Of a DNA stretch of 64,000 nt, positions 1 to 64,000 are shown one piece after another. How positions within the stretch are numbered: position 1 is the stretch's first letter; each line of letters begins with the position of its first letter. A program made the position numbers and the translations under genes. Source of the stretch: Marixanthomonas spongiae (GTDB lineage: Bacteria; Bacteroidota; Bacteroidia; Flavobacteriales; Flavobacteriaceae). The DNA is taken from the NCBI RefSeq assembly GCF_003095375.1, contig NZ_QEHR01000003.1, forward strand, positions 62,001-126,000, read 5' to 3'. Below the pieces are notes generated by a model. That model was given only the letters and a program-made list of their open reading frames with translations. It did no database searches and was not told the DNA's origin.

Positions 1-1477
1 GAAACTCGGCTCGCACAATACCGTCGCCATGCTCGCCCGAAAACGAACCCTTGTATTTTTTGCAAAGTTTGGCAACATCGGTCGTTATTTTCCTAAAATA
101 GGCAACCCCTTCCCCATCCTTTAAATTTAAAATAGGCCGTAAATGCAACTCTCCAGCTCCAGCGTGGGCATAATACACTGCTTTTTGGTCATATTCTTGC
201 ATCAATGCGGTGAAATCAGCTATGTAATTGGGTAAGTCTTCTAACGCTACTGCCGTATCTTCAATACACGCCACGGCTTTATTGTCACCTACCATATTGC
301 CCAACAGCCCGAGCCCCGCCTTTCGGAGCTCTAAGGCCATCGCTATCTCTTCATTTTTCAATACCGGCATGGTGTAGCTCAAGCCTGATTTTGAGAGGGA
401 TTGCAATAAGGCTTCGGTTTGTTGCTGAAGCCCCGAAGCTGTATCTGCTTTTAATTCCAACAACAGTAATGCTTTTGGTGTTCCTTCTACAAAAAAGCGG
501 TACGGCTCGTACTTTTTGCTCTGTTTGGTGCAATCTAGTATTACATCATCCATCATTTCGCAGGTGTGCAGGTTGTGCTGCATGGCGATAGCCACATCAT
601 TCAAGCAGTTTTCAAGGGTTTTGTACTGCGACACCACCATTGCCGTGTGCTGGGGCGGCAAATCGTCCAACTGGAGCGTGATTTCGGTAGTGAACGCAAG
701 GGTACCTTCACTTCCGCAGAGCAATTTACAGAGGTTGATTTTTTCGGAAGAATTTTCATCAAACACTTCATTTTTCAAAAGCGCATCGACTGCATAGCCC
801 GTATTTCGACGGTGGATTTCAGGTTTTGGGAAGTGTTTTTTAATTTCGGCACGGGCGGTTTCCGAAGCTAATTCAGCATAAATCGTTTTATAGATGCGAC
901 CTTCAAAACTGTCTTCTTTTGTTTTTTGAAGAAATGCTGCTTTGGAAAGTGGACTGAAAACTACCGGATCGCCATTGGCCAAAATGGTTTTAAGCTGCAA
1001 GACCTTATCGCGGGTAACGCCATATTGAATGGAGGTCGTGCCGCTGCTGTTATTGCCTACCATCCCGCCAAGCATGCACCTGTTGGAGGTCGAGGTGTTG
1101 GGGCCAAAAAACAGTCCATATTGCTTTAAATAGGCATTCAGTTCGTCTCTAATAACGCCCGGTTGCAGGGTTACCGTTTTATTTTGAGTATCAACCGAGA
1201 TGATGTTAGTAAAATATTTAGAAACATCGACTACGATACCATCGCCAACACATTGCCCTGCGAGCGACGTTCCTGCTGTTCGCGGAATGAGTGATGTATT
1301 ATTCTCCTGTGAAAACTCAATAAGTTGTAGAATTGCTTGGTCAGTCTTCGGAAAAGCTACTGCCAAAGGGAGTTTACGGTACACCGAAGCATCTGTGGCA
1401 TATAGTGCTTTGTGTAGGTCGCCGTAGTGAAAATCACCTTTAAACGTTTCTTTAAAATAAGCAAGTTGGTTTTTCAT
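1..1477 (-). CDS. FAD-binding oxidase (glycolate/D-lactate type), partial
   Basis: The gene runs off the left edge; about 492 residues of its N-terminal part are visible, read from an ATG at 1475-1477. Two flavoenzyme blocks are clear. The first is an FAD-binding region with PRTAGTSLAGQCVGDGIVV near residue 65 and GGMVGNNSSGTTSIQYG near residue 137. The second is a GlcD-like C-terminal FAD-oxidase region, cut at the edge in FSGEHGDGIVRAEF. This is the order seen in glycolate oxidase and D-lactate dehydrogenase-type enzymes that oxidise 2-hydroxyacids. In many bacteria the YdiJ-like form continues into a cysteine-rich iron-sulfur half, which would lie outside the window. The substrate cannot be decided from the sequence. 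It is divergent from the barrel gene at 1621. Confidence 0.85.
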   Translation of the reverse strand, partial: MKNQLAYFKETFKGDFHYGDLHKALYATDASVYRKLPLAVAFPKTDQAILQLIEFSQENNTSLIPRTAGTSLAGQCVGDGIVVDVSKYFTNIISVDTQNKTVTLQPGVIRDELNAYLKQYGLFFGPNTSTSNRCMLGGMVGNNSSGTTSIQYGVTRDKVLQLKTILANGDPVVFSPLSKAAFLQKTKEDSFEGRIYKTIYAELASETARAEIKKHFPKPEIHRRNTGYAVDALLKNEVFDENSSEKINLCKLLCGSEGTLAFTTEITLQLDDLPPQHTAMVVSQYKTLENCLNDVAIAMQHNLHTCEMMDDVILDCTKQSKKYEPYRFFVEGTPKALLLLELKADTASGLQQQTEALLQSLSKSGLSYTMPVLKNEEIAMALELRKAGLGLLGNMVGDNKAVACIEDTAVALEDLPNYIADFTALMQEYDQKAVYYAHAGAGELHLRPILNLKDGEGVAYFRKITTDVAKLCKKYKGSFSGEHGDGIVRAEF

Positions 1478-1584
1478 AGGTTTCTGTAAATGTAAAAAAA
1501 CGAATGCTTCTTCTTTAACAAAAATTTGCCAAATGCACTTTTAAAGTTAGGAACGCATTAACACAAACCAGCGGATAATCAGCC

Positions 1585-1592
1585 TACATTTG
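1585..1592 (+). promoter_or_regulatory. Putative -7 box (TACATTTG)
   Basis: TACATTTG fits the Bacteroidota -7 consensus TAnnTTTG and lies 28 bases before the ATG of the barrel gene at 1621. No TTTG was found at the ideal 19-base upstream distance, so the assignment rests on the -7 element alone. Confidence 0.35.
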
Positions 1593-1620
1593 CTATTGAT
1601 AACAAACAAAAAACACAATT

Positions 1621-2118
1621 ATGAAAAAATTTGTATTGATTTTAGTAGCTATTGGAGCTTTTTCATTTTCTGCACAGTCGCAGGTGATATCCGATAATGC
1701 CATTGGACTTCGATTAGGAGGTAATGACGGTTTCGGTCCCGAAATCAACTATCAACGTGCCGTTGGCAGTGACAATAACCGACTTGAATTTGGTTTGGGC
1801 TGGAGAAGCAATAGCGATTTTAACGCCTTTAAATTAATTGGCCTGTACCAATGGGTATGGAACATAGACGGCGGTTTCAATTGGTACGTTGGTCCTGGTG
1901 CTGGTATCGCCAATGTGGATTATGACGACGATTTCTTTCCAGAAAACAGGTACGATGATTCAGAAACGTATGTTTTTTTAGCTGGTGATGTGGGTATCGA
2001 GTATAATTTTGACATTCCCTTATTGCTGTCGCTGGACTTTAGACCGGAAATTGGTTTTGGCGACTACAACGACGATTTAGACTTTGATATCGCATTGGGG
2101 GTCCGATACCAATTTTAA
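1621..2118 (+). CDS. Small outer-membrane beta-barrel protein
   Basis: A 165-residue secreted protein. Residues 1-21 (MKKFVLILVAIGAFSFSAQSQ) form a signal peptide ending in a typical AQSQ cleavage region. The rest alternates aromatic and polar residues in short stretches (LEFGLGW, FNWYVGPGAG, VGIEYNFDIP) and ends in LGVRYQF. A C-terminal aromatic residue after a beta strand is the hallmark of outer-membrane barrels. The length suits an eight-stranded OmpW/OprF-like barrel. It has its own promoter-like box and terminator, so it is probably monocistronic. The ligand or function is not evident. Confidence 0.75.
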   Translation: MKKFVLILVAIGAFSFSAQSQVISDNAIGLRLGGNDGFGPEINYQRAVGSDNNRLEFGLGWRSNSDFNAFKLIGLYQWVWNIDGGFNWYVGPGAGIANVDYDDDFFPENRYDDSETYVFLAGDVGIEYNFDIPLLLSLDFRPEIGFGDYNDDLDFDIALGVRYQF

Positions 2119-2140
2119 AACCAAATGAAATATTAAATAA

Positions 2141-2172
2141 AACCCTTGCTTACTACAGCAAGGTTTTTTTTA
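2141..2172 (+). terminator. Rho-independent terminator
   Basis: CCTTGCT (2144-2150) pairs with AGCAAGG (2157-2163) across a six-base loop and is followed at once by eight T. It lies 23 bases after the stop of the barrel gene. Confidence 0.8.
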
Positions 2173-2312
2173 TGGGCCTTTGGTTGATCTGGTTTTTAGG
2201 TAAAACTTAATCTAGCAGGATTTTACTACCAAAAATTTAACACTAAAATAAAATTAGACTGGTGTTTTTCTGAAGTTTCAGAATGGAGCATCCAAGTGTT
2301 CTTAAGCGTTGC

Positions 2313-2630
2313 CTATTCTTCCAGTTCTACTTCAATGGTTTGGGCCACTGGATCTTTTTTGCCTTGCCAAACGTAGGTGTACAACCACATTAACGTAAAT
2401 GTTGGCATAAAGTCTGAAATGGGCAGGATTTCTTCTATAAAGACAACAATAGAGGCTATCCTTCCTTGTTTTCCTTCGTACATATCGCTCATTTTCTTGG
2501 CAGCATAAGGCGCCCATAAGATGTCCAGAAAAGGTCCGATCACGGGGACGAACATAGTGGCCATCCCCACCAGGTCGTATATAAGTCCTTTTTTGAGCAA
2601 GGTATATTTTGAATTTGTCATAGTATGCAT
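2313..2630 (-). CDS. Small membrane protein, function unknown
   Basis: A 105-residue protein I cannot assign to a named family. Two hydrophobic stretches are visible, around LVGMATMFVPVIGPFLDILW and around FMPTFTLMWLYTYVW. Between them are a charged stretch (KKMSDMYEGKQGR) and a second hydrophobic segment, so it is probably an inner-membrane protein. The C-terminus is acidic (EVELEE). Two ATGs are possible, at 2628-2630 and 2619-2621, with no ribosome-binding site to choose between them. It lies 42 bases downstream of folE on the same strand and could be co-transcribed with msrA-folE. Confidence 0.55.
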   Translation of the reverse strand: MHTMTNSKYTLLKKGLIYDLVGMATMFVPVIGPFLDILWAPYAAKKMSDMYEGKQGRIASIVVFIEEILPISDFMPTFTLMWLYTYVWQGKKDPVAQTIEVELEE

Positions 2631-2672
2631 TTCGATTATTTACTGTTTATAACGCAAAAAACCTGCCAAATG

Positions 2673-3272
2673 TTATGAAAGGTCATTGCTTATCAGTTTC
2701 AGGAATTCATCCCGCGTTTCTATTTTCTCGAACTGCCCACGAAAACCTGAAGTCGTGGTCACGCTGTTTTGTTTTTGCACACCCCGCATCATCATACACA
2801 AATGGGCAGCTTCAATCACGACTGCCACGCCTTGGGGTTTTAACGTATTGTTGATGCATTCCAGGATATCGTGCGTTAACCGCTCTTGCACCTGTAGGCG
2901 ACGTGCAAATATATCCACCACCCTTGGGATTTTGCTGAGTCCCACTATGTGGCCATCGGGTATGTAGGCAATGTGCGCTTTACCAAAAAACGGAAGCATG
3001 TGATGCTCGCACAACGAGTACAGCTCAATATCCTTAATGATGACCATATCGTGGTAATCTTCAGCAAACATGGCCGATTTCAATATCTCGGCTGGGTCTT
3101 GGCAATTACCGGAAGTTAAAAACTGCATCGCCTTTGCGGCGCGTTCTGGGGTTTTCGCGATCCCTTCCCGATCAACGTCTTCCCCGAGTTGGGTTAAAAT
3201 TTCAGAAAAATGCGTTTTTAAATCGTTTGTTACGTTTTCGTTGTACTCTTCAAAAAATGTATAAGATGCCAT
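2673..3272 (-). CDS. folE: GTP cyclohydrolase I
   Basis: A 199-residue enzyme that converts GTP to 7,8-dihydroneopterin triphosphate, the first step of tetrahydrofolate or biopterin synthesis. The zinc ligands are in place: Cys88 and His91 in [10 protein letters not shown], and Cys159 in [10 protein letters not shown], with the family spacing. The motif [20 protein letters not shown] and the C-terminal substrate region ([10 protein letters not shown]) are intact. The length is normal for a bacterial FolE. Its start codon shares one base with the msrA stop (TAATG), so the two genes are likely translationally coupled. Confidence 0.95.
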
Positions 3273-3811
3273 TAAGTGCTTTTTAGTTTATGGGAATAGT
3301 ATTTTTTTAATTTATCGATCTTAGGGTTAATAATATATTGGCAATAGGGTTGCTGGGTGTTTTGATTATAATAATCGTGATGGTCTATTTCGGCTTTATA
3401 AAAAGCGTCCAACGGCTTCACCTCGGTCACGATGGGGTTGTCAAACACCTCTTTTTCGGTGAGCAAGGTAATGAAATCTTCAGTTATTTGCTTTTGTTCT
3501 TCCGAAGTATAAAATATTGCGCTTCGGTACTGGGTGCCTACATCGTTTGCTTGCCTGTTCAATGTTGTGGGGTCATGGGTGGCGAAAAATATTTCTAGCA
3601 AAGTTTCCATGGTTACTTTGTTTGGGTCGTAGGTTATTTCAACGGCTTCGGCATGCCCGGTGCGGCCAGTTATTACCTCCCGATAGGCCGGGTTTTTAAT
3701 GGTACCGCCAGCAAATCCGGGAATTACGCTCTCTACGCCTTCAATACGTTGAAAAACGGCTTCGGTACACCAAAAACAACCTCCGGCAAATACAATTTTA
3801 TGGTCGTTCAT
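3272..3811 (-). CDS. msrA: Peptide-methionine (S)-S-oxide reductase
   Basis: A 179-residue repair enzyme that reduces the S epimer of methionine sulfoxide in proteins. The active-site block [11 protein letters not shown] carries the catalytic Cys12 near the N-terminus. The family motifs [12 protein letters not shown] and [12 protein letters not shown] are present. No signal peptide is seen, so it is cytosolic. It is the upstream member of an msrA-folE pair joined by a TAATG overlap. Two msrB genes sit much farther along, at 55244-56120, so the two stereospecific halves of the system are not linked here. Confidence 0.95.
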
Positions 3812-3997
3812 TAAAAATGTTTTTCTATTACTATAATTAAATGCTTTTTTCTTGAAACTGCAAAGTACAAAAGTCCTTAAGTTACTCCGTGTTTGTTTAA
3901 CAAATATTTAATTTCTTAGAACAAAACTATTTAGTTGAAAAAGTTTTATTGTGTTTCTCTAAGCAAAACAGTACTTTCACGGTTTTAATGAACAGTC

Positions 3998-4657
3998 ATG
4001 ATTTTAGCTGAAAACTTACACAAATACTATGACGACCTTCACGTGCTTAAAGGTGTTGACCTTCACATAAAGCAAGGGGAGATTGTATCGATAGTGGGGG
4101 CGTCTGGGGCCGGGAAAACCACTTTGCTCCAAATATTGGGCACGCTCGATAATTCAGAAAAAAACGAGGGAAAACTGAATATCAATGGCATTGACATTAA
4201 AACACTGAAACGAAAGGAGTTGGCAAAGTTCCGAAACAAGAATCTGGGATTTATTTTTCAGTTTCATCAATTACTTCCAGAATTTACGGCCTTGGAAAAC
4301 GTGTGCATTCCAGCTTTTATCAATAAAACGCCAAAGCCAAAAGCCGAAAAAAGAGCTAAAGAACTCCTTTCCTTTCTGGGACTGTCGCATCGGGAAGACC
4401 ACAAACCCAACGAACTTTCAGGCGGTGAGCAACAACGTGTGGCCGTTGCGCGCGCCTTGATCAATAAACCGGCCATCATCCTTGCCGATGAGCCCAGCGG
4501 CAACCTGGACACCGAAAGTGCCGAAAACCTGCACAACCTGTTCTTTAAGCTCCGGGATGAATTTGGGCAAACATTCGTAATCGTTACGCATAACGAAGAG
4601 CTGGCCGAAATGGCCGACCGCATGCTTGAAATGCAGGACGGAAAAATATTGCGATAA
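3998..4657 (+). CDS. lolD: LolD-type ABC transporter ATPase
   Basis: A 219-residue ABC ATP-binding subunit. Walker A is GASGAGKTT (residues 34-42), the signature motif is [15 protein letters not shown], Walker B is [12 protein letters not shown] and the H-loop is VIVTHNEE. The short length and N-terminus ([11 protein letters not shown]) fit the LolD/MacB class, whose members power lipoprotein release from the inner membrane or other MacB-like exporters. No permease gene lies beside it, so the partner must be encoded elsewhere. The next gene starts three bases after the stop, which points to one operon with the TIGR02757 gene. Confidence 0.85.
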
Positions 4658-4660
4658 TCA

Positions 4661-5449
4661 ATGCGAAGGGCAGAATTAAAACGGTTTCTCGACGAAAAAG
4701 CTGCGTATTACAACCAGCCGTTGTTCATTGAAAGCGACCCCATTCAAATACCCCACCAATTTTCAAGAAAAGAAGACATTGAAATAGCTGGGTTTTTAAT
4801 GGCAACCATCGCTTGGGGCAACCGGAAAAGTATTATAAACAATGGAAAAAAATTGATGCAGTTAATGGGGAACTCCCCTTACGACTATATTGTAAATTTT
4901 TCAGAAGCCATGCATGCCGACAGGCAAAATAAACAGGCCGAATTGCTTTCCAGTTTTGTGCATCGCACTTTTAACGGCGATGATTTGGTGTATTTTATAA
5001 AAGCACTTCAACATATCTACCTGCACCACGGTGGATTAGAAGCCGTTTTTGCCGCTTTTTCAGAAGAAGACACCCTGCAGCCGGCCATTCATCATTTTAA
5101 GAAGCTCTTTTTCAGCCTGCCCCATTTAAAACGTACCGAAAAACACGTGAGCGACCCGTTAAAGGGTTCGGCAGCAAAACGCATCAATATGTTTTTAAGG
5201 TGGATGGTGCGCAACGACAACACGGGCGTTGATTTTGGTATATGGAACAGCCTTTCCCCTTCTCAACTCTCCTGCCCTTTGGACGTGCACAGCGGACGGG
5301 TGGCCAGAAGCCTGTCGCTGCTAAAACGCAAACAAAACGATGCCAAAGCGGTAACCGAACTCGATGCTGCCCTAAAGCGATTGGACCCCAACGATCCGGT
5401 AAAATACGACTTTGCCCTTTTTGGCCTTGGGGTTTTCGAGGCTTTTTAA
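4661..5449 (+). CDS. TIGR02757 family protein (DUF2400)
   Basis: A 262-residue protein matching the TIGR02757/DUF2400 family by its conserved blocks: IPHQFSRKEDIEIAGFLMAT near the N-terminus, KGSAAKRINMFLRWMVR in the middle, and CPLDVHSGRVARSLSLL followed by DPVKYDFALFGLGV at the end. The helix-rich fold, with a PLDVH motif and the Leu/Arg-rich helix after it, resembles HhH-GPD DNA glycosylases, but no catalytic function is established. There is no signal peptide. It follows lolD by three bases. Confidence 0.8.
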   Translation: MRRAELKRFLDEKAAYYNQPLFIESDPIQIPHQFSRKEDIEIAGFLMATIAWGNRKSIINNGKKLMQLMGNSPYDYIVNFSEAMHADRQNKQAELLSSFVHRTFNGDDLVYFIKALQHIYLHHGGLEAVFAAFSEEDTLQPAIHHFKKLFFSLPHLKRTEKHVSDPLKGSAAKRINMFLRWMVRNDNTGVDFGIWNSLSPSQLSCPLDVHSGRVARSLSLLKRKQNDAKAVTELDAALKRLDPNDPVKYDFALFGLGVFEAF

Positions 5450-5524
5450 AATTTATACCTTCTTAATTCATTAGTAGAATTCTAAATGAAATTTAGTAAC
5501 TTTACAACATAACAAAAAACAAAA

Positions 5525-5556
5525 CGGGGTTTACCCCATAGGAGGAATTACTATTG
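5525..5556 (+). promoter_or_regulatory. Hairpin plus Shine-Dalgarno before a TTG start
   Basis: GGGG (5526-5529) and CCCC (5534-5537) can form a short hairpin with a TTTA loop. Three bases later comes a full GGAGGA (5541-5546), seven bases before the TTG start of the kinase at 5554. The frame is closed by TAG at 5539-5541, so TTG is the first start available. A canonical Shine-Dalgarno is rare in this window and decides this start. Confidence 0.6.
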
Positions 5557-6756
5557 ATTACACCAGCCATTCCGGCCAACGAGCAGGAACGACTATCAGC
5601 GTTGAGGTCTTATCAAATGTTGGACACGCTTCCAGAAAAAGACTTTGACAACATTACTGCTTTAACAGCAAGCATTTGCGATACGCCCATATCCCTCATT
5701 ACCCTGATGGATACAAATCGCAATTTCCTAAAATCGCACCATGGCGTTGACTTACAGGAATCGCCAAGGGACAGTTCCTTTTGCGGACACGCCATTGTTG
5801 ACAATTCAGAAATATTTATCGTAGAAGACACCTTAAAGGACGAACGGTTTAAAGACAACCCCATCGTTAAAGAGCAACACATCCGCTTTTACGCGGGCGT
5901 TACCCTTTTCAGCCCAGATGGTTATGCTTTGGGCACCCTTTGTGTGTTCGATACCAAACCAAGGAAGCTGGACCAGAAACAGACAAACGCCTTAAAAGCG
6001 TTGGGATCACAAGTAGTAAACCTGCTGGAAGAACGAAAAAGGAATATCGCCTTGCAAGAACTGCAAAAAGAATTGCAGGAAAACAACGAACGGTTAAAAA
6101 ACTTTGCGGGTATCATTTCGCACGACATGAAAATGCCTTTGGCGAACATGATCGTTACTTCTGATATTTTAAAGAAAAAATACGGAAAAAACCTCGACGA
6201 ACAGGGCCTTGAATATTTAGACTACCTAAAACAATCGTCTTTCACTTTAAGCGAATACGTTACCGGGCTATTGGAACATTACGAAAGTGAAAAAACCTCC
6301 CAACAATCGTACGAAGAGTTTGACACCCACCATCTTTTTGAAGAAATCGTGGAGCTGTTGAACATTAGCGTGGATTGTGAAATAAACCTCCCTGAAAACA
6401 ACCTTGAAGTCTCTTGTAACAAAACAGCCTTAGAGCAAATATTGATCAACCTTATTGGCAATTCCTTAAAATACAACGATAAGGACAAAATTGTTATCGA
6501 TATTGATTGTAAAAAAGAAAATGGAATGCTTTTCATTACCATCGTAGATAATGGCGTGGGCATCGAAAAAGAAAAACTAAACGAAATCTTCGAGCTTTTT
6601 ACCACCCTTGGTACCTTAGACAGAAACGGCCAAAAAGGAAACGGCATTGGGCTATCCACGGTTAAAAAACTGGTCAACAAGCTTGAAGGCGATATCTCTG
6701 TTTCTTCCGAAGTGGGACAAGGCACAACTTTTGAGTTTTCTATTGCATGCCAGTAA
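5554..6756 (+). CDS. GAF-domain sensor histidine kinase (first of a pair)
   Basis: A 400-residue kinase starting at TTG with a strong Shine-Dalgarno. An N-terminal GAF domain (about residues 20-160) opens with the family pattern ERLSALRSYQMLDTLPEKDF and contains SSFCGHAI and YALGTLCVFD. A short coiled-coil linker follows (LEERKRNIALQELQKELQ). The HisKA phosphoacceptor is His190 in ISHDMKMPLAN. The ATPase carries the N box (NLIGNSLKYND), G1 (DNGVGIEKE) and G2 (GNGIGLST). There are no membrane segments, so it senses a cytosolic or small diffusible signal. No response regulator is encoded nearby. It is a paralogue of the next gene. Confidence 0.9.
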   Translation: MITPAIPANEQERLSALRSYQMLDTLPEKDFDNITALTASICDTPISLITLMDTNRNFLKSHHGVDLQESPRDSSFCGHAIVDNSEIFIVEDTLKDERFKDNPIVKEQHIRFYAGVTLFSPDGYALGTLCVFDTKPRKLDQKQTNALKALGSQVVNLLEERKRNIALQELQKELQENNERLKNFAGIISHDMKMPLANMIVTSDILKKKYGKNLDEQGLEYLDYLKQSSFTLSEYVTGLLEHYESEKTSQQSYEEFDTHHLFEEIVELLNISVDCEINLPENNLEVSCNKTALEQILINLIGNSLKYNDKDKIVIDIDCKKENGMLFITIVDNGVGIEKEKLNEIFELFTTLGTLDRNGQKGNGIGLSTVKKLVNKLEGDISVSSEVGQGTTFEFSIACQ

Positions 6757-6792
6757 AACCACAAAAAACTTCTTTACGTAGATCCTTTACTT

Positions 6793-7989
6793 ATGAATGT
6801 CCCTTACCCCAAAGAAAAAGAGCGCAAGCGTTTAAACGCGCTAAAAGCATATTTCTCCCTTGATTCCCAAGAAATACCAGATTTCAACAACATTACCTCT
6901 TTAGCAGCAAAAATTTGCGCTACCCCCATTGCGTTTGTGTCGCTTGTTTATAAAAAAGACAACCTCCTGCTTTCTTGTTATGGAACCGATCTGGATAAAT
7001 CATCAAGAAACATTTCATTCTGTGAACATGCCGTACATAAAAACAGTGATTTATATCTGGTGAGCGACACCCACAAATCTGAAATTTTCAAAAACAATCC
7101 CATTGTAAAGCAGTACGATATCCAGTTTTATGCCGGTGCGCCTTTGGTCGATCCAGATGGAAACACATTGGGCACCTTGTGCGTGTACGATCACAAACCA
7201 AGAACATTAACCGATGTCCAGAAGGAAACGCTCACTTCCTTAGCCGAACAAGTGATGAATTTACTGGAGCTGAGAAAGAAAAACCGTCAATTTCAACAAG
7301 CGGAAAAAGAGCTTTTGGAACGCAACCAACAACTTGAAAATTTTGCCCATGTAGTATCGCACGACCTAAAATCGCCTTTGGCCAATATCATATCCCTAAC
7401 GCGGTTTTTACGGGAAGAGAACCAAGAAAAATTCAACGATAATTCCTTGCAGTACCTCGATTATATTGAAGAATCCTCAAATACGTTAAAAGAGCTCATT
7501 GACCGCACTTTAGGATACTACAAAACCAACGAATTGCTTAATGAACAAAAAACAGACGTACCATTAAGAGCGTTTTTTGAAAAGATTAAAGAACTCTTCA
7601 TCGTAAAGGATGGCATTTTTGAATACCCCACCACAGGAGTGGCCCAAAACATCAACGAACCTGCACTTACCCGAATCATGCTTAACTTGATCGATAATGC
7701 TTTAAAATATAACACTGCAGAGATCCCTAAAATAACCGCTGCATATCAAAGCGATGAAGATTACCATACCTTCAAGATAACAGACAACGGTATAGGCATT
7801 GCCAAAGACATTCAACAAGATATTTTCGGGCTTTTTAAAACCACCGGCGTAAAAGACCGCGAAGGTAAACACGGTACGGGCATTGGCTTGGCTACCGTTA
7901 AAAACTTGGTAGAGAAGATGGGCGGGCGCATCAGGGTGGAGTCGAACTTGGGAAAAGGCAGCACCTTTATCTTTACCTTAAGGAAATAG
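6793..7989 (+). CDS. GAF-domain sensor histidine kinase (second of a pair)
   Basis: A 398-residue paralogue of the preceding kinase, with the same order: GAF (about residues 15-155, with ISFCEHAV and NTLGTLCVYD), linker, HisKA and ATPase. The phosphoacceptor is His190 in VSHDLKSPLAN, at the same residue number as in the first copy. ATPase boxes are NLIDNALKYNT, DNGIGIAKD and GTGIGLATV. It starts at ATG, 36 bases after the stop of the first kinase, so both are probably on one transcript. The GAF domains have diverged far more than the kinase boxes, suggesting different inputs to a shared output. No membrane segments or response regulator are visible. Confidence 0.9.
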   Translation: MNVPYPKEKERKRLNALKAYFSLDSQEIPDFNNITSLAAKICATPIAFVSLVYKKDNLLLSCYGTDLDKSSRNISFCEHAVHKNSDLYLVSDTHKSEIFKNNPIVKQYDIQFYAGAPLVDPDGNTLGTLCVYDHKPRTLTDVQKETLTSLAEQVMNLLELRKKNRQFQQAEKELLERNQQLENFAHVVSHDLKSPLANIISLTRFLREENQEKFNDNSLQYLDYIEESSNTLKELIDRTLGYYKTNELLNEQKTDVPLRAFFEKIKELFIVKDGIFEYPTTGVAQNINEPALTRIMLNLIDNALKYNTAEIPKITAAYQSDEDYHTFKITDNGIGIAKDIQQDIFGLFKTTGVKDREGKHGTGIGLATVKNLVEKMGGRIRVESNLGKGSTFIFTLRK

Positions 7990-8035
7990 CGATTGTTTAC
8001 ACAGCATTTCATATATTTGGGCAATAAATTTTAGG

Positions 8036-9958
8036 ATGCAGTTTCAACACCCAGAACTTCTTTACGCCCTCTTTTTACTGCTCATCCCTATCTTTATCCA
8101 TCTTTTTCAGTTACGGCGCTTTAAGCAAGTGGATTTTACCAATGTGGCTTTTTTAAAAAAAGTGACGATCCAAACCCGCAAAAGCTCCCAACTTAAAAAA
8201 TGGATTACCCTTTTGTTGCGATTGTTAGCTTTGGCCTGCATCATCATAGCATTTGCACAACCTTTTACGGCAACAAAAACGGCGTTAAATACTGAAAAAG
8301 AAACAGTGTTGTACTTAGACAACTCTTACAGTATGCAGGCAAAGGGCAGTAACGGGCCACTATTGAACCGAAGCCTTCAAGATTTGTACAATGTACAGCT
8401 CCCTTCGGAAAAAATAAGTTGGTTCACCAACGATGTTACCCGGAAAAACACCTCTTTGGAAGATTTTAAGAGCGAACTGCTATCGGTTTCCCCCTCACAG
8501 GGACAGTTGGCACTTTCTGAAGTACTGCTGAAAGCCAACCAATTATTTTCAAATGCTGAAGCTTCTGATAAACGGTTGATCCTTATTTCAGATTTTCAGC
8601 AAAACGAGGCCTTCCCGGAAATACCCGACGAAGTAACGGTCAATGCGGTGCAGTTGCAGCCGGTAAACACTAACAACATCACCATAGACACTGCCTATAT
8701 TGCTTCAAAAAACGGAAACAACATGCAGTTAAAAGTAGCTGTTTCAGGAAGTGGCGACGTACCGGCGAGCGTTCCCGTATCACTGTACAAGGGTAAAACC
8801 TTACTGGCAAAAACAGCAGTAGACCTTTCTTCAGAAAAAAAGAACACCACGGTTTTTGATATTGAAACTTCAGGAAATCTTAAGGGCAAGCTGGAACTTA
8901 CCGATCCTAACCTAGCGTATGACAATAGCCTGTTTTTCAGCATCAACGCTCCCAAGAAAATAAAGGTACTTTCCATCAACGAAGTAAATTCAGGGTTTCT
9001 GCAACGGTTATTTGGCCAAGAGGAATTTGCATACACACAGCAAACCCAAAGCAATTTAAACTATAACGAAATCCCCAATCAGGATTTTATTGTCATCAAT
9101 GGGCTTAAAGACATTCCGGCTTCTTTGGCCGTGGCATTGCAATCGTTCAGCAAACAGGGCGGTAGTGTGTTGGTGATCCCTTCAGAAAAAGCAAATTTAT
9201 CCGATTACAACAACCTGCTCGCCACTTTGGGGATGGGCCGTTTCACGGAGAAGGTATCCGCAGAAAAACAGATTACGCAAATTGTTTTTGACCATCCATT
9301 GTATGAAAACGTTTTTGAAAAACGGGTGGTGAATTTTCAATATCCCACCGTAAATTCATATTATCAAACCAACACCAATGCCACTGATGTGCTTCGGTAT
9401 GAAGATGGGAATCCGTTTATATTTCAGAAAAACAACACTTACTTTTTAAGTGCCCCCATCAATCTTGAAAACTCTAACTTTCAAAACTCGCCCTTGATCG
9501 TGCCCACTTTTTATAATATGGCACAGCAAAGTTTAGCAGTGCCCCATTTGTACTATACCATTGGGCAACAAAACAAGTTTGATATCGCTGTGCAATTGAT
9601 GGAAGACGAGATCTTGAAAATTAAAGACAGCAGCAGCACATTTATACCCTTGCAGCAAACCAAGGCCAATAAAGTAACGGTGACCACTATTGAAGAACCC
9701 GCTACGGCCGGTACTTTTGAGATTGTAAAAGATGCTGACTTCATTGCTTCTATTAGCTATAATTACAACCGTAGCGAAAGCAATTTACAATATATGGATA
9801 TCGAAAACTGGGAAGGTGCGAATAGCAGTGCCTCCATTTCGGCATTGTTCGATACGATAATGGAAGCAAACAACATTAACAGTTTTTGGAAATGGTTTGT
9901 TATTTTTGCATTGTTGTTCTTGCTACTGGAACTATTGGTTTTAAAATTTTTCAAGTAA
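8036..9958 (+). CDS. BatA-domain membrane protein with VWA-like region
   Basis: A 640-residue protein. Residues 1-80 are a BatA/N-terminal double-transmembrane domain (PELLYALFLLLIPIFIHLFQ and a second helix LLRLLALACIIIAFAQPF). A VWA-like domain follows with the metal-site motif DNSYS at residues 95-99. The large middle part is predicted to be extracytoplasmic. A last helix near residues 618-638 returns it to the membrane. The family is related to the Bacteroides aerotolerance (Bat) proteins, but the molecular function is not known. It begins 46 bases after the second histidine kinase and precedes the dihydroorotase-like gene by 37 bases. Confidence 0.85.
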   Translation: MQFQHPELLYALFLLLIPIFIHLFQLRRFKQVDFTNVAFLKKVTIQTRKSSQLKKWITLLLRLLALACIIIAFAQPFTATKTALNTEKETVLYLDNSYSMQAKGSNGPLLNRSLQDLYNVQLPSEKISWFTNDVTRKNTSLEDFKSELLSVSPSQGQLALSEVLLKANQLFSNAEASDKRLILISDFQQNEAFPEIPDEVTVNAVQLQPVNTNNITIDTAYIASKNGNNMQLKVAVSGSGDVPASVPVSLYKGKTLLAKTAVDLSSEKKNTTVFDIETSGNLKGKLELTDPNLAYDNSLFFSINAPKKIKVLSINEVNSGFLQRLFGQEEFAYTQQTQSNLNYNEIPNQDFIVINGLKDIPASLAVALQSFSKQGGSVLVIPSEKANLSDYNNLLATLGMGRFTEKVSAEKQITQIVFDHPLYENVFEKRVVNFQYPTVNSYYQTNTNATDVLRYEDGNPFIFQKNNTYFLSAPINLENSNFQNSPLIVPTFYNMAQQSLAVPHLYYTIGQQNKFDIAVQLMEDEILKIKDSSSTFIPLQQTKANKVTVTTIEEPATAGTFEIVKDADFIASISYNYNRSESNLQYMDIENWEGANSSASISALFDTIMEANNINSFWKWFVIFALLFLLLELLVLKFFK

Positions 9959-9995
9959 CAAAAAGCACCAACGCCTGTCAATAAAAAGAGACCCA

Positions 9996-11252
9996 ATGGA
10001 CATACTTATAAAAGCCGCCACCATAATAGACCCCGAAAGCAAACACCACGGTAAAAAAAGGGATGTGCTTATACAAAACGGGACCATCGAGAAAATAGCG
10101 GCAAAAATATCCGACACGAAAAAAGTAGAAGAACTGTCCTTGGACAACCTGCACGTCTCGCAAGGATGGTTCGACAGCAGCGTATCGTTTGGCGAACCGG
10201 GATTTGAAGAACGGGAAACCATACAAAACGGTCTGCAAACGGCGGCCAAAAGCGGTTTTGCCCAAGTTGCCGTCAATGCAAACACCTACCCGGTGACCGA
10301 TAGCAAATCGAACATCAAGTTTTTAAAAACGCAGGCCTATAATCATGCGGTGTCCCTCTATCCCATTGGCGCGCTTACGGTACAAAGTAAAAGTGCCGAT
10401 TTGGCCGAATTGTACGACATGCAAAACGAAGGCGCCGTTTCGTTTTACGATTACAAAAAGCCTATCGCCAACGCTAATTTGTTGAAAATTGCCTTGCAAT
10501 ACACCCAAAATTTCAATGGTTTGGTGCAATCGTTTCCGATGAACCGTTCGGTGGCAAAAAACGGAATGATGAACGAAGGGGTTAACAGTACCAGGTTAGG
10601 CTTAAAAGGCATTCCGGCATTATCGGAAGAGCTCCAGATTGCCCGCGACCTCTACATTCTTGAGTATACTGGTGGAAAACTGCATATTCCGACGATTTCG
10701 ACAAAAAAGTCAGTACAATTGATTAAAGAAGCGAAAAAACAAGGGCTCGATGTAACCTGCAGCGTAGCTGTTGCAAACTTGGTTTTGACAGATAAACTGT
10801 TGGAAGCATTTGACACCCGTTACAAATTGCTCCCTCCATTGCGCACCAAGGAAGATGCCGAAGCCCTGTTAGAAGGATTGAAAGACGGAACTATCGATGG
10901 CGTGACCAGTGACCACGACCCTATTGACATAGAACATAAAAAAACTGAATTTGAACACGCCTATTTTGGCGGCATCGGTTTGGAAAGCTGTTTTGGAGCT
11001 TTGCGAAGCTTGGTCGATACCGAAATGTCTATCAAAGCCTTGAACCGGTTAAAAAGCAGGTTTAACATCCTTTCCAATACAGTTGAAGAAGGAAATAAAG
11101 CCAACCTTACCTTTTTCGATCCAGATAAAACCTGGAGATTTTCAGAAGAAGCTATTCTTTCAACTTCAAAAAACACGGCATTTTTAAACCAGCAACTTAA
11201 AGGGAAAGCCTACGGTATTTTCGCCAACAACAAACTGATTTTAAACGAATAA
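9996..11252 (+). CDS. Dihydroorotase-like protein lacking metal ligands
   Basis: A 418-residue member of the amidohydrolase/dihydroorotase family that appears catalytically dead. The canonical metal motif DxHxH is replaced by DSSVSF, although the following GEPGFEERETIQNG is well conserved. The usual HAED, HICHVST and EVTPHH blocks are replaced by PMNR, HIPTIST and CSVAVANL, so the metal-binding histidines are gone. The late aspartate motif is kept as VTSDHDPID. Inactive dihydroorotase homologues are known in other bacteria as partners of aspartate transcarbamoylase; whether that holds here is inference. Its stop overlaps the next start by one base (TAATG). Confidence 0.85.
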   Translation: MDILIKAATIIDPESKHHGKKRDVLIQNGTIEKIAAKISDTKKVEELSLDNLHVSQGWFDSSVSFGEPGFEERETIQNGLQTAAKSGFAQVAVNANTYPVTDSKSNIKFLKTQAYNHAVSLYPIGALTVQSKSADLAELYDMQNEGAVSFYDYKKPIANANLLKIALQYTQNFNGLVQSFPMNRSVAKNGMMNEGVNSTRLGLKGIPALSEELQIARDLYILEYTGGKLHIPTISTKKSVQLIKEAKKQGLDVTCSVAVANLVLTDKLLEAFDTRYKLLPPLRTKEDAEALLEGLKDGTIDGVTSDHDPIDIEHKKTEFEHAYFGGIGLESCFGALRSLVDTEMSIKALNRLKSRFNILSNTVEEGNKANLTFFDPDKTWRFSEEAILSTSKNTAFLNQQLKGKAYGIFANNKLILNE

Positions 11253-11569
11253 TGGACAACCTCTCTGCAAAAACCAAAGCCATCATCGCCTATATCACGT
11301 TTGTGGGAACGTTGATTGCTTTTTTTATCAATAAAGATAACAAACACGAATTTACCACTTGGCACATTAAAAACATGTTTGGGTTGTTGCTGTTGTTGCT
11401 CATAGCGCAAGTAACCCAAGCGTATGTCGATTTGTTTTTTGGGGAAATCCTGTGGTTCATTGCTTTCTTTTTATGGGCGTTTTCTTTGGTCATGGCCATC
11501 TTGGACAAAAAACAAGCCATCCCTTACTTTAGCGAGAAATTTCAGGAGTGGTTTACTTTTTTAGATTAG
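11252..11569 (+). CDS. DUF4870-like membrane protein (first copy)
   Basis: A 105-residue integral membrane protein with three hydrophobic segments: IIAYITFVGTLIAFFIN, MFGLLLLLLIAQVTQAYV and ILWFIAFFLWAFSLVMAILD. The pattern K-AIIAYITF-G, a central TTWHIKNMFGL block and a C-terminal KKQAIPYFSEKFQEWF resemble the DUF4870 family. The function is unknown. Its ATG shares one base with the stop of the dihydroorotase-like gene, so coupled translation is likely. A similar protein is encoded 48 bases downstream. Confidence 0.75.
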   Translation: MDNLSAKTKAIIAYITFVGTLIAFFINKDNKHEFTTWHIKNMFGLLLLLLIAQVTQAYVDLFFGEILWFIAFFLWAFSLVMAILDKKQAIPYFSEKFQEWFTFLD

Positions 11570-11617
11570 ATAATATGGTATCTTTATATCGTATTAATAA
11601 CTAATCATTTAAAACCT

Positions 11618-11962
11618 ATGGAACCGCAACCTACCACTACTCCTACTCCCGATAATGGCAAAAACGTAGCCATCATCGCCTACATTACGTTAATTGGCTG
11701 GATTATTGCACTGGTTATGCACAATAACAACAAGACCGATCTGGGCGCTTTTCATCTAAGGCAAATGCTGGGCTTGATGCTTCTCGGGCTGGCACTGTCC
11801 GTACTTAACATGCTCTTGGATATTTACTTTCTTGGCGTTATCATCCAATTGGGAATGTTGGTCCTTTGGATTTTAGGACTGGTTTCTGCGGTACAAGGTG
11901 AAAAGAAACCCATTCCGTTATTGGGGGAACAGTTTCAGCAATGGTTTGCGGGAATTGGATAG
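11618..11962 (+). CDS. DUF4870-like membrane protein (second copy)
   Basis: A 114-residue paralogue of the preceding gene. It shares the VAIIAYITLIGWIIALVMHN opening helix, a central GAFHLRQMLGLMLL helix and a closing KKPIPLLGEQFQQWF motif. The N-terminus adds a short Pro/Thr-rich cytosolic tail (EPQPTTTPTPDNGK). Three membrane segments are predicted. It probably arose by tandem duplication. The function is unknown, and its place after the BatA and dihydroorotase-like genes is the only context. Confidence 0.75.
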   Translation: MEPQPTTTPTPDNGKNVAIIAYITLIGWIIALVMHNNNKTDLGAFHLRQMLGLMLLGLALSVLNMLLDIYFLGVIIQLGMLVLWILGLVSAVQGEKKPIPLLGEQFQQWFAGIG

Positions 11963-12040
11963 ACAGCGTCTTTTACCCAGACAGCATTTTTCCTCACGCT
12001 CCCTGTTTTTTCCACTCGGTATTGCCTATTTTTGCACCCT

Positions 12041-12700
12041 ATGGAAAAACAGCAATTACAACTTCAGCATAATTATAAACTTGCTTCGGGTGGTTCAGAA
12101 AAAAACCCTGCAATCATTATGTTGCACGGTTTTGGCAGTGATGAAAACGATCTTTTTTCGTTCGCCAATGAACTGCCGGATACGTACACCATTATTTCGT
12201 TAAAAGCCCCCATTCCCATGCAACCCTACGGCAATGCGTGGTACAATATTTATTTTGACAATACCGATGGCAAGTTCAGCGATACAAAGCAAGCCATTGC
12301 GTCCCGCGAGCTCCTTGCCAATTGCATAGATGAAATTGTAGAAAAGTACCCTGTAGATAAAGACAACATTACCCTTTTGGGCTTTAGCCAAGGCACTATA
12401 TTAAGTTTTGCCGTCGCCCTTAGCTATCCTGAAAAAGTAAAAAACGTTATAGGGCTTAGCGGGTATATCAATGAAGATATTTTAAAGAAAGGCTACGCCG
12501 ATAACGATTTCAGTAACCTGAATGTTTATACCTCCCACGGAAGCGTAGATCAAGTAATCCCCGTGGACTGGGCCCGAAAAACAAAACCCTTTTTAAGAAA
12601 CCTGGGCATTGATGCCAAGTATTCCGAATTTCCCGTTGGTCACGGGGTTGCCCCTCAAAATTTTCAGGAATTCAAATCTTGGCTGGCAGAAAAACAATAA
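12041..12700 (+). CDS. Alpha/beta hydrolase (carboxylesterase/phospholipase type)
   Basis: A 219-residue serine hydrolase of the carboxylesterase/phospholipase family (YpfH-like). The nucleophile elbow is GFSQG (around residue 115) and the oxyanion region is MLHGFGSDEND near residue 30. The acid and base follow in HGSVDQVIPVDWAR and in VGHGVAPQN. There is no signal peptide, so it acts in the cytosol on small esters or lysophospholipid-like substrates; the actual substrate is unknown. I chose ATG 12041 over an upstream TTG at 12032 because no ribosome-binding site supports the TTG. Confidence 0.85.
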   Translation: MEKQQLQLQHNYKLASGGSEKNPAIIMLHGFGSDENDLFSFANELPDTYTIISLKAPIPMQPYGNAWYNIYFDNTDGKFSDTKQAIASRELLANCIDEIVEKYPVDKDNITLLGFSQGTILSFAVALSYPEKVKNVIGLSGYINEDILKKGYADNDFSNLNVYTSHGSVDQVIPVDWARKTKPFLRNLGIDAKYSEFPVGHGVAPQNFQEFKSWLAEKQ

Positions 12701-12801
12701 GTTAATGTAGTTTGAGGTATGGGATAATTGTTTTTAAAAACGCTGTTCATGCCACGAAACGAAAATGGCTTTCAGTAACTAATAACAAAACAAGGTAAAC
12801 T

Positions 12802-13638
12802 ATGGACAAGGACTTCTGGTTACAATTGAAAGAGCAATTTTTAAATTTTGTGATTGAAATAGGCCCAGAAATCATCTATGCTGTGATAAGCCTCATCTTG
12901 GGCATATTTTTGATCAGGTTGATCATGAACCTGCTGAAGCGCACCTTGAAAAAATCACGGGTGGAATTGTCCTTAAAAACTTTTGTGGAAAGCTTGAGTG
13001 TCTTCTTGCTGTATGGGCTGCTTATATTCATCATCGGGTCTATTCTGGGCATTAAAACCACCTCTTTTATTGCTGTTTTTGGCGCGGCCGGGATTGCTGT
13101 TGCCTTGGCCCTGCAAGGGAGTTTGGCCAATTTTGCCGGAGGCGTGCTCATCTTGGTGTTCAAGCCTTTTAAGGTGGGCGATTTAATACACGTGAACAAC
13201 AACTTGGGGTTTGTGCAAAAAATTGACATTTTGTACACCCGTATCAAAACATTTGACGGAAGGATGATCACCATGCCCAACGGCAACGTGTCTAACAGTG
13301 ATGTGGACAACCGCACCATGGAACCGTATCGCCGTATTGATTTGAACTTGAAAGCCTCTTTCGATGCCAATATGGATAAACTACGGCAGTTAATTACAGG
13401 AGCGTTGAAAAAACACCCAAAACTCGCCAAAAACATGCCCGTGGAGGTCTATCTGGATGAAATAGGCGAATATGGAATAAAACTTAAAGCCCGATGTTGG
13501 GTTGCATCCACCGATTATTGGCCCGTGTATTGGGAGCAATTGAAAGCCGTGAAAAACACCTTAGACCAAAACGGAATTGAAATCCCAATCCCTAAGCGAA
13601 AAGTGTATCAAGGCGATGATTCCGAAAAGAAAAGATAG
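12802..13638 (+). CDS. MscS-family mechanosensitive channel (1 of 4)
   Basis: A 278-residue small-conductance mechanosensitive channel of minimal size. Three helices are visible: IIYAVISLILGIFLIRLIM, LSVFLLYGLLIFIIGSILG, and the pore helix with GAAGIAVALALQGSLANFAG. The cytosolic beta domain starts at FKPFKVGDLIHV, and a mixed alpha/beta vestibule ends at EIPIPKRKVY. Channels of this type open under membrane tension and release solutes on hypo-osmotic shock. It has a promoter-sized upstream gap and stands alone. Three other MscS-type genes lie in this window. Confidence 0.9.
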   Translation: MDKDFWLQLKEQFLNFVIEIGPEIIYAVISLILGIFLIRLIMNLLKRTLKKSRVELSLKTFVESLSVFLLYGLLIFIIGSILGIKTTSFIAVFGAAGIAVALALQGSLANFAGGVLILVFKPFKVGDLIHVNNNLGFVQKIDILYTRIKTFDGRMITMPNGNVSNSDVDNRTMEPYRRIDLNLKASFDANMDKLRQLITGALKKHPKLAKNMPVEVYLDEIGEYGIKLKARCWVASTDYWPVYWEQLKAVKNTLDQNGIEIPIPKRKVYQGDDSEKKR

Positions 13639-13839
13639 GCTCCTATTGTTGTATTGTTAGTTTTCAGAATAAAGTTTTGTTATTGTCGCAATCAAAGCTT
13701 TCCAGAATTTAAGATAAAGCTTATCTCCCCGCAATCAGGTTTAACAAAACCATTTTCCTTCAAAAAACTGTTTTACATACAGCACATTTTTCATTTATTT
13801 TTCGCAACTTTATGAAATACAACCATATAGCTTCGATTT

Positions 13840-15298
13840 ATGGAAACCCATTACACCGATATTCATTGCCATCCATCGCTAAAACCTTACAGCAAAAGCT
13901 TTAAATACAATCCACCAAAACAAAATGCGCGCAATCCCGGGCGAAAAAACTCCATTTGGCATTACAGTCCGCCGAACTTCTTGGAAAAATTTGTAAACCG
14001 CATTGTTACCCTGACCAAGTTCACCCAAACCGATATGACTGCCTTGTCCAAAGCCCGTACCCAAACCGTAATTGTGAGCCTCTACCCTTTTGAAAAGCAC
14101 TTTTTAAGCAAAAGGGTTTGGGGCTGGAAAGGCTTAACCGATGTACTGGTGAACCTTGCCGCCAGCATCAGCCAAAGCCGCATCGATTATGTGATGCGCC
14201 ACAACGATTATTTTGAGGATTTAATTTCGGAATACCGTTTTTTTATGCAACTGCACAATCAAGTAGAAAAAATAGACGGTATATTTTACACCTATCGCTT
14301 GGTGAAAAGTTCTGCTGAAATTGAAGCAAACAAGAAACTGGAAGCCGAAACAAAAAAAATAATCAATATCCTTATTACCATTGAAGGCGGCCATTCCTTC
14401 AACACTGGTTTAAAGATGAACGAAAACACCGCGAACCCAACCGAAGTAATGGAAAACGTACGTAAGGTAAAGCAATGGGAACACCGACCGTTGTTCATTA
14501 CCCTAGCCCATCATTTTTATAACGAGTTGTGCGGCCATGCCAAAAGCATCAGCATCGGTGCTTTGGAAGACAACCAAAAACGCGGCATCAACACCGGCAT
14601 TACGCCTTTGGGCTTTGAAGTGATTGAATTGTTGCTCGACAACACCAACGGCAACCGCATCCCCATCGACGTGAAGCACATGAGCGAAGATTCCCGAAAA
14701 ACCTATTACGGTCTACTGGATACTGTGTTTAACAATGAAAACATTCCGGTGATTGCCAGCCATGGGGCCGCGAACGGCTATCGTTCTTTGGTGGAAAAAG
14801 ACAAAACTGACTATCCAGAACGGGCCGCATATTTCAACCAGATCGATATCAACTTTTACGATACTGAATTTATCCGAATAGCAAAAAGCAATGGCATTTT
14901 CGGCATTCAGTTGGACGAAAGACGAATAGGAAGTTCAAAAGCCATAAAAGAGTCAAAAATCTATTTCCCGAACAAACGCAAACAGCTTCGGAAAAAAATC
15001 GTTGCTGGTCTGGCGCCAAATTGAGCACGTGGCCGAAGTACTGGACAAAGAAGACCTGTTCTGTTGGGGCATTCAATGTATAGGAAGCGATTTTGACGGC
15101 ATTATCAACCCCTTAAAAGGCAATTGGACCGCAGAGAACATCCGCGACTTGGCCGATGAGCTGGTGAAACATGCCGACGCCTATCTGGCAAAAAACCGAA
15201 ATAACCTAAAGAATTTCAATAGAATTACGAGCGAAGCCATTGTAGAACGAGTGTTGCACGGCAATGCCATGGCGTTTATAGAACAAAACTATGGATAA
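13840..15298 (+). pseudogene. Frameshifted M19 membrane dipeptidase-like gene
   Basis: Two frames together make one M19 (renal dipeptidase-like) peptidase of about 485 residues. The first part (13840-15024) has the metal motif TDIHCHPS, then LITIEGGHSF, LAHHFYN, IDVKHMS and VIASHGAANG. The second part (from about 15000 to 15298) gives VWRQIEHVAEVL and CIGSDFDGIINP, the family's closing Asp motif. The switch falls at a run of seven A (14992-14998): removing one A restores a single frame reading RKKSLLVWRQ. As written the first frame ends 26 bases later at TGA. The cause is either a sequencing error or a real mutation; the rest of the gene shows no decay. Confidence 0.8.
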
Positions 15299-15400
15299 GA
15301 CTGTTATTTAAAAGGTATGACAAAAAGGTGGTTTTTTTCTGAACCTTCGTGAGTGAAATGACTGACTATTAAAATGACCGATGATAGAAATAGTAGGCTA

Positions 15401-15862
15401 TCACCGCTCCACTTTTGGCTCAAAAACAATAGGCAACTCTTGTTTTGCGAACTGTACCAGCGTAAACGGAGTAGTAAGCGCCATCGTCACGTTATCTCCG
15501 GGGTTTGGTGAGGTACCACCAATATGAACTACCACATTTGAATCGGTTTTTTCAATACGCTCAACGGAAACGGTATAACCCCCAGTTGAAGTCTGCCCCA
15601 TATTGATAAATGCAAGTTGGTGTTTTTCAAAATCGACCTTAGGAATTGAAATTTCTGGACTTCGAGTACTGTTGATCTTTTTAAACAGAGACTCCAACTC
15701 GTTTTGGTTAGCAATGATTTTCCGTTGAGGGGTTTCAATCTTGCTCTGCGAACCACTTACAACTTCTTCAAAAGGAACGTTTTGTATCGTATCGTTACTA
15801 TTAGATTGTCCGCCTTTACAAGCCATAAAAAGTAATACTGAAAGAAATAATAGCTGTTTCAT
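15401..15862 (-). CDS. PrcB-domain lipoprotein
   Basis: A 153-residue protein with a lipoprotein signal (LLFMACKGG, cysteine at residue 15). The C-terminal half matches the PrcB C-terminal domain: HQLAFINMGQTSTGGYTVSV, then a TSPNPGDNVTMALTTPFTLV strand and PIVFEP. In treponemes PrcB is part of a protease complex; no PrtP/PrcA-like partner is seen here, so its role is unclear. It is probably anchored in the periplasm or outer membrane. It ends 102 bases from the broken dipeptidase gene and is convergent with it. Confidence 0.75.
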   Translation of the reverse strand: MKQLLFLSVLLFMACKGGQSNSNDTIQNVPFEEVVSGSQSKIETPQRKIIANQNELESLFKKINSTRSPEISIPKVDFEKHQLAFINMGQTSTGGYTVSVERIEKTDSNVVVHIGGTSPNPGDNVTMALTTPFTLVQFAKQELPIVFEPKVER

Positions 15863-15903
15863 CTGTCTTGGTTTTTGTTAAAAAGAAGCTACAAACCATT
15901 TTG

Positions 15904-17031
15904 TTACTTCATGCTTACAGCTTCTTCATATACCGTTTCGTATAAAGGTACAATTTTTTTAGTATCAAAAGAACGAGCGGTTTCCCGGGCTTGTTTTTTA
16001 AAGGCAGCAAGGGTTTCTTCTGAAGAAAGGATAGATAATGCATTATCGGCCATTTCGGCTACGTTTCCTACATCGCTCAAATACCCGCTCACCCCATTTT
16101 TATTCACTTCGGGAAGCCCGCCAGTATTGCTTGAAATAACGGGCACACCACTTGCCATAGCTTCTAAAGCCGCCAGGCCAAAACTTTCTTTTTCCGAAGG
16201 CAACAAAAACAGGTCGCTAAAACACAATATTTTATCCACTTCGCTGCTGTTGCCCAGAAAAACCACATTGTTTTCGATGCCTTTTTCAACACATAACTTC
16301 TCGCAGGTTTCTTTTTCTGGTCCTTCGCCTACCATCAACAGTTTTGCAGGTATTTTTTTCTGAATGCGGTCAAAAACCTCAATGACGTCGGTTACCCGTT
16401 TTACTTTCCGTAAATTGCTCACGTGGGTAATGATGCGCTCGTCGGGTTCGGCCATCAATTCCCTTTGGCAGTCGGTGTACGATGGGTTGTGCTTGGCCAT
16501 ATCGATAAAATTAGGCACAACTTTAATATCTTTTTCTACTTTAAACAAACGGTTGGTGTCGTCTTTCAAACTTTCTGAAACCGAGGTCACCACATCACTT
16601 TTATTGATGCTGAAGGTTACCGCAGGCTTGTAAAACTCGTGATTGCCCACCAAGGTAATGTCGGTACCGTGCAAAGTGGTAACCATGGGCAAATGAATGC
16701 CTTCTTCTTCCAGCATTTTTTTGGCCATATATCCTGCATACGCATGCGGAATGGCATAATGTACGTGCAACAGGTCGATGTTGTGCAACTTTACGGTATC
16801 GACTAATTTACTGGACAGCGCCAGCTCGTATGGCTGGTAATGAAACAAAGGGTAATCTGGCACCGAAACTTCATGAAAATGAATCTGCTTTGAAAGCAGC
16901 TCCAAGCGCACCGGCTGTTTATAGGTTACAAAATGGACTTCGTGCCCGTGTTGCGAAAGGGCAATGCCCAGTTCGGTAGCGACCACGCCACTACCGCCAA
17001 AGGTAGGATAACATACAATGGCTATTTTCAT
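15904..17031 (-). CDS. bshA: N-acetyl-glucosaminyl L-malate synthase BshA
   Basis: A 375-residue GT4 glycosyltransferase that starts bacillithiol synthesis by joining GlcNAc to L-malate. The N-terminus (IVCYPTFGGSGVVATELGIA) and RLELLSKQIHFHEV follow the BshA pattern closely. The nucleotide-sugar site is FGLAALEAMASGVPVISSNT followed by GGLPEVN. There is no signal peptide, so it is cytosolic. It sits between the PrcB lipoprotein and the GH3/beta-lactamase gene, all on the minus strand. Bacillithiol is a low-molecular-weight thiol that would work alongside the methionine sulfoxide reductases encoded here. Confidence 0.9.
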   Translation of the reverse strand: MKIAIVCYPTFGGSGVVATELGIALSQHGHEVHFVTYKQPVRLELLSKQIHFHEVSVPDYPLFHYQPYELALSSKLVDTVKLHNIDLLHVHYAIPHAYAGYMAKKMLEEEGIHLPMVTTLHGTDITLVGNHEFYKPAVTFSINKSDVVTSVSESLKDDTNRLFKVEKDIKVVPNFIDMAKHNPSYTDCQRELMAEPDERIITHVSNLRKVKRVTDVIEVFDRIQKKIPAKLLMVGEGPEKETCEKLCVEKGIENNVVFLGNSSEVDKILCFSDLFLLPSEKESFGLAALEAMASGVPVISSNTGGLPEVNKNGVSGYLSDVGNVAEMADNALSILSSEETLAAFKKQARETARSFDTKKIVPLYETVYEEAVSMK

Positions 17032-17046
17032 GGTTTTCGTTGTTTT

Positions 17047-19965
17047 TTAATAATCGATGGCATCATAAATAGCTTGCTGTATTTTGGTTCGTAAATCGCT
17101 GCTTATCAATTTTCTGTTTCGCGAATCGGGATAGGTGCGGTTAGACAAGAATACATATACTATTTCCATTTCGGGGTCTGCCCAAGCAAAAGTGCCCGTA
17201 AAGCCACTGTGTCCAAAACTGGTCATGGAAACACAGCCACAGGTAGGACCTATATCGCCCAGTTGGGGTTTGTCGAAACCAACGCCGCGCCTTACATCGT
17301 CTTCACAATAATAACATGTATTAAAAGCATCCAACGTTTCGGGCTTAAAATAGCGCTTGCCTCCGTAAAATCCTTTCCATAAATACATTTGCATAATTTT
17401 GGCAATATCGTTTGACGTACTGAAAAGCCCCGCATGACCACTAACCCCGCCCAACATCGCCGCGCCTTGGTCGTGAACGTAACCTTGCACTTTTTGCATA
17501 CGGAAATACGTGTCATCTTCCGTAGGGACGAGCATATTTTTCGGAAATTTATTCAATGGCAAATAAGTGGTATGGTAGGCACCCATCGATTCATAATAAG
17601 TACGCTGAACCAGTTTTTCCAAAGAAGTACCGTAAAAATCCTCTAAATATTTTTTTAATATATAATAAGGTAGATCGCTGTATTTGTACCCTTTGGTCGG
17701 CCGTAATTCACTCTCCCGGATGATTTTGAAAATACTATCTTGGTAATCGCGCCGCATATATAATTTTTCTGCCACGGGCACATTAAATTTTTTACTGGGC
17801 TGTCTGCTGTAGTACTTTGCGGCAGGATTTTTTGTCACCGTATCTAAGGTATGAACGTAAAAGGGAATCCACGCCTTAAACCGTGCATAGTGCGAAAGCA
17901 TCTCTTTTAAGGTTACATTCGCTTTATTGGAGTATTTGTATTCGGGAAGCATTTCGGCCAAGGTCGTGTCCATGGTAAGCACGCCTTGATCGTACAGTTG
18001 CATGACCATGGGCAAGGTGGCTAGAATTTTGGTCAGGGAAGCCACGTCGTACATATCATTAGCATTAATAGCATTCTTTTTTTGCTGGGTTTGATAGCCA
18101 AAAGTCTTATCGTAGATCACTTTGCCTTTACGGGCGACCAAAATTTGGGCACCGGGCATCATATCGCCCCACAGCCCTGCCCTTGCCAACGAATCTATTT
18201 TTTTCAATTTATAACTGTTCATCCCAACGCTTTCTGGCGTTCCATACTGCAAGCGTTTTAAAGGTTGTGTTTGAAAATGGGTGTTCAGCAGAAAGGTCTC
18301 GCCCAACGTAACCGGAAGCTTTCCGTTAGCACCCCTAGCCCCAAAAATCAATTGTGCCGAAAGTTGCTGGGAAATAGCACTGTTTTGATAGGAAAGGATT
18401 ACCCCTTCAAAATTGGCCGCTGTTTTTAGTTCTGAAAGGGCATAGGGACGCGCAAAAACATCTAAGATCACCGTGTTGGTTCGGGCGATCTCGTATATCC
18501 AAATGAGTTCTTTTTCGGTGAAATTATAAGCTTTCCAAGGATTGTCATTGCTTTTGTGAAACCCGATGACCACGTAATTGTAGTTTTTCAGTTTCTGAAC
18601 ATAGCCGTCCAAGCTGTTGGCCTTTACCCAATCGATCTTGGCGTATTTCCGAAGTTCTTCCAAAAATGGTTTTCCCGAGGCATCGCCAAAGTTAACGTAA
18701 GCAATCTTCTTTTTCTGCAGGTCTTTAATGGGCAAGATGGCTTTGTCGTTTTTAAGGACCGTCAAGGCATTTTCCATGGCTTTTTCATATAAGGCATCGT
18801 CGTTTACCGTGTTCAATTCTTCAACCAAATAGGTGGTGTCTACTGGTTGATACTTGTTGAGTCCCACTTTGTATTTAGCGTATAAAATCTTTTTAACCGA
18901 ATGCTCTAACCGCTCTTCGGTTATGGTGCCTTCGCGATAAGCCGTTACCAACATAGCGTGGGCTTTTGGGATATCTTCGGAAATGAGCAAAACATCGTTC
19001 CCCGCCAAAAAAGCGGCCAGGTCTATCTCGCCAGGTTGATCAAAATTGGCCACCCCGCGCATGTTGAGCGCATCGGTAAAAATAAGGCCATTGAAACCCA
19101 ATTTGCCTTTAAGGATATTGGTAACCACGTTTTTTGAAAGCGATGAGGGATAATTGAGCTTATCTTCCAGTGCGGGCACGTTTAAATGGGCTACCATCAC
19201 GCTGCTTAAGCCTTCGTTAATGAGTTTTTTGTAAGGGTACAGCTCTATACTGTCCAAACGGGCGCGGGTGTGGTCTATGGTAGGCAATACTTTGTGGGAG
19301 TCGTCTTCGGTATCACCGTGGCCGGGAAAGTGTTTGGCACTGCCCAAAATACCGGCGTCGTGAAAACCTTTCATAAAAGCCAGGGCTTTTTCGGTCACGT
19401 TTTCTTTGTCCTCGCCAAAAGAGCGGTTGCCAATAATTGGGTTATTGGGATTGGTGTTGATATCGACCACTGGCGCAAAATTAATGTGCACGCCCAACCG
19501 TTTGCTTTGTTCACCAATGCGCTTGCCCACTTGGCGTACAATATCGTTATCTTCAATGGCACCAAGTGTCATGTTCCACGGAAAGGCATAAGTTGAATCC
19601 AACCGCATGGCCAAGCCCCATTCGGCATCCATTCCTATGAGCAAAGGGGTTTTTGACCGTTCTTGAAATTCATTGTTCAGCTTTGCCTGCCGCTGTGGCC
19701 CACCTTTCGAGAAGATAACCCCACCAATATACTGATTGTCTATAAGTTGGTTTACCTTATTTATTTTGGCTTTTGGGGCACTGGAAAACACATCGACCAT
19801 AAAAAGCTGGCCAATTTTTTCCTGTAACGACATGTTCCCGTAAATACTGTCCACCCATTTTTTCTGGTTTTCAAAATCTTCCTTAACGATCAACGGGTTG
19901 ACCTGTTGGCTATAAGCGGAAACAAAAAGTAAGGTGAGCAGTGAGGTTAACAGCAATTTTTTCAT
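17047..19965 (-). CDS. GH3 beta-N-acetylhexosaminidase fused to a serine beta-lactamase domain
   Basis: A secreted protein of 972 residues from the ATG at 19963-19965; an upstream in-frame TTG (19978-19980) is not used because the signal peptide begins at this ATG. The N-terminal half is a GH3 NagZ-like glycosidase with KHFPGHGDTEDDSH, which holds the catalytic Asp/His pair. A GH3 C-terminal domain follows. The last 380 residues are a class C beta-lactamase/DD-peptidase-like domain with SLTK (Ser-x-x-Lys) and YSD as the tyrosine motif. The fusion fits peptidoglycan recycling or remodelling in the periplasm. It lies 15 bases upstream of bshA, probably in the same transcript. Confidence 0.9.
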   Translation of the reverse strand: MKKLLLTSLLTLLFVSAYSQQVNPLIVKEDFENQKKWVDSIYGNMSLQEKIGQLFMVDVFSSAPKAKINKVNQLIDNQYIGGVIFSKGGPQRQAKLNNEFQERSKTPLLIGMDAEWGLAMRLDSTYAFPWNMTLGAIEDNDIVRQVGKRIGEQSKRLGVHINFAPVVDINTNPNNPIIGNRSFGEDKENVTEKALAFMKGFHDAGILGSAKHFPGHGDTEDDSHKVLPTIDHTRARLDSIELYPYKKLINEGLSSVMVAHLNVPALEDKLNYPSSLSKNVVTNILKGKLGFNGLIFTDALNMRGVANFDQPGEIDLAAFLAGNDVLLISEDIPKAHAMLVTAYREGTITEERLEHSVKKILYAKYKVGLNKYQPVDTTYLVEELNTVNDDALYEKAMENALTVLKNDKAILPIKDLQKKKIAYVNFGDASGKPFLEELRKYAKIDWVKANSLDGYVQKLKNYNYVVIGFHKSNDNPWKAYNFTEKELIWIYEIARTNTVILDVFARPYALSELKTAANFEGVILSYQNSAISQQLSAQLIFGARGANGKLPVTLGETFLLNTHFQTQPLKRLQYGTPESVGMNSYKLKKIDSLARAGLWGDMMPGAQILVARKGKVIYDKTFGYQTQQKKNAINANDMYDVASLTKILATLPMVMQLYDQGVLTMDTTLAEMLPEYKYSNKANVTLKEMLSHYARFKAWIPFYVHTLDTVTKNPAAKYYSRQPSKKFNVPVAEKLYMRRDYQDSIFKIIRESELRPTKGYKYSDLPYYILKKYLEDFYGTSLEKLVQRTYYESMGAYHTTYLPLNKFPKNMLVPTEDDTYFRMQKVQGYVHDQGAAMLGGVSGHAGLFSTSNDIAKIMQMYLWKGFYGGKRYFKPETLDAFNTCYYCEDDVRRGVGFDKPQLGDIGPTCGCVSMTSFGHSGFTGTFAWADPEMEIVYVFLSNRTYPDSRNRKLISSDLRTKIQQAIYDAIDY

Positions 19966-19983
19966 AAACCGAAAGTACAAAAA

Positions 19984-20469
19984 CTATGATAAAAAACGAT
20001 TGTGCCAGGACTCTTTTGCCGGTACTTCCCAGTTTTCCAAATATTCTTGTTTCGTATTCACCAAATTATTGAAAACCACGGTGTTTTTGGAAACCGACCT
20101 GTTTTTTGCCATTTTTCTAAAATCGGCCAATGGTTTGTGTGCTATGTATTCGCCCGTATAGAACGTAACGTTCATTTTGTCCATCAAATCGACGTTGTAC
20201 TCTTTTTCCAACGATTGTATAAAACGCACCGAGGCATCAATACTGCAGCCCGACGCGGCTGCAATGGATTGGTTAAGCCCAATGACGATAAAACGGTTGT
20301 GTTTAAGCTCGAAGCCGGCCTGTAAATCGGTCCCGTGGGCGGTCCATTCCTTCAGGAAGGCTTCGGTTTTTATTTCTATTTCGGCAACTTCTTCATCGGT
20401 GAATTTTCGGTTGGACTGGTAAATCCAAATCCGAGAGTCGTTTGGGAGGTTTTCAAAAGCTGTAAGCAT
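19984..20469 (-). CDS. Conserved protein, function unknown
   Basis: A 161-residue soluble protein without signal peptide or membrane helices. Homologues in Flavobacteria are often labelled ABC transporter ATPase, but I see no Walker A, Walker B or signature motif, so that name is not supported. Recognisable features are the opening NLPNDSRIWIYQSNRKFTDEE, a possible cysteine-centred loop AAASGCSIDASVRF and FNNLVNTKQEYLENWEVPA near the end. It ends 18 bases before the GH3/beta-lactamase start and is likely co-transcribed with it. Confidence 0.6.
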   Translation of the reverse strand: MLTAFENLPNDSRIWIYQSNRKFTDEEVAEIEIKTEAFLKEWTAHGTDLQAGFELKHNRFIVIGLNQSIAAASGCSIDASVRFIQSLEKEYNVDLMDKMNVTFYTGEYIAHKPLADFRKMAKNRSVSKNTVVFNNLVNTKQEYLENWEVPAKESWHNRFLS

Positions 20470-20541
20470 ATTTTATTTTTTCTGAAGCAAAACAACGTTC
20501 TGCAATACGTTATCCCGCTTTTTGTTGTTATATCAATTAGT

Positions 20542-21192
20542 TTATTCTTTTATGATCACGAACGAAGCCTTATAGCCAGTGCCCAGATTCCATTCTTTGG
20601 CCGAAATGAGCTGGCCTTTATCGTCATACACATGCAACTCGGCAGTGTTGGGGCCTGAGGTGCCTTGGTTTAACGCTTCAAATTCTACCGTATTTATACC
20701 TTGCTCCAGAGGTAGTTTTAAACCAATGAAAGAGGAAACGAGGGACAGATCGGACCGTACCACGTCCCCATTCACGTAAATGCGTATCCTGTCGCCATCC
20801 ACATATTCGTGATCGCGGCACATTACATTTACAAATTCGCCATTGGTGGATACATTGCCCAAGTTTTGGTCGCTTAGATAAGCCGCAAGTACTGGTTTGT
20901 CTTTTTTCTGAAAATATTTAGGCTGTTCATCGGTTTTGTAGTCCATCAAGCCATCTCCTTCAGCGAATTTTATATCTGGTTCTTCTTCGCCCAATTCTGG
21001 CGCGTCGGTTCCCTGTTTTTTAGGTTTGGTAAGGCTTGGTGCCTCAATATCGGGAAAATCGATTAGGGTTTCGGTCTCGCCTTCGGTATTTTCAATAGAC
21101 TCAAAGCGTACACTTGTATTTTGGTTGTCAATTTGCGACACACCCTTAACAGTGGTCAAGCCAAAACATAGCAGGAGCAAAATATATTTCAT
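20542..21192 (-). CDS. Secreted protein of unknown function
   Basis: A 216-residue protein from the ATG at 21190-21192, which opens a clear signal peptide (MKYILLLLCFGLTTVKGVSQ). I prefer this start to a longer frame at 21237. The N-terminal half of the mature protein is acidic and low in complexity (EEEPDIKFAEGDGLMDY). The C-terminal 110 residues look like a beta-sandwich: DGDRIRIYVNGDVVRSDL, LPLEQGINTVEFEALNQG, PNTAELHVYD, which resembles secreted carbohydrate- or cell-envelope-associated folds. It has its own gap on either side. No named family is recognised. Confidence 0.6.
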   Translation of the reverse strand: MKYILLLLCFGLTTVKGVSQIDNQNTSVRFESIENTEGETETLIDFPDIEAPSLTKPKKQGTDAPELGEEEPDIKFAEGDGLMDYKTDEQPKYFQKKDKPVLAAYLSDQNLGNVSTNGEFVNVMCRDHEYVDGDRIRIYVNGDVVRSDLSLVSSFIGLKLPLEQGINTVEFEALNQGTSGPNTAELHVYDDKGQLISAKEWNLGTGYKASFVIIKE

Positions 21193-21280
21193 AGTCGCCA
21201 AAAATTTCTTGAAAATTATTTGCAATAAGCACGCCAAAGATAACCAACACGACCCATCATTTTCTTAAAAATAACTGAAA

Positions 21281-22228
21281 TTACGCACTGATATTGTTTA
21301 AAGTTTCCATTTCAGAATTGGAGAGTTCTAAATTGACGGCTTGCGCAAAGGCATCGAGGTGCTCTTTTTTGGTCGCACTGACAATGGGTGCCGTGACTCT
21401 TGGGTTTTGAAGCAACCATGCCAACGAAACGGCAGCAGGGGAAACACTGTGGTTTTTTGCAATTTCGGTAACGGCATGTATGATGGACCTTGTTTTTTGG
21501 TTCCAATGTTTTTTTACATAATCGGTTCTGGACGAGTTTTCAACAGCTTCTTGCGAGTTGTATTTACCGGTAAGCAGCCCGCTGGCCAATGAAAAGTAAG
21601 TGGCGACCCCTAAATTGAAATCGTTGCATACCTCTTCAATAGCACCTTCGAGTTTAGAGCGCTCCACTAAGTTGTATTCCGGTTGATATACTGTATAGGC
21701 CGGCAAACCATTTTCTTCTGCCACCAACAGCGACTGTCGCAACCGTTCGGACGAAAAATTAGAGGCTCCAATATAACGCACCCTCTTTTCATTTATGAGT
21801 TTTTTGAAAGTTCCCAAGGTTTCTTCAGGCGGGGTGGATTCATCGTCTTTATGGGCATAGTACAAATCCACATAATCGGTTTGCAGCCGGTTTAGGGAAT
21901 CGTCAATAGATTTTTTAAGGTGTTTTTCTGAAATGTCGATTCCACCTTGCCCCATATCCATTCCTGCCTTGGTACAAATAACCATCATATCACGATTGCC
22001 GCGTTCTTTCATCCATTTGCCAATGATTTTTTCAGATTCGCCGCCGGTGTTGCCGTTGTACCATCTTGAATACACATCGGCAGTATCGATACAGTTGATG
22101 CCCAATTCAAAAATGGCATCTAACATTTTAAAAGATTCTTTTTCGTTGAGGGTCCAACCGAAGACATTTCCGCCGAAAATAATGGGCGAAATTTTCAGTT
22201 GGGTGTTCCCGAGTGCTATTTTTTTCAT
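21281..22228 (-). CDS. Aldo/keto reductase
   Basis: A 315-residue NADPH-dependent oxidoreductase of the AKR superfamily. The catalytic tetrad is recognisable: Asp in NCIDTADVYS, the following Tyr, Lys in VICTKAGMD and His in LYYAHKDDE. The N-terminus (LGNTQLKISPIIFGGNVFGW) and the loop YIGASNFSSERL are typical of the YajO/Tas-like group that includes pyridoxal reductases and general aldehyde reductases. The substrate is unknown. It is flanked by gaps with no nearby partner. Confidence 0.85.
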   Translation of the reverse strand: MKKIALGNTQLKISPIIFGGNVFGWTLNEKESFKMLDAIFELGINCIDTADVYSRWYNGNTGGESEKIIGKWMKERGNRDMMVICTKAGMDMGQGGIDISEKHLKKSIDDSLNRLQTDYVDLYYAHKDDESTPPEETLGTFKKLINEKRVRYIGASNFSSERLRQSLLVAEENGLPAYTVYQPEYNLVERSKLEGAIEEVCNDFNLGVATYFSLASGLLTGKYNSQEAVENSSRTDYVKKHWNQKTRSIIHAVTEIAKNHSVSPAAVSLAWLLQNPRVTAPIVSATKKEHLDAFAQAVNLELSNSEMETLNNISA

Positions 22229-22289
22229 AAAAAAGCAATATTTATACTAAAGTTAAAAAATGGGTGTTATGTCTGTCAAGAAATCACGA

Positions 22290-22505
22290 CTAATCGTCTG
22301 ATCTTTTTTTCCGCTTATGGCGCCAAACAAAGATCAAAATTACGAACACAACAGGGATGACAATGTAGATTATTATATCGGCAGGATCTGATAAATCCAG
22401 CGGTTTATTGTTGTCTGGATGCGGCACTTCTTTCGGGATTTGCGCTTCAGCTTCAAAAAATAAGGCCATACACGCGACAAAAAGGCTGAGAATTCGTTTT
22501 TCCAT
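22290..22505 (-). CDS. Small single-pass membrane protein
   Basis: A 71-residue protein with a signal-peptide-like N-terminus (ILSLFVACMALFFEAEAQ), a short exposed stretch (PKEVPHPDNNKPLDLSDP), a transmembrane helix (IIIYIVIPVVFVILIFVW) and a basic cytosolic tail (RHKRKKRSDD). The DNNKPLDLSDPADIIIY block marks a small flavobacterial family that databases sometimes call adenylosuccinate synthetase; nothing here supports that name. Function unknown. Confidence 0.55.
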   Translation of the reverse strand: MEKRILSLFVACMALFFEAEAQIPKEVPHPDNNKPLDLSDPADIIIYIVIPVVFVILIFVWRHKRKKRSDD

Positions 22506-22639
22506 AGCTTTGTTTTTGGTTGAATGTACTTATTTTACTCCGTTTAAGCATACTATTTAACAAAAGATGTTAAGAATTTGGATTTGTGGATTCTAAACCT
22601 TATCATGCTCTGTTATTAAATTAAACACAGGCTATACAT

Positions 22640-23506
22640 ATGAGACAACTTAAGATTACGAAGCAGGTTACAAACAGGGAAACAAAGTCTTTAAACAGTT
22701 ATTTACAGGATGTAAGTAAAATAGACATGATCACGGCCGAGGAAGAAGTGGAATTGGCACAGCGCATACGGGAAGGTGATCAGGCCGCCCTGGAGAAGTT
22801 GACACGGTCTAACCTTCGTTTCGTGATTTCGGTAGCAAAACAATACCAAAATCAAGGGTTAAGCCTTTCAGACCTTATTAATGAAGGCAACGTTGGCTTG
22901 GTAAAAGCCGCCAAACGATTTGATGAAACCCGGGGGTTTAAGTTCATCTCGTACGCTGTATGGTGGATTAGGCAGTCCATCTTGCAAGCTATTGCCGAAC
23001 AGGCCCGTGTGGTGCGATTACCGCTCAACAAAATTGGTGACATCAGCAAAATAAACAAGGCTGCCATCCATTTGGAGCAAGTACACCAACGCAAGCCCAC
23101 CGCGGAAGAGATTGCAAAGGAATTGGATATTTCGGTACGTAAAGTAAAGAGCTCGTTAAAAAACTCGAACAAAAGTCTGTCGATGGATGCTCCTTTTCAG
23201 GAAGGGGAAAACGACAACAACCTGTACGATGTCATTAGCTCTGGCGAAAGCCCCAACCCCGATAAGTCGTTGATTCACGAATCGCTACGTATCGAGATAG
23301 ACCGTGCGCTGGACACCTTGTCGCCACGGGAAGCCGATGTAGTACGATTGAATTTTGGCCTCGGCGGACAACCGGTAATGACCTTGCAGGAAATTGGCGA
23401 TACGTTCGATTTAAGTCGGGAACGGGTGCGCCAAATACGTGAGAAAGCCATTCGTAGGTTGCGCCAGCAGTCTAAAAGTCACATCTTAAAAAAGTATTTA
23501 GGATAA
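22640..23506 (+). CDS. rpoD: Primary RNA polymerase sigma factor
   Basis: A 288-residue sigma-70 of the short Bacteroidota type, without region 1.1. Region 1.2 is [20 protein letters not shown], region 2 has [20 protein letters not shown] and the promoter-melting stretch [13 protein letters not shown], region 3 starts at [11 protein letters not shown], and the region 4 helix-turn-helix is [20 protein letters not shown]. It directs RNA polymerase to housekeeping promoters. In this phylum the primary factor recognises TTTG/TAnnTTTG elements, as seen before rpsA. The gene has its own leader and no partner in the immediate operon. Confidence 0.95.
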
Positions 23507-23575
23507 TATTTTAAGATTTTTTTAAAAGCGGGTATAATTTCTACGTGTATCTTTATGAAAACCAACTAAAGATAT

Positions 23576-25399
23576 ATGACAATAGAAATTATACTCGTTT
23601 TTTCTATTCTGCTTATTACCATCGTGCTTTTTGCATTCGAGGTTTTTCCCGTTGACAAAATAGCACTCTTTCTCATTGTGGCTTTGGCACTTTTTGGTTT
23701 GGTAACTCCAGAAGAGGCCATATCGGGTTTTTCCAACACAGCGACGATAACCGTGCTGGCATTGATGATCGTTGCCATTGGCATGGAAGACACGGGAGTG
23801 ATCGCTACCTTAGCACTTTTCTTAAGGAAACTTCATATACTGCCCTTTGTTATTTTGTTACCGGTTTTTATGTTCATCACGGCGGGAATTTCGGCCTTTA
23901 TAAGCACAACGGCCGTTGTGATTGTGTTTATCAAGATAATTTCTGAAATATCAAAACGGTTTAAACTTCCAGAGTCCAAATTGTTATTGCCTATCTCTTT
24001 TGCAGGTATACTGGGCGGCAGTTGCACATTGATGGGCACCTCTACTAACTTGATTGTTAATTCGGTAGCTTTGAATTTAGGTGCCGAACGCTTCAGTTTT
24101 TTTGAGTTTTCATTGTACGGGGTCGTCTTTTTGGCGGTGTCCATTGTGGTGATCACCATTGCTTCCAGATGGTTGCCCAAGGCGCGTAAAGAAACAATTG
24201 AGGACGAATACAAGATTGAAAAGTTCGTGACCTCCGTTTCGGTTACTGAAAACTCTCCCTTAATCGGTAAAAAAATTGAAGAAACCGTTTTTTTTAATAA
24301 CGAGGATGTTTCCTTGTTGAAAATTTCAAGAAACAATCAAACCAATAATGCCCCGGGACGTTACGTAACCCTAAAAAAAGGCGATAAGTTGCTGTTGCTC
24401 TGCAATATGGAAAACCTGATGCGCTTAAACGAATTTGAAGGGCTGGAGATTCGCGAACAATTGGACGTGGGTGAAACAGTGTACAACTTAGAGGACATTG
24501 ATGATGAAGAGAAAGACAACCCAGAAAATTTAGGTTTTGTAGAACTTTTGATTTTACCCGGTTCTGCTTTGATAGGCAGATCGTTAAAAGAAATAAGAAG
24601 GCAATCCATACAGAACGCCACTCCCATTGCCATAAGAAAACGCAAAAACATACGTAACACCAAAGAGCGGCTCATTAGAAAAGATATAGGTCAAATAGCC
24701 CTGAAACCGGGCGATAGGCTTTTGGTTGAAATACCCAAACAAGACATTCCACGTCTGGAAGGGCTGGAAAACGTAGCTATATTGCAAGAGCATGACCTCC
24801 CATCTCATAAAGATAATTTTAAAAAAAGCATTGGTTTTGGTATATTGTTGTTGATAATCGGCTTAGCGGCAAGTGGCATACTGAGCATTTTAATAAGTTC
24901 GTTACTGGGGGTAACCCTGTTGTTGTTCACCAATTGCATAACCCTTACCGATGTGTATCACAGGGTGAACTGGCAGGTTATTTTTCTTTTGGCGGGAATG
25001 ATCCCTTTAGGGGTCGCCATGCACAACTCAGGGGCCGACCAGTGGCTTTCTGATCAATTATTGAAGGTGCTGGAAGGAAAGCCCAACGTTATCATCATCG
25101 GGTTGGTTTTTTTAATCACCATGGTCATGAGCGGCGTAATAAGCAACAACGCAACGGCTATTATTATGACGCCCATTGCCATTTCGGTAGCTGTAGGAAT
25201 GGAACTGCCTTTTAAGCCCTTTATTTTGGCCGTGCTGTTTGGGGCCAATTTCAGTTTTTTCACGCCTATGGGCTATCAAACAAATACCTTAATATATGGT
25301 ATGGGTGTTTATAAGTTCAGGCATTTTTTAATCATAGGAGGCATTCTCTCCATCATCCTCTGGATTTTGGGTACGTTTATGCTTTCAACATTACTTTAA
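23576..25399 (+). CDS. SLC13-type permease with two TrkA-C domains
   Basis: A 607-residue transporter of the SLC13/DASS permease group. The N-terminal membrane half has FISTTAVVIVFIKII and GGSCTLMGTSTNLIVNS, the signature loop. Two cytosolic TrkA-C-like domains follow, about residues 215-300 (GRYVTLKKGDKLLLLCN) and 320-400 (GSALIGRSLKEI, LKPGDRLLVE). The C-terminal half carries SGVISNNATAIIMTPIAI. Such proteins carry dicarboxylate, citrate or sulfate ions with sodium; the substrate here is unknown. An MscS channel gene follows by 25 bases. Confidence 0.85.
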   Translation: MTIEIILVFSILLITIVLFAFEVFPVDKIALFLIVALALFGLVTPEEAISGFSNTATITVLALMIVAIGMEDTGVIATLALFLRKLHILPFVILLPVFMFITAGISAFISTTAVVIVFIKIISEISKRFKLPESKLLLPISFAGILGGSCTLMGTSTNLIVNSVALNLGAERFSFFEFSLYGVVFLAVSIVVITIASRWLPKARKETIEDEYKIEKFVTSVSVTENSPLIGKKIEETVFFNNEDVSLLKISRNNQTNNAPGRYVTLKKGDKLLLLCNMENLMRLNEFEGLEIREQLDVGETVYNLEDIDDEEKDNPENLGFVELLILPGSALIGRSLKEIRRQSIQNATPIAIRKRKNIRNTKERLIRKDIGQIALKPGDRLLVEIPKQDIPRLEGLENVAILQEHDLPSHKDNFKKSIGFGILLLIIGLAASGILSILISSLLGVTLLLFTNCITLTDVYHRVNWQVIFLLAGMIPLGVAMHNSGADQWLSDQLLKVLEGKPNVIIIGLVFLITMVMSGVISNNATAIIMTPIAISVAVGMELPFKPFILAVLFGANFSFFTPMGYQTNTLIYGMGVYKFRHFLIIGGILSIILWILGTFMLSTLL

Positions 25400-25424
25400 T
25401 ATAAAAATAAAAAACAAATAAATT

Positions 25425-26318
25425 ATGAAAGAGAATACATTTTCAGTAAACGACGCAATTTCAAATTTGTGGGACAAATTAGACGGGTGGCTGGACGCCA
25501 TTATCTTAAAACTCCCCAACTTCGCCGTGGCGATATTGGTATTGGTCATTTTTTACTTTTTGGCAAAAATGATGGCTAAGTTTTCCAAAAAGGTTCTTTT
25601 GAAAAAAATAAGCGACGAGGCCATTAAACAAATGGTTGTTAAAATCATATTTGCCGTAGTTTTAATTGTTGGTTTTTTCATCGCCCTTGGGGTAATGGAA
25701 CTCAATAAAGTATTAACATCGGTCCTTGCTGGTGCTGGGGTTGTAGGTTTGGCCATTGGTTTGGCACTGCAAGGAACCCTAAGTAATACGTTTTCTGGAT
25801 TGTTGCTTTCCTTTTTGCCAAAAATAAGGATAGGCGATTTTATAGAAGCAGGCGACCACAAAGGATATGTTACCGAAATAAGCCTCCGTAATGTGACCAT
25901 TAGGCAAACAGACAATGAGTATGTAATTGTGCCAAATTCAATTATAGTGGACAATCCGTTCACCAATTACTCTTGGACCGAACGTTCCCGAGTGGATGTA
26001 AGCTGTGGCGTGGGTTATGAAGACGACTTGGAAAAAGTGGAAGAATTGACCCTGAAAATAATAAAGGAGAATTTTCCACATCAAGAAGGGGAATCTATTG
26101 ACTTTTTCTTTACCGAATTTGGCAACAGCTCCATTAACTTTGTGACCCGGTTTTGGATTGACAGTAAAAAACCAAAACCAAAATTAGCGGCTCAACATAA
26201 AGCCATTAAACTCATTAAGAAACATTTTGATGAAGCCGGGTTTAACATTCCGTTCCCCATACGTACATTGGACTTCGGAAAAAACAAGCTCCAAATGGCT
26301 CCAAACAACGATGAATAA
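25425..26318 (+). CDS. MscS-family mechanosensitive channel (2 of 4)
   Basis: A 297-residue MscS homologue. An N-terminal helix (LDAIILKLPNFAVAILVLVI), a second helix (MVVKIIFAVVLIVGFFIALG), a pore helix with LAGAGVVGLAIGLALQGTLS, and a cytosolic beta domain beginning PKIRIGDFIE are present. The C-terminal vestibule ends in FNIPFPIRTLDFG. It follows the permease closely and is probably co-transcribed with it, which would join solute uptake to a release valve. A strong hairpin terminator follows at 26342-26369. Confidence 0.9.
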   Translation: MKENTFSVNDAISNLWDKLDGWLDAIILKLPNFAVAILVLVIFYFLAKMMAKFSKKVLLKKISDEAIKQMVVKIIFAVVLIVGFFIALGVMELNKVLTSVLAGAGVVGLAIGLALQGTLSNTFSGLLLSFLPKIRIGDFIEAGDHKGYVTEISLRNVTIRQTDNEYVIVPNSIIVDNPFTNYSWTERSRVDVSCGVGYEDDLEKVEELTLKIIKENFPHQEGESIDFFFTEFGNSSINFVTRFWIDSKKPKPKLAAQHKAIKLIKKHFDEAGFNIPFPIRTLDFGKNKLQMAPNNDE

Positions 26319-26341
26319 TCTTGATATTTAATCTTGTAAAG

Positions 26342-26369
26342 AAAACGGATACTTCGGTGTCCGTTTTTT
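26342..26369 (+). terminator. Rho-independent terminator with UUCG loop
   Basis: An 11-base stem (AAAACGGATAC pairing with GTGTCCGTTTT, one G-U pair) closes on a stable TTCG tetraloop and runs into T. It ends the permease-channel transcription unit. Confidence 0.85.
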
Positions 26370-26425
26370 AATGCCTTGACTTTAAGTTTTTTTAACAAAA
26401 CAATAGGAAACCTTAACTATCCCCC

Positions 26426-26449
26426 TATACGTGTTTACACGTATATTTG
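26426..26449 (+). promoter_or_regulatory. Palindromic operator-like site overlapping a -7 box
   Basis: TATACGTG (26426-26433) and CACGTATA (26438-26445) are perfect inverted arms around TTTA. The right arm overlaps TATATTTG (26442-26449), a good TAnnTTTG -7 box 27 bases before the OmpA start. The position is that expected of a repressor site. Confidence 0.5.
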
Positions 26450-26475
26450 TGCCAACAATAAACCTAAAAACATTC

Positions 26476-27321
26476 ATGATGAAAAAGCTAATCACACTAA
26501 CCTTACTTTCGGGCGCATTTGTTTTTACCTCTTGCGTATCGAAAAAGAAGTATGTCGAACTACAGAACGATTATAATGAAACCCGTTCGCAACTGACCAA
26601 AACACAAGTTGAAAAAGAAGAAATTGAAGCTAAATACGCTAAGATAGAAGAAAGGGTAGCCGATTATAACTCTAAAATACAATCGTTGAAAGATACCAAC
26701 GACAGCCGGTTACAATTAGAAGGCAATGTAGTGGTATCTAACAAAGACAAAGAAAAAATGAGGGCGGCATTGGCTAAGGTGGATCAAGAAGAATTGGCAC
26801 AGGCCAAAACCTTAGAAGACAGTATGAACCTTATTGTTTCATACAACTTAAAGCAAAACCTTGACAGTTCTTTAATTGGTGAAGGCGAGGAAGACGATAT
26901 CCAGATTGATATTGACGAAACCGTCGTGATGATTACCGTTTCAGATAAATTATTGTTTAAATCAGGAAGTGCCCGCGTTAACCCTAAAGCCAATAATTTA
27001 TTGGAACGACTGGCTTCAGTAATCAATAGCGAACCAGCTATGGAAGTAATGGTAGAAGGCCACACCGATTCACAAACTGTAAAACCTGGATCGTACGTAA
27101 AAGACAACTGGGAGTTGAGCGTAAAACGTTCTACCGCTGTTATTAGAAAATTGCAAGACGACTTTGGCGTAGCTCCAGAAAAATTAATAGCGGCCGGTAG
27201 AAGCAGCTACCACCCACTTACCGAAGAAGAAACCAAAGAAGCGTACGCAAAAAACAGAAGGACGCGCATCGTGATCCTTCCTAATCTCGACAAATTTTTG
27301 GCTCTGCTTTCTGCCAATTAA
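26476..27321 (+). CDS. OmpA-family lipoprotein
   Basis: A 281-residue protein from the ATG at 26476; a second ATG follows directly. The signal peptide ends in the lipobox FVFTSC. Residues 25-95 are a heptad-rich coiled coil (VELQNDYNETRSQLTKTQVE). The C-terminal OmpA domain has VMVEGHTDSQTV and NWELSVKRSTAVIRKLQ, the peptidoglycan-binding motif, and ends in NRRTRIVILP. It should anchor the outer membrane to the wall. A palindromic operator-like site overlaps its promoter and a terminator follows, so it is monocistronic and probably regulated. Confidence 0.9.
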   Translation: MMKKLITLTLLSGAFVFTSCVSKKKYVELQNDYNETRSQLTKTQVEKEEIEAKYAKIEERVADYNSKIQSLKDTNDSRLQLEGNVVVSNKDKEKMRAALAKVDQEELAQAKTLEDSMNLIVSYNLKQNLDSSLIGEGEEDDIQIDIDETVVMITVSDKLLFKSGSARVNPKANNLLERLASVINSEPAMEVMVEGHTDSQTVKPGSYVKDNWELSVKRSTAVIRKLQDDFGVAPEKLIAAGRSSYHPLTEEETKEAYAKNRRTRIVILPNLDKFLALLSAN

Positions 27322-27344
27322 CCACGGGTTAAAACCTCATAATT

Positions 27345-27373
27345 AAAAGCGGCTCTTGTGGGCCGCTTTTTTT
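27345..27373 (+). terminator. Rho-independent terminator
   Basis: AAAAGCGGC pairs with GCCGCTTTT across TCTTGTGG and is followed by a run of T. It lies 24 bases after the OmpA stop. Confidence 0.85.
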
Positions 27374-27489
27374 ATGTAATAAGTTAATTAATGATTTTTC
27401 TGTAGCAATGTTAAAATTAACACAATAAAATGTTAAACAAATGATAATATTATTTATCTTTACAAGATTACATCCCTAATTGGTGCGCT

Positions 27490-27852
27490 ATGGTACAGAA
27501 AATCAACACAGACTTTTGCGAACTGCACCTTTATACAAAATATGCCATTTTAAAGGTTTTTGAAAATGTGTTTTACGATGTGGAAAAAGCAACCATCGTG
27601 CAGCGCAAATTTCAGGATTTTTTCGAAAATAAACCTTTTGTCTTGATTTCCGACAGAAACATTAAACACGAAGTGGATTTCAAGCTCTACAAAAGCAACA
27701 CCTTACAAAATATTGAAGGTCTGGCCATAGTATCAGCAAATCCCGAAGAACGGGAACGGGCCGTTTTAGAACAGCCCCACTTCAGCAAAAGTTTCGCCTT
27801 CTTCGAAAAGCTTGGCGATGCCCAAAATTGGGCAGAGGCCTTTTTTAGGTAA
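27490..27852 (+). CDS. Small soluble protein, function unknown
   Basis: A 120-residue protein with no signal peptide or membrane helix. The pattern of beta strands and helices (FCELHLYTKYAILKVFENV, FVLISDRNIKHEVDFKLY, GLAIVSANPEERERAVLEQ, FAFFEKLGDAQNWAEAFF) recalls STAS/SpoIIAA-like folds, and the C-terminal FEKLGDAQNWAEAFF is a typical ending of that shape. No conserved phosphorylation serine is evident. It stands alone between terminators. The assignment is to a fold only, and a function is not claimed. Confidence 0.6.
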   Translation: MVQKINTDFCELHLYTKYAILKVFENVFYDVEKATIVQRKFQDFFENKPFVLISDRNIKHEVDFKLYKSNTLQNIEGLAIVSANPEERERAVLEQPHFSKSFAFFEKLGDAQNWAEAFFR

Positions 27853-27868
27853 CAATTCCTATAAAAAT

Positions 27869-27905
27869 AAAAGGCCGCCATTCATTATAGAATCGCAGCC
27901 TTTTT
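27869..27905. terminator. Bidirectional terminator between convergent genes
   Basis: AAAAGGC (27869-27875) pairs with GCCTTTT (27898-27904). A-rich on one side and T-rich on the other, it could end both the + gene at 27852 and the minus SDR gene at 27927. Confidence 0.6.
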
Positions 27906-27926
27906 ATCATTCCAATAAACTATTGC

Positions 27927-28661
27927 TTACTTTTTAGCACTTGGCGGCACAGTAGGCCGTACTTCTATTTTACTGGGCAGGGTACGTGGGTGCATGGTCA
28001 ATAGATCGATCACCAGTTTTCCTATGTCTTCTATTTGTATTTTCCATCCCTCATCGCCTTCGGTAGGTTCGTTTCCGTTAAAGTAAGTAGAGACACTGCC
28101 GGGCATGATGGTGCTTACTTTTACATGGTGCTTTCTTAGATCCAGCATGGCAGCCTGCGTAAAACCTGTAATTCCGAATTTACTGGCGTTGTAAGCCGCT
28201 CCCCCAGCAAAGAAATTGGTGCCCGCCAAACTGGAGATGGTGATAAAATATCCTTGTTGCTGCTTCAAGTGTTCCACGCTCGCTTTCAACGTATAAAAAG
28301 GGCCCGTCAAGTTGGTGTCTATGGTTTCTTGCCACTGTGTTGGGGTTAATTCTTCCACCGAGCCAAAATGGCCCAGCCCGGCATTGGCAATCACGATATC
28401 CAACCCACCAAACTGCTCCACCACTTGGTTTACGGCTTGTTGCTGGCTTTCAAAGCTTCGTACATCGGCTTCAATACCTATGGCTTTTGCGTGATTGTTT
28501 TCGGCATTATTTAAGGTTTCTGCCGCTTGTTTTGCGGTCGTTTCTTTTCTTCCGGTAATGGCAACGTTGATTCCCTGTTGCAATAAGCTTACCGCAATGC
28601 CATAGCCTATGCCTTTGGTTCCGCCGGTTATCAATGCTGTTTTTCCTTGTAATTCTTTCAT
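27927..28661 (-). CDS. Short-chain dehydrogenase/reductase
   Basis: A 244-residue classical SDR. The NAD(P) motif is TGGTKGIGYGIA near the N-terminus, with IANAGLGHFG in the middle, and the catalytic Ser and Tyr-x-x-x-Lys in TISSLAGTNFFAGGAAYNAS ending in YNASK. The size is normal. The closest names in related genomes are 3-oxoacyl-ACP reductase-like or sugar/aldehyde SDR; the substrate is not decidable here. I chose the ATG at 28659-28661 rather than a TTG nine bases upstream. Confidence 0.85.
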   Translation of the reverse strand: MKELQGKTALITGGTKGIGYGIAVSLLQQGINVAITGRKETTAKQAAETLNNAENNHAKAIGIEADVRSFESQQQAVNQVVEQFGGLDIVIANAGLGHFGSVEELTPTQWQETIDTNLTGPFYTLKASVEHLKQQQGYFITISSLAGTNFFAGGAAYNASKFGITGFTQAAMLDLRKHHVKVSTIMPGSVSTYFNGNEPTEGDEGWKIQIEDIGKLVIDLLTMHPRTLPSKIEVRPTVPPSAKK

Positions 28662-28677
28662 ATCATTCAATTTTCCC

Positions 28678-28685
28678 CAAAGTTA
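28678..28685 (-). promoter_or_regulatory. Putative -7 box (TAACTTTG)
   Basis: On the minus strand TAACTTTG lies 16 bases before the ATG of the SDR gene. It matches TAnnTTTG, with no clear -33 element at ideal spacing. It implies a very short leader. Confidence 0.4.
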
Positions 28686-28720
28686 CAAAGCCGAACAACC
28701 AATTGTTATTAATTTATCCT

Positions 28721-28728
28721 TAAATTTG
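28721..28728 (+). promoter_or_regulatory. Putative -7 box (TAAATTTG)
   Basis: TAAATTTG lies 30 bases before the ATG of the VanX-like gene and matches TAnnTTTG. A TTG sits 15 bases upstream, shorter than the ideal 19. Confidence 0.35.
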
Positions 28729-28758
28729 AGCAACCCTCGTTAGCAAAACCCCCATAAA

Positions 28759-29370
28759 ATGTACGGCCGTTTACTTTTTGTATTTTTTCTTTTTATAGGT
28801 TCTTCGGAAATGAGCGCTCAAGATAAATTAGTTGATATTTCAGAACTCTCTACGGAATTTGACTATGAAATCCGCTATGCCACCGAAAATAATTTTATTG
28901 GAGAAGTGCTTTATGATTGCGCCAAATGCCTGTTGGTTAAAGAGGTTGCCGAAGCTTTAGTTAAGGCCAACCGATATTTTTGTGAAAAAGGGTACAAAAT
29001 CAAAATCCACGACTGCTACCGGCCGTTGGACGTTCAAAAAAAAATGTGGGAAAAAGTGCCCAGGGCCACCTATGTTGCCAATCCGTACGATGGCGCATCA
29101 GTGCACAATCGCGGTGCAGCCGTTGACATCACTTTGGTTACCTTAGAAGGATGTTACGTGGAAATGGGCAGCGATTATGATTATTTTGGCCGCGAAGCGC
29201 ATATTGACAATTATAATTTTTCTGAAGAAATCCTTGCCAACCGCAAACTCCTTATCGATGGCATGCGCAAACACGGTTTTAATACCATTAGGACCGAATG
29301 GTGGCACTTTAGCTATAAAAAAAACTGGCAGTATCCTGTTTTAAACGAGCCGTTACCCTGTGCTAAATAG
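28759..29370 (+). CDS. VanX-type D-alanyl-D-alanine dipeptidase
   Basis: A 203-residue zinc peptidase of family M15D. After a short signal peptide (LLFVFFLFIGSSEMSAQ), zinc ligands appear as His116 and Asp123 in SVHNRGAAVD and His183 in EWWHF, with Glu180 as the general base. The conserved arginine is in YRPLDVQKKMW. Enzymes of this group cleave D-Ala-D-Ala; a secreted form in a species without van genes is probably for peptidoglycan turnover or use of D-Ala dipeptide, not for antibiotic resistance. Its stop overlaps the convergent MscS gene by eight bases. Confidence 0.9.
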   Translation: MYGRLLFVFFLFIGSSEMSAQDKLVDISELSTEFDYEIRYATENNFIGEVLYDCAKCLLVKEVAEALVKANRYFCEKGYKIKIHDCYRPLDVQKKMWEKVPRATYVANPYDGASVHNRGAAVDITLVTLEGCYVEMGSDYDYFGREAHIDNYNFSEEILANRKLLIDGMRKHGFNTIRTEWWHFSYKKNWQYPVLNEPLPCAK

Positions 29371-30298
29371 GTTCATCTGGACTGGAAAGTAAATCCCTTG
29401 GGTCTTTTCTTACCCGTAACGGAATATCTTCCTCGTTACCATACAACTTAAGTTCGGTAATATCTGCAGGTAAGTTAAAGCCGTGCGCCTCCAAGGTTTG
29501 TTTAACCTCTTTGATTACCTGTCCGCGCAGTACCCGTGAGGCTTTTCGGTAATCTATGGTATGCACCCAAAAAAGTACTTTTAGGTTTACGGTACTGGCA
29601 GCGAGTTCGGACTCGATCACAAAGTTATCATGTGTATCGTTGTGCACGATTTCTTCATTGCTGTCCAGTATTTTTTGAATGAGGTTTTTCGCTTCTTCAA
29701 TATCGTCTTCGTAACCTATCCCAACAATAAAATCGACCCTGAAAAAACCATCGGCTGTATAGTTTTCAACTGGTTTGGTGAGCACATCGCTATTGGGAAT
29801 GTAAATGTCACGACCGTCGGTGGTCTTAACATGGGTGTACCGGAAATTGAGGGCTTTTACTTTTCCAAAGTGGGTATCGACCATAATAGTATCGTCGATA
29901 TGAAACGGCCTATTAAACGCCAGGATAATGCCTGCCAAAAAATTTTTTCCTATATCCTGAAACGCAAAACCCAAAATTATGGCAGCCCCGCCTGCGGCAG
30001 TTAAAATACCGGTAGCAATACCGCTCAAACCGGCCACATCCAGCGCGATCATGATGGCAATAAGGCTTAACACGATTTTTAAAGCCTGTGCCAGAAAACG
30101 TGCCATTAATGGGTCTTGGGCTTTTTTTAAAATTCGCTTCCTGAAAAAATTAGTGATAAGCTGCGCAATCAATATCCCGGCTACCACAATAAAAATCCCC
30201 AACGCAATGCGTGGCAATATTTTAAGAAATTCATCGTAGTAATTTTCCACGGCGACCGAAATTTTTTCAGCGGCGGTTAGCTCTTGTATCAATAGCAT
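29363..30298 (-). CDS. MscS-family mechanosensitive channel (3 of 4)
   Basis: A 311-residue MscS homologue. Helices are PRIALGIFIVVAGILIAQLI, ALKIVLSLIAIMIALDVA and the pore helix GGAAIILGFAFQDIGKNFLA, in which the Gly/Ala pattern is looser than in the other copies. The beta domain begins FNRPFHIDDTIMV. The C-terminus after the vestibule adds an acidic tail (GNEEDIPLRVRKDPRD). It begins six bases before the M16 protease stop, so it lies downstream of that gene on the same strand, and its end overlaps VanX by eight bases. Confidence 0.9.
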   Translation of the reverse strand: MLLIQELTAAEKISVAVENYYDEFLKILPRIALGIFIVVAGILIAQLITNFFRKRILKKAQDPLMARFLAQALKIVLSLIAIMIALDVAGLSGIATGILTAAGGAAIILGFAFQDIGKNFLAGIILAFNRPFHIDDTIMVDTHFGKVKALNFRYTHVKTTDGRDIYIPNSDVLTKPVENYTADGFFRVDFIVGIGYEDDIEEAKNLIQKILDSNEEIVHNDTHDNFVIESELAASTVNLKVLFWVHTIDYRKASRVLRGQVIKEVKQTLEAHGFNLPADITELKLYGNEEDIPLRVRKDPRDLLSSPDEPI

Positions 30299-30303
30299 AT
30301 GGT

Positions 30304-33129
30304 TTATTTTTTAACTGGGTTTCCGTGGATGTCCAACTCGATTACCGGTTTACCCAATTTTTTAACTTCCTCAAACTGTGTGGCTTTATCGCCCACCACC
30401 ACATAGGTCATCTCTCCTTCTTTTATATATTTGTTGATGATGGTTTTAAAATCTTCCAAATCCATGTTCATTAATAAATTTTGTTCTTTATTGATGAAAT
30501 CATCAGGTTTTCCATAGGTGTCTATTTGGCTCAAAAGCCCTAACTTAGCGTTCAACGATTCATATGCCCGGGTATTTTCTTTTATTACCTTATTCTGGGT
30601 AAGTGCAACATCCTCTTTTGTAAAACCGGGACCATAGTCTTTTACCATATTTTCGATGATTTTCAAGGACGGCAAAGTTGCATTGGCCCGCACACTGGTA
30701 CTGATGGTAAAAGGTGCCGTTGCCTCCCGCGATGGAATATACGAATAGGCACCATACGTATATCCTTTTTCTATTCTTAGCGTTTGAAATAACCGCCCAC
30801 TGGAGCCACCTCCTAAAATTTCATTGGCAAAATTCAACTTGGTGTAATCCTCATTTTTTGCCGAAAGTGCTGGTAAACCAATATAAATGACCGATTGCTT
30901 GGAGTTTGGCACATCGATAAAATACAGATTTCCAGCAGAAGCCTTGTTTATGATTTCTTCGGAAGGAATGGAGACTTTCTCGCCTGTCCATTTTTCCGAA
31001 AGGGAGGAAAGCGCATCTATCACGCGTGCTTTTTCTATGTTTCCAACAACTTTAAATGTAGCGCCATTTGGTGAAAGGTTTTTGTAGAAGTCTTTTACAT
31101 CGGGCAACGAAATATTTGCAACGGTTGCTAATGTGCCTTCAGGTGAAACGCCATAGCTGTTTTCTTCACCATAAATCAATTTATTGAAATTGAGCGATGC
31201 AATGGCACGCGGATTGGCTTCATTTCCTTTTAAGGAAGTTATCAATTCCTGTTTTAAGCGGTTAAACTCTTGTTCGTCCCAACGCGGTTGCAATAACATT
31301 TCCGCCACCAGTTGAATGGTTGCTTCAAAATTACGCGACAGGCAGTTACCAGAAACATTGATCTCTTCCAACCCGCCACGGATTGAAATACGGGAACCCA
31401 ACAAACCAATGGCCTCTTCAAGCTCGGCAGCTGTTTTGGTTTTGGTGCCTTCGTTCATTAAATCGGCAGTCAGCACAGCCAAACCAGCTTTGTTTTCAGG
31501 ATCCAACCTATGGCCTCCAGGAAATGTTAACGTGAAATTCACCAAAGGCAATTCATTGTTTTCAATGCCCAGGACCTTCAACCCATTTTCCATCTTGGCC
31601 TGCCAAACCTCTGGCATCACAAACAGAGGAGTTTCACCAAAGGGAGGTTCGGATCGGTCGTATTTTGATGGGGTTTTTTCATATTCGGCCTCTTCACCTT
31701 GCCCTACTTCTTCACTGGCATCCATGGCCGTTACCTTTTCTTCCCAAACACTGGCTTCTTTTGCGCCGGTTACCGCCAATTCTGGTGAGTTTTTAGGGAC
31801 CACGCTCGTCATGACAAAGTTTTTGTCCTTAATGTATTTGTTATACACACGCATGACATCGTCACGCCCAATTTGTTGAAATAATTTAGTGCGTTTTGTA
31901 ATATAGCCCGGATCACCGCCAAACTCATTGTCCTGAACCAACTGAAACGCTTTGTTGAGCACCGTTGCCACGCCATAGTACAGTTGGGTCTCCAATTCGG
32001 CTTTGATGCGTTGTAATTCTTTATCGGAAAAACCATGGGTTTCAAAATCCTGCAACCCTTTGTCAACAGCTTTTTTCACTTCATCTAAATCCACGCCTTC
32101 ATTGGCCCGGACCCGAATGACAAATTCGCCCGCCAATTCTGAACTGTTGTTATACGAACTTACATTAGGCGCCAATTTCTTTTCTTCTACAACCGATTTG
32201 TACAAAGGCGATTTACGGCTTCCGCTCAATAGCTGACCTAAAACCTCTAAAGCATATTCATCTTTGTTATATCCCTCAACAGTTGGATAGACCATCCGCA
32301 ATTCTGGTAATTTGGCGAAGTTATCCTTAAAATACAGCGATTTTGTTTTATTGAGCGAAACCGGCATAGGCGGCAATGGTTCTACTTTTGGGCCGCTGGG
32401 GATTTCACCAAACCACTTTTTTACCAGTTTTTTGGTTTCCGGAATGTCAATATCCCCGGCAATCACCAGCGACGCATTGGCAGCACCGTAATACTTATTA
32501 TAAAATTCTTTTACATCTTCAAGGGTTGCAGCTTGCAAATCGGGCAAAGACCCGATGACCGTCCAACTGTACGGATGGCCTTCTGGATACAGGTTCTTGC
32601 GGATTATTTCATCGGTATAACCATAGGGTGCATTATCTACCCGTTGGCGTTTTTCGTTTTTTACTACCTGTTTTTCACGCTCCAAAGCTGCTTTTGTCAC
32701 AGTGTTGATCATGTACCCAAATCGGTCGCTGTCGATCCACAATATTTTTTCAAAGGCATCTTTGGGTACCACTTCGTAATATATAGTGCCATCGCTCCAG
32801 GTGCCTCCGTTTCGGCTGCCGCCCCATTCGGGTATCATTTTTCGGTTGGCACCAACAGGTACGTTTTCAGAATCATTGAAAGACATATGTTCAAAAAAGT
32901 GGGCAAAACCGGTTTTTCCAGGTTTTTCACGGCTGGAACCCACATGCATAACTGTAGCCACGGCAACAATGGGCTCGCTTTTGTCCACGTGCAAGATAAC
33001 TTCTAGGCCATTGTCTAACGTAAATTTTTCGTAATCGATGGAAAACTCAGTTGCCGGTTTATCTTGTGCCAAGACCGTATTAAAAAAGAAAAGAATGCAA
33101 ATAAAGAAAGTTGATGATGGAAATTTCAT
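30304..33129 (-). CDS. M16-family zinc metallopeptidase (pitrilysin-like)
   Basis: A 941-residue secreted peptidase with two M16 halves. After a signal peptide (FFICILFFFNTVLAQ) the first half has the inverted zinc motif HFFEH (residues 77-81), with the distal Glu in ALEREKQVVKNEKRQ. The second half, from about residue 500, lacks the motif and forms the non-catalytic partner. It would degrade peptides in the periplasm. It is separated by six bases from the MscS gene downstream. Confidence 0.9.
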   Translation of the reverse strand: MKFPSSTFFICILFFFNTVLAQDKPATEFSIDYEKFTLDNGLEVILHVDKSEPIVAVATVMHVGSSREKPGKTGFAHFFEHMSFNDSENVPVGANRKMIPEWGGSRNGGTWSDGTIYYEVVPKDAFEKILWIDSDRFGYMINTVTKAALEREKQVVKNEKRQRVDNAPYGYTDEIIRKNLYPEGHPYSWTVIGSLPDLQAATLEDVKEFYNKYYGAANASLVIAGDIDIPETKKLVKKWFGEIPSGPKVEPLPPMPVSLNKTKSLYFKDNFAKLPELRMVYPTVEGYNKDEYALEVLGQLLSGSRKSPLYKSVVEEKKLAPNVSSYNNSSELAGEFVIRVRANEGVDLDEVKKAVDKGLQDFETHGFSDKELQRIKAELETQLYYGVATVLNKAFQLVQDNEFGGDPGYITKRTKLFQQIGRDDVMRVYNKYIKDKNFVMTSVVPKNSPELAVTGAKEASVWEEKVTAMDASEEVGQGEEAEYEKTPSKYDRSEPPFGETPLFVMPEVWQAKMENGLKVLGIENNELPLVNFTLTFPGGHRLDPENKAGLAVLTADLMNEGTKTKTAAELEEAIGLLGSRISIRGGLEEINVSGNCLSRNFEATIQLVAEMLLQPRWDEQEFNRLKQELITSLKGNEANPRAIASLNFNKLIYGEENSYGVSPEGTLATVANISLPDVKDFYKNLSPNGATFKVVGNIEKARVIDALSSLSEKWTGEKVSIPSEEIINKASAGNLYFIDVPNSKQSVIYIGLPALSAKNEDYTKLNFANEILGGGSSGRLFQTLRIEKGYTYGAYSYIPSREATAPFTISTSVRANATLPSLKIIENMVKDYGPGFTKEDVALTQNKVIKENTRAYESLNAKLGLLSQIDTYGKPDDFINKEQNLLMNMDLEDFKTIINKYIKEGEMTYVVVGDKATQFEEVKKLGKPVIELDIHGNPVKK

Positions 33130-33222
33130 AATGGTAAGGTTGGTTATTTTAACGACAACTTGTTTGGTTAGACACTTCTTAAAAATGAGTACTAAAAATA
33201 CGAAAACATACGGTGAAACTGG

Positions 33223-33230
33223 TATCTTTG
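33223..33230 (+). promoter_or_regulatory. Putative -7 box (TATCTTTG)
   Basis: TATCTTTG, followed by C, is a perfect match to the flavobacterial -7 box and lies 16 bases before the ATG at 33247. No -33 TTTG is found at 19 bases. The leader would be about ten bases. Confidence 0.45.
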
Positions 33231-33246
33231 CACAAAATTTTTGACT

Positions 33247-33525
33247 ATGGACATTTCAACCAAATCCTTTAAGGTAATCAGTATTTTGGAAGCTATTTCA
33301 TTCCTCGTTCTTTTGGGCATCGCCATGCCGTTGAAATATATTTGGGACATGCCGCAAATGGTACAAGTAGTGGGAATGGCACACGGCGTGCTATTTATTT
33401 TGTACGTGATCGGGGCTTATTTTATGAAAGAAAAGCTAAACTGGTCTTGGGGCACCTTGGGCATCGTGATGCTGTGTTCGGTGCTTCCTTTTGGCCCTTT
33501 TTACGCAGAGCGGAAGTATTTGTAA
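33247..33525 (+). CDS. DUF3817-like membrane protein
   Basis: A 92-residue integral membrane protein from the ATG at 33247 (an in-frame TTG at 33241 is possible). Three helices are visible: VISILEAISFLVLLGIAMP, VVGMAHGVLFILYVIGAYF and LGIVMLCSVLPFGPFYAE. The pattern, with GMAHGVLF in the middle and PFGPFYAER at the end, fits the DUF3817 family. The function is unknown. It has its own promoter-like box and is divergent from the M16 protease. Confidence 0.75.
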   Translation: MDISTKSFKVISILEAISFLVLLGIAMPLKYIWDMPQMVQVVGMAHGVLFILYVIGAYFMKEKLNWSWGTLGIVMLCSVLPFGPFYAERKYL

Positions 33526-33627
33526 CTTATTTAACATTTATTAATCACTGATCTTTAAGTTAGTTAATAGCCACATGCCGCTATTCAAAACTTTAAAAAA
33601 ATAATCTCAACCAATTAAAAAGCATCA

Positions 33628-34914
33628 ATGAACCAAGAAACATTGAAATATTACTTGTGCTGGCTTCAGGAATACTTTGTGGACCAAGGAATGAACCCAG
33701 ATTGGGCCATATTTCTCAACACTATTATCAACTGTGTGGCACTTGGCCTGGTTGTTTTTTTGGTCGATGTTTTTGTAAGGAAGTTCATTGTCCAGCTTTT
33801 TAAGGCCTTTAGCGACAAAACCAAAACCACATATGACGATTTCTTGGTAAAAAGTAATTTCCCGCGTTTTGTGGCTCACTTTTTCCCTGTGATTATCATT
33901 GCGGCTACCCTGCCCATTATTTTTGTGGAATACCCTTTATTTGGTTCATTTTTGCTTCGGTTGGTCGATGTGTATATTATTGTGCTGTGTGTTTTGGTCT
34001 TTAGGAGCGTGCTGAAAACCACAAGAGGTTATCTGGAACACAAACCGCGTTTTCACGACAAGCCGTTGCAAAGCTACCAACAGGTGATGATGATTTTTGG
34101 CTGGGGCGTGGGCATCTTCCTTATTATCAACATCTTGACCGGTTATTCCATTTTCAGTTTAACCACATTGGGAGCGGCATCTGCCATATTGTTGCTTATT
34201 TTCAAGGACACCATTTTGGGTTTTGTGGCGAGCATTCAGGTTTCAGTGAACGATATTGTGCGTATTGGTGATTGGATCACCTTTAGTAAATACGGTGCCG
34301 ATGGAACCGTGACCGAAATAAGCTTGGCCACAGTGACCGTGCAGAACTTTGACAATACGTTCACTACCATCCCCACGTATAGCTTGATTTCAGATTCGTT
34401 TCAAAATTGGCGTGGCATGCAGGAATCTGGCGGTAGACGTATTAAACGGGCGTTGTTCATCGAGCAAGCCTCGGTAAAATTGGTAACCGATGAGGAACTG
34501 GAACAACTTAAAAAAATCCAGCTCATAAAGCCTTACATTGAGCACCGCCAACGCGATGTGGAAAAATACAACCAACGCACCGAAGCCGATAAAACCGTCC
34601 TGTTGAACGGCCGTAACCAAACCAACCTGGGTATTTTCAGAAAATATGTAGATGCTTATTTGCATGAAAATCCTGCCATTAACAAAGAACTTTTTTTAAT
34701 GGTGCGCCATTTGGCCCCAACCGATCGGGGTATCCCGATTGAAGTATATTGTTTTAGCTCAGACAAACGCTGGGAAAATTACGAGCACATACAGGCCGAT
34801 ATTTTTGACCATATCATAGCCGCCGTTCCGTATTTTGGACTGGAGCTACATGAAATCCCTTCAGGAAATGACATTACTGGCCTATTGAAGCATAAGCCTT
34901 CTATCGTTAATTAG
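33628..34914 (+). CDS. MscS-family channel of the long (YbdG/MscM-like) type (4 of 4)
   Basis: A 428-residue MscS homologue with an extended N-terminus. Helices are IFLNTIINCVALGLVVFLVD, FFPVIIIAATLPIIFVEYP, LLRLVDVYIIVLCVLVFRS and WGVGIFLIINILTGYS, followed by a pore helix with LGAASAILLLIFKDTILG and a beta domain beginning VNDIVRIGDWI. The insert EQLKKIQLIKPYIEHRQRD and the ending PTDRGIPIEVYCFSSD match the YbdG group. Its stop overlaps the convergent thioesterase gene by eight bases. Confidence 0.9.
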   Translation: MNQETLKYYLCWLQEYFVDQGMNPDWAIFLNTIINCVALGLVVFLVDVFVRKFIVQLFKAFSDKTKTTYDDFLVKSNFPRFVAHFFPVIIIAATLPIIFVEYPLFGSFLLRLVDVYIIVLCVLVFRSVLKTTRGYLEHKPRFHDKPLQSYQQVMMIFGWGVGIFLIINILTGYSIFSLTTLGAASAILLLIFKDTILGFVASIQVSVNDIVRIGDWITFSKYGADGTVTEISLATVTVQNFDNTFTTIPTYSLISDSFQNWRGMQESGGRRIKRALFIEQASVKLVTDEELEQLKKIQLIKPYIEHRQRDVEKYNQRTEADKTVLLNGRNQTNLGIFRKYVDAYLHENPAINKELFLMVRHLAPTDRGIPIEVYCFSSDKRWENYEHIQADIFDHIIAAVPYFGLELHEIPSGNDITGLLKHKPSIVN

Positions 34915-35302
34915 AAGGATTCAATCGGTCTTTTACAAATTCTATTTTGCTTTTCCCGTGGGGTGTTGGGGTTCCGTTTTCATCCAAGCTTACCATAATG
35001 ATGGTATCGATGGTAATGATCACTTCCCGCGTCATTTTATTACGAACTTCGCAGGCAAGCGTTAATGATGATCTTCCAAATTTTACGGCTTCCAGCCCTA
35101 TTTCTATGATATCGCCCTTTTTGGCCGAGCTTAGAAAGTTGATCTCACTCATATATTTGGTTACGGTCTTGGGATTTTCCAATTGAATAATGGCATATAG
35201 CGCCGCTTCTTCATCGATCCATTCCAGTAACCGGCCTCCAAACAAGGTGCCATTGGGGTTTAAATCTTCAGGTTTTATCCATTTTCGGGTGTGAAAGTTC
35301 AT
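34907..35302 (-). CDS. Acyl-CoA thioesterase (hotdog fold)
   Basis: A 131-residue single-hotdog protein. The central helix and catalytic region is NPNGTLFGGRLLEWIDEEAA, with Asp/Glu before the helix, and the strand SSAKKGDIIEIGLEAVKFGR follows. It resembles YciA/BACH thioesterases that hydrolyse acyl-CoA in the cytosol. The substrate is unknown. Its ATG shares one base with the stop of the DUF72 gene (TAATG), and its end overlaps the convergent MscS gene. Confidence 0.85.
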   Translation of the reverse strand: MNFHTRKWIKPEDLNPNGTLFGGRLLEWIDEEAALYAIIQLENPKTVTKYMSEINFLSSAKKGDIIEIGLEAVKFGRSSLTLACEVRNKMTREVIITIDTIIMVSLDENGTPTPHGKSKIEFVKDRLNPSN

Positions 35303-36189
35303 TAATATCTGGTTTTAGGGTTATCCATCTTCGGAATGTGCAAATCGGTACCAAACCGCTCGTTGGCTTTTTCAATAAAGTAAGCCGAAAGCAAAGGCGA
35401 AGCTCTTTCAACATTTTGGTGCACAAAGAAATAAATATTTTGCAAACCTTGATCGATCCATTGTTCCAACCTATCGATCCAATCGTCCAAGCGGGTATAA
35501 TCGGTTTCGTGATTGGCACCGTTAAAGCGAATAAAAGCACTGTTAGTAGTCATGCGCATATGCAGTAAGTCGCGTCTTCCGGCAGAATCGACGATAATAT
35601 TGGTCACATCATTTTCTTCAAGAATAGCGTACAGTTCTTCTGAAACCGCTTCATCATTAAACCAATCGGTATGCCGAAACTCCACGGCAATCCGCATATC
35701 ATCAGGGATTGCTTTAAAAAAAGGCGCTAACCGATCCATATTGCTGGGTTTAAAATTGTTGTGCATTTGCACAAAAGGCATTTCCAGCTTTTCTTTCAAG
35801 TTGGAAGCGTTCAGCAGGTAATCGTTTAAATAGGCTTCAAAATCATTCAATCGTTTCCAATGGCTCACCCCTTGAAAAAATTTCGGAAAAAAGCGGAAAT
35901 CGGGTGATGTTTTATCATACCATCCGGCAAAAACATCGGCCGGAAAAATTCGGTAAAACGTGGCATTCAGCTCAATACTGTTAAATTGAGTAGCATAATA
36001 TTTCAGTTCATCTTTAGTTCCACGCGGGTAAAAACCTTTTAAATCGGCACGGTTCCATTTGGCACAGCCTACATATAAATTAGGCGTGGAAACGGGTTTG
36101 TATGTTGAAAGTTTTTTCTTGGTTCCCGGATGGTCTTCGGGAAGGGTAAAATCTATTTTTGAAGGGTCGTCAACTTTTCCAAATTTCAT
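35302..36189 (-). CDS. DUF72 family protein
   Basis: A 295-residue soluble protein of the DUF72 family, a TIM-barrel fold with no established reaction. The signature blocks are YVGCAKWNRADLKGFYPRGT, the following YATQFNSIELNATFYR, MRIAVEFRHTDWF and AFIRFNGA. Adjacent histidines and acidic residues suggest an enzyme. It overlaps the thioesterase start by one base and so probably forms a two-gene operon with it. Confidence 0.85.
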   Translation of the reverse strand: MKFGKVDDPSKIDFTLPEDHPGTKKKLSTYKPVSTPNLYVGCAKWNRADLKGFYPRGTKDELKYYATQFNSIELNATFYRIFPADVFAGWYDKTSPDFRFFPKFFQGVSHWKRLNDFEAYLNDYLLNASNLKEKLEMPFVQMHNNFKPSNMDRLAPFFKAIPDDMRIAVEFRHTDWFNDEAVSEELYAILEENDVTNIIVDSAGRRDLLHMRMTTNSAFIRFNGANHETDYTRLDDWIDRLEQWIDQGLQNIYFFVHQNVERASPLLSAYFIEKANERFGTDLHIPKMDNPKTRY

Positions 36190-36319
36190 AATGGATTTCC
36201 TTTTTGAAGTAAAGATACGGGTTTTGTTGCATTTTTTATTCTGAAAAAATTTTCGATATATTGTAACGATTTACATAAAAAAGTAACTTATTTTTACAAT
36301 AAACCTTAACACAAACAAT

Positions 36320-37054
36320 ATGAAAACCGTAAAAACAATTCTCATTGCGTTATTGCTTATAGCTGTAACACCGCTAACAGCACAAACAGCAGACGAAATT
36401 ATCGACAATTATTTTGAAAACACCGGCGGAAAAGATGCTTGGCAAGAACTGGAAGGCATTAAAATTTCTGGTTCGATAAGCGCACAGGGAATGGAAATAC
36501 CCGTTGAAGTAATACAGACCAAAGATGGCGAACAATTGGTGACCATCAACTTTCAAGGGCAAGAAATAAAACAAATGGCTTTTGACGGCGAAACGCTCTG
36601 GACCACCAATATGATGACCATGCAAGCCGAGAAGAGCGATGCCGAGTCGAACGAGAACATGAAAAAGCAGGCCAAAAAAGGCTTCCCTTCACCTTTTCTT
36701 AACTATAAAGATAAAGGGTATACGGTAGAGCTTATGGGAAAAGAAACCATTGAAGGCACCGAAACCTACAAACTGAAATTAACCCAAGACCCCATTATGG
36801 TCGATGGTAAAGAAGTGCCAAATGTTTCTTACTATTATTTTGAAACCGAAAATTTCGTTCCCATCGCCACTGAAAACGAAGTACAGCAAGGGCCTATGAA
36901 AGGACAAACCATGCAAAACTCCATGAGCGACTATCAGGAAGTGGATGGACTGTATTTTCCTTTCGATATGGGCATTTCGGGCCAAAGCTTAAAAGTGAAG
37001 GAAATCACCCTGAACCCAGAAACAAATGAAGGGATGTTCGCTTTTCCGCAGTAA
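36320..37054 (+). CDS. Outer-membrane lipoprotein-sorting-like (LolA-like) secreted protein
   Basis: A 244-residue secreted protein with signal peptide MKTVKTILIALLLIAVTPLTAQ. The mature part begins TADEIIDNYFENTGG and continues with strands of alternating polarity (EIPVEVIQTKDGEQLVTINF, MAFDGETLWTTN) that match the LolA/LppX fold of outer-membrane lipoprotein-sorting proteins. A zinc peptidase is not indicated. The ligand is likely a lipid or lipoprotein, by fold alone. A terminator follows and the next gene is separate. Confidence 0.7.
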   Translation: MKTVKTILIALLLIAVTPLTAQTADEIIDNYFENTGGKDAWQELEGIKISGSISAQGMEIPVEVIQTKDGEQLVTINFQGQEIKQMAFDGETLWTTNMMTMQAEKSDAESNENMKKQAKKGFPSPFLNYKDKGYTVELMGKETIEGTETYKLKLTQDPIMVDGKEVPNVSYYYFETENFVPIATENEVQQGPMKGQTMQNSMSDYQEVDGLYFPFDMGISGQSLKVKEITLNPETNEGMFAFPQ

Positions 37055-37070
37055 AACATACTGTTATTTT

Positions 37071-37098
37071 AAAATCCCTGTTCGAGCAGGGATTTTTT
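37071..37098 (+). terminator. Rho-independent terminator
   Basis: AAATCCCTG pairs with CAGGGATTT around TTCGAG and is followed by T. It separates the LolA-like gene from the Asp-box gene. Confidence 0.85.
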
Positions 37099-37135
37099 CA
37101 TGCTAAACCAATCAATTATTTAAAAAACCAACCTC

Positions 37136-40100
37136 ATGAGAAAACTACTTCTAATCATAGTAATGGCAGTGTGCTTGCCTTGTACTGTTTCGGCACAAGA
37201 AATCGCCTTGAAAGGCAAAGAACTGTTTGGCGATATGAAAGCCCGGCACATTGGTCCGGCTTTGATGAGCGGTCGCATAAACGATATCGAGATGCACCCA
37301 ACCAACACCCGCATTATGTATATTGGTGCTGCTGGCGGCGGGGTTTGGAAATCGAACGATGGAGGTGCCACCTTTAGCCCTATTTTCGACGAGCACGCCC
37401 AGTCCATCGGAGTGGTTACCTTAGACCCCAAAGATCCAGACCAGACCATTTGGGTTGGCACCGGCGAAACGTGGACACGTAATTCGGTATCGATTGGTGA
37501 TGGGTTGTTTAAATCTACCGATGGTGGCAACAACTGGAAGGAAATCCCAGGTTTTGAGAACAGCGAGCGCATCGCTTCCGTAGTCATAAACCCAAACAAC
37601 ACCGATGAAGTGTACGTAGGTGTTTTGGGCGCATTGTGGAGCGATAGTGAAGACCGTGGTGTTTACAAAACAACCGATGGCGGAAAAACTTGGAACAAAA
37701 TTCTCTACGTAGGCCCTGCTACCGGTGCGGCCGATGTGATTATGGACCCCATAAACCCGAACGTGCTGTACGCGTCTATGTGGCAGTTTAGGCGAACGGG
37801 CTGGAGTTTTACCTCTGGGGGCGAAAACAGTGCGCTCTACAAATCTACCGACAACGGAAAAACGTGGAACAAAATCCACAACGGTTTTCCTGAAGGCGAT
37901 TTGGGAAGAATCGCCATCGCCGTTGCCCCAAGCGACCACAACATACTGTATGCAGTATTGGAAACTGAAGAAAAAGACAAAAACGGTCTTTGGAAATCTA
38001 CCGATGCCGGAAAAAGCTGGGAACACCTCAATAATGATTTCGGTTTGACCGTCCGTCCTTTCTATTTTTCACGTATTACTGTTGATCCCAAAAACCCTGA
38101 TATTGTTGTAAAAGGCGGGCTTACCGGTTCTATAAGCCGAGATGGTGGAAAGACCTTTAAAAATTTAGGGCCTATGCACGCCGATATTCATGATGTTACT
38201 TTTCACATCAACGACAGCGATATCATTTATTCGGCAACCGATGGTGGGCTGTACCGGTCTTGGAACGGCGGTTCGGTATTTGAAATTGTTGAAGATTTAC
38301 CGCTTTCGCAGTTTTATCACATCAGTACCGACGATGCCGACCCTTATAATGTATATGGCGGTTTGCAGGACAATGGCAGTTGGTACGGTCCATCCTCTTC
38401 CCCAGGAGGCGTGAATGCCCGCGATTGGAACAGCGTAGGTTATGGTGATGGATTTAGGGTATTGAAGCATCCTACCAAAAATATCATCTATTCTGAAATG
38501 CAAGGAGCCCAAAACGTTTGGCGGTACGATGTGGACCGGAACCGAACCCGTACCGTACAGCCGTTGCCCAAAAAAGGCGATGCGGAACTCCGTTTTAACT
38601 GGAACGCCCCAATGGCAGTAAGTGTTCACGCGCCAGACCGCTTTTATATGGGAAGCCAGTTTGTCCACAAAAGCGAAGATATGGGCGAAACGTGGGAAAT
38701 CATCTCGCCCGATTTAACCACAAACGATCCCAAAAAGCAAAACCAAGCTAAATCGGGTGGACTTTCGGTTGACAACAGCGGTGCCGAAAACCATACCACT
38801 ATTTTTACCATTGCCGAATCACCTTTGGACGAAAACATTATTTGGGCAGGAACCGACGACGGAAATGTGCAAGTAACCACCAATGGCGGAAAAACATGGC
38901 ACAATGTCACTGAAAACTTAACCGGAATCCCAAAAAACACTTGGGTCTATCACATTGAAGCCAGCGTACACGGAAAAGGAACAGCTTATGCTGTGTTTGA
39001 AGGCCATACCACAGGCGATATGAAACCTTACGCATTAAAAACTACCGATTACGGAAAAACGTGGAAGTCGATTGTTTCCGAAGATATTCAAGACAATGCT
39101 TTTGTACGGAACATTCAAGAAGATTATGAGAATGAAGACCTGTTGTTTCTCGGCACCGAACTTGGGTTGTATGTAACCATCGACGGAGGAAAAAACTGGT
39201 CGCAGTTTACCAATAACATGCCGCCGGCAGCAGTTCATTTTATCGATATGCAAAAACAGACCAACGACGTCGTTATGGGAACCCACGGTCGTGGTGTTAT
39301 TATTATAGACGATATCAGTCCATTGCGGCAACTGACTCCCGCAGTTTTAGAAAAAGATGTTCATTTTTTTGAAACGGAACCGTTTACCATGACAGAAGAC
39401 AGTGGATTCAGTGGTAGTTTTGGCACCGAGACCCAATTTGTAGGGCAAAACAAACCCACTTCGGCAAGGATTGTTTATTATCTGAAAAAACGCCATACCT
39501 TCGGGAAAATGGAAATGGAAGTACAGGATATGGAAGGAAACAAAATCGCGTCCCTAACACCGGGCAAATCAAAGGGCATTAACATTGTAAACTGGAACTT
39601 CACAAGTGCTACCCCAAAAATGGCCGCGGGAAAAACCCTTTCCTTCTCAGGCTTTACCGCTCCCCGAGTTCCTGCAGGAAGCTATAAAATAGTTTTGACC
39701 AAAGGTAAAAACACCTACGAAAATACCATAACGCTTAAATACGATGAAAAATCATTGACAACCTTGGCCGAACGGAAAGAGCAAGAACAGCTTACCAAAG
39801 AAATGTTCAATATGGTAGAAGACTTAGCCTATATGGTGTACGAATTGGGCCAATGGCAAGCCAAAGCCCAAGCAGTGATCGAGAACCATCCAAAAGGCAA
39901 AAAACAAGCTCAAAACCTATATGATGCCTTGGAAACCCTTCGGAAAGACTTGGTGGTGACCACGGGCGACAACTATGTAGCCTCGGCCGAACCCGAACTG
40001 CGGGAACGCATGGGCGATCTGTATGCCGATATTGCGGGCTCATTTTCTAAAGTAACTGCAGCGCAAAAACAGAATATGACGTTGATTTCCGAAGAATTTA

Positions 40101-40228
40101 CTGAAGCCAAAGCACGCTACAAAAAAATCAAAGACAAAGAAGGCAGAAAGTTTATGAAGTTTTTGGAAAAGAACGATATTGAAAAAACTTCCATTAAAAC
40201 AAAAGAAGCATTTCTTTCTGAAGATTGA
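37136..40228 (+). CDS. Large secreted Asp-box (BNR) repeat protein
   Basis: A 1030-residue secreted protein with signal peptide MRKLLLIIVMAVCLPCTVSA. At least ten Asp-box/BNR repeats are visible, with patterns SNDGGATF, STDGGNNW, TTDGGKTW, STDNGKTW, STDAGKSW, SRDGGKTF, SEDMGETW, TTNGGKTW, TTDYGKTW and TIDGGKNW. They form the beta-propeller blades of sortilin/VPS10-like and glycosidase-like proteins. After about residue 760 there is a beta-sandwich region, then a helical end rich in Lys/Glu. The substrate and role are unknown. It is likely exported to the periplasm or surface; no type IX tail is seen. Confidence 0.8.
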   Translation: MRKLLLIIVMAVCLPCTVSAQEIALKGKELFGDMKARHIGPALMSGRINDIEMHPTNTRIMYIGAAGGGVWKSNDGGATFSPIFDEHAQSIGVVTLDPKDPDQTIWVGTGETWTRNSVSIGDGLFKSTDGGNNWKEIPGFENSERIASVVINPNNTDEVYVGVLGALWSDSEDRGVYKTTDGGKTWNKILYVGPATGAADVIMDPINPNVLYASMWQFRRTGWSFTSGGENSALYKSTDNGKTWNKIHNGFPEGDLGRIAIAVAPSDHNILYAVLETEEKDKNGLWKSTDAGKSWEHLNNDFGLTVRPFYFSRITVDPKNPDIVVKGGLTGSISRDGGKTFKNLGPMHADIHDVTFHINDSDIIYSATDGGLYRSWNGGSVFEIVEDLPLSQFYHISTDDADPYNVYGGLQDNGSWYGPSSSPGGVNARDWNSVGYGDGFRVLKHPTKNIIYSEMQGAQNVWRYDVDRNRTRTVQPLPKKGDAELRFNWNAPMAVSVHAPDRFYMGSQFVHKSEDMGETWEIISPDLTTNDPKKQNQAKSGGLSVDNSGAENHTTIFTIAESPLDENIIWAGTDDGNVQVTTNGGKTWHNVTENLTGIPKNTWVYHIEASVHGKGTAYAVFEGHTTGDMKPYALKTTDYGKTWKSIVSEDIQDNAFVRNIQEDYENEDLLFLGTELGLYVTIDGGKNWSQFTNNMPPAAVHFIDMQKQTNDVVMGTHGRGVIIIDDISPLRQLTPAVLEKDVHFFETEPFTMTEDSGFSGSFGTETQFVGQNKPTSARIVYYLKKRHTFGKMEMEVQDMEGNKIASLTPGKSKGINIVNWNFTSATPKMAAGKTLSFSGFTAPRVPAGSYKIVLTKGKNTYENTITLKYDEKSLTTLAERKEQEQLTKEMFNMVEDLAYMVYELGQWQAKAQAVIENHPKGKKQAQNLYDALETLRKDLVVTTGDNYVASAEPELRERMGDLYADIAGSFSKVTAAQKQNMTLISEEFTEAKARYKKIKDKEGRKFMKFLEKNDIEKTSIKTKEAFLSED

Positions 40229-40240
40229 TTGAAATATTAT

Positions 40241-40312
40241 CTGTCTGTTCGAGCGCAGTCGAGAACTATAATTTCTGACTGTCAATAAGGTTTCGACTGC
40301 GCTCAACCTGAC
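40241..40312. repeat. Dispersed palindromic element, copy 1
   Basis: GAGCGCAGTCGA (40251-40262) and TCGACTGCGCTC (40293-40304) are perfect inverted arms 30 bases apart. The whole unit recurs at 60708-60783 with only a few changes, each time just after a plus-strand stop and before a convergent gene. A structured RNA or bidirectional terminator is likely. Confidence 0.75.
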
Positions 40313-40315
40313 AAA

Positions 40316-41677
40316 TTATTTATTAATATAAACGGTCTTTCTATTAACAAACTCCCTAATTCCGTGTTCGCTCAATTCGCGGCCATAGCCACTTTTTTTA
40401 ACGCCTCCAAAAGGCAAGCGCGGATCGCTTTTCACCAATTCGTTGATAAAAACGGCACCTTCATTAAATTTAAAGGCCATTTTTTCTGCAGTTTCAATGT
40501 CTTCGGAAAAAATGGAAACGCCCAATCCAAATTTTGAATCGTTGGAAAGCTCGATAGCTTCGTCCACCGTTTTAAAGGTAGTAACGGACAAAGCCGGACC
40601 AAAGGTTTCTTCGTTGAACATGGGCATTTTTGGGGTAACACCGCTTACCACTGTGGGTTCAAAGTAGGCGTTTTGGCGCTTCCCTCCTATTTCGAGCTTG
40701 GCACCGGCATCCAATGAATCAGTAACCTGTTTTTCCAAATCTTGAGCCAGATCTTCCCGGGCCAATGTACCAATGTAGGTTTCTTCGTCCATCGGGTCGC
40801 CGCTTTTCAGCTCCCGAACCTTTACAATGAGTTTTTTTATGAATTTTTCAGCAATGGAGGCATCGACCAACAAGCGCTTTCCGGCTATACAACTTTGTCC
40901 GGTATTCTGAAAACGGGCTTGCACGCAAATGTCGATTGTTTTATCCATATTGCAGTCTTTTAAAACCACTAAGGCATTGTTACCGCCCAATTCCAACACC
41001 GACTTTTTAATGTTTTTTCCGGCCGTGGAGGCAACAGCAGCACCAGCCGGACCGCTACCTGTCAAGGTTACGGCCTTCACAATCGGGTTTTTTATTATTT
41101 CTTCAACAGCATCGCTTCCCACTTTCAAGGTAGTAAAGCAATGATCGGGAAAACCTGCACGTTTAAATATCTTTTCTATGTTCAAGGCACTTCCAAACAC
41201 ATTGGACGCGTGTTTTAACACCCCAATATTCCCAGCCATCAATGCCGGAGCAGCAAACCGGAACACTTGCCAGTAGGGATAGTTCCAAGGCATAACGGCC
41301 AAAACCACGCCCAAAGGTTCGAAACTGACATAGCTTTTGTGGGCATCGGTTTTTATTAGTTCATCTTTTAAATGATTTTCTGCGTGTTCGGCGTAATACT
41401 TGCACACCCAAGCACATTTTTCAATTTCGGCGATGGCCTGCTTAATGGGCTTTCCCATTTCCAAAGTCATTGTTTCGGCATATTCTTTAGTATTTTTCTT
41501 CAACTCAGCAGCAGCGTTCAACATCAGTTTTTTGCGTTCAGGGAAAGCAGTTTCCCGCCACGAATAAAACCGTTTGTCCGCTTGCTTCAAAATATCTTGT
41601 ATTTCGGTTTTGGTGTGGGTTTTGTAGGATTTTATTTCAGCACCATTATATGGGTTTATAGAAGTTTTTGTTGCCAT
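40316..41677 (-). CDS. Succinate-semialdehyde dehydrogenase-like aldehyde dehydrogenase
   Basis: A 453-residue NAD(P)-dependent aldehyde dehydrogenase. The motifs are ETMTLEMGKPIKQAIAEIEK, PWNYPYWQVFRFAAPALMAG, VLELGGNNALVVL with the general base, and NTGQSCIAGKRLL with the catalytic Cys. The N-terminus (MATKTSINPYNGAEIKSYKT) and length match bacterial succinate-semialdehyde dehydrogenases, which oxidise the semialdehyde to succinate, but other aldehydes are possible. It stands alone on the minus strand and is convergent with the Asp-box gene. Confidence 0.85.
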   Translation of the reverse strand: MATKTSINPYNGAEIKSYKTHTKTEIQDILKQADKRFYSWRETAFPERKKLMLNAAAELKKNTKEYAETMTLEMGKPIKQAIAEIEKCAWVCKYYAEHAENHLKDELIKTDAHKSYVSFEPLGVVLAVMPWNYPYWQVFRFAAPALMAGNIGVLKHASNVFGSALNIEKIFKRAGFPDHCFTTLKVGSDAVEEIIKNPIVKAVTLTGSGPAGAAVASTAGKNIKKSVLELGGNNALVVLKDCNMDKTIDICVQARFQNTGQSCIAGKRLLVDASIAEKFIKKLIVKVRELKSGDPMDEETYIGTLAREDLAQDLEKQVTDSLDAGAKLEIGGKRQNAYFEPTVVSGVTPKMPMFNEETFGPALSVTTFKTVDEAIELSNDSKFGLGVSIFSEDIETAEKMAFKFNEGAVFINELVKSDPRLPFGGVKKSGYGRELSEHGIREFVNRKTVYINK

Positions 41678-41831
41678 CTTTTTCTTTTAAATGTACCGAA
41701 AAGACCATAAACAAAGGGACGGATTAAGATGATTTTAACGGCACATCGTTGTTGAAAAGCCGTTTATAACTATATCGGTTCAAAGGGAAAGCGGCTCTTA
41801 AATTGTATAATTTTAGTAAAACCCAATTATT

Positions 41832-42236
41832 ATGGAAACGAGAGACGACGTTTTAGTTCAACTACGGCCCGAAATCCCATCGGCAACGTTCAACGATCAA
41901 ATGAGCGATGCCGAATATTTTCAGAACAATACCTTACGGCCCATCGTGAAGCTTCAAGCCAATTTATTGTTGGCGGCCTTCAGGAATTACATTAGAAAGC
42001 ACAAGAATGTGTTTTATGATCTTTCTATTGAAAAACGGATGGACTACATAGATAATGCTATACAGAAGGATATGAAGTTCAGGAATTCATTGAAAGGGAT
42101 GGTGATTGGCCAGTTTACACTGTATGAATATGAAGTATATATTGACGATTCCTCGGCCCTCAACAAACGGATGATGAACATCGTGATAGAACGTTTAAAG
42201 AGCAATGTCCAGATTTTGGAACCGGAATTCGCTTAA
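41832..42236 (+). CDS. Conserved protein of unknown function
   Basis: A 134-residue soluble, helix-rich protein with a high share of charged residues. Related flavobacterial proteins are often labelled glyoxalase, but I see no glyoxalase metal ligands or fold motifs. Recognisable runs are FNDQMSDAEYFQNNTLRPIV, LAAFRNYIRKHKNVFYDL, MDYIDNAIQKDMKFRNSLKG and the ending NIVIERLKSNVQILEPEF. A terminator follows. Function not assigned. Confidence 0.6.
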   Translation: METRDDVLVQLRPEIPSATFNDQMSDAEYFQNNTLRPIVKLQANLLLAAFRNYIRKHKNVFYDLSIEKRMDYIDNAIQKDMKFRNSLKGMVIGQFTLYEYEVYIDDSSALNKRMMNIVIERLKSNVQILEPEFA

Positions 42237-42246
42237 AGCAACAAAA

Positions 42247-42284
42247 AAAAGCCCTTCAACTTAATGCTGAAGGGCTTTGCTTTT
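42247..42284. terminator. Bidirectional terminator
   Basis: GCCCTTCA (42251-42258) pairs with TGAAGGGC, flanked by A on the left and T on the right. It can end both the + gene at 42236 and rpsA, which stops at 42302. Confidence 0.85.
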
Positions 42285-42301
42285 ATAAGAAAAACGAAGG
42301 T

Positions 42302-44179
42302 TTATTTACCGTCCATTTTGTCTTTTAGCTCTTGAAGCTTTTGATTGGCATCACCAAGAGTGGTTTTAGACTCTTCGGCTTGCGCAGCTTGCTTTTTGGC
42401 AGCGGCTTTTACAATCTTGGCTTCTTCTTCTTTATGGATTACCATATGTGAAGCGACCACTTTCTTGAATTCTTTATTGAACTCAATGATTTGGAATTCT
42501 GCTTCTTCACCTTTTTGAAGATCGGTTCCGTCTTCTTTTTCCAAGTGACGCTTAGGAACAAATGCAGTGATGTCGTCGTTAAACTCAATCGTTGCGCCTT
42601 TGTCCACTATTTCGTCAATCTTGGCGGTGTGCTTGGTGCCTACGGCAAACTCATCTTGGTACTTATCCCAAGGGTTTTCTTCGGTTTGCTTGTGTCCTAA
42701 GCTCAATTTACGTCCTTCAACGTCCAATTCAAGAACCACAACGTCCAATTCGGCACCAATTTCGGTAAACTCACTTGGATGCTTGATTTTCTTGGTCCAA
42801 GAAAGATCGCTTATGTAAATAAGACCATCGATCCCTTCTTCCAATTCCACAAACACACCAAAGTTGGTAAAGTTACGTACAATACCGGTATGTCTAGAAC
42901 CTACAGGGTATTTGCTTGTGATATCGGTCCATGGGTCTGGTGTCAATTGCTTGATACCAAGCGACATTTTACGGTCTTCTTTGTCCATGGTCAAAATTTG
43001 AGCTTCCACTTCATCACCAACGTTTACGAAATCCTGGGCACTGCGCAAGTGCGTGGACCAAGACATTTCGCTTACGTGGATCAAGCCTTCAACGCCTTCG
43101 GCTACTTCAATAAACGCACCGTAGTCTGCAATAACAACTACTTTGCCTTTTACCTTATCACCAACTTTAAGGTCGTCTCCTAGAGCTTCCCATGGGTGCG
43201 GTTTCAATTGTTTAAGTCCTAATTGGATACGTGTTTTATCCTCATCAAAGTCAAGGATCACCACGTTCAATTTCTGGTCAAGGTCAACAATTTCGTTCGG
43301 GTGGTTGATGCGCGACCAAGAAAGGTCGGTAATGTGCACCAATCCGTCAACGCCTCCAAGGTCAACAAATACACCGTATGAAGTAATGTTTTTAACAACA
43401 CCTTCCAGTACTTGTCCTTTTTCAAGCTGCCCGATGATTTCTTTTTTCTGTTCTTCGATATCCGCTTCGATAAGCGCTTTGTGCGAAACAACAACGTTTT
43501 TGAATTCGTGGTTTATTTTCACCACTTTGAATTCCATTGTTTTTCCTACATACGCATCGTAATCACGAATAGGCTTCACATCTATTTGTGAACCTGGCAA
43601 GAAAGCTTCGATACCGAACACATCTACGATCATACCACCTTTGGTGCGGCATTTTACATAACCGTTTACTATGGTACCTTCGTCGTGGGCCTCATTAACA
43701 CGCTCCCACGCCTTGATGGTTCTGGCCTTACGGTGAGAAAGGATTAACTGTCCTGTGCTGTCTTCGCGCACATCGATCAATACCTCTACTTTGTCGCCTT
43801 CCTTAAGGTCTGGGTTGTAACGGAATTCGTTTAAGGAAATTACCCCTTCACTTTTTGCGTTGATGTCAATAATGGCATCACGGTCTGTAATGTGAACCAC
43901 TTCGCCCTCTACCACTTCATCATCTAAAGTGTCCACGAAATTTTCGGCAACCAGTTTTTCAAACTCTTCCAACTTACCGTCATCAATTGGGTCGATGCCT
44001 TCTTCGTAGTTGTGCCAGTTGAATTCTTCCAAGAATTTCTTTGGATCTTTTTGTTTAAGGGAAAGTTCTTCTTGAGGTTGTTGTGTTTCCTCAGTAGCTT
44101 TTTGCTCTGCCACCGCTACTTCTTCTTGTTTTTCTGCAGCTTTTTCTTTTGCTGCATCTTTGTTTGCTTTTTCAGCCAT
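42302..44179 (-). CDS. rpsA: 30S ribosomal protein S1
   Basis: A 625-residue S1 protein with multiple S1 RNA-binding domains. Domain starts are recognisable at VVEGEVVHITDRDAIIDINA, TIVNGYVKCRTKGGMIVDVF, QVLEGVVKNITSYGVFVDLG, KVKGKVVVIADYGAFIEVAE, RHTGIVRNFTNFGVFVELEE and KHTAKIDEIVDKGATIEFND, six in all. The N-terminal extension (AAEKQEEVAVAEQKATEETQ) is acidic and low-complexity. S1 helps mRNAs bind the 30S subunit, which matters in a lineage with few Shine-Dalgarno sites. A good promoter precedes it, with a long leader. Confidence 0.95.
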   Translation of the reverse strand: MAEKANKDAAKEKAAEKQEEVAVAEQKATEETQQPQEELSLKQKDPKKFLEEFNWHNYEEGIDPIDDGKLEEFEKLVAENFVDTLDDEVVEGEVVHITDRDAIIDINAKSEGVISLNEFRYNPDLKEGDKVEVLIDVREDSTGQLILSHRKARTIKAWERVNEAHDEGTIVNGYVKCRTKGGMIVDVFGIEAFLPGSQIDVKPIRDYDAYVGKTMEFKVVKINHEFKNVVVSHKALIEADIEEQKKEIIGQLEKGQVLEGVVKNITSYGVFVDLGGVDGLVHITDLSWSRINHPNEIVDLDQKLNVVILDFDEDKTRIQLGLKQLKPHPWEALGDDLKVGDKVKGKVVVIADYGAFIEVAEGVEGLIHVSEMSWSTHLRSAQDFVNVGDEVEAQILTMDKEDRKMSLGIKQLTPDPWTDITSKYPVGSRHTGIVRNFTNFGVFVELEEGIDGLIYISDLSWTKKIKHPSEFTEIGAELDVVVLELDVEGRKLSLGHKQTEENPWDKYQDEFAVGTKHTAKIDEIVDKGATIEFNDDITAFVPKRHLEKEDGTDLQKGEEAEFQIIEFNKEFKKVVASHMVIHKEEEAKIVKAAAKKQAAQAEESKTTLGDANQKLQELKDKMDGK

Positions 44180-44334
44180 TTAATAAATAGTTGTGAAATT
44201 CTTTTTTAAGATATTGAATTTCAACAATTTGTATTCTGTGTTATTACAAGAAATCGCTGCGACTATCCCACAGAAGGGTTTAAATTGATTTTTTTTGAGT
44301 CCTTTTTATTCTTGCCTCGTCGCTAAAAGGAGTG
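44180..44334 (-). promoter_or_regulatory. Long rpsA leader
   Basis: Between the predicted start of transcription and the rpsA ATG are about 150 bases with no gene and no strong ribosome-binding site. Ribosomal protein leaders are often sites of feedback control; S1 represses its own translation in other bacteria. No specific structure can be proved by eye. Confidence 0.4.
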
Positions 44335-44365
44335 CAAAAGTACTGTTTTTCTTTTGATAATCAAA
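44335..44365 (-). promoter_or_regulatory. rpsA promoter (TTTG-N19-TACTTTTG)
   Basis: On the minus strand TTTG (44362-44365) is followed after exactly 19 bases by TACTTTTG (44335-44342). This is the full Bacteroidota consensus. It implies a leader of about 150 bases before the rpsA ATG at 44177-44179. Confidence 0.75.
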
Positions 44366-44493
44366 GTGTTTTGAATGGAAAGTGTTGGGCCTTCAATACA
44401 TCTCCCCTCCCGTCAGGACACCTGCCTGAATGATCAGTCGGGCAGGCTCAAGCTTCGGAAATGAGATTTCCCTGAAACCGAAATGACAGCTAA
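44366..44493. repeat. Intergenic region with near-palindromic repeat unit
   Basis: The stretch between cmk and the rpsA promoter holds an imperfect 26-base palindrome at 44423-44448, with CCTGCC and GGCAGG ends around a TGATCA core. Its sequence resembles the dispersed repeats often found between flavobacterial genes, and it is followed by GAAATGAGATTTCCC. No gene is seen. Confidence 0.5.
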
Positions 44494-45189
44494 TTAAACC
44501 CGGCCAGCGATGCGGTCTTTGGCGAGTTGCAATATAATATGGAATTGGTCTTCCAAGTTCATTTCGCTGTTGTCGATTTCAATGGCATCGGTTGCTTTTT
44601 TCAACGGGGAGTCTTCCCGTGTGGTATCGATACGGTCGCGGGCTTGCACATTCGCTAACACCTCGTTATAGGTTACGGTATCGCCGCGTTCGACAAGTTC
44701 AAGGTAACGGCGTTTGGCCCGTTGTTCGGCCGAGGCGTTCATGAATATTTTCAATTCGGCTTCGGGCATTACTACAGTGCCAATATCACGGCCGTCCATC
44801 ACAACGCCTTTTTCGGCGCCCATACGTCGTTGTTGCTCTACCAGTTTTTTCCGTACTTCGGAAACCGTGGCAATAGGGCTAACAAATTCTGAAACTTCCA
44901 ACGTTCGTATGTTATCTTCTACGTTTTGCCCATTGAGGAACATTTCAGCTTTTGCTGCAGGGCTGCTTTTCCTGAATTCCAAATGAATGTCCGGCAGTTT
45001 TTCGATCAATTGTACCTTGTTGAACTTCTCTTTAGAAATAAAACCGTTTTCCATAGCGTACAGGGTGACCGCACGGTACATGGCACCGGTGTCGATATAC
45101 ACATACCCCAGCCAATCTGCCAATTGCTTGGCGACCGTGCTTTTTCCGGTGGATGAATAGCCGTCTATGGCGATGGTGATTTTATGCAT
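44494..45189 (-). CDS. cmk: (d)CMP kinase
   Basis: A 231-residue cytidylate kinase that phosphorylates CMP and dCMP with ATP. The P-loop is GYSSTGKS (residues 10-17), the CMP-binding region carries TGAMYRAVTLYAME and the LID contains MDGRDIGTVVMPEAELKIFM with RAKRRYLEL. The C-terminal TREDSPLKKATDAIEID is typical. It has a one-base TAATG overlap with the porQ stop, so porQ and cmk are coupled. In Flavobacteria cmk commonly lies next to porQ and lon. Confidence 0.95.
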   Translation of the reverse strand: MHKITIAIDGYSSTGKSTVAKQLADWLGYVYIDTGAMYRAVTLYAMENGFISKEKFNKVQLIEKLPDIHLEFRKSSPAAKAEMFLNGQNVEDNIRTLEVSEFVSPIATVSEVRKKLVEQQRRMGAEKGVVMDGRDIGTVVMPEAELKIFMNASAEQRAKRRYLELVERGDTVTYNEVLANVQARDRIDTTREDSPLKKATDAIEIDNSEMNLEDQFHIILQLAKDRIAGRV

Positions 45190-46208
45190 TATTGAAGGTC
45201 TATATGAAGCCCAAAGGTGCTGGTTGAGGCCGCCAAGCTGTATTGCGCGTACGAATAACTTAAGCGTAATTTATTCAATTTCAAGGAAAAACCGGCGCTC
45301 AGCCCTGCAAAAGCGCGCTGCTCTACAATGCGCAACTCTTCTGCCCGGCGGAAGCTATAGCCCAGCCGAAGGTTGAATCCGCCTTCGGGAAACAATTCGA
45401 TGCCCAAGATCATGTGGCGGAAGGCGTTGTCTATGAAATTGATTTTTTCACTGGTGGTGTTGCCCTCCAGATCGGTTTCATTTCTGTTTGGGTTGGCAAA
45501 AGCCACGTTCCAGCGTTGCATGTTCTCTAAGGTAAAATGCCAACGGATGGGTATGTTTTTTAAGGTCTGCGATACCCCGAAGACCAGTTCGAACGGCAAT
45601 TTTTCATACGTTTCGTGGTATGGGGTGATTTGCGTGCCCAGGTTTCGGGCGACCCCGGTAATGTGCAGGTCCCAGTCTTCGTAAACGTACATTACGCCTA
45701 TATCGGTAGCCACGCCAAAGGAGCTGTACTGTTCGAGTTTTGAAGAAATAAACTTTACATTGGCGCCCACGTGAAAATTGGTAAAGGCAATATTGCGCGC
45801 ATGACCAAAAGAAACGGCCACTTCACCTCCACTAAAACTGTTGGTGGCATTTCCCTGTTCGTCGTAGCCATCAAACTTTCCGTAGTTAATGTAGGTAACC
45901 CCTGCCTGAATTACCTGTGTGCGCCTGTCCCAAGCATACGCATATGCCGCGCTGCCATAGTTTACGTCGCCTATGTAATTGGCATAGTTTATCGAAAATT
46001 GATTGTCCATTGCAGGATTGATGGCCGCGGGATTAAAAAAGGCTTGTGTGGGATCGTAATCGTAATTGGTGATGGTTTTACCGCCCAAAGCTGCTTGCCG
46101 GGGTGAATTTACAAGGTTCAAAAATTGATAGGTCGTTCGGCCACCTACTTGCGCCATTGCAGAAGCAGCTATTAACAGCATAAATAAGAAGTAACCCTTT
46201 TGGAGCAT
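45189..46208 (-). CDS. porQ: Type IX secretion protein PorQ
   Basis: A 339-residue outer-membrane barrel with signal peptide (YFLFMLLIAASAMA). The motifs QVGGRTTYQFLNLVNSPRQA, ALGGKTITNYDYDPTQAFFN and INYANYIGDVNYGSAAYAYA mark the PorV/PorQ family, and a late beta strand block ends in LSYSYAQYSLAASTSTFGLH. PorQ takes part in anchoring secreted cargo to the surface via A-type lipopolysaccharide in the type IX system. It overlaps cmk by one base and lies downstream of lon. Confidence 0.9.
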   Translation of the reverse strand: MLQKGYFLFMLLIAASAMAQVGGRTTYQFLNLVNSPRQAALGGKTITNYDYDPTQAFFNPAAINPAMDNQFSINYANYIGDVNYGSAAYAYAWDRRTQVIQAGVTYINYGKFDGYDEQGNATNSFSGGEVAVSFGHARNIAFTNFHVGANVKFISSKLEQYSSFGVATDIGVMYVYEDWDLHITGVARNLGTQITPYHETYEKLPFELVFGVSQTLKNIPIRWHFTLENMQRWNVAFANPNRNETDLEGNTTSEKINFIDNAFRHMILGIELFPEGGFNLRLGYSFRRAEELRIVEQRAFAGLSAGFSLKLNKLRLSYSYAQYSLAASTSTFGLHIDLQ

Positions 46209-46300
46209 GTACCGTAGTTAGTTTTCTATACCTTTTAACGACTGCAATATTAATTTATTTTTAAGCGGAATAAAAGGTTTTCAAATATAGATATAAAATA

Positions 46301-46341
46301 CCCCTTGAAAAATCAATTATTCAATTGAGATTCACAAGGGG
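46301..46341 (-). terminator. Terminator-like hairpin after lon
   Basis: CCCCTTG (46301-46307) pairs with CAAGGGG (46335-46341), with an inner AATC/GATT stem. A weak U-tract follows on the minus strand, before porQ. It probably ends the lon transcript. Confidence 0.55.
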
Positions 46342-46357
46342 CATTATTTAAATATGG

Positions 46358-48808
46358 CTACAACTTCTTAGCGTTCTTTACTTTTTGCTTGGTAAGCGCT
46401 AAATTCAATACATCGCTCATATCTTTTACATAATGAAATTTCAGGCCTTTTAGGTATTCTGGTTTAATTTCATCGATATCGCGCTTGTTATCTTCGCATA
46501 ACAAGATTTCCTTAATGTGCGCCCGTTTGGCAGCCAATATTTTTTCCTTTATTCCGCCAACGGGAAGCACTTTACCGCGCAAGGTAATTTCCCCAGTCAT
46601 CGCAATGCTCTTCTTTACCTTGCGTTGGGTGAACAACGAAACCAGAGAGGTTAACATTGTAATCCCCGCACTTGGACCGTCTTTGGGGGTTGCCCCTTCC
46701 GGTACGTGCACGTGGACGTTATATTTTTCAAAAATATCTGGCGAAATGCCCAGTTCTTCGGCGTTGGATTTTATGTATTCCAAGGCAATGGTGGCCGATT
46801 CTTTCATGACCTTCCCTAAGTTTCCGGTCATGTTCAACTGGCCTTTACCTTTGGAAAGCGTCGATTCTATAAACAAAATATCGCCTCCCACTTTGGTCCA
46901 AGCCAATCCGGTAACCACCCCGGCCACATCGTTGTTTTCATATTTATTGCGTTCCAGTTTTGGGCTGCCCAAAGCTTCGATCACGGTATCATGGGTTACT
47001 TTTTTCTCATATTCTTCTTCCATGGCGATTTTCATCGCAGCATAACGCACCATTTTTGCAATTTGCTTTTCGAGGCCTCTTACGCCACTTTCACGGGTGT
47101 AGCCTTCCACGATTTTCTCTAATTGCTTTTTGTCAATTTTAAGGTCGTTTTTGGTCAGGCCATGTTCCTCCAATTGTTTTGGCAGTAGGTGGCGTTTTGC
47201 AATTTCCACTTTCTCTTCAACGGTATAACCGGTAACGTTAATAATTTCCATGCGGTCACGAAGCGCAGGCTGAATGGTGCTCAAGGAGTTTGAAGTGGCA
47301 ATGAACATGACTTTTGAAAGATCGTACCCCAGCTCCAAAAAGTTATCGTAAAACGCGTTGTTCTGTTCAGGGTCCAGCACTTCCAGCATAGCCGAAGACG
47401 GGTCGCCCTGGCTCCCAACCGAAAGTTTATCTATTTCATCCAATACAAAAACCGGGTTGCTGGTTCCTGCTTTTTTTATGTTTTTTACAATACGTCCCGG
47501 CATCGCACCAATATAGGTTTTACGATGTCCACGTATTTCGGCTTCATCACGTAAACCGCCCAGCGACATCCGTACGTATTCGCGGCCCAGGGCTTCGGCA
47601 ATGGATTTGCCCAAGGAAGTCTTACCCACACCTGGAGGGCCGTACAGGCAAAGAATGGGCGATTTCATATCGTTGCGCAGTTTCAGTACAGCTAAATATT
47701 CAATAATTCGTTTTTTAACATCGTCTAAGCCGTAATGGTCGCGATCCAATATTTTCCTTGCCCTTTTCAAGTCGAATTTATCGGTGCTGAATTCGTTCCA
47801 CGGCAGCTCGAGCAACAAATCCAAATAATTGGTCTGAATGCTATATTCGGCCACTTGCGGGTTCATGCGCTGCAACTTGTTGATTTCCTTTTCAAAATGC
47901 TCCTGCACCTCGTCGCCCCACTTTTTTTCTTCCGCTTTTTTGCGCATTTCCTGTATTTCGGCTTCATTGGAATTTCCGCCCAACTCTTCCTGAATAGTCT
48001 TCATTTGCTGTTGCAGGAAATATTCGCGCTGCTGCTGATTGATATCGCTTTGCACCTTAGACTGGATATCATTGCGCAACGACAATTTTTGCAATTCAAC
48101 GTTCATGTGCTTCAAAGTCTGCAGGGCACGCTCTTTCAGGTCGTTTATCTCTAACAGGCTTTGTTTTTCTTTTACTGAAATGTTCAGGTTTGAAGAAACA
48201 AAGTTGATCAAAAACGAGTTGCTTTCAATGTTTTTGATGGCAAAGGCCGCTTCCGAAGGGATGTTTGGACTGCCTTTAATGATTTCAAGGGCTATTTCCT
48301 TGATGGAATCGATAATGGCAGAAAACTCTTCGTTTTCATCGGCAGGTTTTGCTTCACTCACTTCCCTTATGGTGGCGGTGAGGTACGGTTCGGTCGTGAT
48401 TACTTCGGTGGTTTCAAAGCGTTTTTTACCCTGTATGATTACGGTGGTGTTGCCATCGGGCATTTTCAATACCCGAAGTATTTTGGCCACCGTACCAATG
48501 GTGTTGATTTCGTTTAACCCGGGATCTTCCACTTCTTCGTCTTTTTGTGAAACCACACCAATGGTCTTGCTGCCTTTGTTGGTTTCGTTGATGAGTTTAA
48601 TGGATTTATCGCGACCTGCGGTAATGGGAACCACCACGCCTGGAAACAAAACGGTGTTGCGTAGCGGGAGGATAGGTAGTATTTCCGGCAGTTCTTCCCG
48701 GTTCATCGCATCTTCATCCTCGGCGGTCATTAAAGGGATCAACTCGGCGTCTTGCTCTAATTCCTGCAATGACAAACTGTCTAATGTTTTTACTTTTGAA
48801 TGGGCCAT
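46358..48808 (-). CDS. lon: ATP-dependent Lon protease
   Basis: An 816-residue AAA+ protease. An N-terminal LON substrate-binding domain begins [21 protein letters not shown] long coiled-coil segment ([20 protein letters not shown]) leads to the ATPase with Walker A GPPGVGKT (Lys about residue 396) and Walker [12 protein letters not shown]. The peptidase dyad is Ser about residue 713 in DGPSAGITM, with Lys in [15 protein letters not shown]. It degrades misfolded and regulatory proteins in the cytosol. A 453-base gap precedes it, shared with the divergent ECF sigma gene. Confidence 0.95.
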
Positions 48809-49261
48809 ATAGTATTTTAAGACATTGTGTCACCAAAAAAGGCGCACAATTGCTGTTTTTTAATGATTCGTTATCTACTTTAAACTGAAAACCAATTGCA
48901 TAGCTTAATGCTTATTGACTTTCACTCATTTCTATTCAATAGTTATGCCAAGGAAAGTTTATGTTTTTCTGATGTATTTCAATTACCAAGAAAATTTTTG
49001 ATTGAATGAATACAAATCTATTTGGTGAAATTTTCCTACAAAATATAATTTTTCTTACAAAACAATGAACTATCTATGGAGTATCTATGAAGCATCTATA
49101 GCTTTACTATGGTTACTTTAAATCTACCACCATGTTTTTTCAACTCCTATTTAATGATACCCCTTACTCGTTTGAAAAAGATATTTTCAGAATTGTAATA
49201 TATATTTTTTCATCACAACTGTAACATTTTGAAACAAACATTATCTTTAGTATAAACAAGC
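48809..49261. other. Long intergenic region with direct repeats
   Basis: The 453 bases between divergent lon and the ECF sigma gene hold no gene. Two imperfect 12-base repeats, TTTCCTACAAAA (49032-49043) and TTTCTTACAAAA (49051-49062), are followed by three 11-base units at 49071-49103 (TATCTATGGAG, TATCTATGAAG, CATCTATAGCT). A TATCTTTA at 49242-49249 may be a -7 box for the sigma gene. GACA-TTG-TGTC at 48821-48831 lies just before lon. Confidence 0.6.
49032..49103. repeat. Phased direct repeats upstream of the ECF operon
   Basis: Two 12-base repeats with one mismatch, 19 bases apart, and three head-to-tail 11-base repeats. The 11-base period is close to one helical turn, which suits protein binding on one face of the DNA. 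Confidence 0.55.
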
Positions 49262-49819
49262 TTGTTTTTGACATTGACCGACCAACATATTGACTCATTA
49301 TTGGAGCACTGTAAAAAAGGAAACCAATTGGCGCAGTTAGAAGTGTATAATCGCTATCAACGGGCTATGTATAATGTTGCCGTACGGATTGTAAAAGATA
49401 CCGCAGAAGCCGAAGATATCATGCAAGAATCTTTTATAAGTGCCTTCAATAAGCTGGACACGTTTAAAGGTACGGCCACTTTTGGATCTTGGTTAAAGCG
49501 TATTGTGGTCAATAATAGTATTTCACAATACAAAAAGCAACAGCGTTTCATTGACATACCGGATGAAACCATTGCCGAGACTATTGAAGAGGCCTCCGGA
49601 ATACCTGAAGAAGATTACACTACCGATAAAGCGGCTTCTATACTGAGTTGTATGGAAACTTTGCACCGCACGTATCATCAAATTTTAACACTTCATTTAA
49701 TTGAAGGCTATGATTATGAAGAGATATGTGAAATTTTAGACATCAGTTATGCCAATTGTAGAACATTAATGTCACGAGCGAAAGAAAGTTTACGAAAAAA
49801 ATTAAAAATAGCGTCATGA
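49262..49819 (+). CDS. ECF-type RNA polymerase sigma factor
   Basis: A 185-residue extracytoplasmic-function sigma factor. Region 2 has YNRYQRAMYNVAVRIVKDTA, EAEDIMQESFISAFNKLDTF and GSWLKRIVVNNSI; region 4 has the helix-turn-helix LHLIEGYDYEEICEILDISY, ANCRTLMSRAKESLRKKL. There is no ATG before residue 37, so it must start at a TTG (49262, 49268 or 49274); TAA at 49253-49255 closes the frame upstream. It overlaps the next gene by four bases (ATGA), as sigma/anti-sigma pairs often do. Confidence 0.9.
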   Translation: MFLTLTDQHIDSLLEHCKKGNQLAQLEVYNRYQRAMYNVAVRIVKDTAEAEDIMQESFISAFNKLDTFKGTATFGSWLKRIVVNNSISQYKKQQRFIDIPDETIAETIEEASGIPEEDYTTDKAASILSCMETLHRTYHQILTLHLIEGYDYEEICEILDISYANCRTLMSRAKESLRKKLKIAS

Positions 49820-50382
49820 AGAAAGATGAACTAGACACTTTATTTGAGCAAAACCGTACACGTTTTGACGTGCACGACACACCACAAGGTCATCAAAAAC
49901 GGTTTTTGACCAAATTACAAGCGCAGGCTGAAGGACATAAAGAAGCATTAAAAGAGAAGCGCAGATCAACGAAATGGTGGAAACCCTTGAGCATTGCCGC
50001 AACCGTTGCTGTTTTACTGGCCATCGGATTTTTATTTCAGAGCACAGAAGCTAAAGCCCAGGATCTTGCCAGTGTATCGCCAGAAATGCAACGCACCCAA
50101 TCTTTCTTTACAGCAACCATCAATAAAGAGTTAAAAACCTTAAAAAGTTTAGAAAGTCCTGAAGCAAAAACACTTGTAGAAGATGCCTTAGCACAAATTG
50201 ACATCCTTGAACGAGAATATGAAGGACTTAAAAAAGATCTTGTAGAAAGCGGAAATGACAAACGGGTAATTTATGCAATGATCACCAACTTTCAAAATCG
50301 AATTGATCTGTTACAAAACGTTATCAACACCATCGAAGAAATTAAAACACTTAAAGCAAATAAAAATGAAACCACTATCTAA
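49816..50382 (+). CDS. Membrane protein, likely anti-sigma factor
   Basis: A 188-residue protein with one central transmembrane helix (LSIAATVAVLLAIGFLF, about residues 55-71). The cytosolic N-terminus (MKKDELDTLFEQNRTRFDVH) is helical and could hold the sigma factor. The extracytoplasmic part is a helical, heptad-rich region (DALAQIDILEREYEGLKKDL). No zinc-binding HxxxCxxC motif of classic anti-sigma domains is present, so the function is inferred from topology and the ATGA overlap with the sigma gene. It overlaps the next gene by 17 bases. Confidence 0.65.
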   Translation: MKKDELDTLFEQNRTRFDVHDTPQGHQKRFLTKLQAQAEGHKEALKEKRRSTKWWKPLSIAATVAVLLAIGFLFQSTEAKAQDLASVSPEMQRTQSFFTATINKELKTLKSLESPEAKTLVEDALAQIDILEREYEGLKKDLVESGNDKRVIYAMITNFQNRIDLLQNVINTIEEIKTLKANKNETTI

Positions 50383-51451
50383 AACACTACTCGTGCTTTT
50401 CCTTATTCCGGCCGTAGCGATGGCCACACCGGAAAAGATGAAAGGAAAATACACCAAAGAGAAAACAATTAAAAAAGAATTTAACGTCAATTCCGGTACC
50501 GGTTTGCAGGTAAAAAATAGTTATGGAAACTTAGATATCGTAACTTGGGATGAAAACCGAACCGTCATAGAAGTCACGATAAAAACCAATGGCGATAACG
50601 AAGAAAAAGTTATAGCACGTCTTAGCGAAATTGATGTTGAATTTAACGCTAGTTCATCCCTAGTTTCTGCCGAAACAACATTTGAAAATAAAAAATCCGG
50701 TTGGAGCTGGTGGGGAAGCAGTAAAAATAACGTTTCCGTAGAAGTTAATTATTCCATTAAACTACCTATTACCAATACCGTAGACTTAAACAACGATTAT
50801 GGCACCATTCGCATGAATAAATTGAAGGGACACGCTACGATAAATTGTGATTATGGACAGTTGATTATTGGTGAATTGCTAGCAGAAAACAACTACCTTA
50901 CCTTTGATTATACCGATAAATCCACCATCGGATATATGAAAAGTGGCCGAATCAACGCCGATTATTCAGGGTTTACCTTAGAAAAAACTGAGCGATTAGA
51001 ATTAAATGCAGATTACACCCAATCTGAAATTATAGATGGAAAAAGCATTAACTACAATTGTGATTATGGAAAGGTAATCATTGGTAAAGCCGAAGACGTT
51101 ATCGGTCGCGGTGATTATGTAAACAACAAAATAGGCACCATTACTGGTTCCCTCAATTTAAATACCGATTATGGCTCAATTAATATTGATAACGTAAGTT
51201 TCCAGGCCAAAAATGTTACCATCAAGGCAGATTATACCGGTGTAAAAATGGGCTTTGACAGTAGTTATAATTTCGATTTTGTAATAGATTTATCCTACGC
51301 CAGTTTTAAAGGCGAACAAGAAGTGACCATTTTAAAGTCTTCTAAAGATTACACCAGCAGCAAGTATAGCGGATTTCACGGTAAACAAAACTCTGGGAAT
51401 ACGGTTAACATTAATTCAGATTACGGCGGCGTAACCTTTTATAAAAACTAA
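50366..51451 (+). CDS. Secreted protein with repeated DYG motifs (DUF4097-like)
   Basis: A 361-residue protein from the ATG at 50366, which opens a signal peptide (LLVLFLIPAVAMA). The mature chain is a long array of short beta strands, like DUF4097/adhesin-type beta-helices, punctuated by an [N/K/F]-x-DY-[G/T/S] motif: NNDYGT, NCDYGQ, FDYTDK, NADYSG, NADYTQ, NCDYGK, NTDYGS, KADYTG and NSDYGG. A predicted solenoid with a repeated acid-aromatic turn follows from this. It is third in the sigma-factor operon; its role is unknown. Confidence 0.75.
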   Translation: MKPLSKTLLVLFLIPAVAMATPEKMKGKYTKEKTIKKEFNVNSGTGLQVKNSYGNLDIVTWDENRTVIEVTIKTNGDNEEKVIARLSEIDVEFNASSSLVSAETTFENKKSGWSWWGSSKNNVSVEVNYSIKLPITNTVDLNNDYGTIRMNKLKGHATINCDYGQLIIGELLAENNYLTFDYTDKSTIGYMKSGRINADYSGFTLEKTERLELNADYTQSEIIDGKSINYNCDYGKVIIGKAEDVIGRGDYVNNKIGTITGSLNLNTDYGSINIDNVSFQAKNVTIKADYTGVKMGFDSSYNFDFVIDLSYASFKGEQEVTILKSSKDYTSSKYSGFHGKQNSGNTVNINSDYGGVTFYKN

Positions 51452-51464
51452 AACCTATATACCA

Positions 51465-52196
51465 ATGAAAACACTAACAAGATGTATTCTCACAGCTTTT
51501 ATAGCGTTAACGGTGCAGCAAGCTGTAGCACAAAACTGGAACGCTTCAAAAATCAAAGGAAATGGCCATGCAACTACTGAAACCGTTTCAACAAGCGACT
51601 ATGATCACATTCACGTGACCGGTTCTATGGATGTAACCTTGGTTAACGGTGCTGAAGGATCTATCACTGTCAAAACAGATGAAAACCTTCATGAGCATTT
51701 AGACATCAGCAGTAACGGTACTGTGTTGACTATTTCAGTTAAAAAAGGTATTTCCATTAGAACCAAAAAAGGAATTAACGTTACTGTTCCTTTTGATGAA
51801 ATTTCTGAAGTCACCTTGGTCGGTTCGGGCGATATTACCGCTACTCAAACAATTAAAGCTGATAATTTTGACGCTGGTGTTACCGGCTTCGGTGATATTA
51901 TTTTGAAAGTTGAAACAAATTCCTTGAATGCAAAAGTTACCGGCTCTGGGGATATGACGTTAACCGGCAATACCGATGACTTTGAGTTAAAAATTAGCGG
52001 AAGCGGTGATTTTGACGGAAGAAACTTTGACGCAAACAACACAGAAGTATATGTATCCGGCTCTGGCGACGGTATGGTTTCAGCAAAAAAAAGCATCAAA
52101 GCTCGCGTGAACGGCTCGGGGAATATTTCTTATAAAGGAAACCCTTCTCAAAGTGATACCAAAGTTTTAGGCAGCGGCACGATACAATCTATGTAA
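51465..52196 (+). CDS. Head GIN-domain secreted protein (DUF2807) with GSGD repeats
   Basis: A 243-residue secreted protein (signal peptide ILTAFIALTVQQAVA). It belongs to the head GIN domain (DUF2807) family, putative adhesins with a beta-helix fold. A [V/T/S/N/L]-G-[S/F]-G-[D/N/T] turn recurs: VGSGDI, TGFGDI, TGSGDM, SGSGDF, SGSGDG, NGSGNI and LGSGTI, about once every 16-20 residues. It is last in the sigma-factor operon, 13 bases after the DYG-repeat gene, and a terminator follows. Confidence 0.85.
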   Translation: MKTLTRCILTAFIALTVQQAVAQNWNASKIKGNGHATTETVSTSDYDHIHVTGSMDVTLVNGAEGSITVKTDENLHEHLDISSNGTVLTISVKKGISIRTKKGINVTVPFDEISEVTLVGSGDITATQTIKADNFDAGVTGFGDIILKVETNSLNAKVTGSGDMTLTGNTDDFELKISGSGDFDGRNFDANNTEVYVSGSGDGMVSAKKSIKARVNGSGNISYKGNPSQSDTKVLGSGTIQSM

Positions 52197-52220
52197 GAAA
52201 CACTCATCAATCAAAAATGG

Positions 52221-52269
52221 GCCTAAAAAGTACTATTTCTTCCAAACGCTTTTTAGGCTTCTTTTTTTG
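52221..52269. terminator. Terminator between convergent genes
   Basis: GCCTAAAAAG (52221-52230) and CTTTTTAGGC (52249-52258) are perfect arms followed by TTCTTTTTTT. It ends the sigma-factor operon and overlaps the 3' end of the minus-strand MFS gene. Confidence 0.85.
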
Positions 52270-53590
52270 ACATTCTTTTTTTCTGTGGTACTCTAAAGAG
52301 TAAAAGAAGCCCTATCACAAAAAATAAGATAAAGAACAATACAGCATACCTTATACTGCCCGTTACTTGCGCCACGAACCCGTAACTGAACATCCCGATA
52401 ACAATCCCTATTTTTTCGGCAACATCATAAAAACTGAAATAAGAAGCCGTGTCTATGGCGTTTTCCGGCAGTAATTTTGAATAGGTAGAACGCGAAAGTG
52501 ACTGTATCCCGCCCATGACCAAGCCCACAAATCCTGCGGTGACATAAAATTGCGTTGGGCTTGTTATGGTATAGGCGTACACACAAATGCAAATCCAAAT
52601 CATGTTCAATACAATCAAGGTATTGATGTTTCCAAATCGAGCAGATGCCCTAGAGGTTAAAAAAGCCCCTAAAACCGCTACCAGCTGTATCAATAAAATA
52701 CTGACTATCAATCCCGTGGTGGCATTTGTTTTGCCCCAATCCAGTTCTTCAATACCAAAATAGGTGGCCACCAACATAATGGTCTGTACGGCCATGCTAT
52801 ACACAAAGAAAGCTGCGAGATACCGCTTTAGGCTTCTGTTTTCGCCCAACTTGTGCCAAATTTTCTTTAACTCTTTAAATCCGTTGAAAAGCAGGTGCTT
52901 CGTAAATTTTTGTTTTTTGTTTCCCTTCGGAAGGTAATAATAGGTGTATTGGCTAAACCCGATCCACCAAACCCCAGTCAACACAAAGGACAACCGCGTG
53001 GGGAAATCTTCGTTTTTAAATCCGAAAGTTTCGTGCATCAAGATCATCGCTAAACAAATACACAGCAAAATCACACTACCCACATACCCTAGCGAATACC
53101 CCTTGGCACTTATTCTATCTTGTTGTTCAGGAAAGGCAATATCCGGTAAATAGGAGTTGTAGAATACCAAACTGGCCCAAAAGCCTATCAGTGCCAAAAA
53201 ATAGCACAACAGTCCAAACCATAAATAGTCTAAGGAAAACCAAAACAAGCCAATGCATGAAACAGCACCCAGATAACAGAAAAACTTCAGAAATGCTTTT
53301 TTGTTGCCCACATAATCGGCAATACCGCTCAATAGCGGACTCAAAACCGAAACCATTAAAAAAGCTGCTGCTGTAACATAGCTTATGAGCGTGTCGTTAT
53401 TAAAATCGAAGCCCAAAAACGTAACCGTATCGTCCAGAATGTTTCCGTTATCATCCTTTACCAATGTCAACGCACCATAGAAAATGGGGAAAATGGCCGA
53501 GGAAATCACTAAGTTATACACAGAATTGGCCCAATCGTAAACGGCCCAAGCATACAGGAGTTTCTTGCTCCCCTTTGGTAAGTTGGTCAT
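52253..53590 (-). CDS. UMF1-type MFS transporter
   Basis: A 445-residue major-facilitator protein with 11-12 helices, related to the UMF1/Atg22 group by YAWAVYDWANSVYNLVISSA and DYVGNKKAFLKFFCYLGAVS. Members are thought to export amino acids or sugars, but the substrate here is unknown. I chose the ATG at 53588-53590 over a TTG 45 bases upstream, as the protein begins there with MTNLPKGSKKLLYAWAVYDW. Its stop overlaps the terminator of the sigma operon. Confidence 0.85.
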   Translation of the reverse strand: MTNLPKGSKKLLYAWAVYDWANSVYNLVISSAIFPIFYGALTLVKDDNGNILDDTVTFLGFDFNNDTLISYVTAAAFLMVSVLSPLLSGIADYVGNKKAFLKFFCYLGAVSCIGLFWFSLDYLWFGLLCYFLALIGFWASLVFYNSYLPDIAFPEQQDRISAKGYSLGYVGSVILLCICLAMILMHETFGFKNEDFPTRLSFVLTGVWWIGFSQYTYYYLPKGNKKQKFTKHLLFNGFKELKKIWHKLGENRSLKRYLAAFFVYSMAVQTIMLVATYFGIEELDWGKTNATTGLIVSILLIQLVAVLGAFLTSRASARFGNINTLIVLNMIWICICVYAYTITSPTQFYVTAGFVGLVMGGIQSLSRSTYSKLLPENAIDTASYFSFYDVAEKIGIVIGMFSYGFVAQVTGSIRYAVLFFILFFVIGLLLLFRVPQKKRMSKKEA

Positions 53591-53734
53591 GTTTTTATTT
53601 TTACGAATAAAAATCCCGTCCAGATACCATATCAAGACGGGACTAAAGTACTTTATTTTATTTGTTTTGAAAACAATGGAAGTGTCTAAATGTCTATCCT
53701 ATAAAGATGACAAAACAGAAACAACAGCTCTAAT

Positions 53735-53780
53735 ATCTCACATCTCACATCTCAAATCTCACATCTCACATCTCAAATCT
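53735..53780. repeat. Heptamer tandem repeat
   Basis: Six heptamers, ATCTCAC or ATCTCAA, run head to tail, forming two copies of a 21-base unit (CAC, CAC, CAA order) plus ATCT. It lies between the minus-strand MFS and M48 genes, four bases beyond the end of the M48 gene. Confidence 0.8.
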
Positions 53781-53783
53781 AAG

Positions 53784-54602
53784 TTATTTCTGAAAAGACG
53801 TAACCCCATACTTTCGGGCTTCGGCTTTAGCACTTGCGGCCCAACTTTTTATGTTTCTTATACGGGTGTCGCTCGATGGGTGGGTGCTTAAAAACTCGGG
53901 TGGGGCTCCGCCGCCCTGCTGTTTCATGCGTTGCCAAAGATCGGCCGCCACCATGGGGTCGTATCCGGCAATGGCCATCAAGGTAAGGCCTATTTTATCG
54001 GCTTCGGTTTCATTGCTTCGGCTAAAAGGCAACATCACGCCCACTTGGGTTCCTACACCATAATATTGATTGAACAATTGTTGGTTTTCTGGATCCTTAG
54101 CCAGTGCCAAGTTTCCAGCCACAGCCCCTAATTGCTGCAATTGCGCGGCACTCATACGTTGTTGGCCGTGATTGGCCAAAGCGTGTGCTACCTCGTGCCC
54201 CATAACGGCGGCAACCCCTGCTTCATTTTGAGTAACCGGCAAGATACCGGTGTAAAACACTATTTTCCCACCTGGCATACACCAAGCGTTAACGGCATCG
54301 TCTTGAACCAGATTGTACTCCCAGCGGTAATTTTTTAAGTAACCAGCGTACCCATTGGCGGTTAAATACCGCTCTGAGGCGCGGGCTATTTTTTGGCCTA
54401 CATTTTTTATCATCCGGGCATCTGGGGTGTTATTGATCACTTTGTGTTCTTTCAAAAATTGATCGTATTGCTGAAAAGCCATGGGCAGTATTTGTGAATT
54501 GGGCACCAAGGCCAAGGTTTTTTTTCCGGTAAACGGGTTCGTGCTACACGCTACTGCAAATACGAGCACAACTAATAGTGACAGTGTTTTTTTATAGCTC
54601 AT
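53784..54602 (-). CDS. M48-family zinc metalloprotease lipoprotein
   Basis: A 272-residue peptidase. The signal peptide ends in a lipobox (FAVACSTN, Cys19). The zinc motif is HEVAH (residues 136-140) in VMGHEVAHALANHG, and the third ligand Glu is in NETEADKIGL. The STHPSSDTRI motif near the end is characteristic of the BepA/LoiP-like M48 group, which cleaves misassembled outer-membrane proteins. It is probably anchored on the periplasmic side. Homologues are widespread in Bacteroidota. Confidence 0.9.
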   Translation of the reverse strand: MSYKKTLSLLVVLVFAVACSTNPFTGKKTLALVPNSQILPMAFQQYDQFLKEHKVINNTPDARMIKNVGQKIARASERYLTANGYAGYLKNYRWEYNLVQDDAVNAWCMPGGKIVFYTGILPVTQNEAGVAAVMGHEVAHALANHGQQRMSAAQLQQLGAVAGNLALAKDPENQQLFNQYYGVGTQVGVMLPFSRSNETEADKIGLTLMAIAGYDPMVAADLWQRMKQQGGGAPPEFLSTHPSSDTRIRNIKSWAASAKAEARKYGVTSFQK

Positions 54603-54718
54603 TGTGTTGTTTTTTTACATTTCAAAATTAAATTTAAAAATAAAACCATGGCTTTTTATTAAAATTTACATAAAAACTGGAATAGCTTTTGATATATTAG
54701 CGTTAAAACACACAAATT

Positions 54719-55240
54719 ATGAAACAGATACTCTTATTTTTAGCGCTCTCAACTACTATTTTATTTTCATCTTGTGAGGGCGACCCAGGACCTCAAGGCC
54801 CTCCAGGGGACGAATTTTTAGCCCAAGTCTTTGAAACCACAGTTGATTTTCAATACGATGGTAATGTATCACTGACTTCGCCCATAGTTGCTTTTCCAAA
54901 TACCATAGAAGTTTTTGAAAGCGACGCCGTTTTGGCCTATCAATTGGTTGGGCAAGACAATAGCGTAAACCCCCCGGCAGATGTTTGGGAACAATTGCCC
55001 AGAAGTCAGTTTTTCAACGATGGTACGGGCGATGTTTTTCAATATAGCTTTAACCATACTTTTTTAGATATTCAGTTTGTGATCGATGGGAATTTTGACG
55101 TCACGACGTTAGGTTCAGACTTTACCAACGACCAAATATTCAGGGTTGTCATTGTTCCAGCCGAATTTGCTTCCGCAGATTTAACTATGGATGATATTAT
55201 GAGCAATTCAGAAATTGAAGTCATTAATCTTGAAAATTAA
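54719..55240 (+). CDS. Lipoprotein with collagen-like segment, function unknown
   Basis: A 173-residue lipoprotein (lipobox ILFSSCEG, Cys19). Directly after the cysteine come four collagen-like Gly-x-y triplets (GDP, GPQ, GPP, GDE). The rest is a beta-rich domain (VFETTVDFQYDGNVSLTSPI, FQYSFNHTFLDIQFVIDG, DQIFRVVIVPAEFASADL). A flavobacterial family has this arrangement and is sometimes mislabelled dihydrolipoamide dehydrogenase. The function is unknown. It precedes the tandem msrB genes by three bases, so it may be part of that transcript. Confidence 0.65.
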   Translation: MKQILLFLALSTTILFSSCEGDPGPQGPPGDEFLAQVFETTVDFQYDGNVSLTSPIVAFPNTIEVFESDAVLAYQLVGQDNSVNPPADVWEQLPRSQFFNDGTGDVFQYSFNHTFLDIQFVIDGNFDVTTLGSDFTNDQIFRVVIVPAEFASADLTMDDIMSNSEIEVINLEN

Positions 55241-55243
55241 ACT

Positions 55244-55726
55244 ATGAAAAAGATCGTTTTTTTACTGTGCAGTGTGTTGCTGTTAAGCTGCAACTCTAAA
55301 GCACAGGACAAAAAAGAACAAAAAGAGTTCCCCGTTAGCAAAACCGATGCCGAGTGGAAAGCCGAATTGACCGATATGGAATACCAAGTGCTTCGGAAAG
55401 CCGCAACCGAGCCTGCCTTTTCCAGCGAATTGAACAGCAATACCAGAAAAGGAACGTACGTATGTGCCGGTTGTGGAACCCCTTTATACCGAAGCGAAAA
55501 CAAATTTAAAAGCGGCACCGGATGGCCCAGTTTTGACCGGGTTATCGAAGGAAACGTTGCCTTTTCAACCGATAACAAGTTAGGTTATAGCCGAAACGAA
55601 GAACACTGTGCTACCTGTGGCGGCCATTTAGGGCATGTTTTTAATGATGGCCCTAAAGAAACCACCGGAAAAAGGCATTGCATTAACGGTGTTGCCTTAG
55701 ACTTTATACCTGAAAAAGATGAGTAA
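55244..55726 (+). CDS. msrB: Peptide-methionine (R)-S-oxide reductase, exported lipoprotein form
   Basis: A 160-residue MsrB that reduces the R epimer of methionine sulfoxide. It has a lipoprotein signal (VLLLSCNS, Cys16), so it acts outside the cytosol. Zinc is held by CAGC and CATC. The active site is GTGWPSFDRV and the catalytic Cys is in KRHCINGVALDF. It overlaps the second msrB by eight bases. Reducing power would have to be relayed across the membrane; no CcdA/DsbD-type gene is nearby. Confidence 0.9.
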   Translation: MKKIVFLLCSVLLLSCNSKAQDKKEQKEFPVSKTDAEWKAELTDMEYQVLRKAATEPAFSSELNSNTRKGTYVCAGCGTPLYRSENKFKSGTGWPSFDRVIEGNVAFSTDNKLGYSRNEEHCATCGGHLGHVFNDGPKETTGKRHCINGVALDFIPEKDE

Positions 55727-56120
55727 TAAAACCTATCCCATACAAAAAACAGAAGCCGAATGGCGCAAGGAATTAGGCGAGGAAAAATACAGGATTCTTC
55801 GTGAAGCCGGTACCGAACGCCCGCATACCGGTAAGTACAACATCCATTTTGAAGATGGCACCTACAAATGCGGCGCCTGCCACACACCGCTTTTTAAAAG
55901 CGAAAGCAAGTTTGAAAGCAGCTGTGGCTGGCCGTCTTTTGACGAAGCCATTGATGGCGCAGTCGAGTATGTGCGCGATACCTCCCTTGGAATGATCCGT
56001 ACCGAAATTCTATGCGCCAATTGCGGAAGCCATTTAGGTCATGTATTCAACGACGGCCCCACTGAAACAGGGCAACGTTTTTGCGTCAATTCGCTTTCGG
56101 TGGATTTTGAAGAAGAGTAA
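55719..56120 (+). CDS. msrB: Peptide-methionine (R)-S-oxide reductase, cytosolic form
   Basis: A 133-residue MsrB without signal peptide. Zinc ligands are CGAC and CANC, the active-site region is SSCGWPSFDEA and the catalytic Cys is in QRFCVNSLSVDF. The start overlaps the preceding exported copy by eight bases, so the pair is translated together but works in different compartments. A terminator follows. Confidence 0.9.
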   Translation: MSNKTYPIQKTEAEWRKELGEEKYRILREAGTERPHTGKYNIHFEDGTYKCGACHTPLFKSESKFESSCGWPSFDEAIDGAVEYVRDTSLGMIRTEILCANCGSHLGHVFNDGPTETGQRFCVNSLSVDFEEE

Positions 56121-56142
56121 CCTCCCAGCTATAAATGAAGCG

Positions 56143-56189
56143 AGCATCAGGTTCTAAAATCAGTTAATTTGGAACTTGATGCTTTTTTT
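56143..56189. terminator. Terminator after the msrB pair
   Basis: AGCATCAGGTTC (56143-56154) pairs with GAACTTGATGCT, one mismatch, and is followed by seven T. It may also serve the convergent gene that stops at 56192. Confidence 0.7.
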
Positions 56190-56191
56190 AA

Positions 56192-57589
56192 TCATTCCTT
56201 TATAATTTTTTTTGTGATTACACCATTACCCGTTTGTATCTTCATTAAAAACATACCGCTTGGCAACCCACTAACGTTTATTTGAGCAACATTTTTTGTT
56301 TTTTGCAAGATGACCTTGCTCAATACATCGTAAACAGTTATAGTTTCAATGATCTCTGTTGGAGCAGTAATAAAGAGGATATCCTTTACAGGGTTGGGAT
56401 ATATTTGCAAATCAATGACATTATTCTCTTCGATATCTAAATAAGTTTGATTTTTATACCATACGAGTCTAAAATCGGTTTCTGGCCCATTGTAGCGAGT
56501 ACCGGATATCGCATCTGGATACCCATCGCCATCCAGATCTGTAGCATATACCGTTCGTGGGTTTTCAAGGTTGGAATCTATTATCTGTTGGACACCAAAA
56601 CTACCTGTACCATTCAGATTTTTATACCAAGCAATTTTATTGTCACTCGAAGATGCTGATATCACATCCATATTGCCATCATTATCAACATCGATGGCAA
56701 CTACATCCCTAACAAATTCGGCTTCGGTTGTGATAATTTGAGAAGGCCCAAAATTCCCTTCCCCATCAATATTTTCATGCCAAGCAATTTCATCTGTCGC
56801 ATTTGTTCCTTTTATTATATCCATATCCCCATCGCCATCCATATCTACAGCAAAAATAGTTATAACAGCAGAGGCAGCCCCTGCGATTATATGTTCTGGT
56901 CCAAATGTGCCCTGCCCATCGGTATTTTCAAACCAAGCCACCGTAATGTTGCCGGAAGAGGATGTAGCAATGTCCAGATCGCCATCACCATCAAAATCGG
57001 CTGTTTGTATAGAACGCGCATTGGTGGCTATATTGGTAATTACCTGTCTGGGACCAAACGAACCTTGCCCATCTGTATTTTCATACCATGCAAGAAAATC
57101 TAAGTCAAATGCAGCAATGACATCCATATCTCCATCGTCGTCTACATCGGCAGCGATTGTACTATGTGCTCCAGCACCTGTTCCATTATCATCTATTGGC
57201 TGCTGTGGGCCAAAGTTTCCTTGCCCATCAGTATTTTCAAACCACATAACCAATCTGTTGTCAAAAGAGGTTGCCAGTACATCCATATCCCCATCATTAT
57301 CTATATCGGCAGCCACTATTGAAAAACTTTGCCCTACCCCGTTCGTGATATGCTGTTCTGCCCCAAATGCCCCTGTTCCATCCATATTTTTAAACCAACT
57401 TATAAAACTTCCTGAAACATTGGTATAACAAACCAATATATCGTTGTTACCATCTCCATCCAGATCTTCCGCACTTACAGCATTTACATTTCGTACCTCG
57501 CTGTTAATAATATTTGCTGAACTAAATGATTGAGCCAACGAGCAAAAAGAACAGAAAAAAACAACTATACTTATAGATATATTTTTCAT
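56192..57589 (-). CDS. Secreted VCBS/FG-GAP protein with type IX sorting domain
   Basis: A 465-residue secreted protein. A signal peptide (ISIVVFFCSFCSLAQ) leads to seven repeats with calcium-binding loops of the VCBS/FG-GAP kind: DLDGDGNND, DIDNDGDMD, DVDDDGDMD, DFDGDGDLD, DMDGDGDMD, DVDNDGNMD and DLDGDGYPD, each followed by an AWYEN-like strand. The last 80 residues are a type A type IX sorting domain: IYPNPVKDILFITAP and GMFLMKIQTGNGVITKKIIK. It should form a beta-propeller exported to the cell surface through the PorQ-containing system. Confidence 0.9.
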   Translation of the reverse strand: MKNISISIVVFFCSFCSLAQSFSSANIINSEVRNVNAVSAEDLDGDGNNDILVCYTNVSGSFISWFKNMDGTGAFGAEQHITNGVGQSFSIVAADIDNDGDMDVLATSFDNRLVMWFENTDGQGNFGPQQPIDDNGTGAGAHSTIAADVDDDGDMDVIAAFDLDFLAWYENTDGQGSFGPRQVITNIATNARSIQTADFDGDGDLDIATSSSGNITVAWFENTDGQGTFGPEHIIAGAASAVITIFAVDMDGDGDMDIIKGTNATDEIAWHENIDGEGNFGPSQIITTEAEFVRDVVAIDVDNDGNMDVISASSSDNKIAWYKNLNGTGSFGVQQIIDSNLENPRTVYATDLDGDGYPDAISGTRYNGPETDFRLVWYKNQTYLDIEENNVIDLQIYPNPVKDILFITAPTEIIETITVYDVLSKVILQKTKNVAQINVSGLPSGMFLMKIQTGNGVITKKIIKE

Positions 57590-57603
57590 AATAATATATT
57601 TTA

Positions 57604-57638
57604 ATAAAGGCTACCTCTTGTAAATAGATAGCCTTTAT
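57604..57638 (-). terminator. Hairpin after the metalloprotease
   Basis: ATAAAGGCTA (57604-57613) and TAGCCTTTAT (57629-57638) are perfect arms. The U-tract on the minus strand is weak, so termination is plausible but not certain. Confidence 0.5.
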
Positions 57639-57654
57639 CGTTATTAAATTCCTA

Positions 57655-59121
57655 TTAATTATTGTTTTTTTGAATTACGGTTTCATCCGTCGAGCCATCG
57701 TTGTAGTTTTTGTCGATTTTATAGAGCCCTGGCCCCAGATCGTTGACCAAGTCTGGGTCATTGATGCTTTGTGAATCTTTAGGCATCACCGTTACATTGG
57801 TATTAAAAACCCCGTCATTAAATTTGGTAACGCTCCCGTCATCAGCGGCCCTATTCCAGTTATCGTAGCACTTCCGTACATTCTGTCCGTTATAATCGCA
57901 CAGTTCCATTTCAATATAAATAGCCGTATGGTTGGGGTGGGTTATTAGATCAAAATCCGTTTCATATTTTGAAATGGACAATATGGGGTTAACACCTCCA
58001 TATTCAAAAGATACATCGTTAAAATCTGAAGGTTGTGGGTAGTCGCAACAGCACCTGTAAAACTTATAATCAAAACCAGGCTGGAAAAGTGGTTTATCCT
58101 TTGGGTCTTGCTCTGGGCCTAAATCGTAATATTCCCCAGCATAGGGTTCGTACAACGATTCTATGGTGGTAAGGGTAGGCGCATAGTTTCCTTGTGTGTC
58201 AGCTATCAAAGCTTCACGGGCACGGATGCCTTGCCCCGTAGTCAATAGGTTTTCCGGGCAGAGGTTGGCATTGGACATCGCGTTTTTTAAATCCTCTGGG
58301 AATATTGCGTAATCAGTACCTTGACAGTCTTTACCATCACCGGTATAAGCACAGGTAAGTGGATCAATATCTGGATAACAATCACAACTAGGATCCCTAA
58401 ACGAACATGGCATGGCCGCAGTATCTACCACACGGTCTGCAGTAACATCTGCATTAAAATTAGGATCGTTGGGGTCTCGGGTTACGTGTTCACAGATGCT
58501 ACCACAACTTCTGGTATGTCGTATGCTTAGGTTATGCCCAATTTCATGCACTGGTATATGATCATCTGCTGCTAAATGTCCAGAAGAAAGACCGCTTATA
58601 GTTGTGTTATATCCAGGAGAAATACCACCAAAGCCATTTCCCCATCCATACGCATAGACATTAAAAGCATCATTTTTTCTATACCCATTATTAGCTGCGT
58701 AAGTGGTTAAAGCAGAAAAGTGTGTCCAATGTTCAAGAATATAATATCCATTAGGGTCGTTGGGCAATGCTGGGCTGTCAAATTCTTCATAACCCCGGTA
58801 TTTAAAATAAATACCAAATTCATTATAAACAATGTTCAAATTTGCTACAGTTTCTAAGGTCATATGTTCTCTATCGGGATAATCATTCTGTCCATTCGGT
58901 CGGTTAACGCCCCAGAAAAAAATATTCACAACGATGGGTTGGCAATCATCTAATGTAGCAGGGTCTGCCGAGTAACTATAAACATTAGCTGGATCAGGTG
59001 CTGTGTCTTCAGGAGTGGCACAAAACTCACTTAGGGTTTGGGCATTCATAAAATTACCAAACAACAAAAGGATCAATAATAATTTGAGGGGGGGGGTGAG
59101 AATTTTTGTAAAATTTTTCAT
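57655..59121 (-). CDS. Secreted cysteine-rich zinc metalloprotease-like protein
   Basis: A 488-residue secreted protein from the ATG at 59119-59121, where a signal peptide begins (LKLLLILLLFGNFMNAQ). The zinc motif is HEIGHNLSIRH, an HExxHxxSxxH variant of the metzincin motif HExxHxxGxxH, with Ser in place of the usual Gly. About 15 cysteines, in clusters such as SFRDPSCDC and YRCCCDY, point to a disulfide-rich fold. No type IX sorting tail is seen at the C-terminus. A nine-C run near the start encodes Thr-Pro-Pro in the signal region and is a possible slippage site. The substrate is unknown. Confidence 0.7.
   Translation of the reverse strand: MKNFTKILTPPLKLLLILLLFGNFMNAQTLSEFCATPEDTAPDPANVYSYSADPATLDDCQPIVVNIFFWGVNRPNGQNDYPDREHMTLETVANLNIVYNEFGIYFKYRGYEEFDSPALPNDPNGYYILEHWTHFSALTTYAANNGYRKNDAFNVYAYGWGNGFGGISPGYNTTISGLSSGHLAADDHIPVHEIGHNLSIRHTRSCGSICEHVTRDPNDPNFNADVTADRVVDTAAMPCSFRDPSCDCYPDIDPLTCAYTGDGKDCQGTDYAIFPEDLKNAMSNANLCPENLLTTGQGIRAREALIADTQGNYAPTLTTIESLYEPYAGEYYDLGPEQDPKDKPLFQPGFDYKFYRCCCDYPQPSDFNDVSFEYGGVNPILSISKYETDFDLITHPNHTAIYIEMELCDYNGQNVRKCYDNWNRAADDGSVTKFNDGVFNTNVTVMPKDSQSINDPDLVNDLGPGLYKIDKNYNDGSTDETVIQKNNN
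59088..59096. repeat. Homopolymer tract (G9 on +, C9 in the coding strand)
   Basis: Nine consecutive G on the plus strand fall inside codons 9-12 of the metalloprotease signal peptide. Slippage by one base would shift the frame near the start. Such a long GC homopolymer is unusual in this AT-rich sequence. Confidence 0.6.
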
Positions 59122-59330
59122 AATAACATAAGTTTTAATTAGTAAATAAGGGGGAGCTACTATCAAACATACAAAAAAAATTTATTTGATGTTAAAAATT
59201 TCTTAATTTTTTTTAATCCCCTTAAGTCAATGGTTAAGTGGATAGCAAGTTGTTTTTTTTCTCTTTCCTACCTCGTTACACGAACATTTTGTAAATTCGT
59301 AGCTTCAAAATAACGACATAAAACAACGAA

Positions 59331-60707
59331 ATGAGCAAATACGACGTAATCGTTTTAGGAAGTGGGCCCGGGGGCTATGTTACCGCCATAAGGGCTTCAC
59401 AATTAGGACTGAAAACAGCTGTTATTGAAAAAGAAAGCCTTGGGGGCGTCTGCCTTAACTGGGGCTGTATCCCCACCAAAGCCTTATTGAAAAGCGCACA
59501 GGTTTTCGATTATTTAAACCACGCCGAAGACTACGGCCTAACCGTAAAAGGTGCCGATAAAGACTTCGGAAAAGTTATTGAACGCAGCCGCGGCGTTGCC
59601 AACGGGATGAGCAAAGGCGTTCAGTTTTTGATGAAAAAAAATAAAATCGACGTGATCGACGGTTTCGGAAAACTGAAACCGGGTAAAAAGGTGGATGTCG
59701 ATGGCAAGGAATATTCTGCAGACCACATTATCATTGCCACCGGAGCACGTTCCCGTGAATTGCCTAACTTAAAGCAAGACGGTAAAAAAGTAATTGGCTA
59801 TCGGGAAGCGATGTCGCTGGACAACCAACCTAAAAAGATGATCGTGGTGGGCAGTGGCGCCATTGGCGTGGAATTCGCTCATTTTTACAATGCCATGGGC
59901 ACCGAAGTGACCATCGTCGAATTTTTACCACACTTGGTTCCGTTGGAAGATGAAGAGGTTTCAAAACAATTTGAAAAATCGTTCAAAAAAGCCGGGATTA
60001 AGGTGATGACCAATTCATCTGTGGAAAAAGTGGACACCTCCGGAAAAACCGTAAAAGCCACGGTTAAAACCAAAAAAGGCGAAGAAACACTGGAAGCAGA
60101 TGTGGTGCTTTCAGCAGTGGGCATTTCAGCGAATATAGAAAACATAGGGCTTGAAGACGTAGGCATTGTGACCGATAAAGGAAAGATTATGGTAAACGAT
60201 TATTACCAGACCAACATTCCCGGGTATTACGCCATTGGTGACTGTGTTCCCGGTCAAGCTTTGGCACACGTGGCTTCGGCTGAAGGCATTATTTGTGTTG
60301 AAAAAATTTCAGGAATGAACGTAGAACCCATGGATTATGGAAATATCCCAGGCTGTACGTATGCTTCCCCCGAAATTGCAAGCGTAGGTATGACCGAGAA
60401 ACAAGCCAAAGAAGCCGGGTACGAGCTTAAAATAGGCAAGTTCCCGTTCTCTGCCAGTGGTAAAGCAAGCGCCGCCGGAACCAAAGAAGGCTTTGTAAAA
60501 GTGATTTACGATGCCAAATACGGCGAATGGCTAGGTTGCCATATGATTGGTGCCGGTGTGACCGATATGATTGCTGAAGCTGTTCTGGGTAGAAAGCTTG
60601 AAACTACAGGACACGAAGTATTAAAAGCCGTGCATCCACACCCAACCATGAGTGAAGCAGTGATGGAAGCAACAGCTGCCGCTTATGATGAGGTAATTCA
60701 TTTATAG
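59331..60707 (+). CDS. lpdA: Dihydrolipoyl dehydrogenase
   Basis: A 458-residue flavoprotein, the E3 component of 2-oxoacid dehydrogenase and glycine cleavage complexes. It re-oxidises dihydrolipoyl groups and passes electrons to NAD+. The FAD motif is LGSGPGGYVTAIRASQLG, the redox disulfide is GGVCLNWGCIPTK, the NAD site is VVGSGAIGVEFAHF and the C-terminal His-Glu pair is in AVHPHPTMSEAVMEA. It is alone and precedes the dispersed repeat at 60708. A second lpd would be needed for other complexes, if present elsewhere. Confidence 0.9.
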   Translation: MSKYDVIVLGSGPGGYVTAIRASQLGLKTAVIEKESLGGVCLNWGCIPTKALLKSAQVFDYLNHAEDYGLTVKGADKDFGKVIERSRGVANGMSKGVQFLMKKNKIDVIDGFGKLKPGKKVDVDGKEYSADHIIIATGARSRELPNLKQDGKKVIGYREAMSLDNQPKKMIVVGSGAIGVEFAHFYNAMGTEVTIVEFLPHLVPLEDEEVSKQFEKSFKKAGIKVMTNSSVEKVDTSGKTVKATVKTKKGEETLEADVVLSAVGISANIENIGLEDVGIVTDKGKIMVNDYYQTNIPGYYAIGDCVPGQALAHVASAEGIICVEKISGMNVEPMDYGNIPGCTYASPEIASVGMTEKQAKEAGYELKIGKFPFSASGKASAAGTKEGFVKVIYDAKYGEWLGCHMIGAGVTDMIAEAVLGRKLETTGHEVLKAVHPHPTMSEAVMEATAAAYDEVIHL

Positions 60708-60783
60708 TCTGTCTGTTCGAGCGCAGTCGAGAACTATCAATTACCGACTGTCAATAAGGTCTCGACTGCGCTCGACCGGACAT
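60708..60783. repeat. Dispersed palindromic element, copy 2
   Basis: GAGCGCAGTCGA (60719-60730) and TCGACTGCGCTC (60762-60773) are perfect arms. The unit matches 40241-40312 almost base for base and sits directly after the lpdA stop, before a convergent gene. Confidence 0.75.
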
Positions 60784-60788
60784 TATTC

Positions 60789-61517
60789 TTATTGATTGGC
60801 AAGTAAATCACAATACCAAAATTGCGTATCCCAGCTTTTAACGTCATCGGAAAAGCATTTCTCATCATCATTTTTTGAAGGTGTATAGCCTTTCATCACC
60901 TTCTCTCCTATTTTAAAAGGAACAGGCTGGCTGAATATAGGCCCATCGTACACAAAGGTGTGGAATTCGCCGTTTTCACCACAGGGATCGACCGTATGGG
61001 GCAAGTCATTTAAAAATGCTTCGTCCACTTTCCTTCCCACAAACGATTTATCCAATAGTTTTGCATTCACGCAAACGGTTATCGCTTTAAAGCCCAATGA
61101 CAAAAACTGTTTCATTAACGAAGTGGTGTTGTGGTGCCACAATGGGAAAACTGTTTTTAAACCTACGGCTTCCAATTGTTCTTCCCGATATTTTTTTAAA
61201 TCTTCCAGAAGGATATCGCCAAACGCCGCGTGTGTAAATGCTTGTGATTTCAGTTTTCGGGTCGTTTCTTTCATTGTGGCGTTATATACTTCCATCGAGG
61301 TATCTTTCGGCAAGTATATTTTTTGAAGGGGCAATCCTATGCTTTCAGCTTGGGCATCCAAAAGTGTTTCGTGCAACCCGTGCATGGAAACGCGGCCCAC
61401 ATCCTTATTTATGGTCGTAACTAATTTTGAAACGTGATAATCAGGGTTGTTTTTCAGAAAAAAATACGCCAGTGCAGCATCTTTCCCAGTACTCCAATTT
61501 AGATAGGTCTGTTTCAT
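60789..61517 (-). CDS. Dph6-like ATP pyrophosphatase
   Basis: A 242-residue protein related to diphthine-ammonia ligase (Dph6). The PP-loop is NWSTGKDAALAYF near the N-terminus. The blocks VSMHGLHETLLDAQAESIGL, AFGDILLEDLKKYREEQL, FPLWHHNTTSLMKQFLSLGF and DPCGENGEFHTFVYDGP are typical of the family. Bacteria make no diphthamide, so the substrate is unknown; homologues are thought to amidate another group. It overlaps aroQ by four bases (ATGA), so the pair is coupled. Confidence 0.8.
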   Translation of the reverse strand: MKQTYLNWSTGKDAALAYFFLKNNPDYHVSKLVTTINKDVGRVSMHGLHETLLDAQAESIGLPLQKIYLPKDTSMEVYNATMKETTRKLKSQAFTHAAFGDILLEDLKKYREEQLEAVGLKTVFPLWHHNTTSLMKQFLSLGFKAITVCVNAKLLDKSFVGRKVDEAFLNDLPHTVDPCGENGEFHTFVYDGPIFSQPVPFKIGEKVMKGYTPSKNDDEKCFSDDVKSWDTQFWYCDLLANQ

Positions 61518-61939
61518 TGTTCGTTGGTCAAGAAGCTTTGCAGGGCCAACTCGTAACTTTGCAGGCCAAACCCTAAAACAATGCCTTTGGCATTTGGCGA
61601 AATGTACGATTTATGCCGAAAATCCTCCCGTGAAAACGTATTGGAGATATGGACTTCGACCACGGGCGTTTCAATAGCTTTTACCGCATCGCCAATCCCT
61701 ACTGAAGTATGGGTGTAAGCGGCGGCGTTTAAAATGATGCCATCGTAACTATAGCCTACTTCTTGTAGCTTATCAATCAATTCGCCTTCAATATTGGATT
61801 GAAATTGTTCCAGTTCTATTGTTTTATGTTTAAACTGAAGCTTTGTGAAAAAATCCTGAAACGATTGGTCGCCATACACATCGGTTTCGCGTTTTCCGAG
61901 CAGGTTGAGGTTAGGGCCATTGATGATGATTAATTTCAT
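61514..61939 (-). CDS. aroQ: 3-dehydroquinate dehydratase, type II
   Basis: A 141-residue shikimate-pathway enzyme that dehydrates 3-dehydroquinate. The start IIINGPNLNLLGKRETDVYG holds the catalytic Tyr. FQSNIEGELIDKLQEVGYSY and DGIILNAAAYTHTSVGIGDA contain the conserved substrate residues, and EVHISNTFSREDFRHKSYIS is the lid and His/Ser region. Type II enzymes are small dodecamers. It leads a two-gene unit with the Dph6-like gene. Confidence 0.95.
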   Translation of the reverse strand: MKLIIINGPNLNLLGKRETDVYGDQSFQDFFTKLQFKHKTIELEQFQSNIEGELIDKLQEVGYSYDGIILNAAAYTHTSVGIGDAVKAIETPVVEVHISNTFSREDFRHKSYISPNAKGIVLGFGLQSYELALQSFLTNEQ

Positions 61940-61956
61940 AGCTCAAATATAGAAAA

Positions 61957-61990
61957 TAAAAAAGCAGGAGCCTTACACTCCTGCTTTAGG
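61957..61990 (-). terminator. Terminator after barrel gene
   Basis: AAAGCAGGAG (61961-61970) pairs with CTCCTGCTTT (61978-61987) across CCTTACA. On the minus strand it ends in U and lies 23 bases after the stop of the barrel gene at 62010. Confidence 0.85.
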
Positions 61991-62009
61991 TTTAATTTTC
62001 AATCGTTAC

Positions 62010-62636
62010 TTAGAACGAATACCCAACCGAAAGCTGGATAACATTGTTTTGGTTCTTAAAGTCATCAGACCCTTCACCATCATTAATATTTGAAAGACCT
62101 AACGTGTAACGTGCTTGAAAAAACACACCCATTGGCAATCTATAGCCAACACCTGCGCCAATACCGAAATCCACTCCAGAAACAAAATCTGAGATGTCTT
62201 CTTCCTCAGACTCACTTTGGCCTCCACCGGACACTTCATACTCGCCATTTGCCGAAACCAAGAATCCAACTTGAGGACCAGCTTCTATACTGAAGCCTTC
62301 GGCAACATAGTATTTTGCAAGTATTGGAATATTTATATAATCCAACTTCATTTCAGCTTTTGCTGATATAGTCTCTCCTAAAAAATCTTCAGAATATTCT
62401 TCTTTGGCTCCTTGCGAAGAGTATAACAATTCAGGTTGTACTGAAAATACTTCTGAGATAGGGATTTCAACCACCCCGCCAATATGAAAACTGGTACGGC
62501 CATCAACATCATCGGTTTCATCGCCACCAATAGAAGCAAAGTTAACACCGGCTTTGGCGCCTAAACGCACTTCTTGGGCGAAGGAAAAGGTTGTTGCGAA
62601 TACTGCAAAGGCAGCAAATAGTAATAATTTTTTCAT
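62010..62636 (-). CDS. Outer-membrane beta-barrel protein (porin family), copy A
   Basis: A 208-residue secreted barrel (signal peptide LLLFAAFAVFATTFSFAQ). It matches the small porin family that starts VRLGAKAGVNFASIGGDETD and ends in VIQLSVGYSF. Strands with alternating residues include PELLYSSQGAKEEYSEDF, KLDYINIPILAKYYVAEG and FFQARYTLGLSNINDGEG. The size suits an eight-stranded barrel. It is one of three tandem paralogues on this strand. The ligand is not known. Confidence 0.85.
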   Translation of the reverse strand: MKKLLLFAAFAVFATTFSFAQEVRLGAKAGVNFASIGGDETDDVDGRTSFHIGGVVEIPISEVFSVQPELLYSSQGAKEEYSEDFLGETISAKAEMKLDYINIPILAKYYVAEGFSIEAGPQVGFLVSANGEYEVSGGGQSESEEEDISDFVSGVDFGIGAGVGYRLPMGVFFQARYTLGLSNINDGEGSDDFKNQNNVIQLSVGYSF

Positions 62637-62669
62637 AATTTAAATATTAGATTTTGATTAATAATACCT

Positions 62670-62677
62670 CAAAAATA
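62670..62677 (-). promoter_or_regulatory. Putative -7 box (TATTTTTG)
   Basis: On the minus strand TATTTTTG lies 33 bases before the ATG of barrel copy A. It matches TAnnTTTG, but no -33 TTTG at 19 bases is seen. Confidence 0.4.
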
Positions 62678-62710
62678 GCAAAATAATTAACATTTAAGAC
62701 GCCTTCCCAT

Positions 62711-62740
62711 AAAAAAACAGGGCTTTTCGCCCTGTTTTTC
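62711..62740 (-). terminator. Terminator after barrel copy B
   Basis: AAAACAGGGC pairs with GCCCTGTTTT around TTTTC, and U follows on the minus strand. It lies 24 bases after the copy B stop. Confidence 0.85.
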
Positions 62741-62763
62741 TTGCTCTTAATGGAAGTTTTACA

Positions 62764-63378
62764 TTAGAACGAATACCCTGCAGAAACGGCAAATACCGTG
62801 TTTTTTGCATCTACCTCAACAGGAAGGTCTTCATTGTTAACAATATCGCTCAATCCGAAGTTGTAACGGGCGTTTAAAAACAACCCGTTGTTAAACCGGT
62901 AACCGGCCCCAACGCCTACCGAAAAATCAACGTCGTTAAACATATCGCCGTCCAATTCGGTTTCGCCCGAGCCAAAATCATCGGGATCGCTATCGATTTC
63001 GTTTTTAACGTTAAAGCCTATTTGCGGCCCGGCTTCAGCATATAAGCCTTCCACTATATACACTTTTGCCATAACGGGCACGTTGATGTAGTCTAATTGT
63101 ACTTCGGTGTCATCGGCACCTTCCCGGCTTACCAAATCGAACCCTTGCCCTGAGTACAGTACCTCTGGCTGAATGGAAAAACGTTCGCTTAACGGGATTT
63201 CTGCCAATAGCCCTAAATGAAAGCTGGTTCTGCCTTCGGGATCGTCAAAAGCGTCAAACCCCTTACCTGAAAGCGATGAAAAGTTAACTCCACCTTTGGC
63301 GCCTAATCTTACTTCTTGTGCTTGTGTTGCTGTTATGCCAAAAACGGCCAGTACAGCAATAAAAAATACTTTTTTCAC
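62764..63378 (-). CDS. Outer-membrane beta-barrel protein (porin family), copy B
   Basis: A 204-residue paralogue of copy A. It starts at GTG (63376-63378), with no ATG in frame upstream of the signal peptide (VFFIAVLAVFGITATQAQ). Shared blocks are VRLGAKGGVNFSSLSGKGF, GRTSFHLGLLAEIPLSERFS, QLDYINVPVMAKVYIVEGLY and the end VFAVSAGYSF. A -7 box lies 24 bases upstream. The function is unknown beyond a barrel fold. Confidence 0.85.
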   Translation of the reverse strand: MKKVFFIAVLAVFGITATQAQEVRLGAKGGVNFSSLSGKGFDAFDDPEGRTSFHLGLLAEIPLSERFSIQPEVLYSGQGFDLVSREGADDTEVQLDYINVPVMAKVYIVEGLYAEAGPQIGFNVKNEIDSDPDDFGSGETELDGDMFNDVDFSVGVGAGYRFNNGLFLNARYNFGLSDIVNNEDLPVEVDAKNTVFAVSAGYSF

Positions 63379-63401
63379 AGTCTTTTATTTTAGGTTTTGG
63401 A

Positions 63402-63409
63402 CAAAGCTA
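63402..63409 (-). promoter_or_regulatory. Putative -7 box (TAGCTTTG)
   Basis: On the minus strand TAGCTTTG matches TAnnTTTG and lies 23 bases before the GTG start of barrel copy B. Confidence 0.4.
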
Positions 63410-63464
63410 AGCCTACGACTACGAAAAAAGTATTAATGGATTTATAAGCTTATATTAAAGGCTC

Positions 63465-64000
63465 TTAAAGGAAACTGTAACCTACTGACAGCGTGAAGAC
63501 ACTGTTTTTGCTTTTATTGAAATCGGCCCCGTTTTCTTCGGGCACATCGGTCAATCCAAAATTATAACGGCCTTCTAAACGCAGTCCCAACGGAATGTCC
63601 ACACCTACGCCCACGACGCCCGAAATATCAAAATCGTTGGTGCCAATATCGTTGATTACTTCGCCAATCACGGTTTGTGTATCGTCATTCACCAATACAC
63701 CAAATTGCGGGCCCGCTTGCAGGTTCAAATTATCGGTTAAGTAAATTTTGGCGACGATGGGCACGTTTACGTAATCCAGGTCGAAACTTCCCAGTTCAAA
63801 TTCGGCACCTTGCTGTGAATAGAGCAAATCTGCTTGGATGCCAAATTTATCGCCCAATTTACCGCCTACAAAAGCCCCTGCGACAAAGCCAGTGCGGTTA
63901 TCCAGACCACTTGCATCGGTCAAAGTTGCAAAGTTAACCCCTGCTTTAATTCCTAAATCAAGACCTTGCGCCTGTGTTGTTGTTATGGTTACCAGTGCCA
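63465..64000 (-). CDS. Outer-membrane beta-barrel protein (porin family), copy C, partial
   Basis: The third paralogue, cut by the right edge. The visible 178 residues begin within the signal peptide (LVTITTTQAQ), continue as GLDLGIKAGVNFATLTDAS, and end in VFTLSVGYSFL. Strand blocks are DLLYSQQGAEFELGSFDLDY, VNVPIVAKIYLTDNLNLQAG and LRLEGRYNFGLTDVPEENGA. The true start lies beyond 64000. Copies A, B and C are all read on the same strand and form a small expanded family. Confidence 0.85.
   Translation of the reverse strand, partial: ALVTITTTQAQGLDLGIKAGVNFATLTDASGLDNRTGFVAGAFVGGKLGDKFGIQADLLYSQQGAEFELGSFDLDYVNVPIVAKIYLTDNLNLQAGPQFGVLVNDDTQTVIGEVINDIGTNDFDISGVVGVGVDIPLGLRLEGRYNFGLTDVPEENGADFNKSKNSVFTLSVGYSFL

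Follow-up and report, generated by a model that had tools for sequence, protein, structure and literature searches.

A conserved ECF sigma factor operon of Marixanthomonas spongiae with secreted products of predicted Toastrack fold

A four-gene operon in a 64,000-nucleotide stretch of the Marixanthomonas spongiae genome (the window) probably constitutes an autoregulated cell-envelope switch made of an ECF sigma factor and its anti-sigma factor, a reading to which we assign a probability of about 0.7. Comparison across related loci reveals its gene order, its promoter motif, the co-occurrence of that motif with the regulator, and the folds involved. As such, the cassette would be a variant of the ECF sigma/anti-sigma envelope regulators, a known kind of system. 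The features are as follows, with coordinates given as positions within the window on its forward strand.

46358 to 48808, minus strand: lon (NCBIfam TIGR00763), divergent neighbour, outside the operon
49217 to 49257, plus strand: predicted ECF promoter, 5' of sig
49220 to 49226, plus strand: -35 element TGTAACA, within the predicted promoter
49243 to 49249, plus strand: -10 element ATCTTTA, after a 16-base spacer and followed by TAAAC
49262 to 49819, plus strand: sig, ECF sigma factor (Pfam Sigma70_r2, 1.7e-16; r4_2, 3e-14)
49816 to 50382, plus strand: asf, single-pass membrane protein, predicted anti-sigma factor
50366 to 51451, plus strand: tr3, secreted protein of predicted Toastrack fold with a ladder of DY turns
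51465 to 52196, plus strand: tr4, secreted DUF2807 ('head GIN') protein (Pfam, 9.9e-47)
52253 to 53635, minus strand: MFS-like transporter (named by eye), convergent neighbour, outside the operon

The four reading frames have the order and strand given by a first-pass annotation of this DNA, and its junctions were found again: sig and asf share four bases (ATGA), asf and tr3 overlap by 17 bases, and a 13-base gap separates tr3 from tr4. Its start at 49032 lies 230 bases ahead of the gene, and the promoter occupies 49217-49257. The sigma factor carries regions 2 and 4 only (PF04542 and PF08281, both above cut-off), as is characteristic of ECF sigma factors, and the sigma part of a relative's model matches chains of sigmaE, AlgU and SigW. 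A TTG start, as had been proposed, is found at 90 of the 99 distinct loci; the TTG at 49268 (MTLT...) is the likelier start, rather than 49262, because it lines up with relatives in the alignment. The operon is flanked by porQ, lon, the MFS-like gene and an M48-type peptidase. Locus counts here and below refer to 100 distinct related loci and upstream-sequence counts to 99, window included. The lon gene stands beside the operon at 86 of the 100 loci and the MFS-like gene, for which an NCBIfam search at 1e-10 gave no name, at 76, some loci being cut short.

The order sig-asf-tr3-tr4 is preserved at 93 of the 100 distinct loci; of the other seven, four are interrupted by contig ends and three are without tr4. 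A first set of loci had shown the same order throughout (31/31). Conservation thus extends far beyond the genus, which rules out a chance gene cluster and, together with the conserved ECF-like promoter described below, backs the earlier idea of an ECF sigma operon; judged by these sequences, the four genes are one conserved unit. At 11 further tr3 loci, eight of them outside the family, sig and asf lie directly upstream of tr3 in every case, while a tr4-like gene is found within the 1.5-kb flanks at only three, so that sig-asf-tr3 looks like the core of the cassette. The asf gene adjoins a sigma gene from its own family out to distant families of the class. Of 397 genomes sampled from the family, 324 encode asf or a paralogue, so the cassette may serve a large group of bacteria as a general response of the envelope. 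A literature search of main texts, largely from outside the subscription journals, found no description of the sig-asf-tr3-tr4 operon, nor did the accessible part of PMC12045153 contain anything on it.

The third product, tr3, contains 11 DY[GTSV] turns, compared with at most four in 5000 shuffles, spaced by 17-21 residues in 8 of 10 intervals over a repeat region of about 50795-51427. The turn array is therefore real beyond chance, with 11 copies in place of the nine first counted; across 74 sequences of the family the number varies from 2 to 12 (median 8). The model of tr3 (pLDDT 91, pTM 0.84) finds its best PDB matches among DUF2807/DUF4097-type chains. Foldseek matches it to 4qrk at E 6e-9, although the TM-scores of the Foldseek alignments are low, and a VIA comparison aligns it over 220 residues with 3lyc at Z 17.4 and rmsd 2.7, and with 4opw at Z 16.3; VIA rows for other folds, with Z up to 10.7, are left out. 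The beta-helical fold claimed initially is thus backed, and the model predicts a right-handed beta-helix of the DUF2807/DUF4097 Toastrack fold. As a label, DUF4097 holds for the fold and fails for the Pfam family, as a search of 32 tr3 members, that of the window among them, gave no match to DUF4097 or DUF2807, and the only Pfam match was SH3_19, under cut-off, in two of the 32. The tr3 family therefore combines a clear predicted fold with no Pfam entry above cut-off in these 32 members. By sequence, the PDB returned one chance match (E 0.25). Profile-profile comparison of tr3 with tr4 matched the signal peptides alone, so their kinship rests on fold.

In the RpoE-RseA-RseB and AlgU-MucA-MucB systems, a sigma gene is followed by a single-pass anti-sigma factor and a secreted third protein, an order resembling sig-asf-tr3; asf itself has no PDB relative by sequence. 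By analogy, tr3 could be a co-regulator in the periplasm, docking on asf in the way that RseB docks on RseA and leaving only the DUF2807 proteins as outputs, a reading that we hold to be the less probable one. It would suit the constant place of tr3 after asf at the 11 further loci, only three of which have a tr4-like gene, and also the junctions, as asf and tr3 overlap at 87 of 100 distinct loci, compared with 0 of 95 for tr3 and tr4. A second cassette in the window's genome repeats the pattern, with a diverged sig-asf pair followed by a third protein of weak similarity to tr3 (22%, 8e-6), and no DUF2807 match was found in that cassette. However, the Toastrack fold predicted for tr3 differs from the RseB fold, and the kinship of the second-cassette protein is weak, since a genome-wide search with tr3 did not recover it. 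Moreover, operon membership alone would make tr3 an output, as it lies in the operon and would be made as one anyway.

The autoregulated switch is further suggested by the promoter. TGTAACA is found upstream of sig at 98 of the 99 distinct loci, and the 16-base spacing with a -10-like box at 97, so the sequence TGTAACA-N16-ATCTTTA is the probable ECF promoter of the operon. This strict motif has one site in the window's genome. Its ATCTHTA form stands upstream of the operon once in each of six near-complete genus genomes, one of which has one additional site with other spacing. A relaxed scan of the genus gave 21 sites against 2 for the reversed pattern; two genome-conserved sites of that scan lie inside reading frames and were taken as chance. 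Across 80 family genomes, the strict motif occurs at 78 sites versus 2 for the reversed-pattern control. Upstream of this operon lie 43 of these, and 14 precede other DUF2807-type genes, nine RNase R-linked and five before a third gene, with Pfam run on two of the five. With the remaining 21 located before other genes, either the motif is not exclusive or another sigma factor shares it. The strict form misses 28 of the 99 known operon promoters. Among 79 genomes compared, the main asf is present in all 53 with the strict motif versus 10 of the 26 without it (P = 2.5e-10), leaving ten genomes with the main asf and no strict motif.

The second target is a DUF2807 gene adjoining an RNase R-like gene, which is absent from the window's own genome. 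The full motif precedes it in 22 of the 30 closest cases and, in further genomes, in 8 of 20 with the main asf compared with 0 of 20 without (P = 0.003); at 12 of those 20 asf-positive genomes the full motif was not found. For the TGTAAC core alone the difference is weak (9/20 versus 3/20, P = 0.08). Promoters of this type may also drive related secreted proteins elsewhere. It is improbable that these promoters serve another sigma factor, for example the one in the second cassette, while the operon's own has a separate regulon: a similarly built box, TGCAACA-N16-GTCTTTT (read by eye), does lie upstream of the second cassette, and the 21 sites before other genes agree with such sharing, but the single ATCTHTA placement before the operon in each of the six genus genomes and the main asf in all 53 strict-motif genomes speak against it.

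The product of asf comprises 188 residues. Like membrane anti-sigma factors, it is encoded beside a sigma gene and has one transmembrane stretch (about residues 58-76, 49987-50043, by hydropathy). Its N-terminus contains conserved F10, D18, H26, R29 and F30, and its C-terminal domain, in a linked model of a relative, forms three helices with block-mean pLDDT of 88-95. The zinc motif HxxxCxxC is absent from all 74 asf sequences, as had been noted at the outset, which places asf outside the ZAS group. Pfam and NCBIfam searches gave no family above cut-off, the NCBIfam anti-sigma match being weak and under it (3.4e-4), and a sequence search of the PDB returned nothing significant. We infer that asf is a sigma-binding anti-sigma factor. 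That it is instead a membrane effector, with the sigma factor controlled otherwise, appears unlikely. The missing family assignment would fit an effector, as would the linked AlphaFold sigma-asf model (pTM 0.38, asf N-terminus weakly predicted) and the sigma-asf coupling, in which 6 of the top 25 pairs fall in the asf N-terminus versus 6.1 by chance (mean-field, 110 pairs, 11 loci being repeats). Against this stand the adjacency to sigma genes out to distant families, an overlap with sig of exactly four bases at 34 of 98 distinct loci, the single transmembrane stretch with the conserved N-terminal motif, and the diverged sig-asf pair of the second cassette.

The fourth product, tr4, has a DUF2807 (PF10988) match above cut-off and direct PDB relatives (3jx8, 3lyc and others), in line with its proposed solenoid nature. 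The seven GSGD-like turns described earlier were recovered as G[SF]G[DNT], compared with at most two in shuffles; they span about 51822-52181 and are spaced by 18-21 residues in 6/6 intervals. Both tr3 and tr4 have Sec-type N-termini, judged by eye. A lipobox occurs in 1 of 32 tr4 and 0 of 74 tr3 sequences, and no T9SS sorting-domain or surface-anchor family was among the tr3/tr4 matches at E up to 1. The solenoid surface layer of the first-pass annotation is therefore very unlikely as the output, even though annotation calls DUF2807 proteins adhesins, and P. gingivalis without PGN_1547 has reduced attachment and biofilm according to the accessible part of PMC10949514; a T9SS surface layer is rejected, as no such signal was found among these matches.

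For asf topology, sigma binding, signal, release, promoter use, and product location and role, we postulate the following. At rest, asf would sit in the inner membrane and hold the sigma factor through its cytosolic N-terminal motif, FDxxxPxGHxxRF; its periplasmic three-helix domain would read a signal and release sigma, which would fire its own promoter and, where present, those of other DUF2807 genes. Secreted Toastrack beta-helix proteins would then build up, either within the periplasm or at the outer membrane. With its TTG start, the sigma factor is probably kept at a level below that of its antagonist. With sig-asf-tr3 as the core, tr4 and the scattered DUF2807 genes would be the outputs. 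As a tentative extension that we think rather doubtful, sig, asf and tr3 might form an ancient Bacteroidota sensor with tr3 as periplasmic co-sensor of the anti-sigma factor and with a dedicated regulon in which other secreted Toastrack (DUF2807) proteins predominate. A dedicated sigma factor, a promoter sequence and candidate targets provide a direct handle on the role of DUF2807/Toastrack proteins.

The Toastrack group comprises DUF4097, DUF2807 and DUF2154 and, in the part of PMC11237479 available, is tied to envelope stress and, for one of its contexts, to an operonic sigma factor; that text argues for an intracellular Toastrack tied to PspC/LiaF-type membrane domains. The PSP/Lia proteins it describes share the fold group of tr3 and tr4, which, unlike them, begin with what look by eye like secretion-type N-termini and are encoded beside an ECF sigma factor and asf; PspA, PspC and LiaF-type domains were found in none of the four products, which are thus not of the PSP/Lia type. 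CirY/CirZ of Phocaeicola vulgatus, as far as the accessible text of PMC13114119 describes them, likewise pair an ECF sigma and anti-sigma factor with a co-transcribed, Spy-like periplasmic protein. Their effector is a Spy-like chaperone, whereas here it is Toastrack, and the likeness is one of gene make-up. In the Bacteroidales, Dma1/Dma2 and EcfO-Reo also join an ECF sigma factor to a membrane anti-sigma factor, linked to envelope stress or vesiculation in the available portions of PMC13088901 and PMC9308784; those anti-sigma factors cross both membranes, whereas asf, with its 188 residues and short helical C-terminal domain, is too short to be of this type, which rules out that identity. The SM6 promoters of F. 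psychrophilum are likewise flavobacterial and ECF-type, one of them lying before a sigma/anti-sigma pair; as given in the part of PMC9723704 at hand, they have a CGT box at -10 and several T9SS genes as targets, whereas the -10 element here is ATCTTTA and the candidate targets are mainly DUF2807-type.

The four genes lie in the window as follows:

49262-49819, + strand: ECF sigma factor (sig)
49816-50382, + strand: predicted membrane anti-sigma factor (asf)
50366-51451, + strand: secreted repeat protein (tr3)
51465-52196, + strand: secreted repeat protein (tr4)

Pfam places both ECF sigma regions in sig and identifies tr4 as DUF2807. In the search of the window's products, asf and tr3 have no family over the cut-off, and the anti-sigma match of asf is weak and falls below it. 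None of 32 tr3 family members matches DUF4097 or DUF2807 in Pfam. The turn repeats described in the first-pass annotation are borne out, their counts exceeding those of all 5000 shuffles. An uncultured Marixanthomonas (flavobacterium) is among the closest named records.

The gene order is strongly conserved. Six of the seven genus genomes have an asf match (the one without is only 55% complete), as do 324 of the 397 Flavobacteriaceae genomes sampled, paralogues counted in. In the first 31 orthologous loci the order is sig-asf-tr3-tr4 without exception. With the best 80 of 529 named loci these make 111, or 100 distinct loci; 93 of the 100 retain all four genes. Four loci end at a contig edge (two without tr4, two without sig), and tr4 is absent in three. 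The divergent neighbour lon adjoins 86 of the 100 loci and the convergent MFS-like gene adjoins 76, with some of the loci incomplete. Across the class-wide sample, tr3 matches occur in 18 of 149 genomes; we inspected 11 such loci besides the window, three from the same family and eight from outside it. Each has sig and asf directly upstream of tr3 (the sigma gene of L303 is partial, at the locus end). A tr4-like gene follows in three, of which one lies outside the family. Overlap of asf with tr3 is seen at 87 of the 100 distinct loci; tr3 and tr4 overlap at none of 95. Because of these class-wide loci and this overlap pattern, we read sig-asf-tr3 as the probable core and tr4 as an add-on. In the genus genome G003 (L306, contig C9), lon, a promoter-like motif and tr4 are present, with sig, asf and tr3 gone from between; an assembly fault is possible, as G003 is 55% complete and Ns occur elsewhere on the contig.

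Upstream of sig, TGTAACA is found in 98 of 99 distinct sequences, and in 97 of 99 it lies 16 bases ahead of a -10-like box, giving the consensus AA[C/G]TGTAACA-N16-ATCTTTA. In the exception, L149, the motif falls inside a sig start called too far upstream. The pattern TGTAACA-N13-17-ATCTHTA has a single site in the window's genome and, in each of five other near-complete genus genomes, likewise one site at the operon, which is where the window's site lies too; one near-complete genus genome has a second site, spaced differently, and no site is present in the incomplete G003. Among 99 distinct sequences, sig starts with TTG in 90, GTG in six and ATG in three, compared to ATG in 259 of 266 counted asf, tr3 and tr4 starts (repeat loci included). 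The start script picks the first possible start and thus favours TTG; independently of that choice, residues 2-20 of sig contain no ATG codon in 95 of 98 distinct sequences. A weak TTG start would keep sigma scarce relative to asf.

In 80 family genomes, the strict pattern, which misses 28 of the 99 known operon promoters, yields 78 sites in 53 genomes versus 2 for the reversed control. Sites were classed by position beside known asf or DUF2807 matches, 39 of them by reading the downstream gene and one operon site by eye. They lie upstream of the sig-asf-tr3-tr4 operon (43), of an RNase R-linked DUF2807 gene (9), of another DUF2807-type protein with YGES-like turns (5; called by Pfam for two and by BLAST to tr4, at 5e-8 or better, for three), and of something else or no clear gene (21). 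The main asf (E below 1e-20), the operon's own as opposed to a paralogue, occurs in 53 of 53 motif-bearing versus 10 of 26 motif-free genomes (P = 2.5e-10, a value that treats related genomes as independent; G401, lacking an asf value, was left out). In six sites (L263, L272, L273, L275, L276, L284) a G precedes TCT, five reading GTCTTTA and one GTCTCTA. This pattern suggests that a related sigma factor prefers a different -10 box; the proteins behind them we take to be DUF5916-like. Single weak sites with 3 mismatches lie about 50 bases before secreted proteins in the window's own genome (L191, C14 about 16100; hydrolase-like) and in G005 (L189; beta-lactamase-like), both labelled by eye.

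Within the genus, a longer pattern allowing three mismatches finds 21 sites versus 2 for the reversed control. A second conserved target appears in five of seven genus genomes in this relaxed scan, the strict scan adding a sixth: the RNase R-linked gene, which encodes a 224-residue DUF2807 protein (Pfam 3.4e-43) beside an RNase R-like gene and is absent from the window's own genome. Of its 30 closest homologues, 22 have the full motif and 29 TGTAAC. In further, hand-picked genomes, the full motif precedes it in 8 of 20 with the main asf versus 0 of 20 without (P = 0.003), and TGTAAC alone in 9 versus 3 (P = 0.08), both values again treating related genomes as independent; some of the 20 "without" carry a distant asf paralogue. 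Another conserved box, like GGAATAATTATTGATAATTTTACGTT, lies upstream of this gene (L307-L346). It is commoner without the main asf (16 of 20 genomes) than with it (7 of 20), and another regulator may therefore act on the gene.

Structurally, the tr3 model (mean pLDDT 91, pTM 0.84) is nearly all beta. Foldseek returns 21 matches at E <= 1.3e-3, the best being 4qrk (6e-9) and the others chains recovered by the tr4 profile as well; TM-scores stay low, not exceeding 0.42 when normalised by query length. VIA-align superposes tr3 on 3lyc (Z 17.4, 220 residues aligned at rmsd 2.7); the highest-ranked chain of a different kind scores Z 10.7. The PDB contains direct relatives of tr4, including one from the Legionella Dot/Icm complex. 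A linked sigma-asf model, for which the DNA of a relative was artificially read through, has pTM 0.38. Sigma region 2 and a three-helix part of asf are modelled confidently, unlike the asf N-terminus, and the sigma part matches sigmaE, AlgU and SigW chains.

The Toastrack domain, the beta-helix fold group of DUF2807/DUF4097-type proteins, was defined in PMC11237479, which mentions, for a different context, a sigma factor with an operonic link and lists sigma-type regulators in a figure legend. Toastrack is argued there to be intracellular, whereas tr3 and tr4 have Sec-type N-termini, judged by eye. Since they also show no surface signal, the periplasm appears likelier than the solenoid surface layer initially proposed. 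PMC10949514 reports an effect of a DUF2807 protein on P. gingivalis attachment, and PMC13114119, PMC9308784 and PMC13088901 report Bacteroidota sigma/anti-sigma pairs with envelope roles. The literature searched, as far as its text was accessible, held no description of the sig-asf-tr3-tr4 operon or its promoter.

Gene order, motif and motif/asf co-occurrence are established by comparison of sequences. We propose a model in which asf would restrain the ECF sigma factor, its topology and sigma binding being presumed. A postulated envelope signal would lead sigma to activate both the operon that encodes it and further DUF2807 genes. As to the putative role of the Toastrack proteins, tr3 could be either an output or a co-sensor of the switch.

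The window's own genome holds a second cassette (L073, contig C5 66000-75500, at 3357-5929) that encodes a sigma factor, a protein resembling asf and a third protein, of 474 residues, with no Pfam family over the cut-off; its own upstream box, read by eye, is TGCAACA-N16-GTCTTTT. Three more DUF2807 proteins are encoded there (L085, C5 190000-198000; L084, C1 176000-186000), one behind PadR-like and PspC-like genes; each of the others neighbours an outer-membrane-like protein (all labelled by eye). At 55244-56120, the window carries an adjoining pair of methionine sulfoxide reductase B-like genes, likewise labelled by eye.
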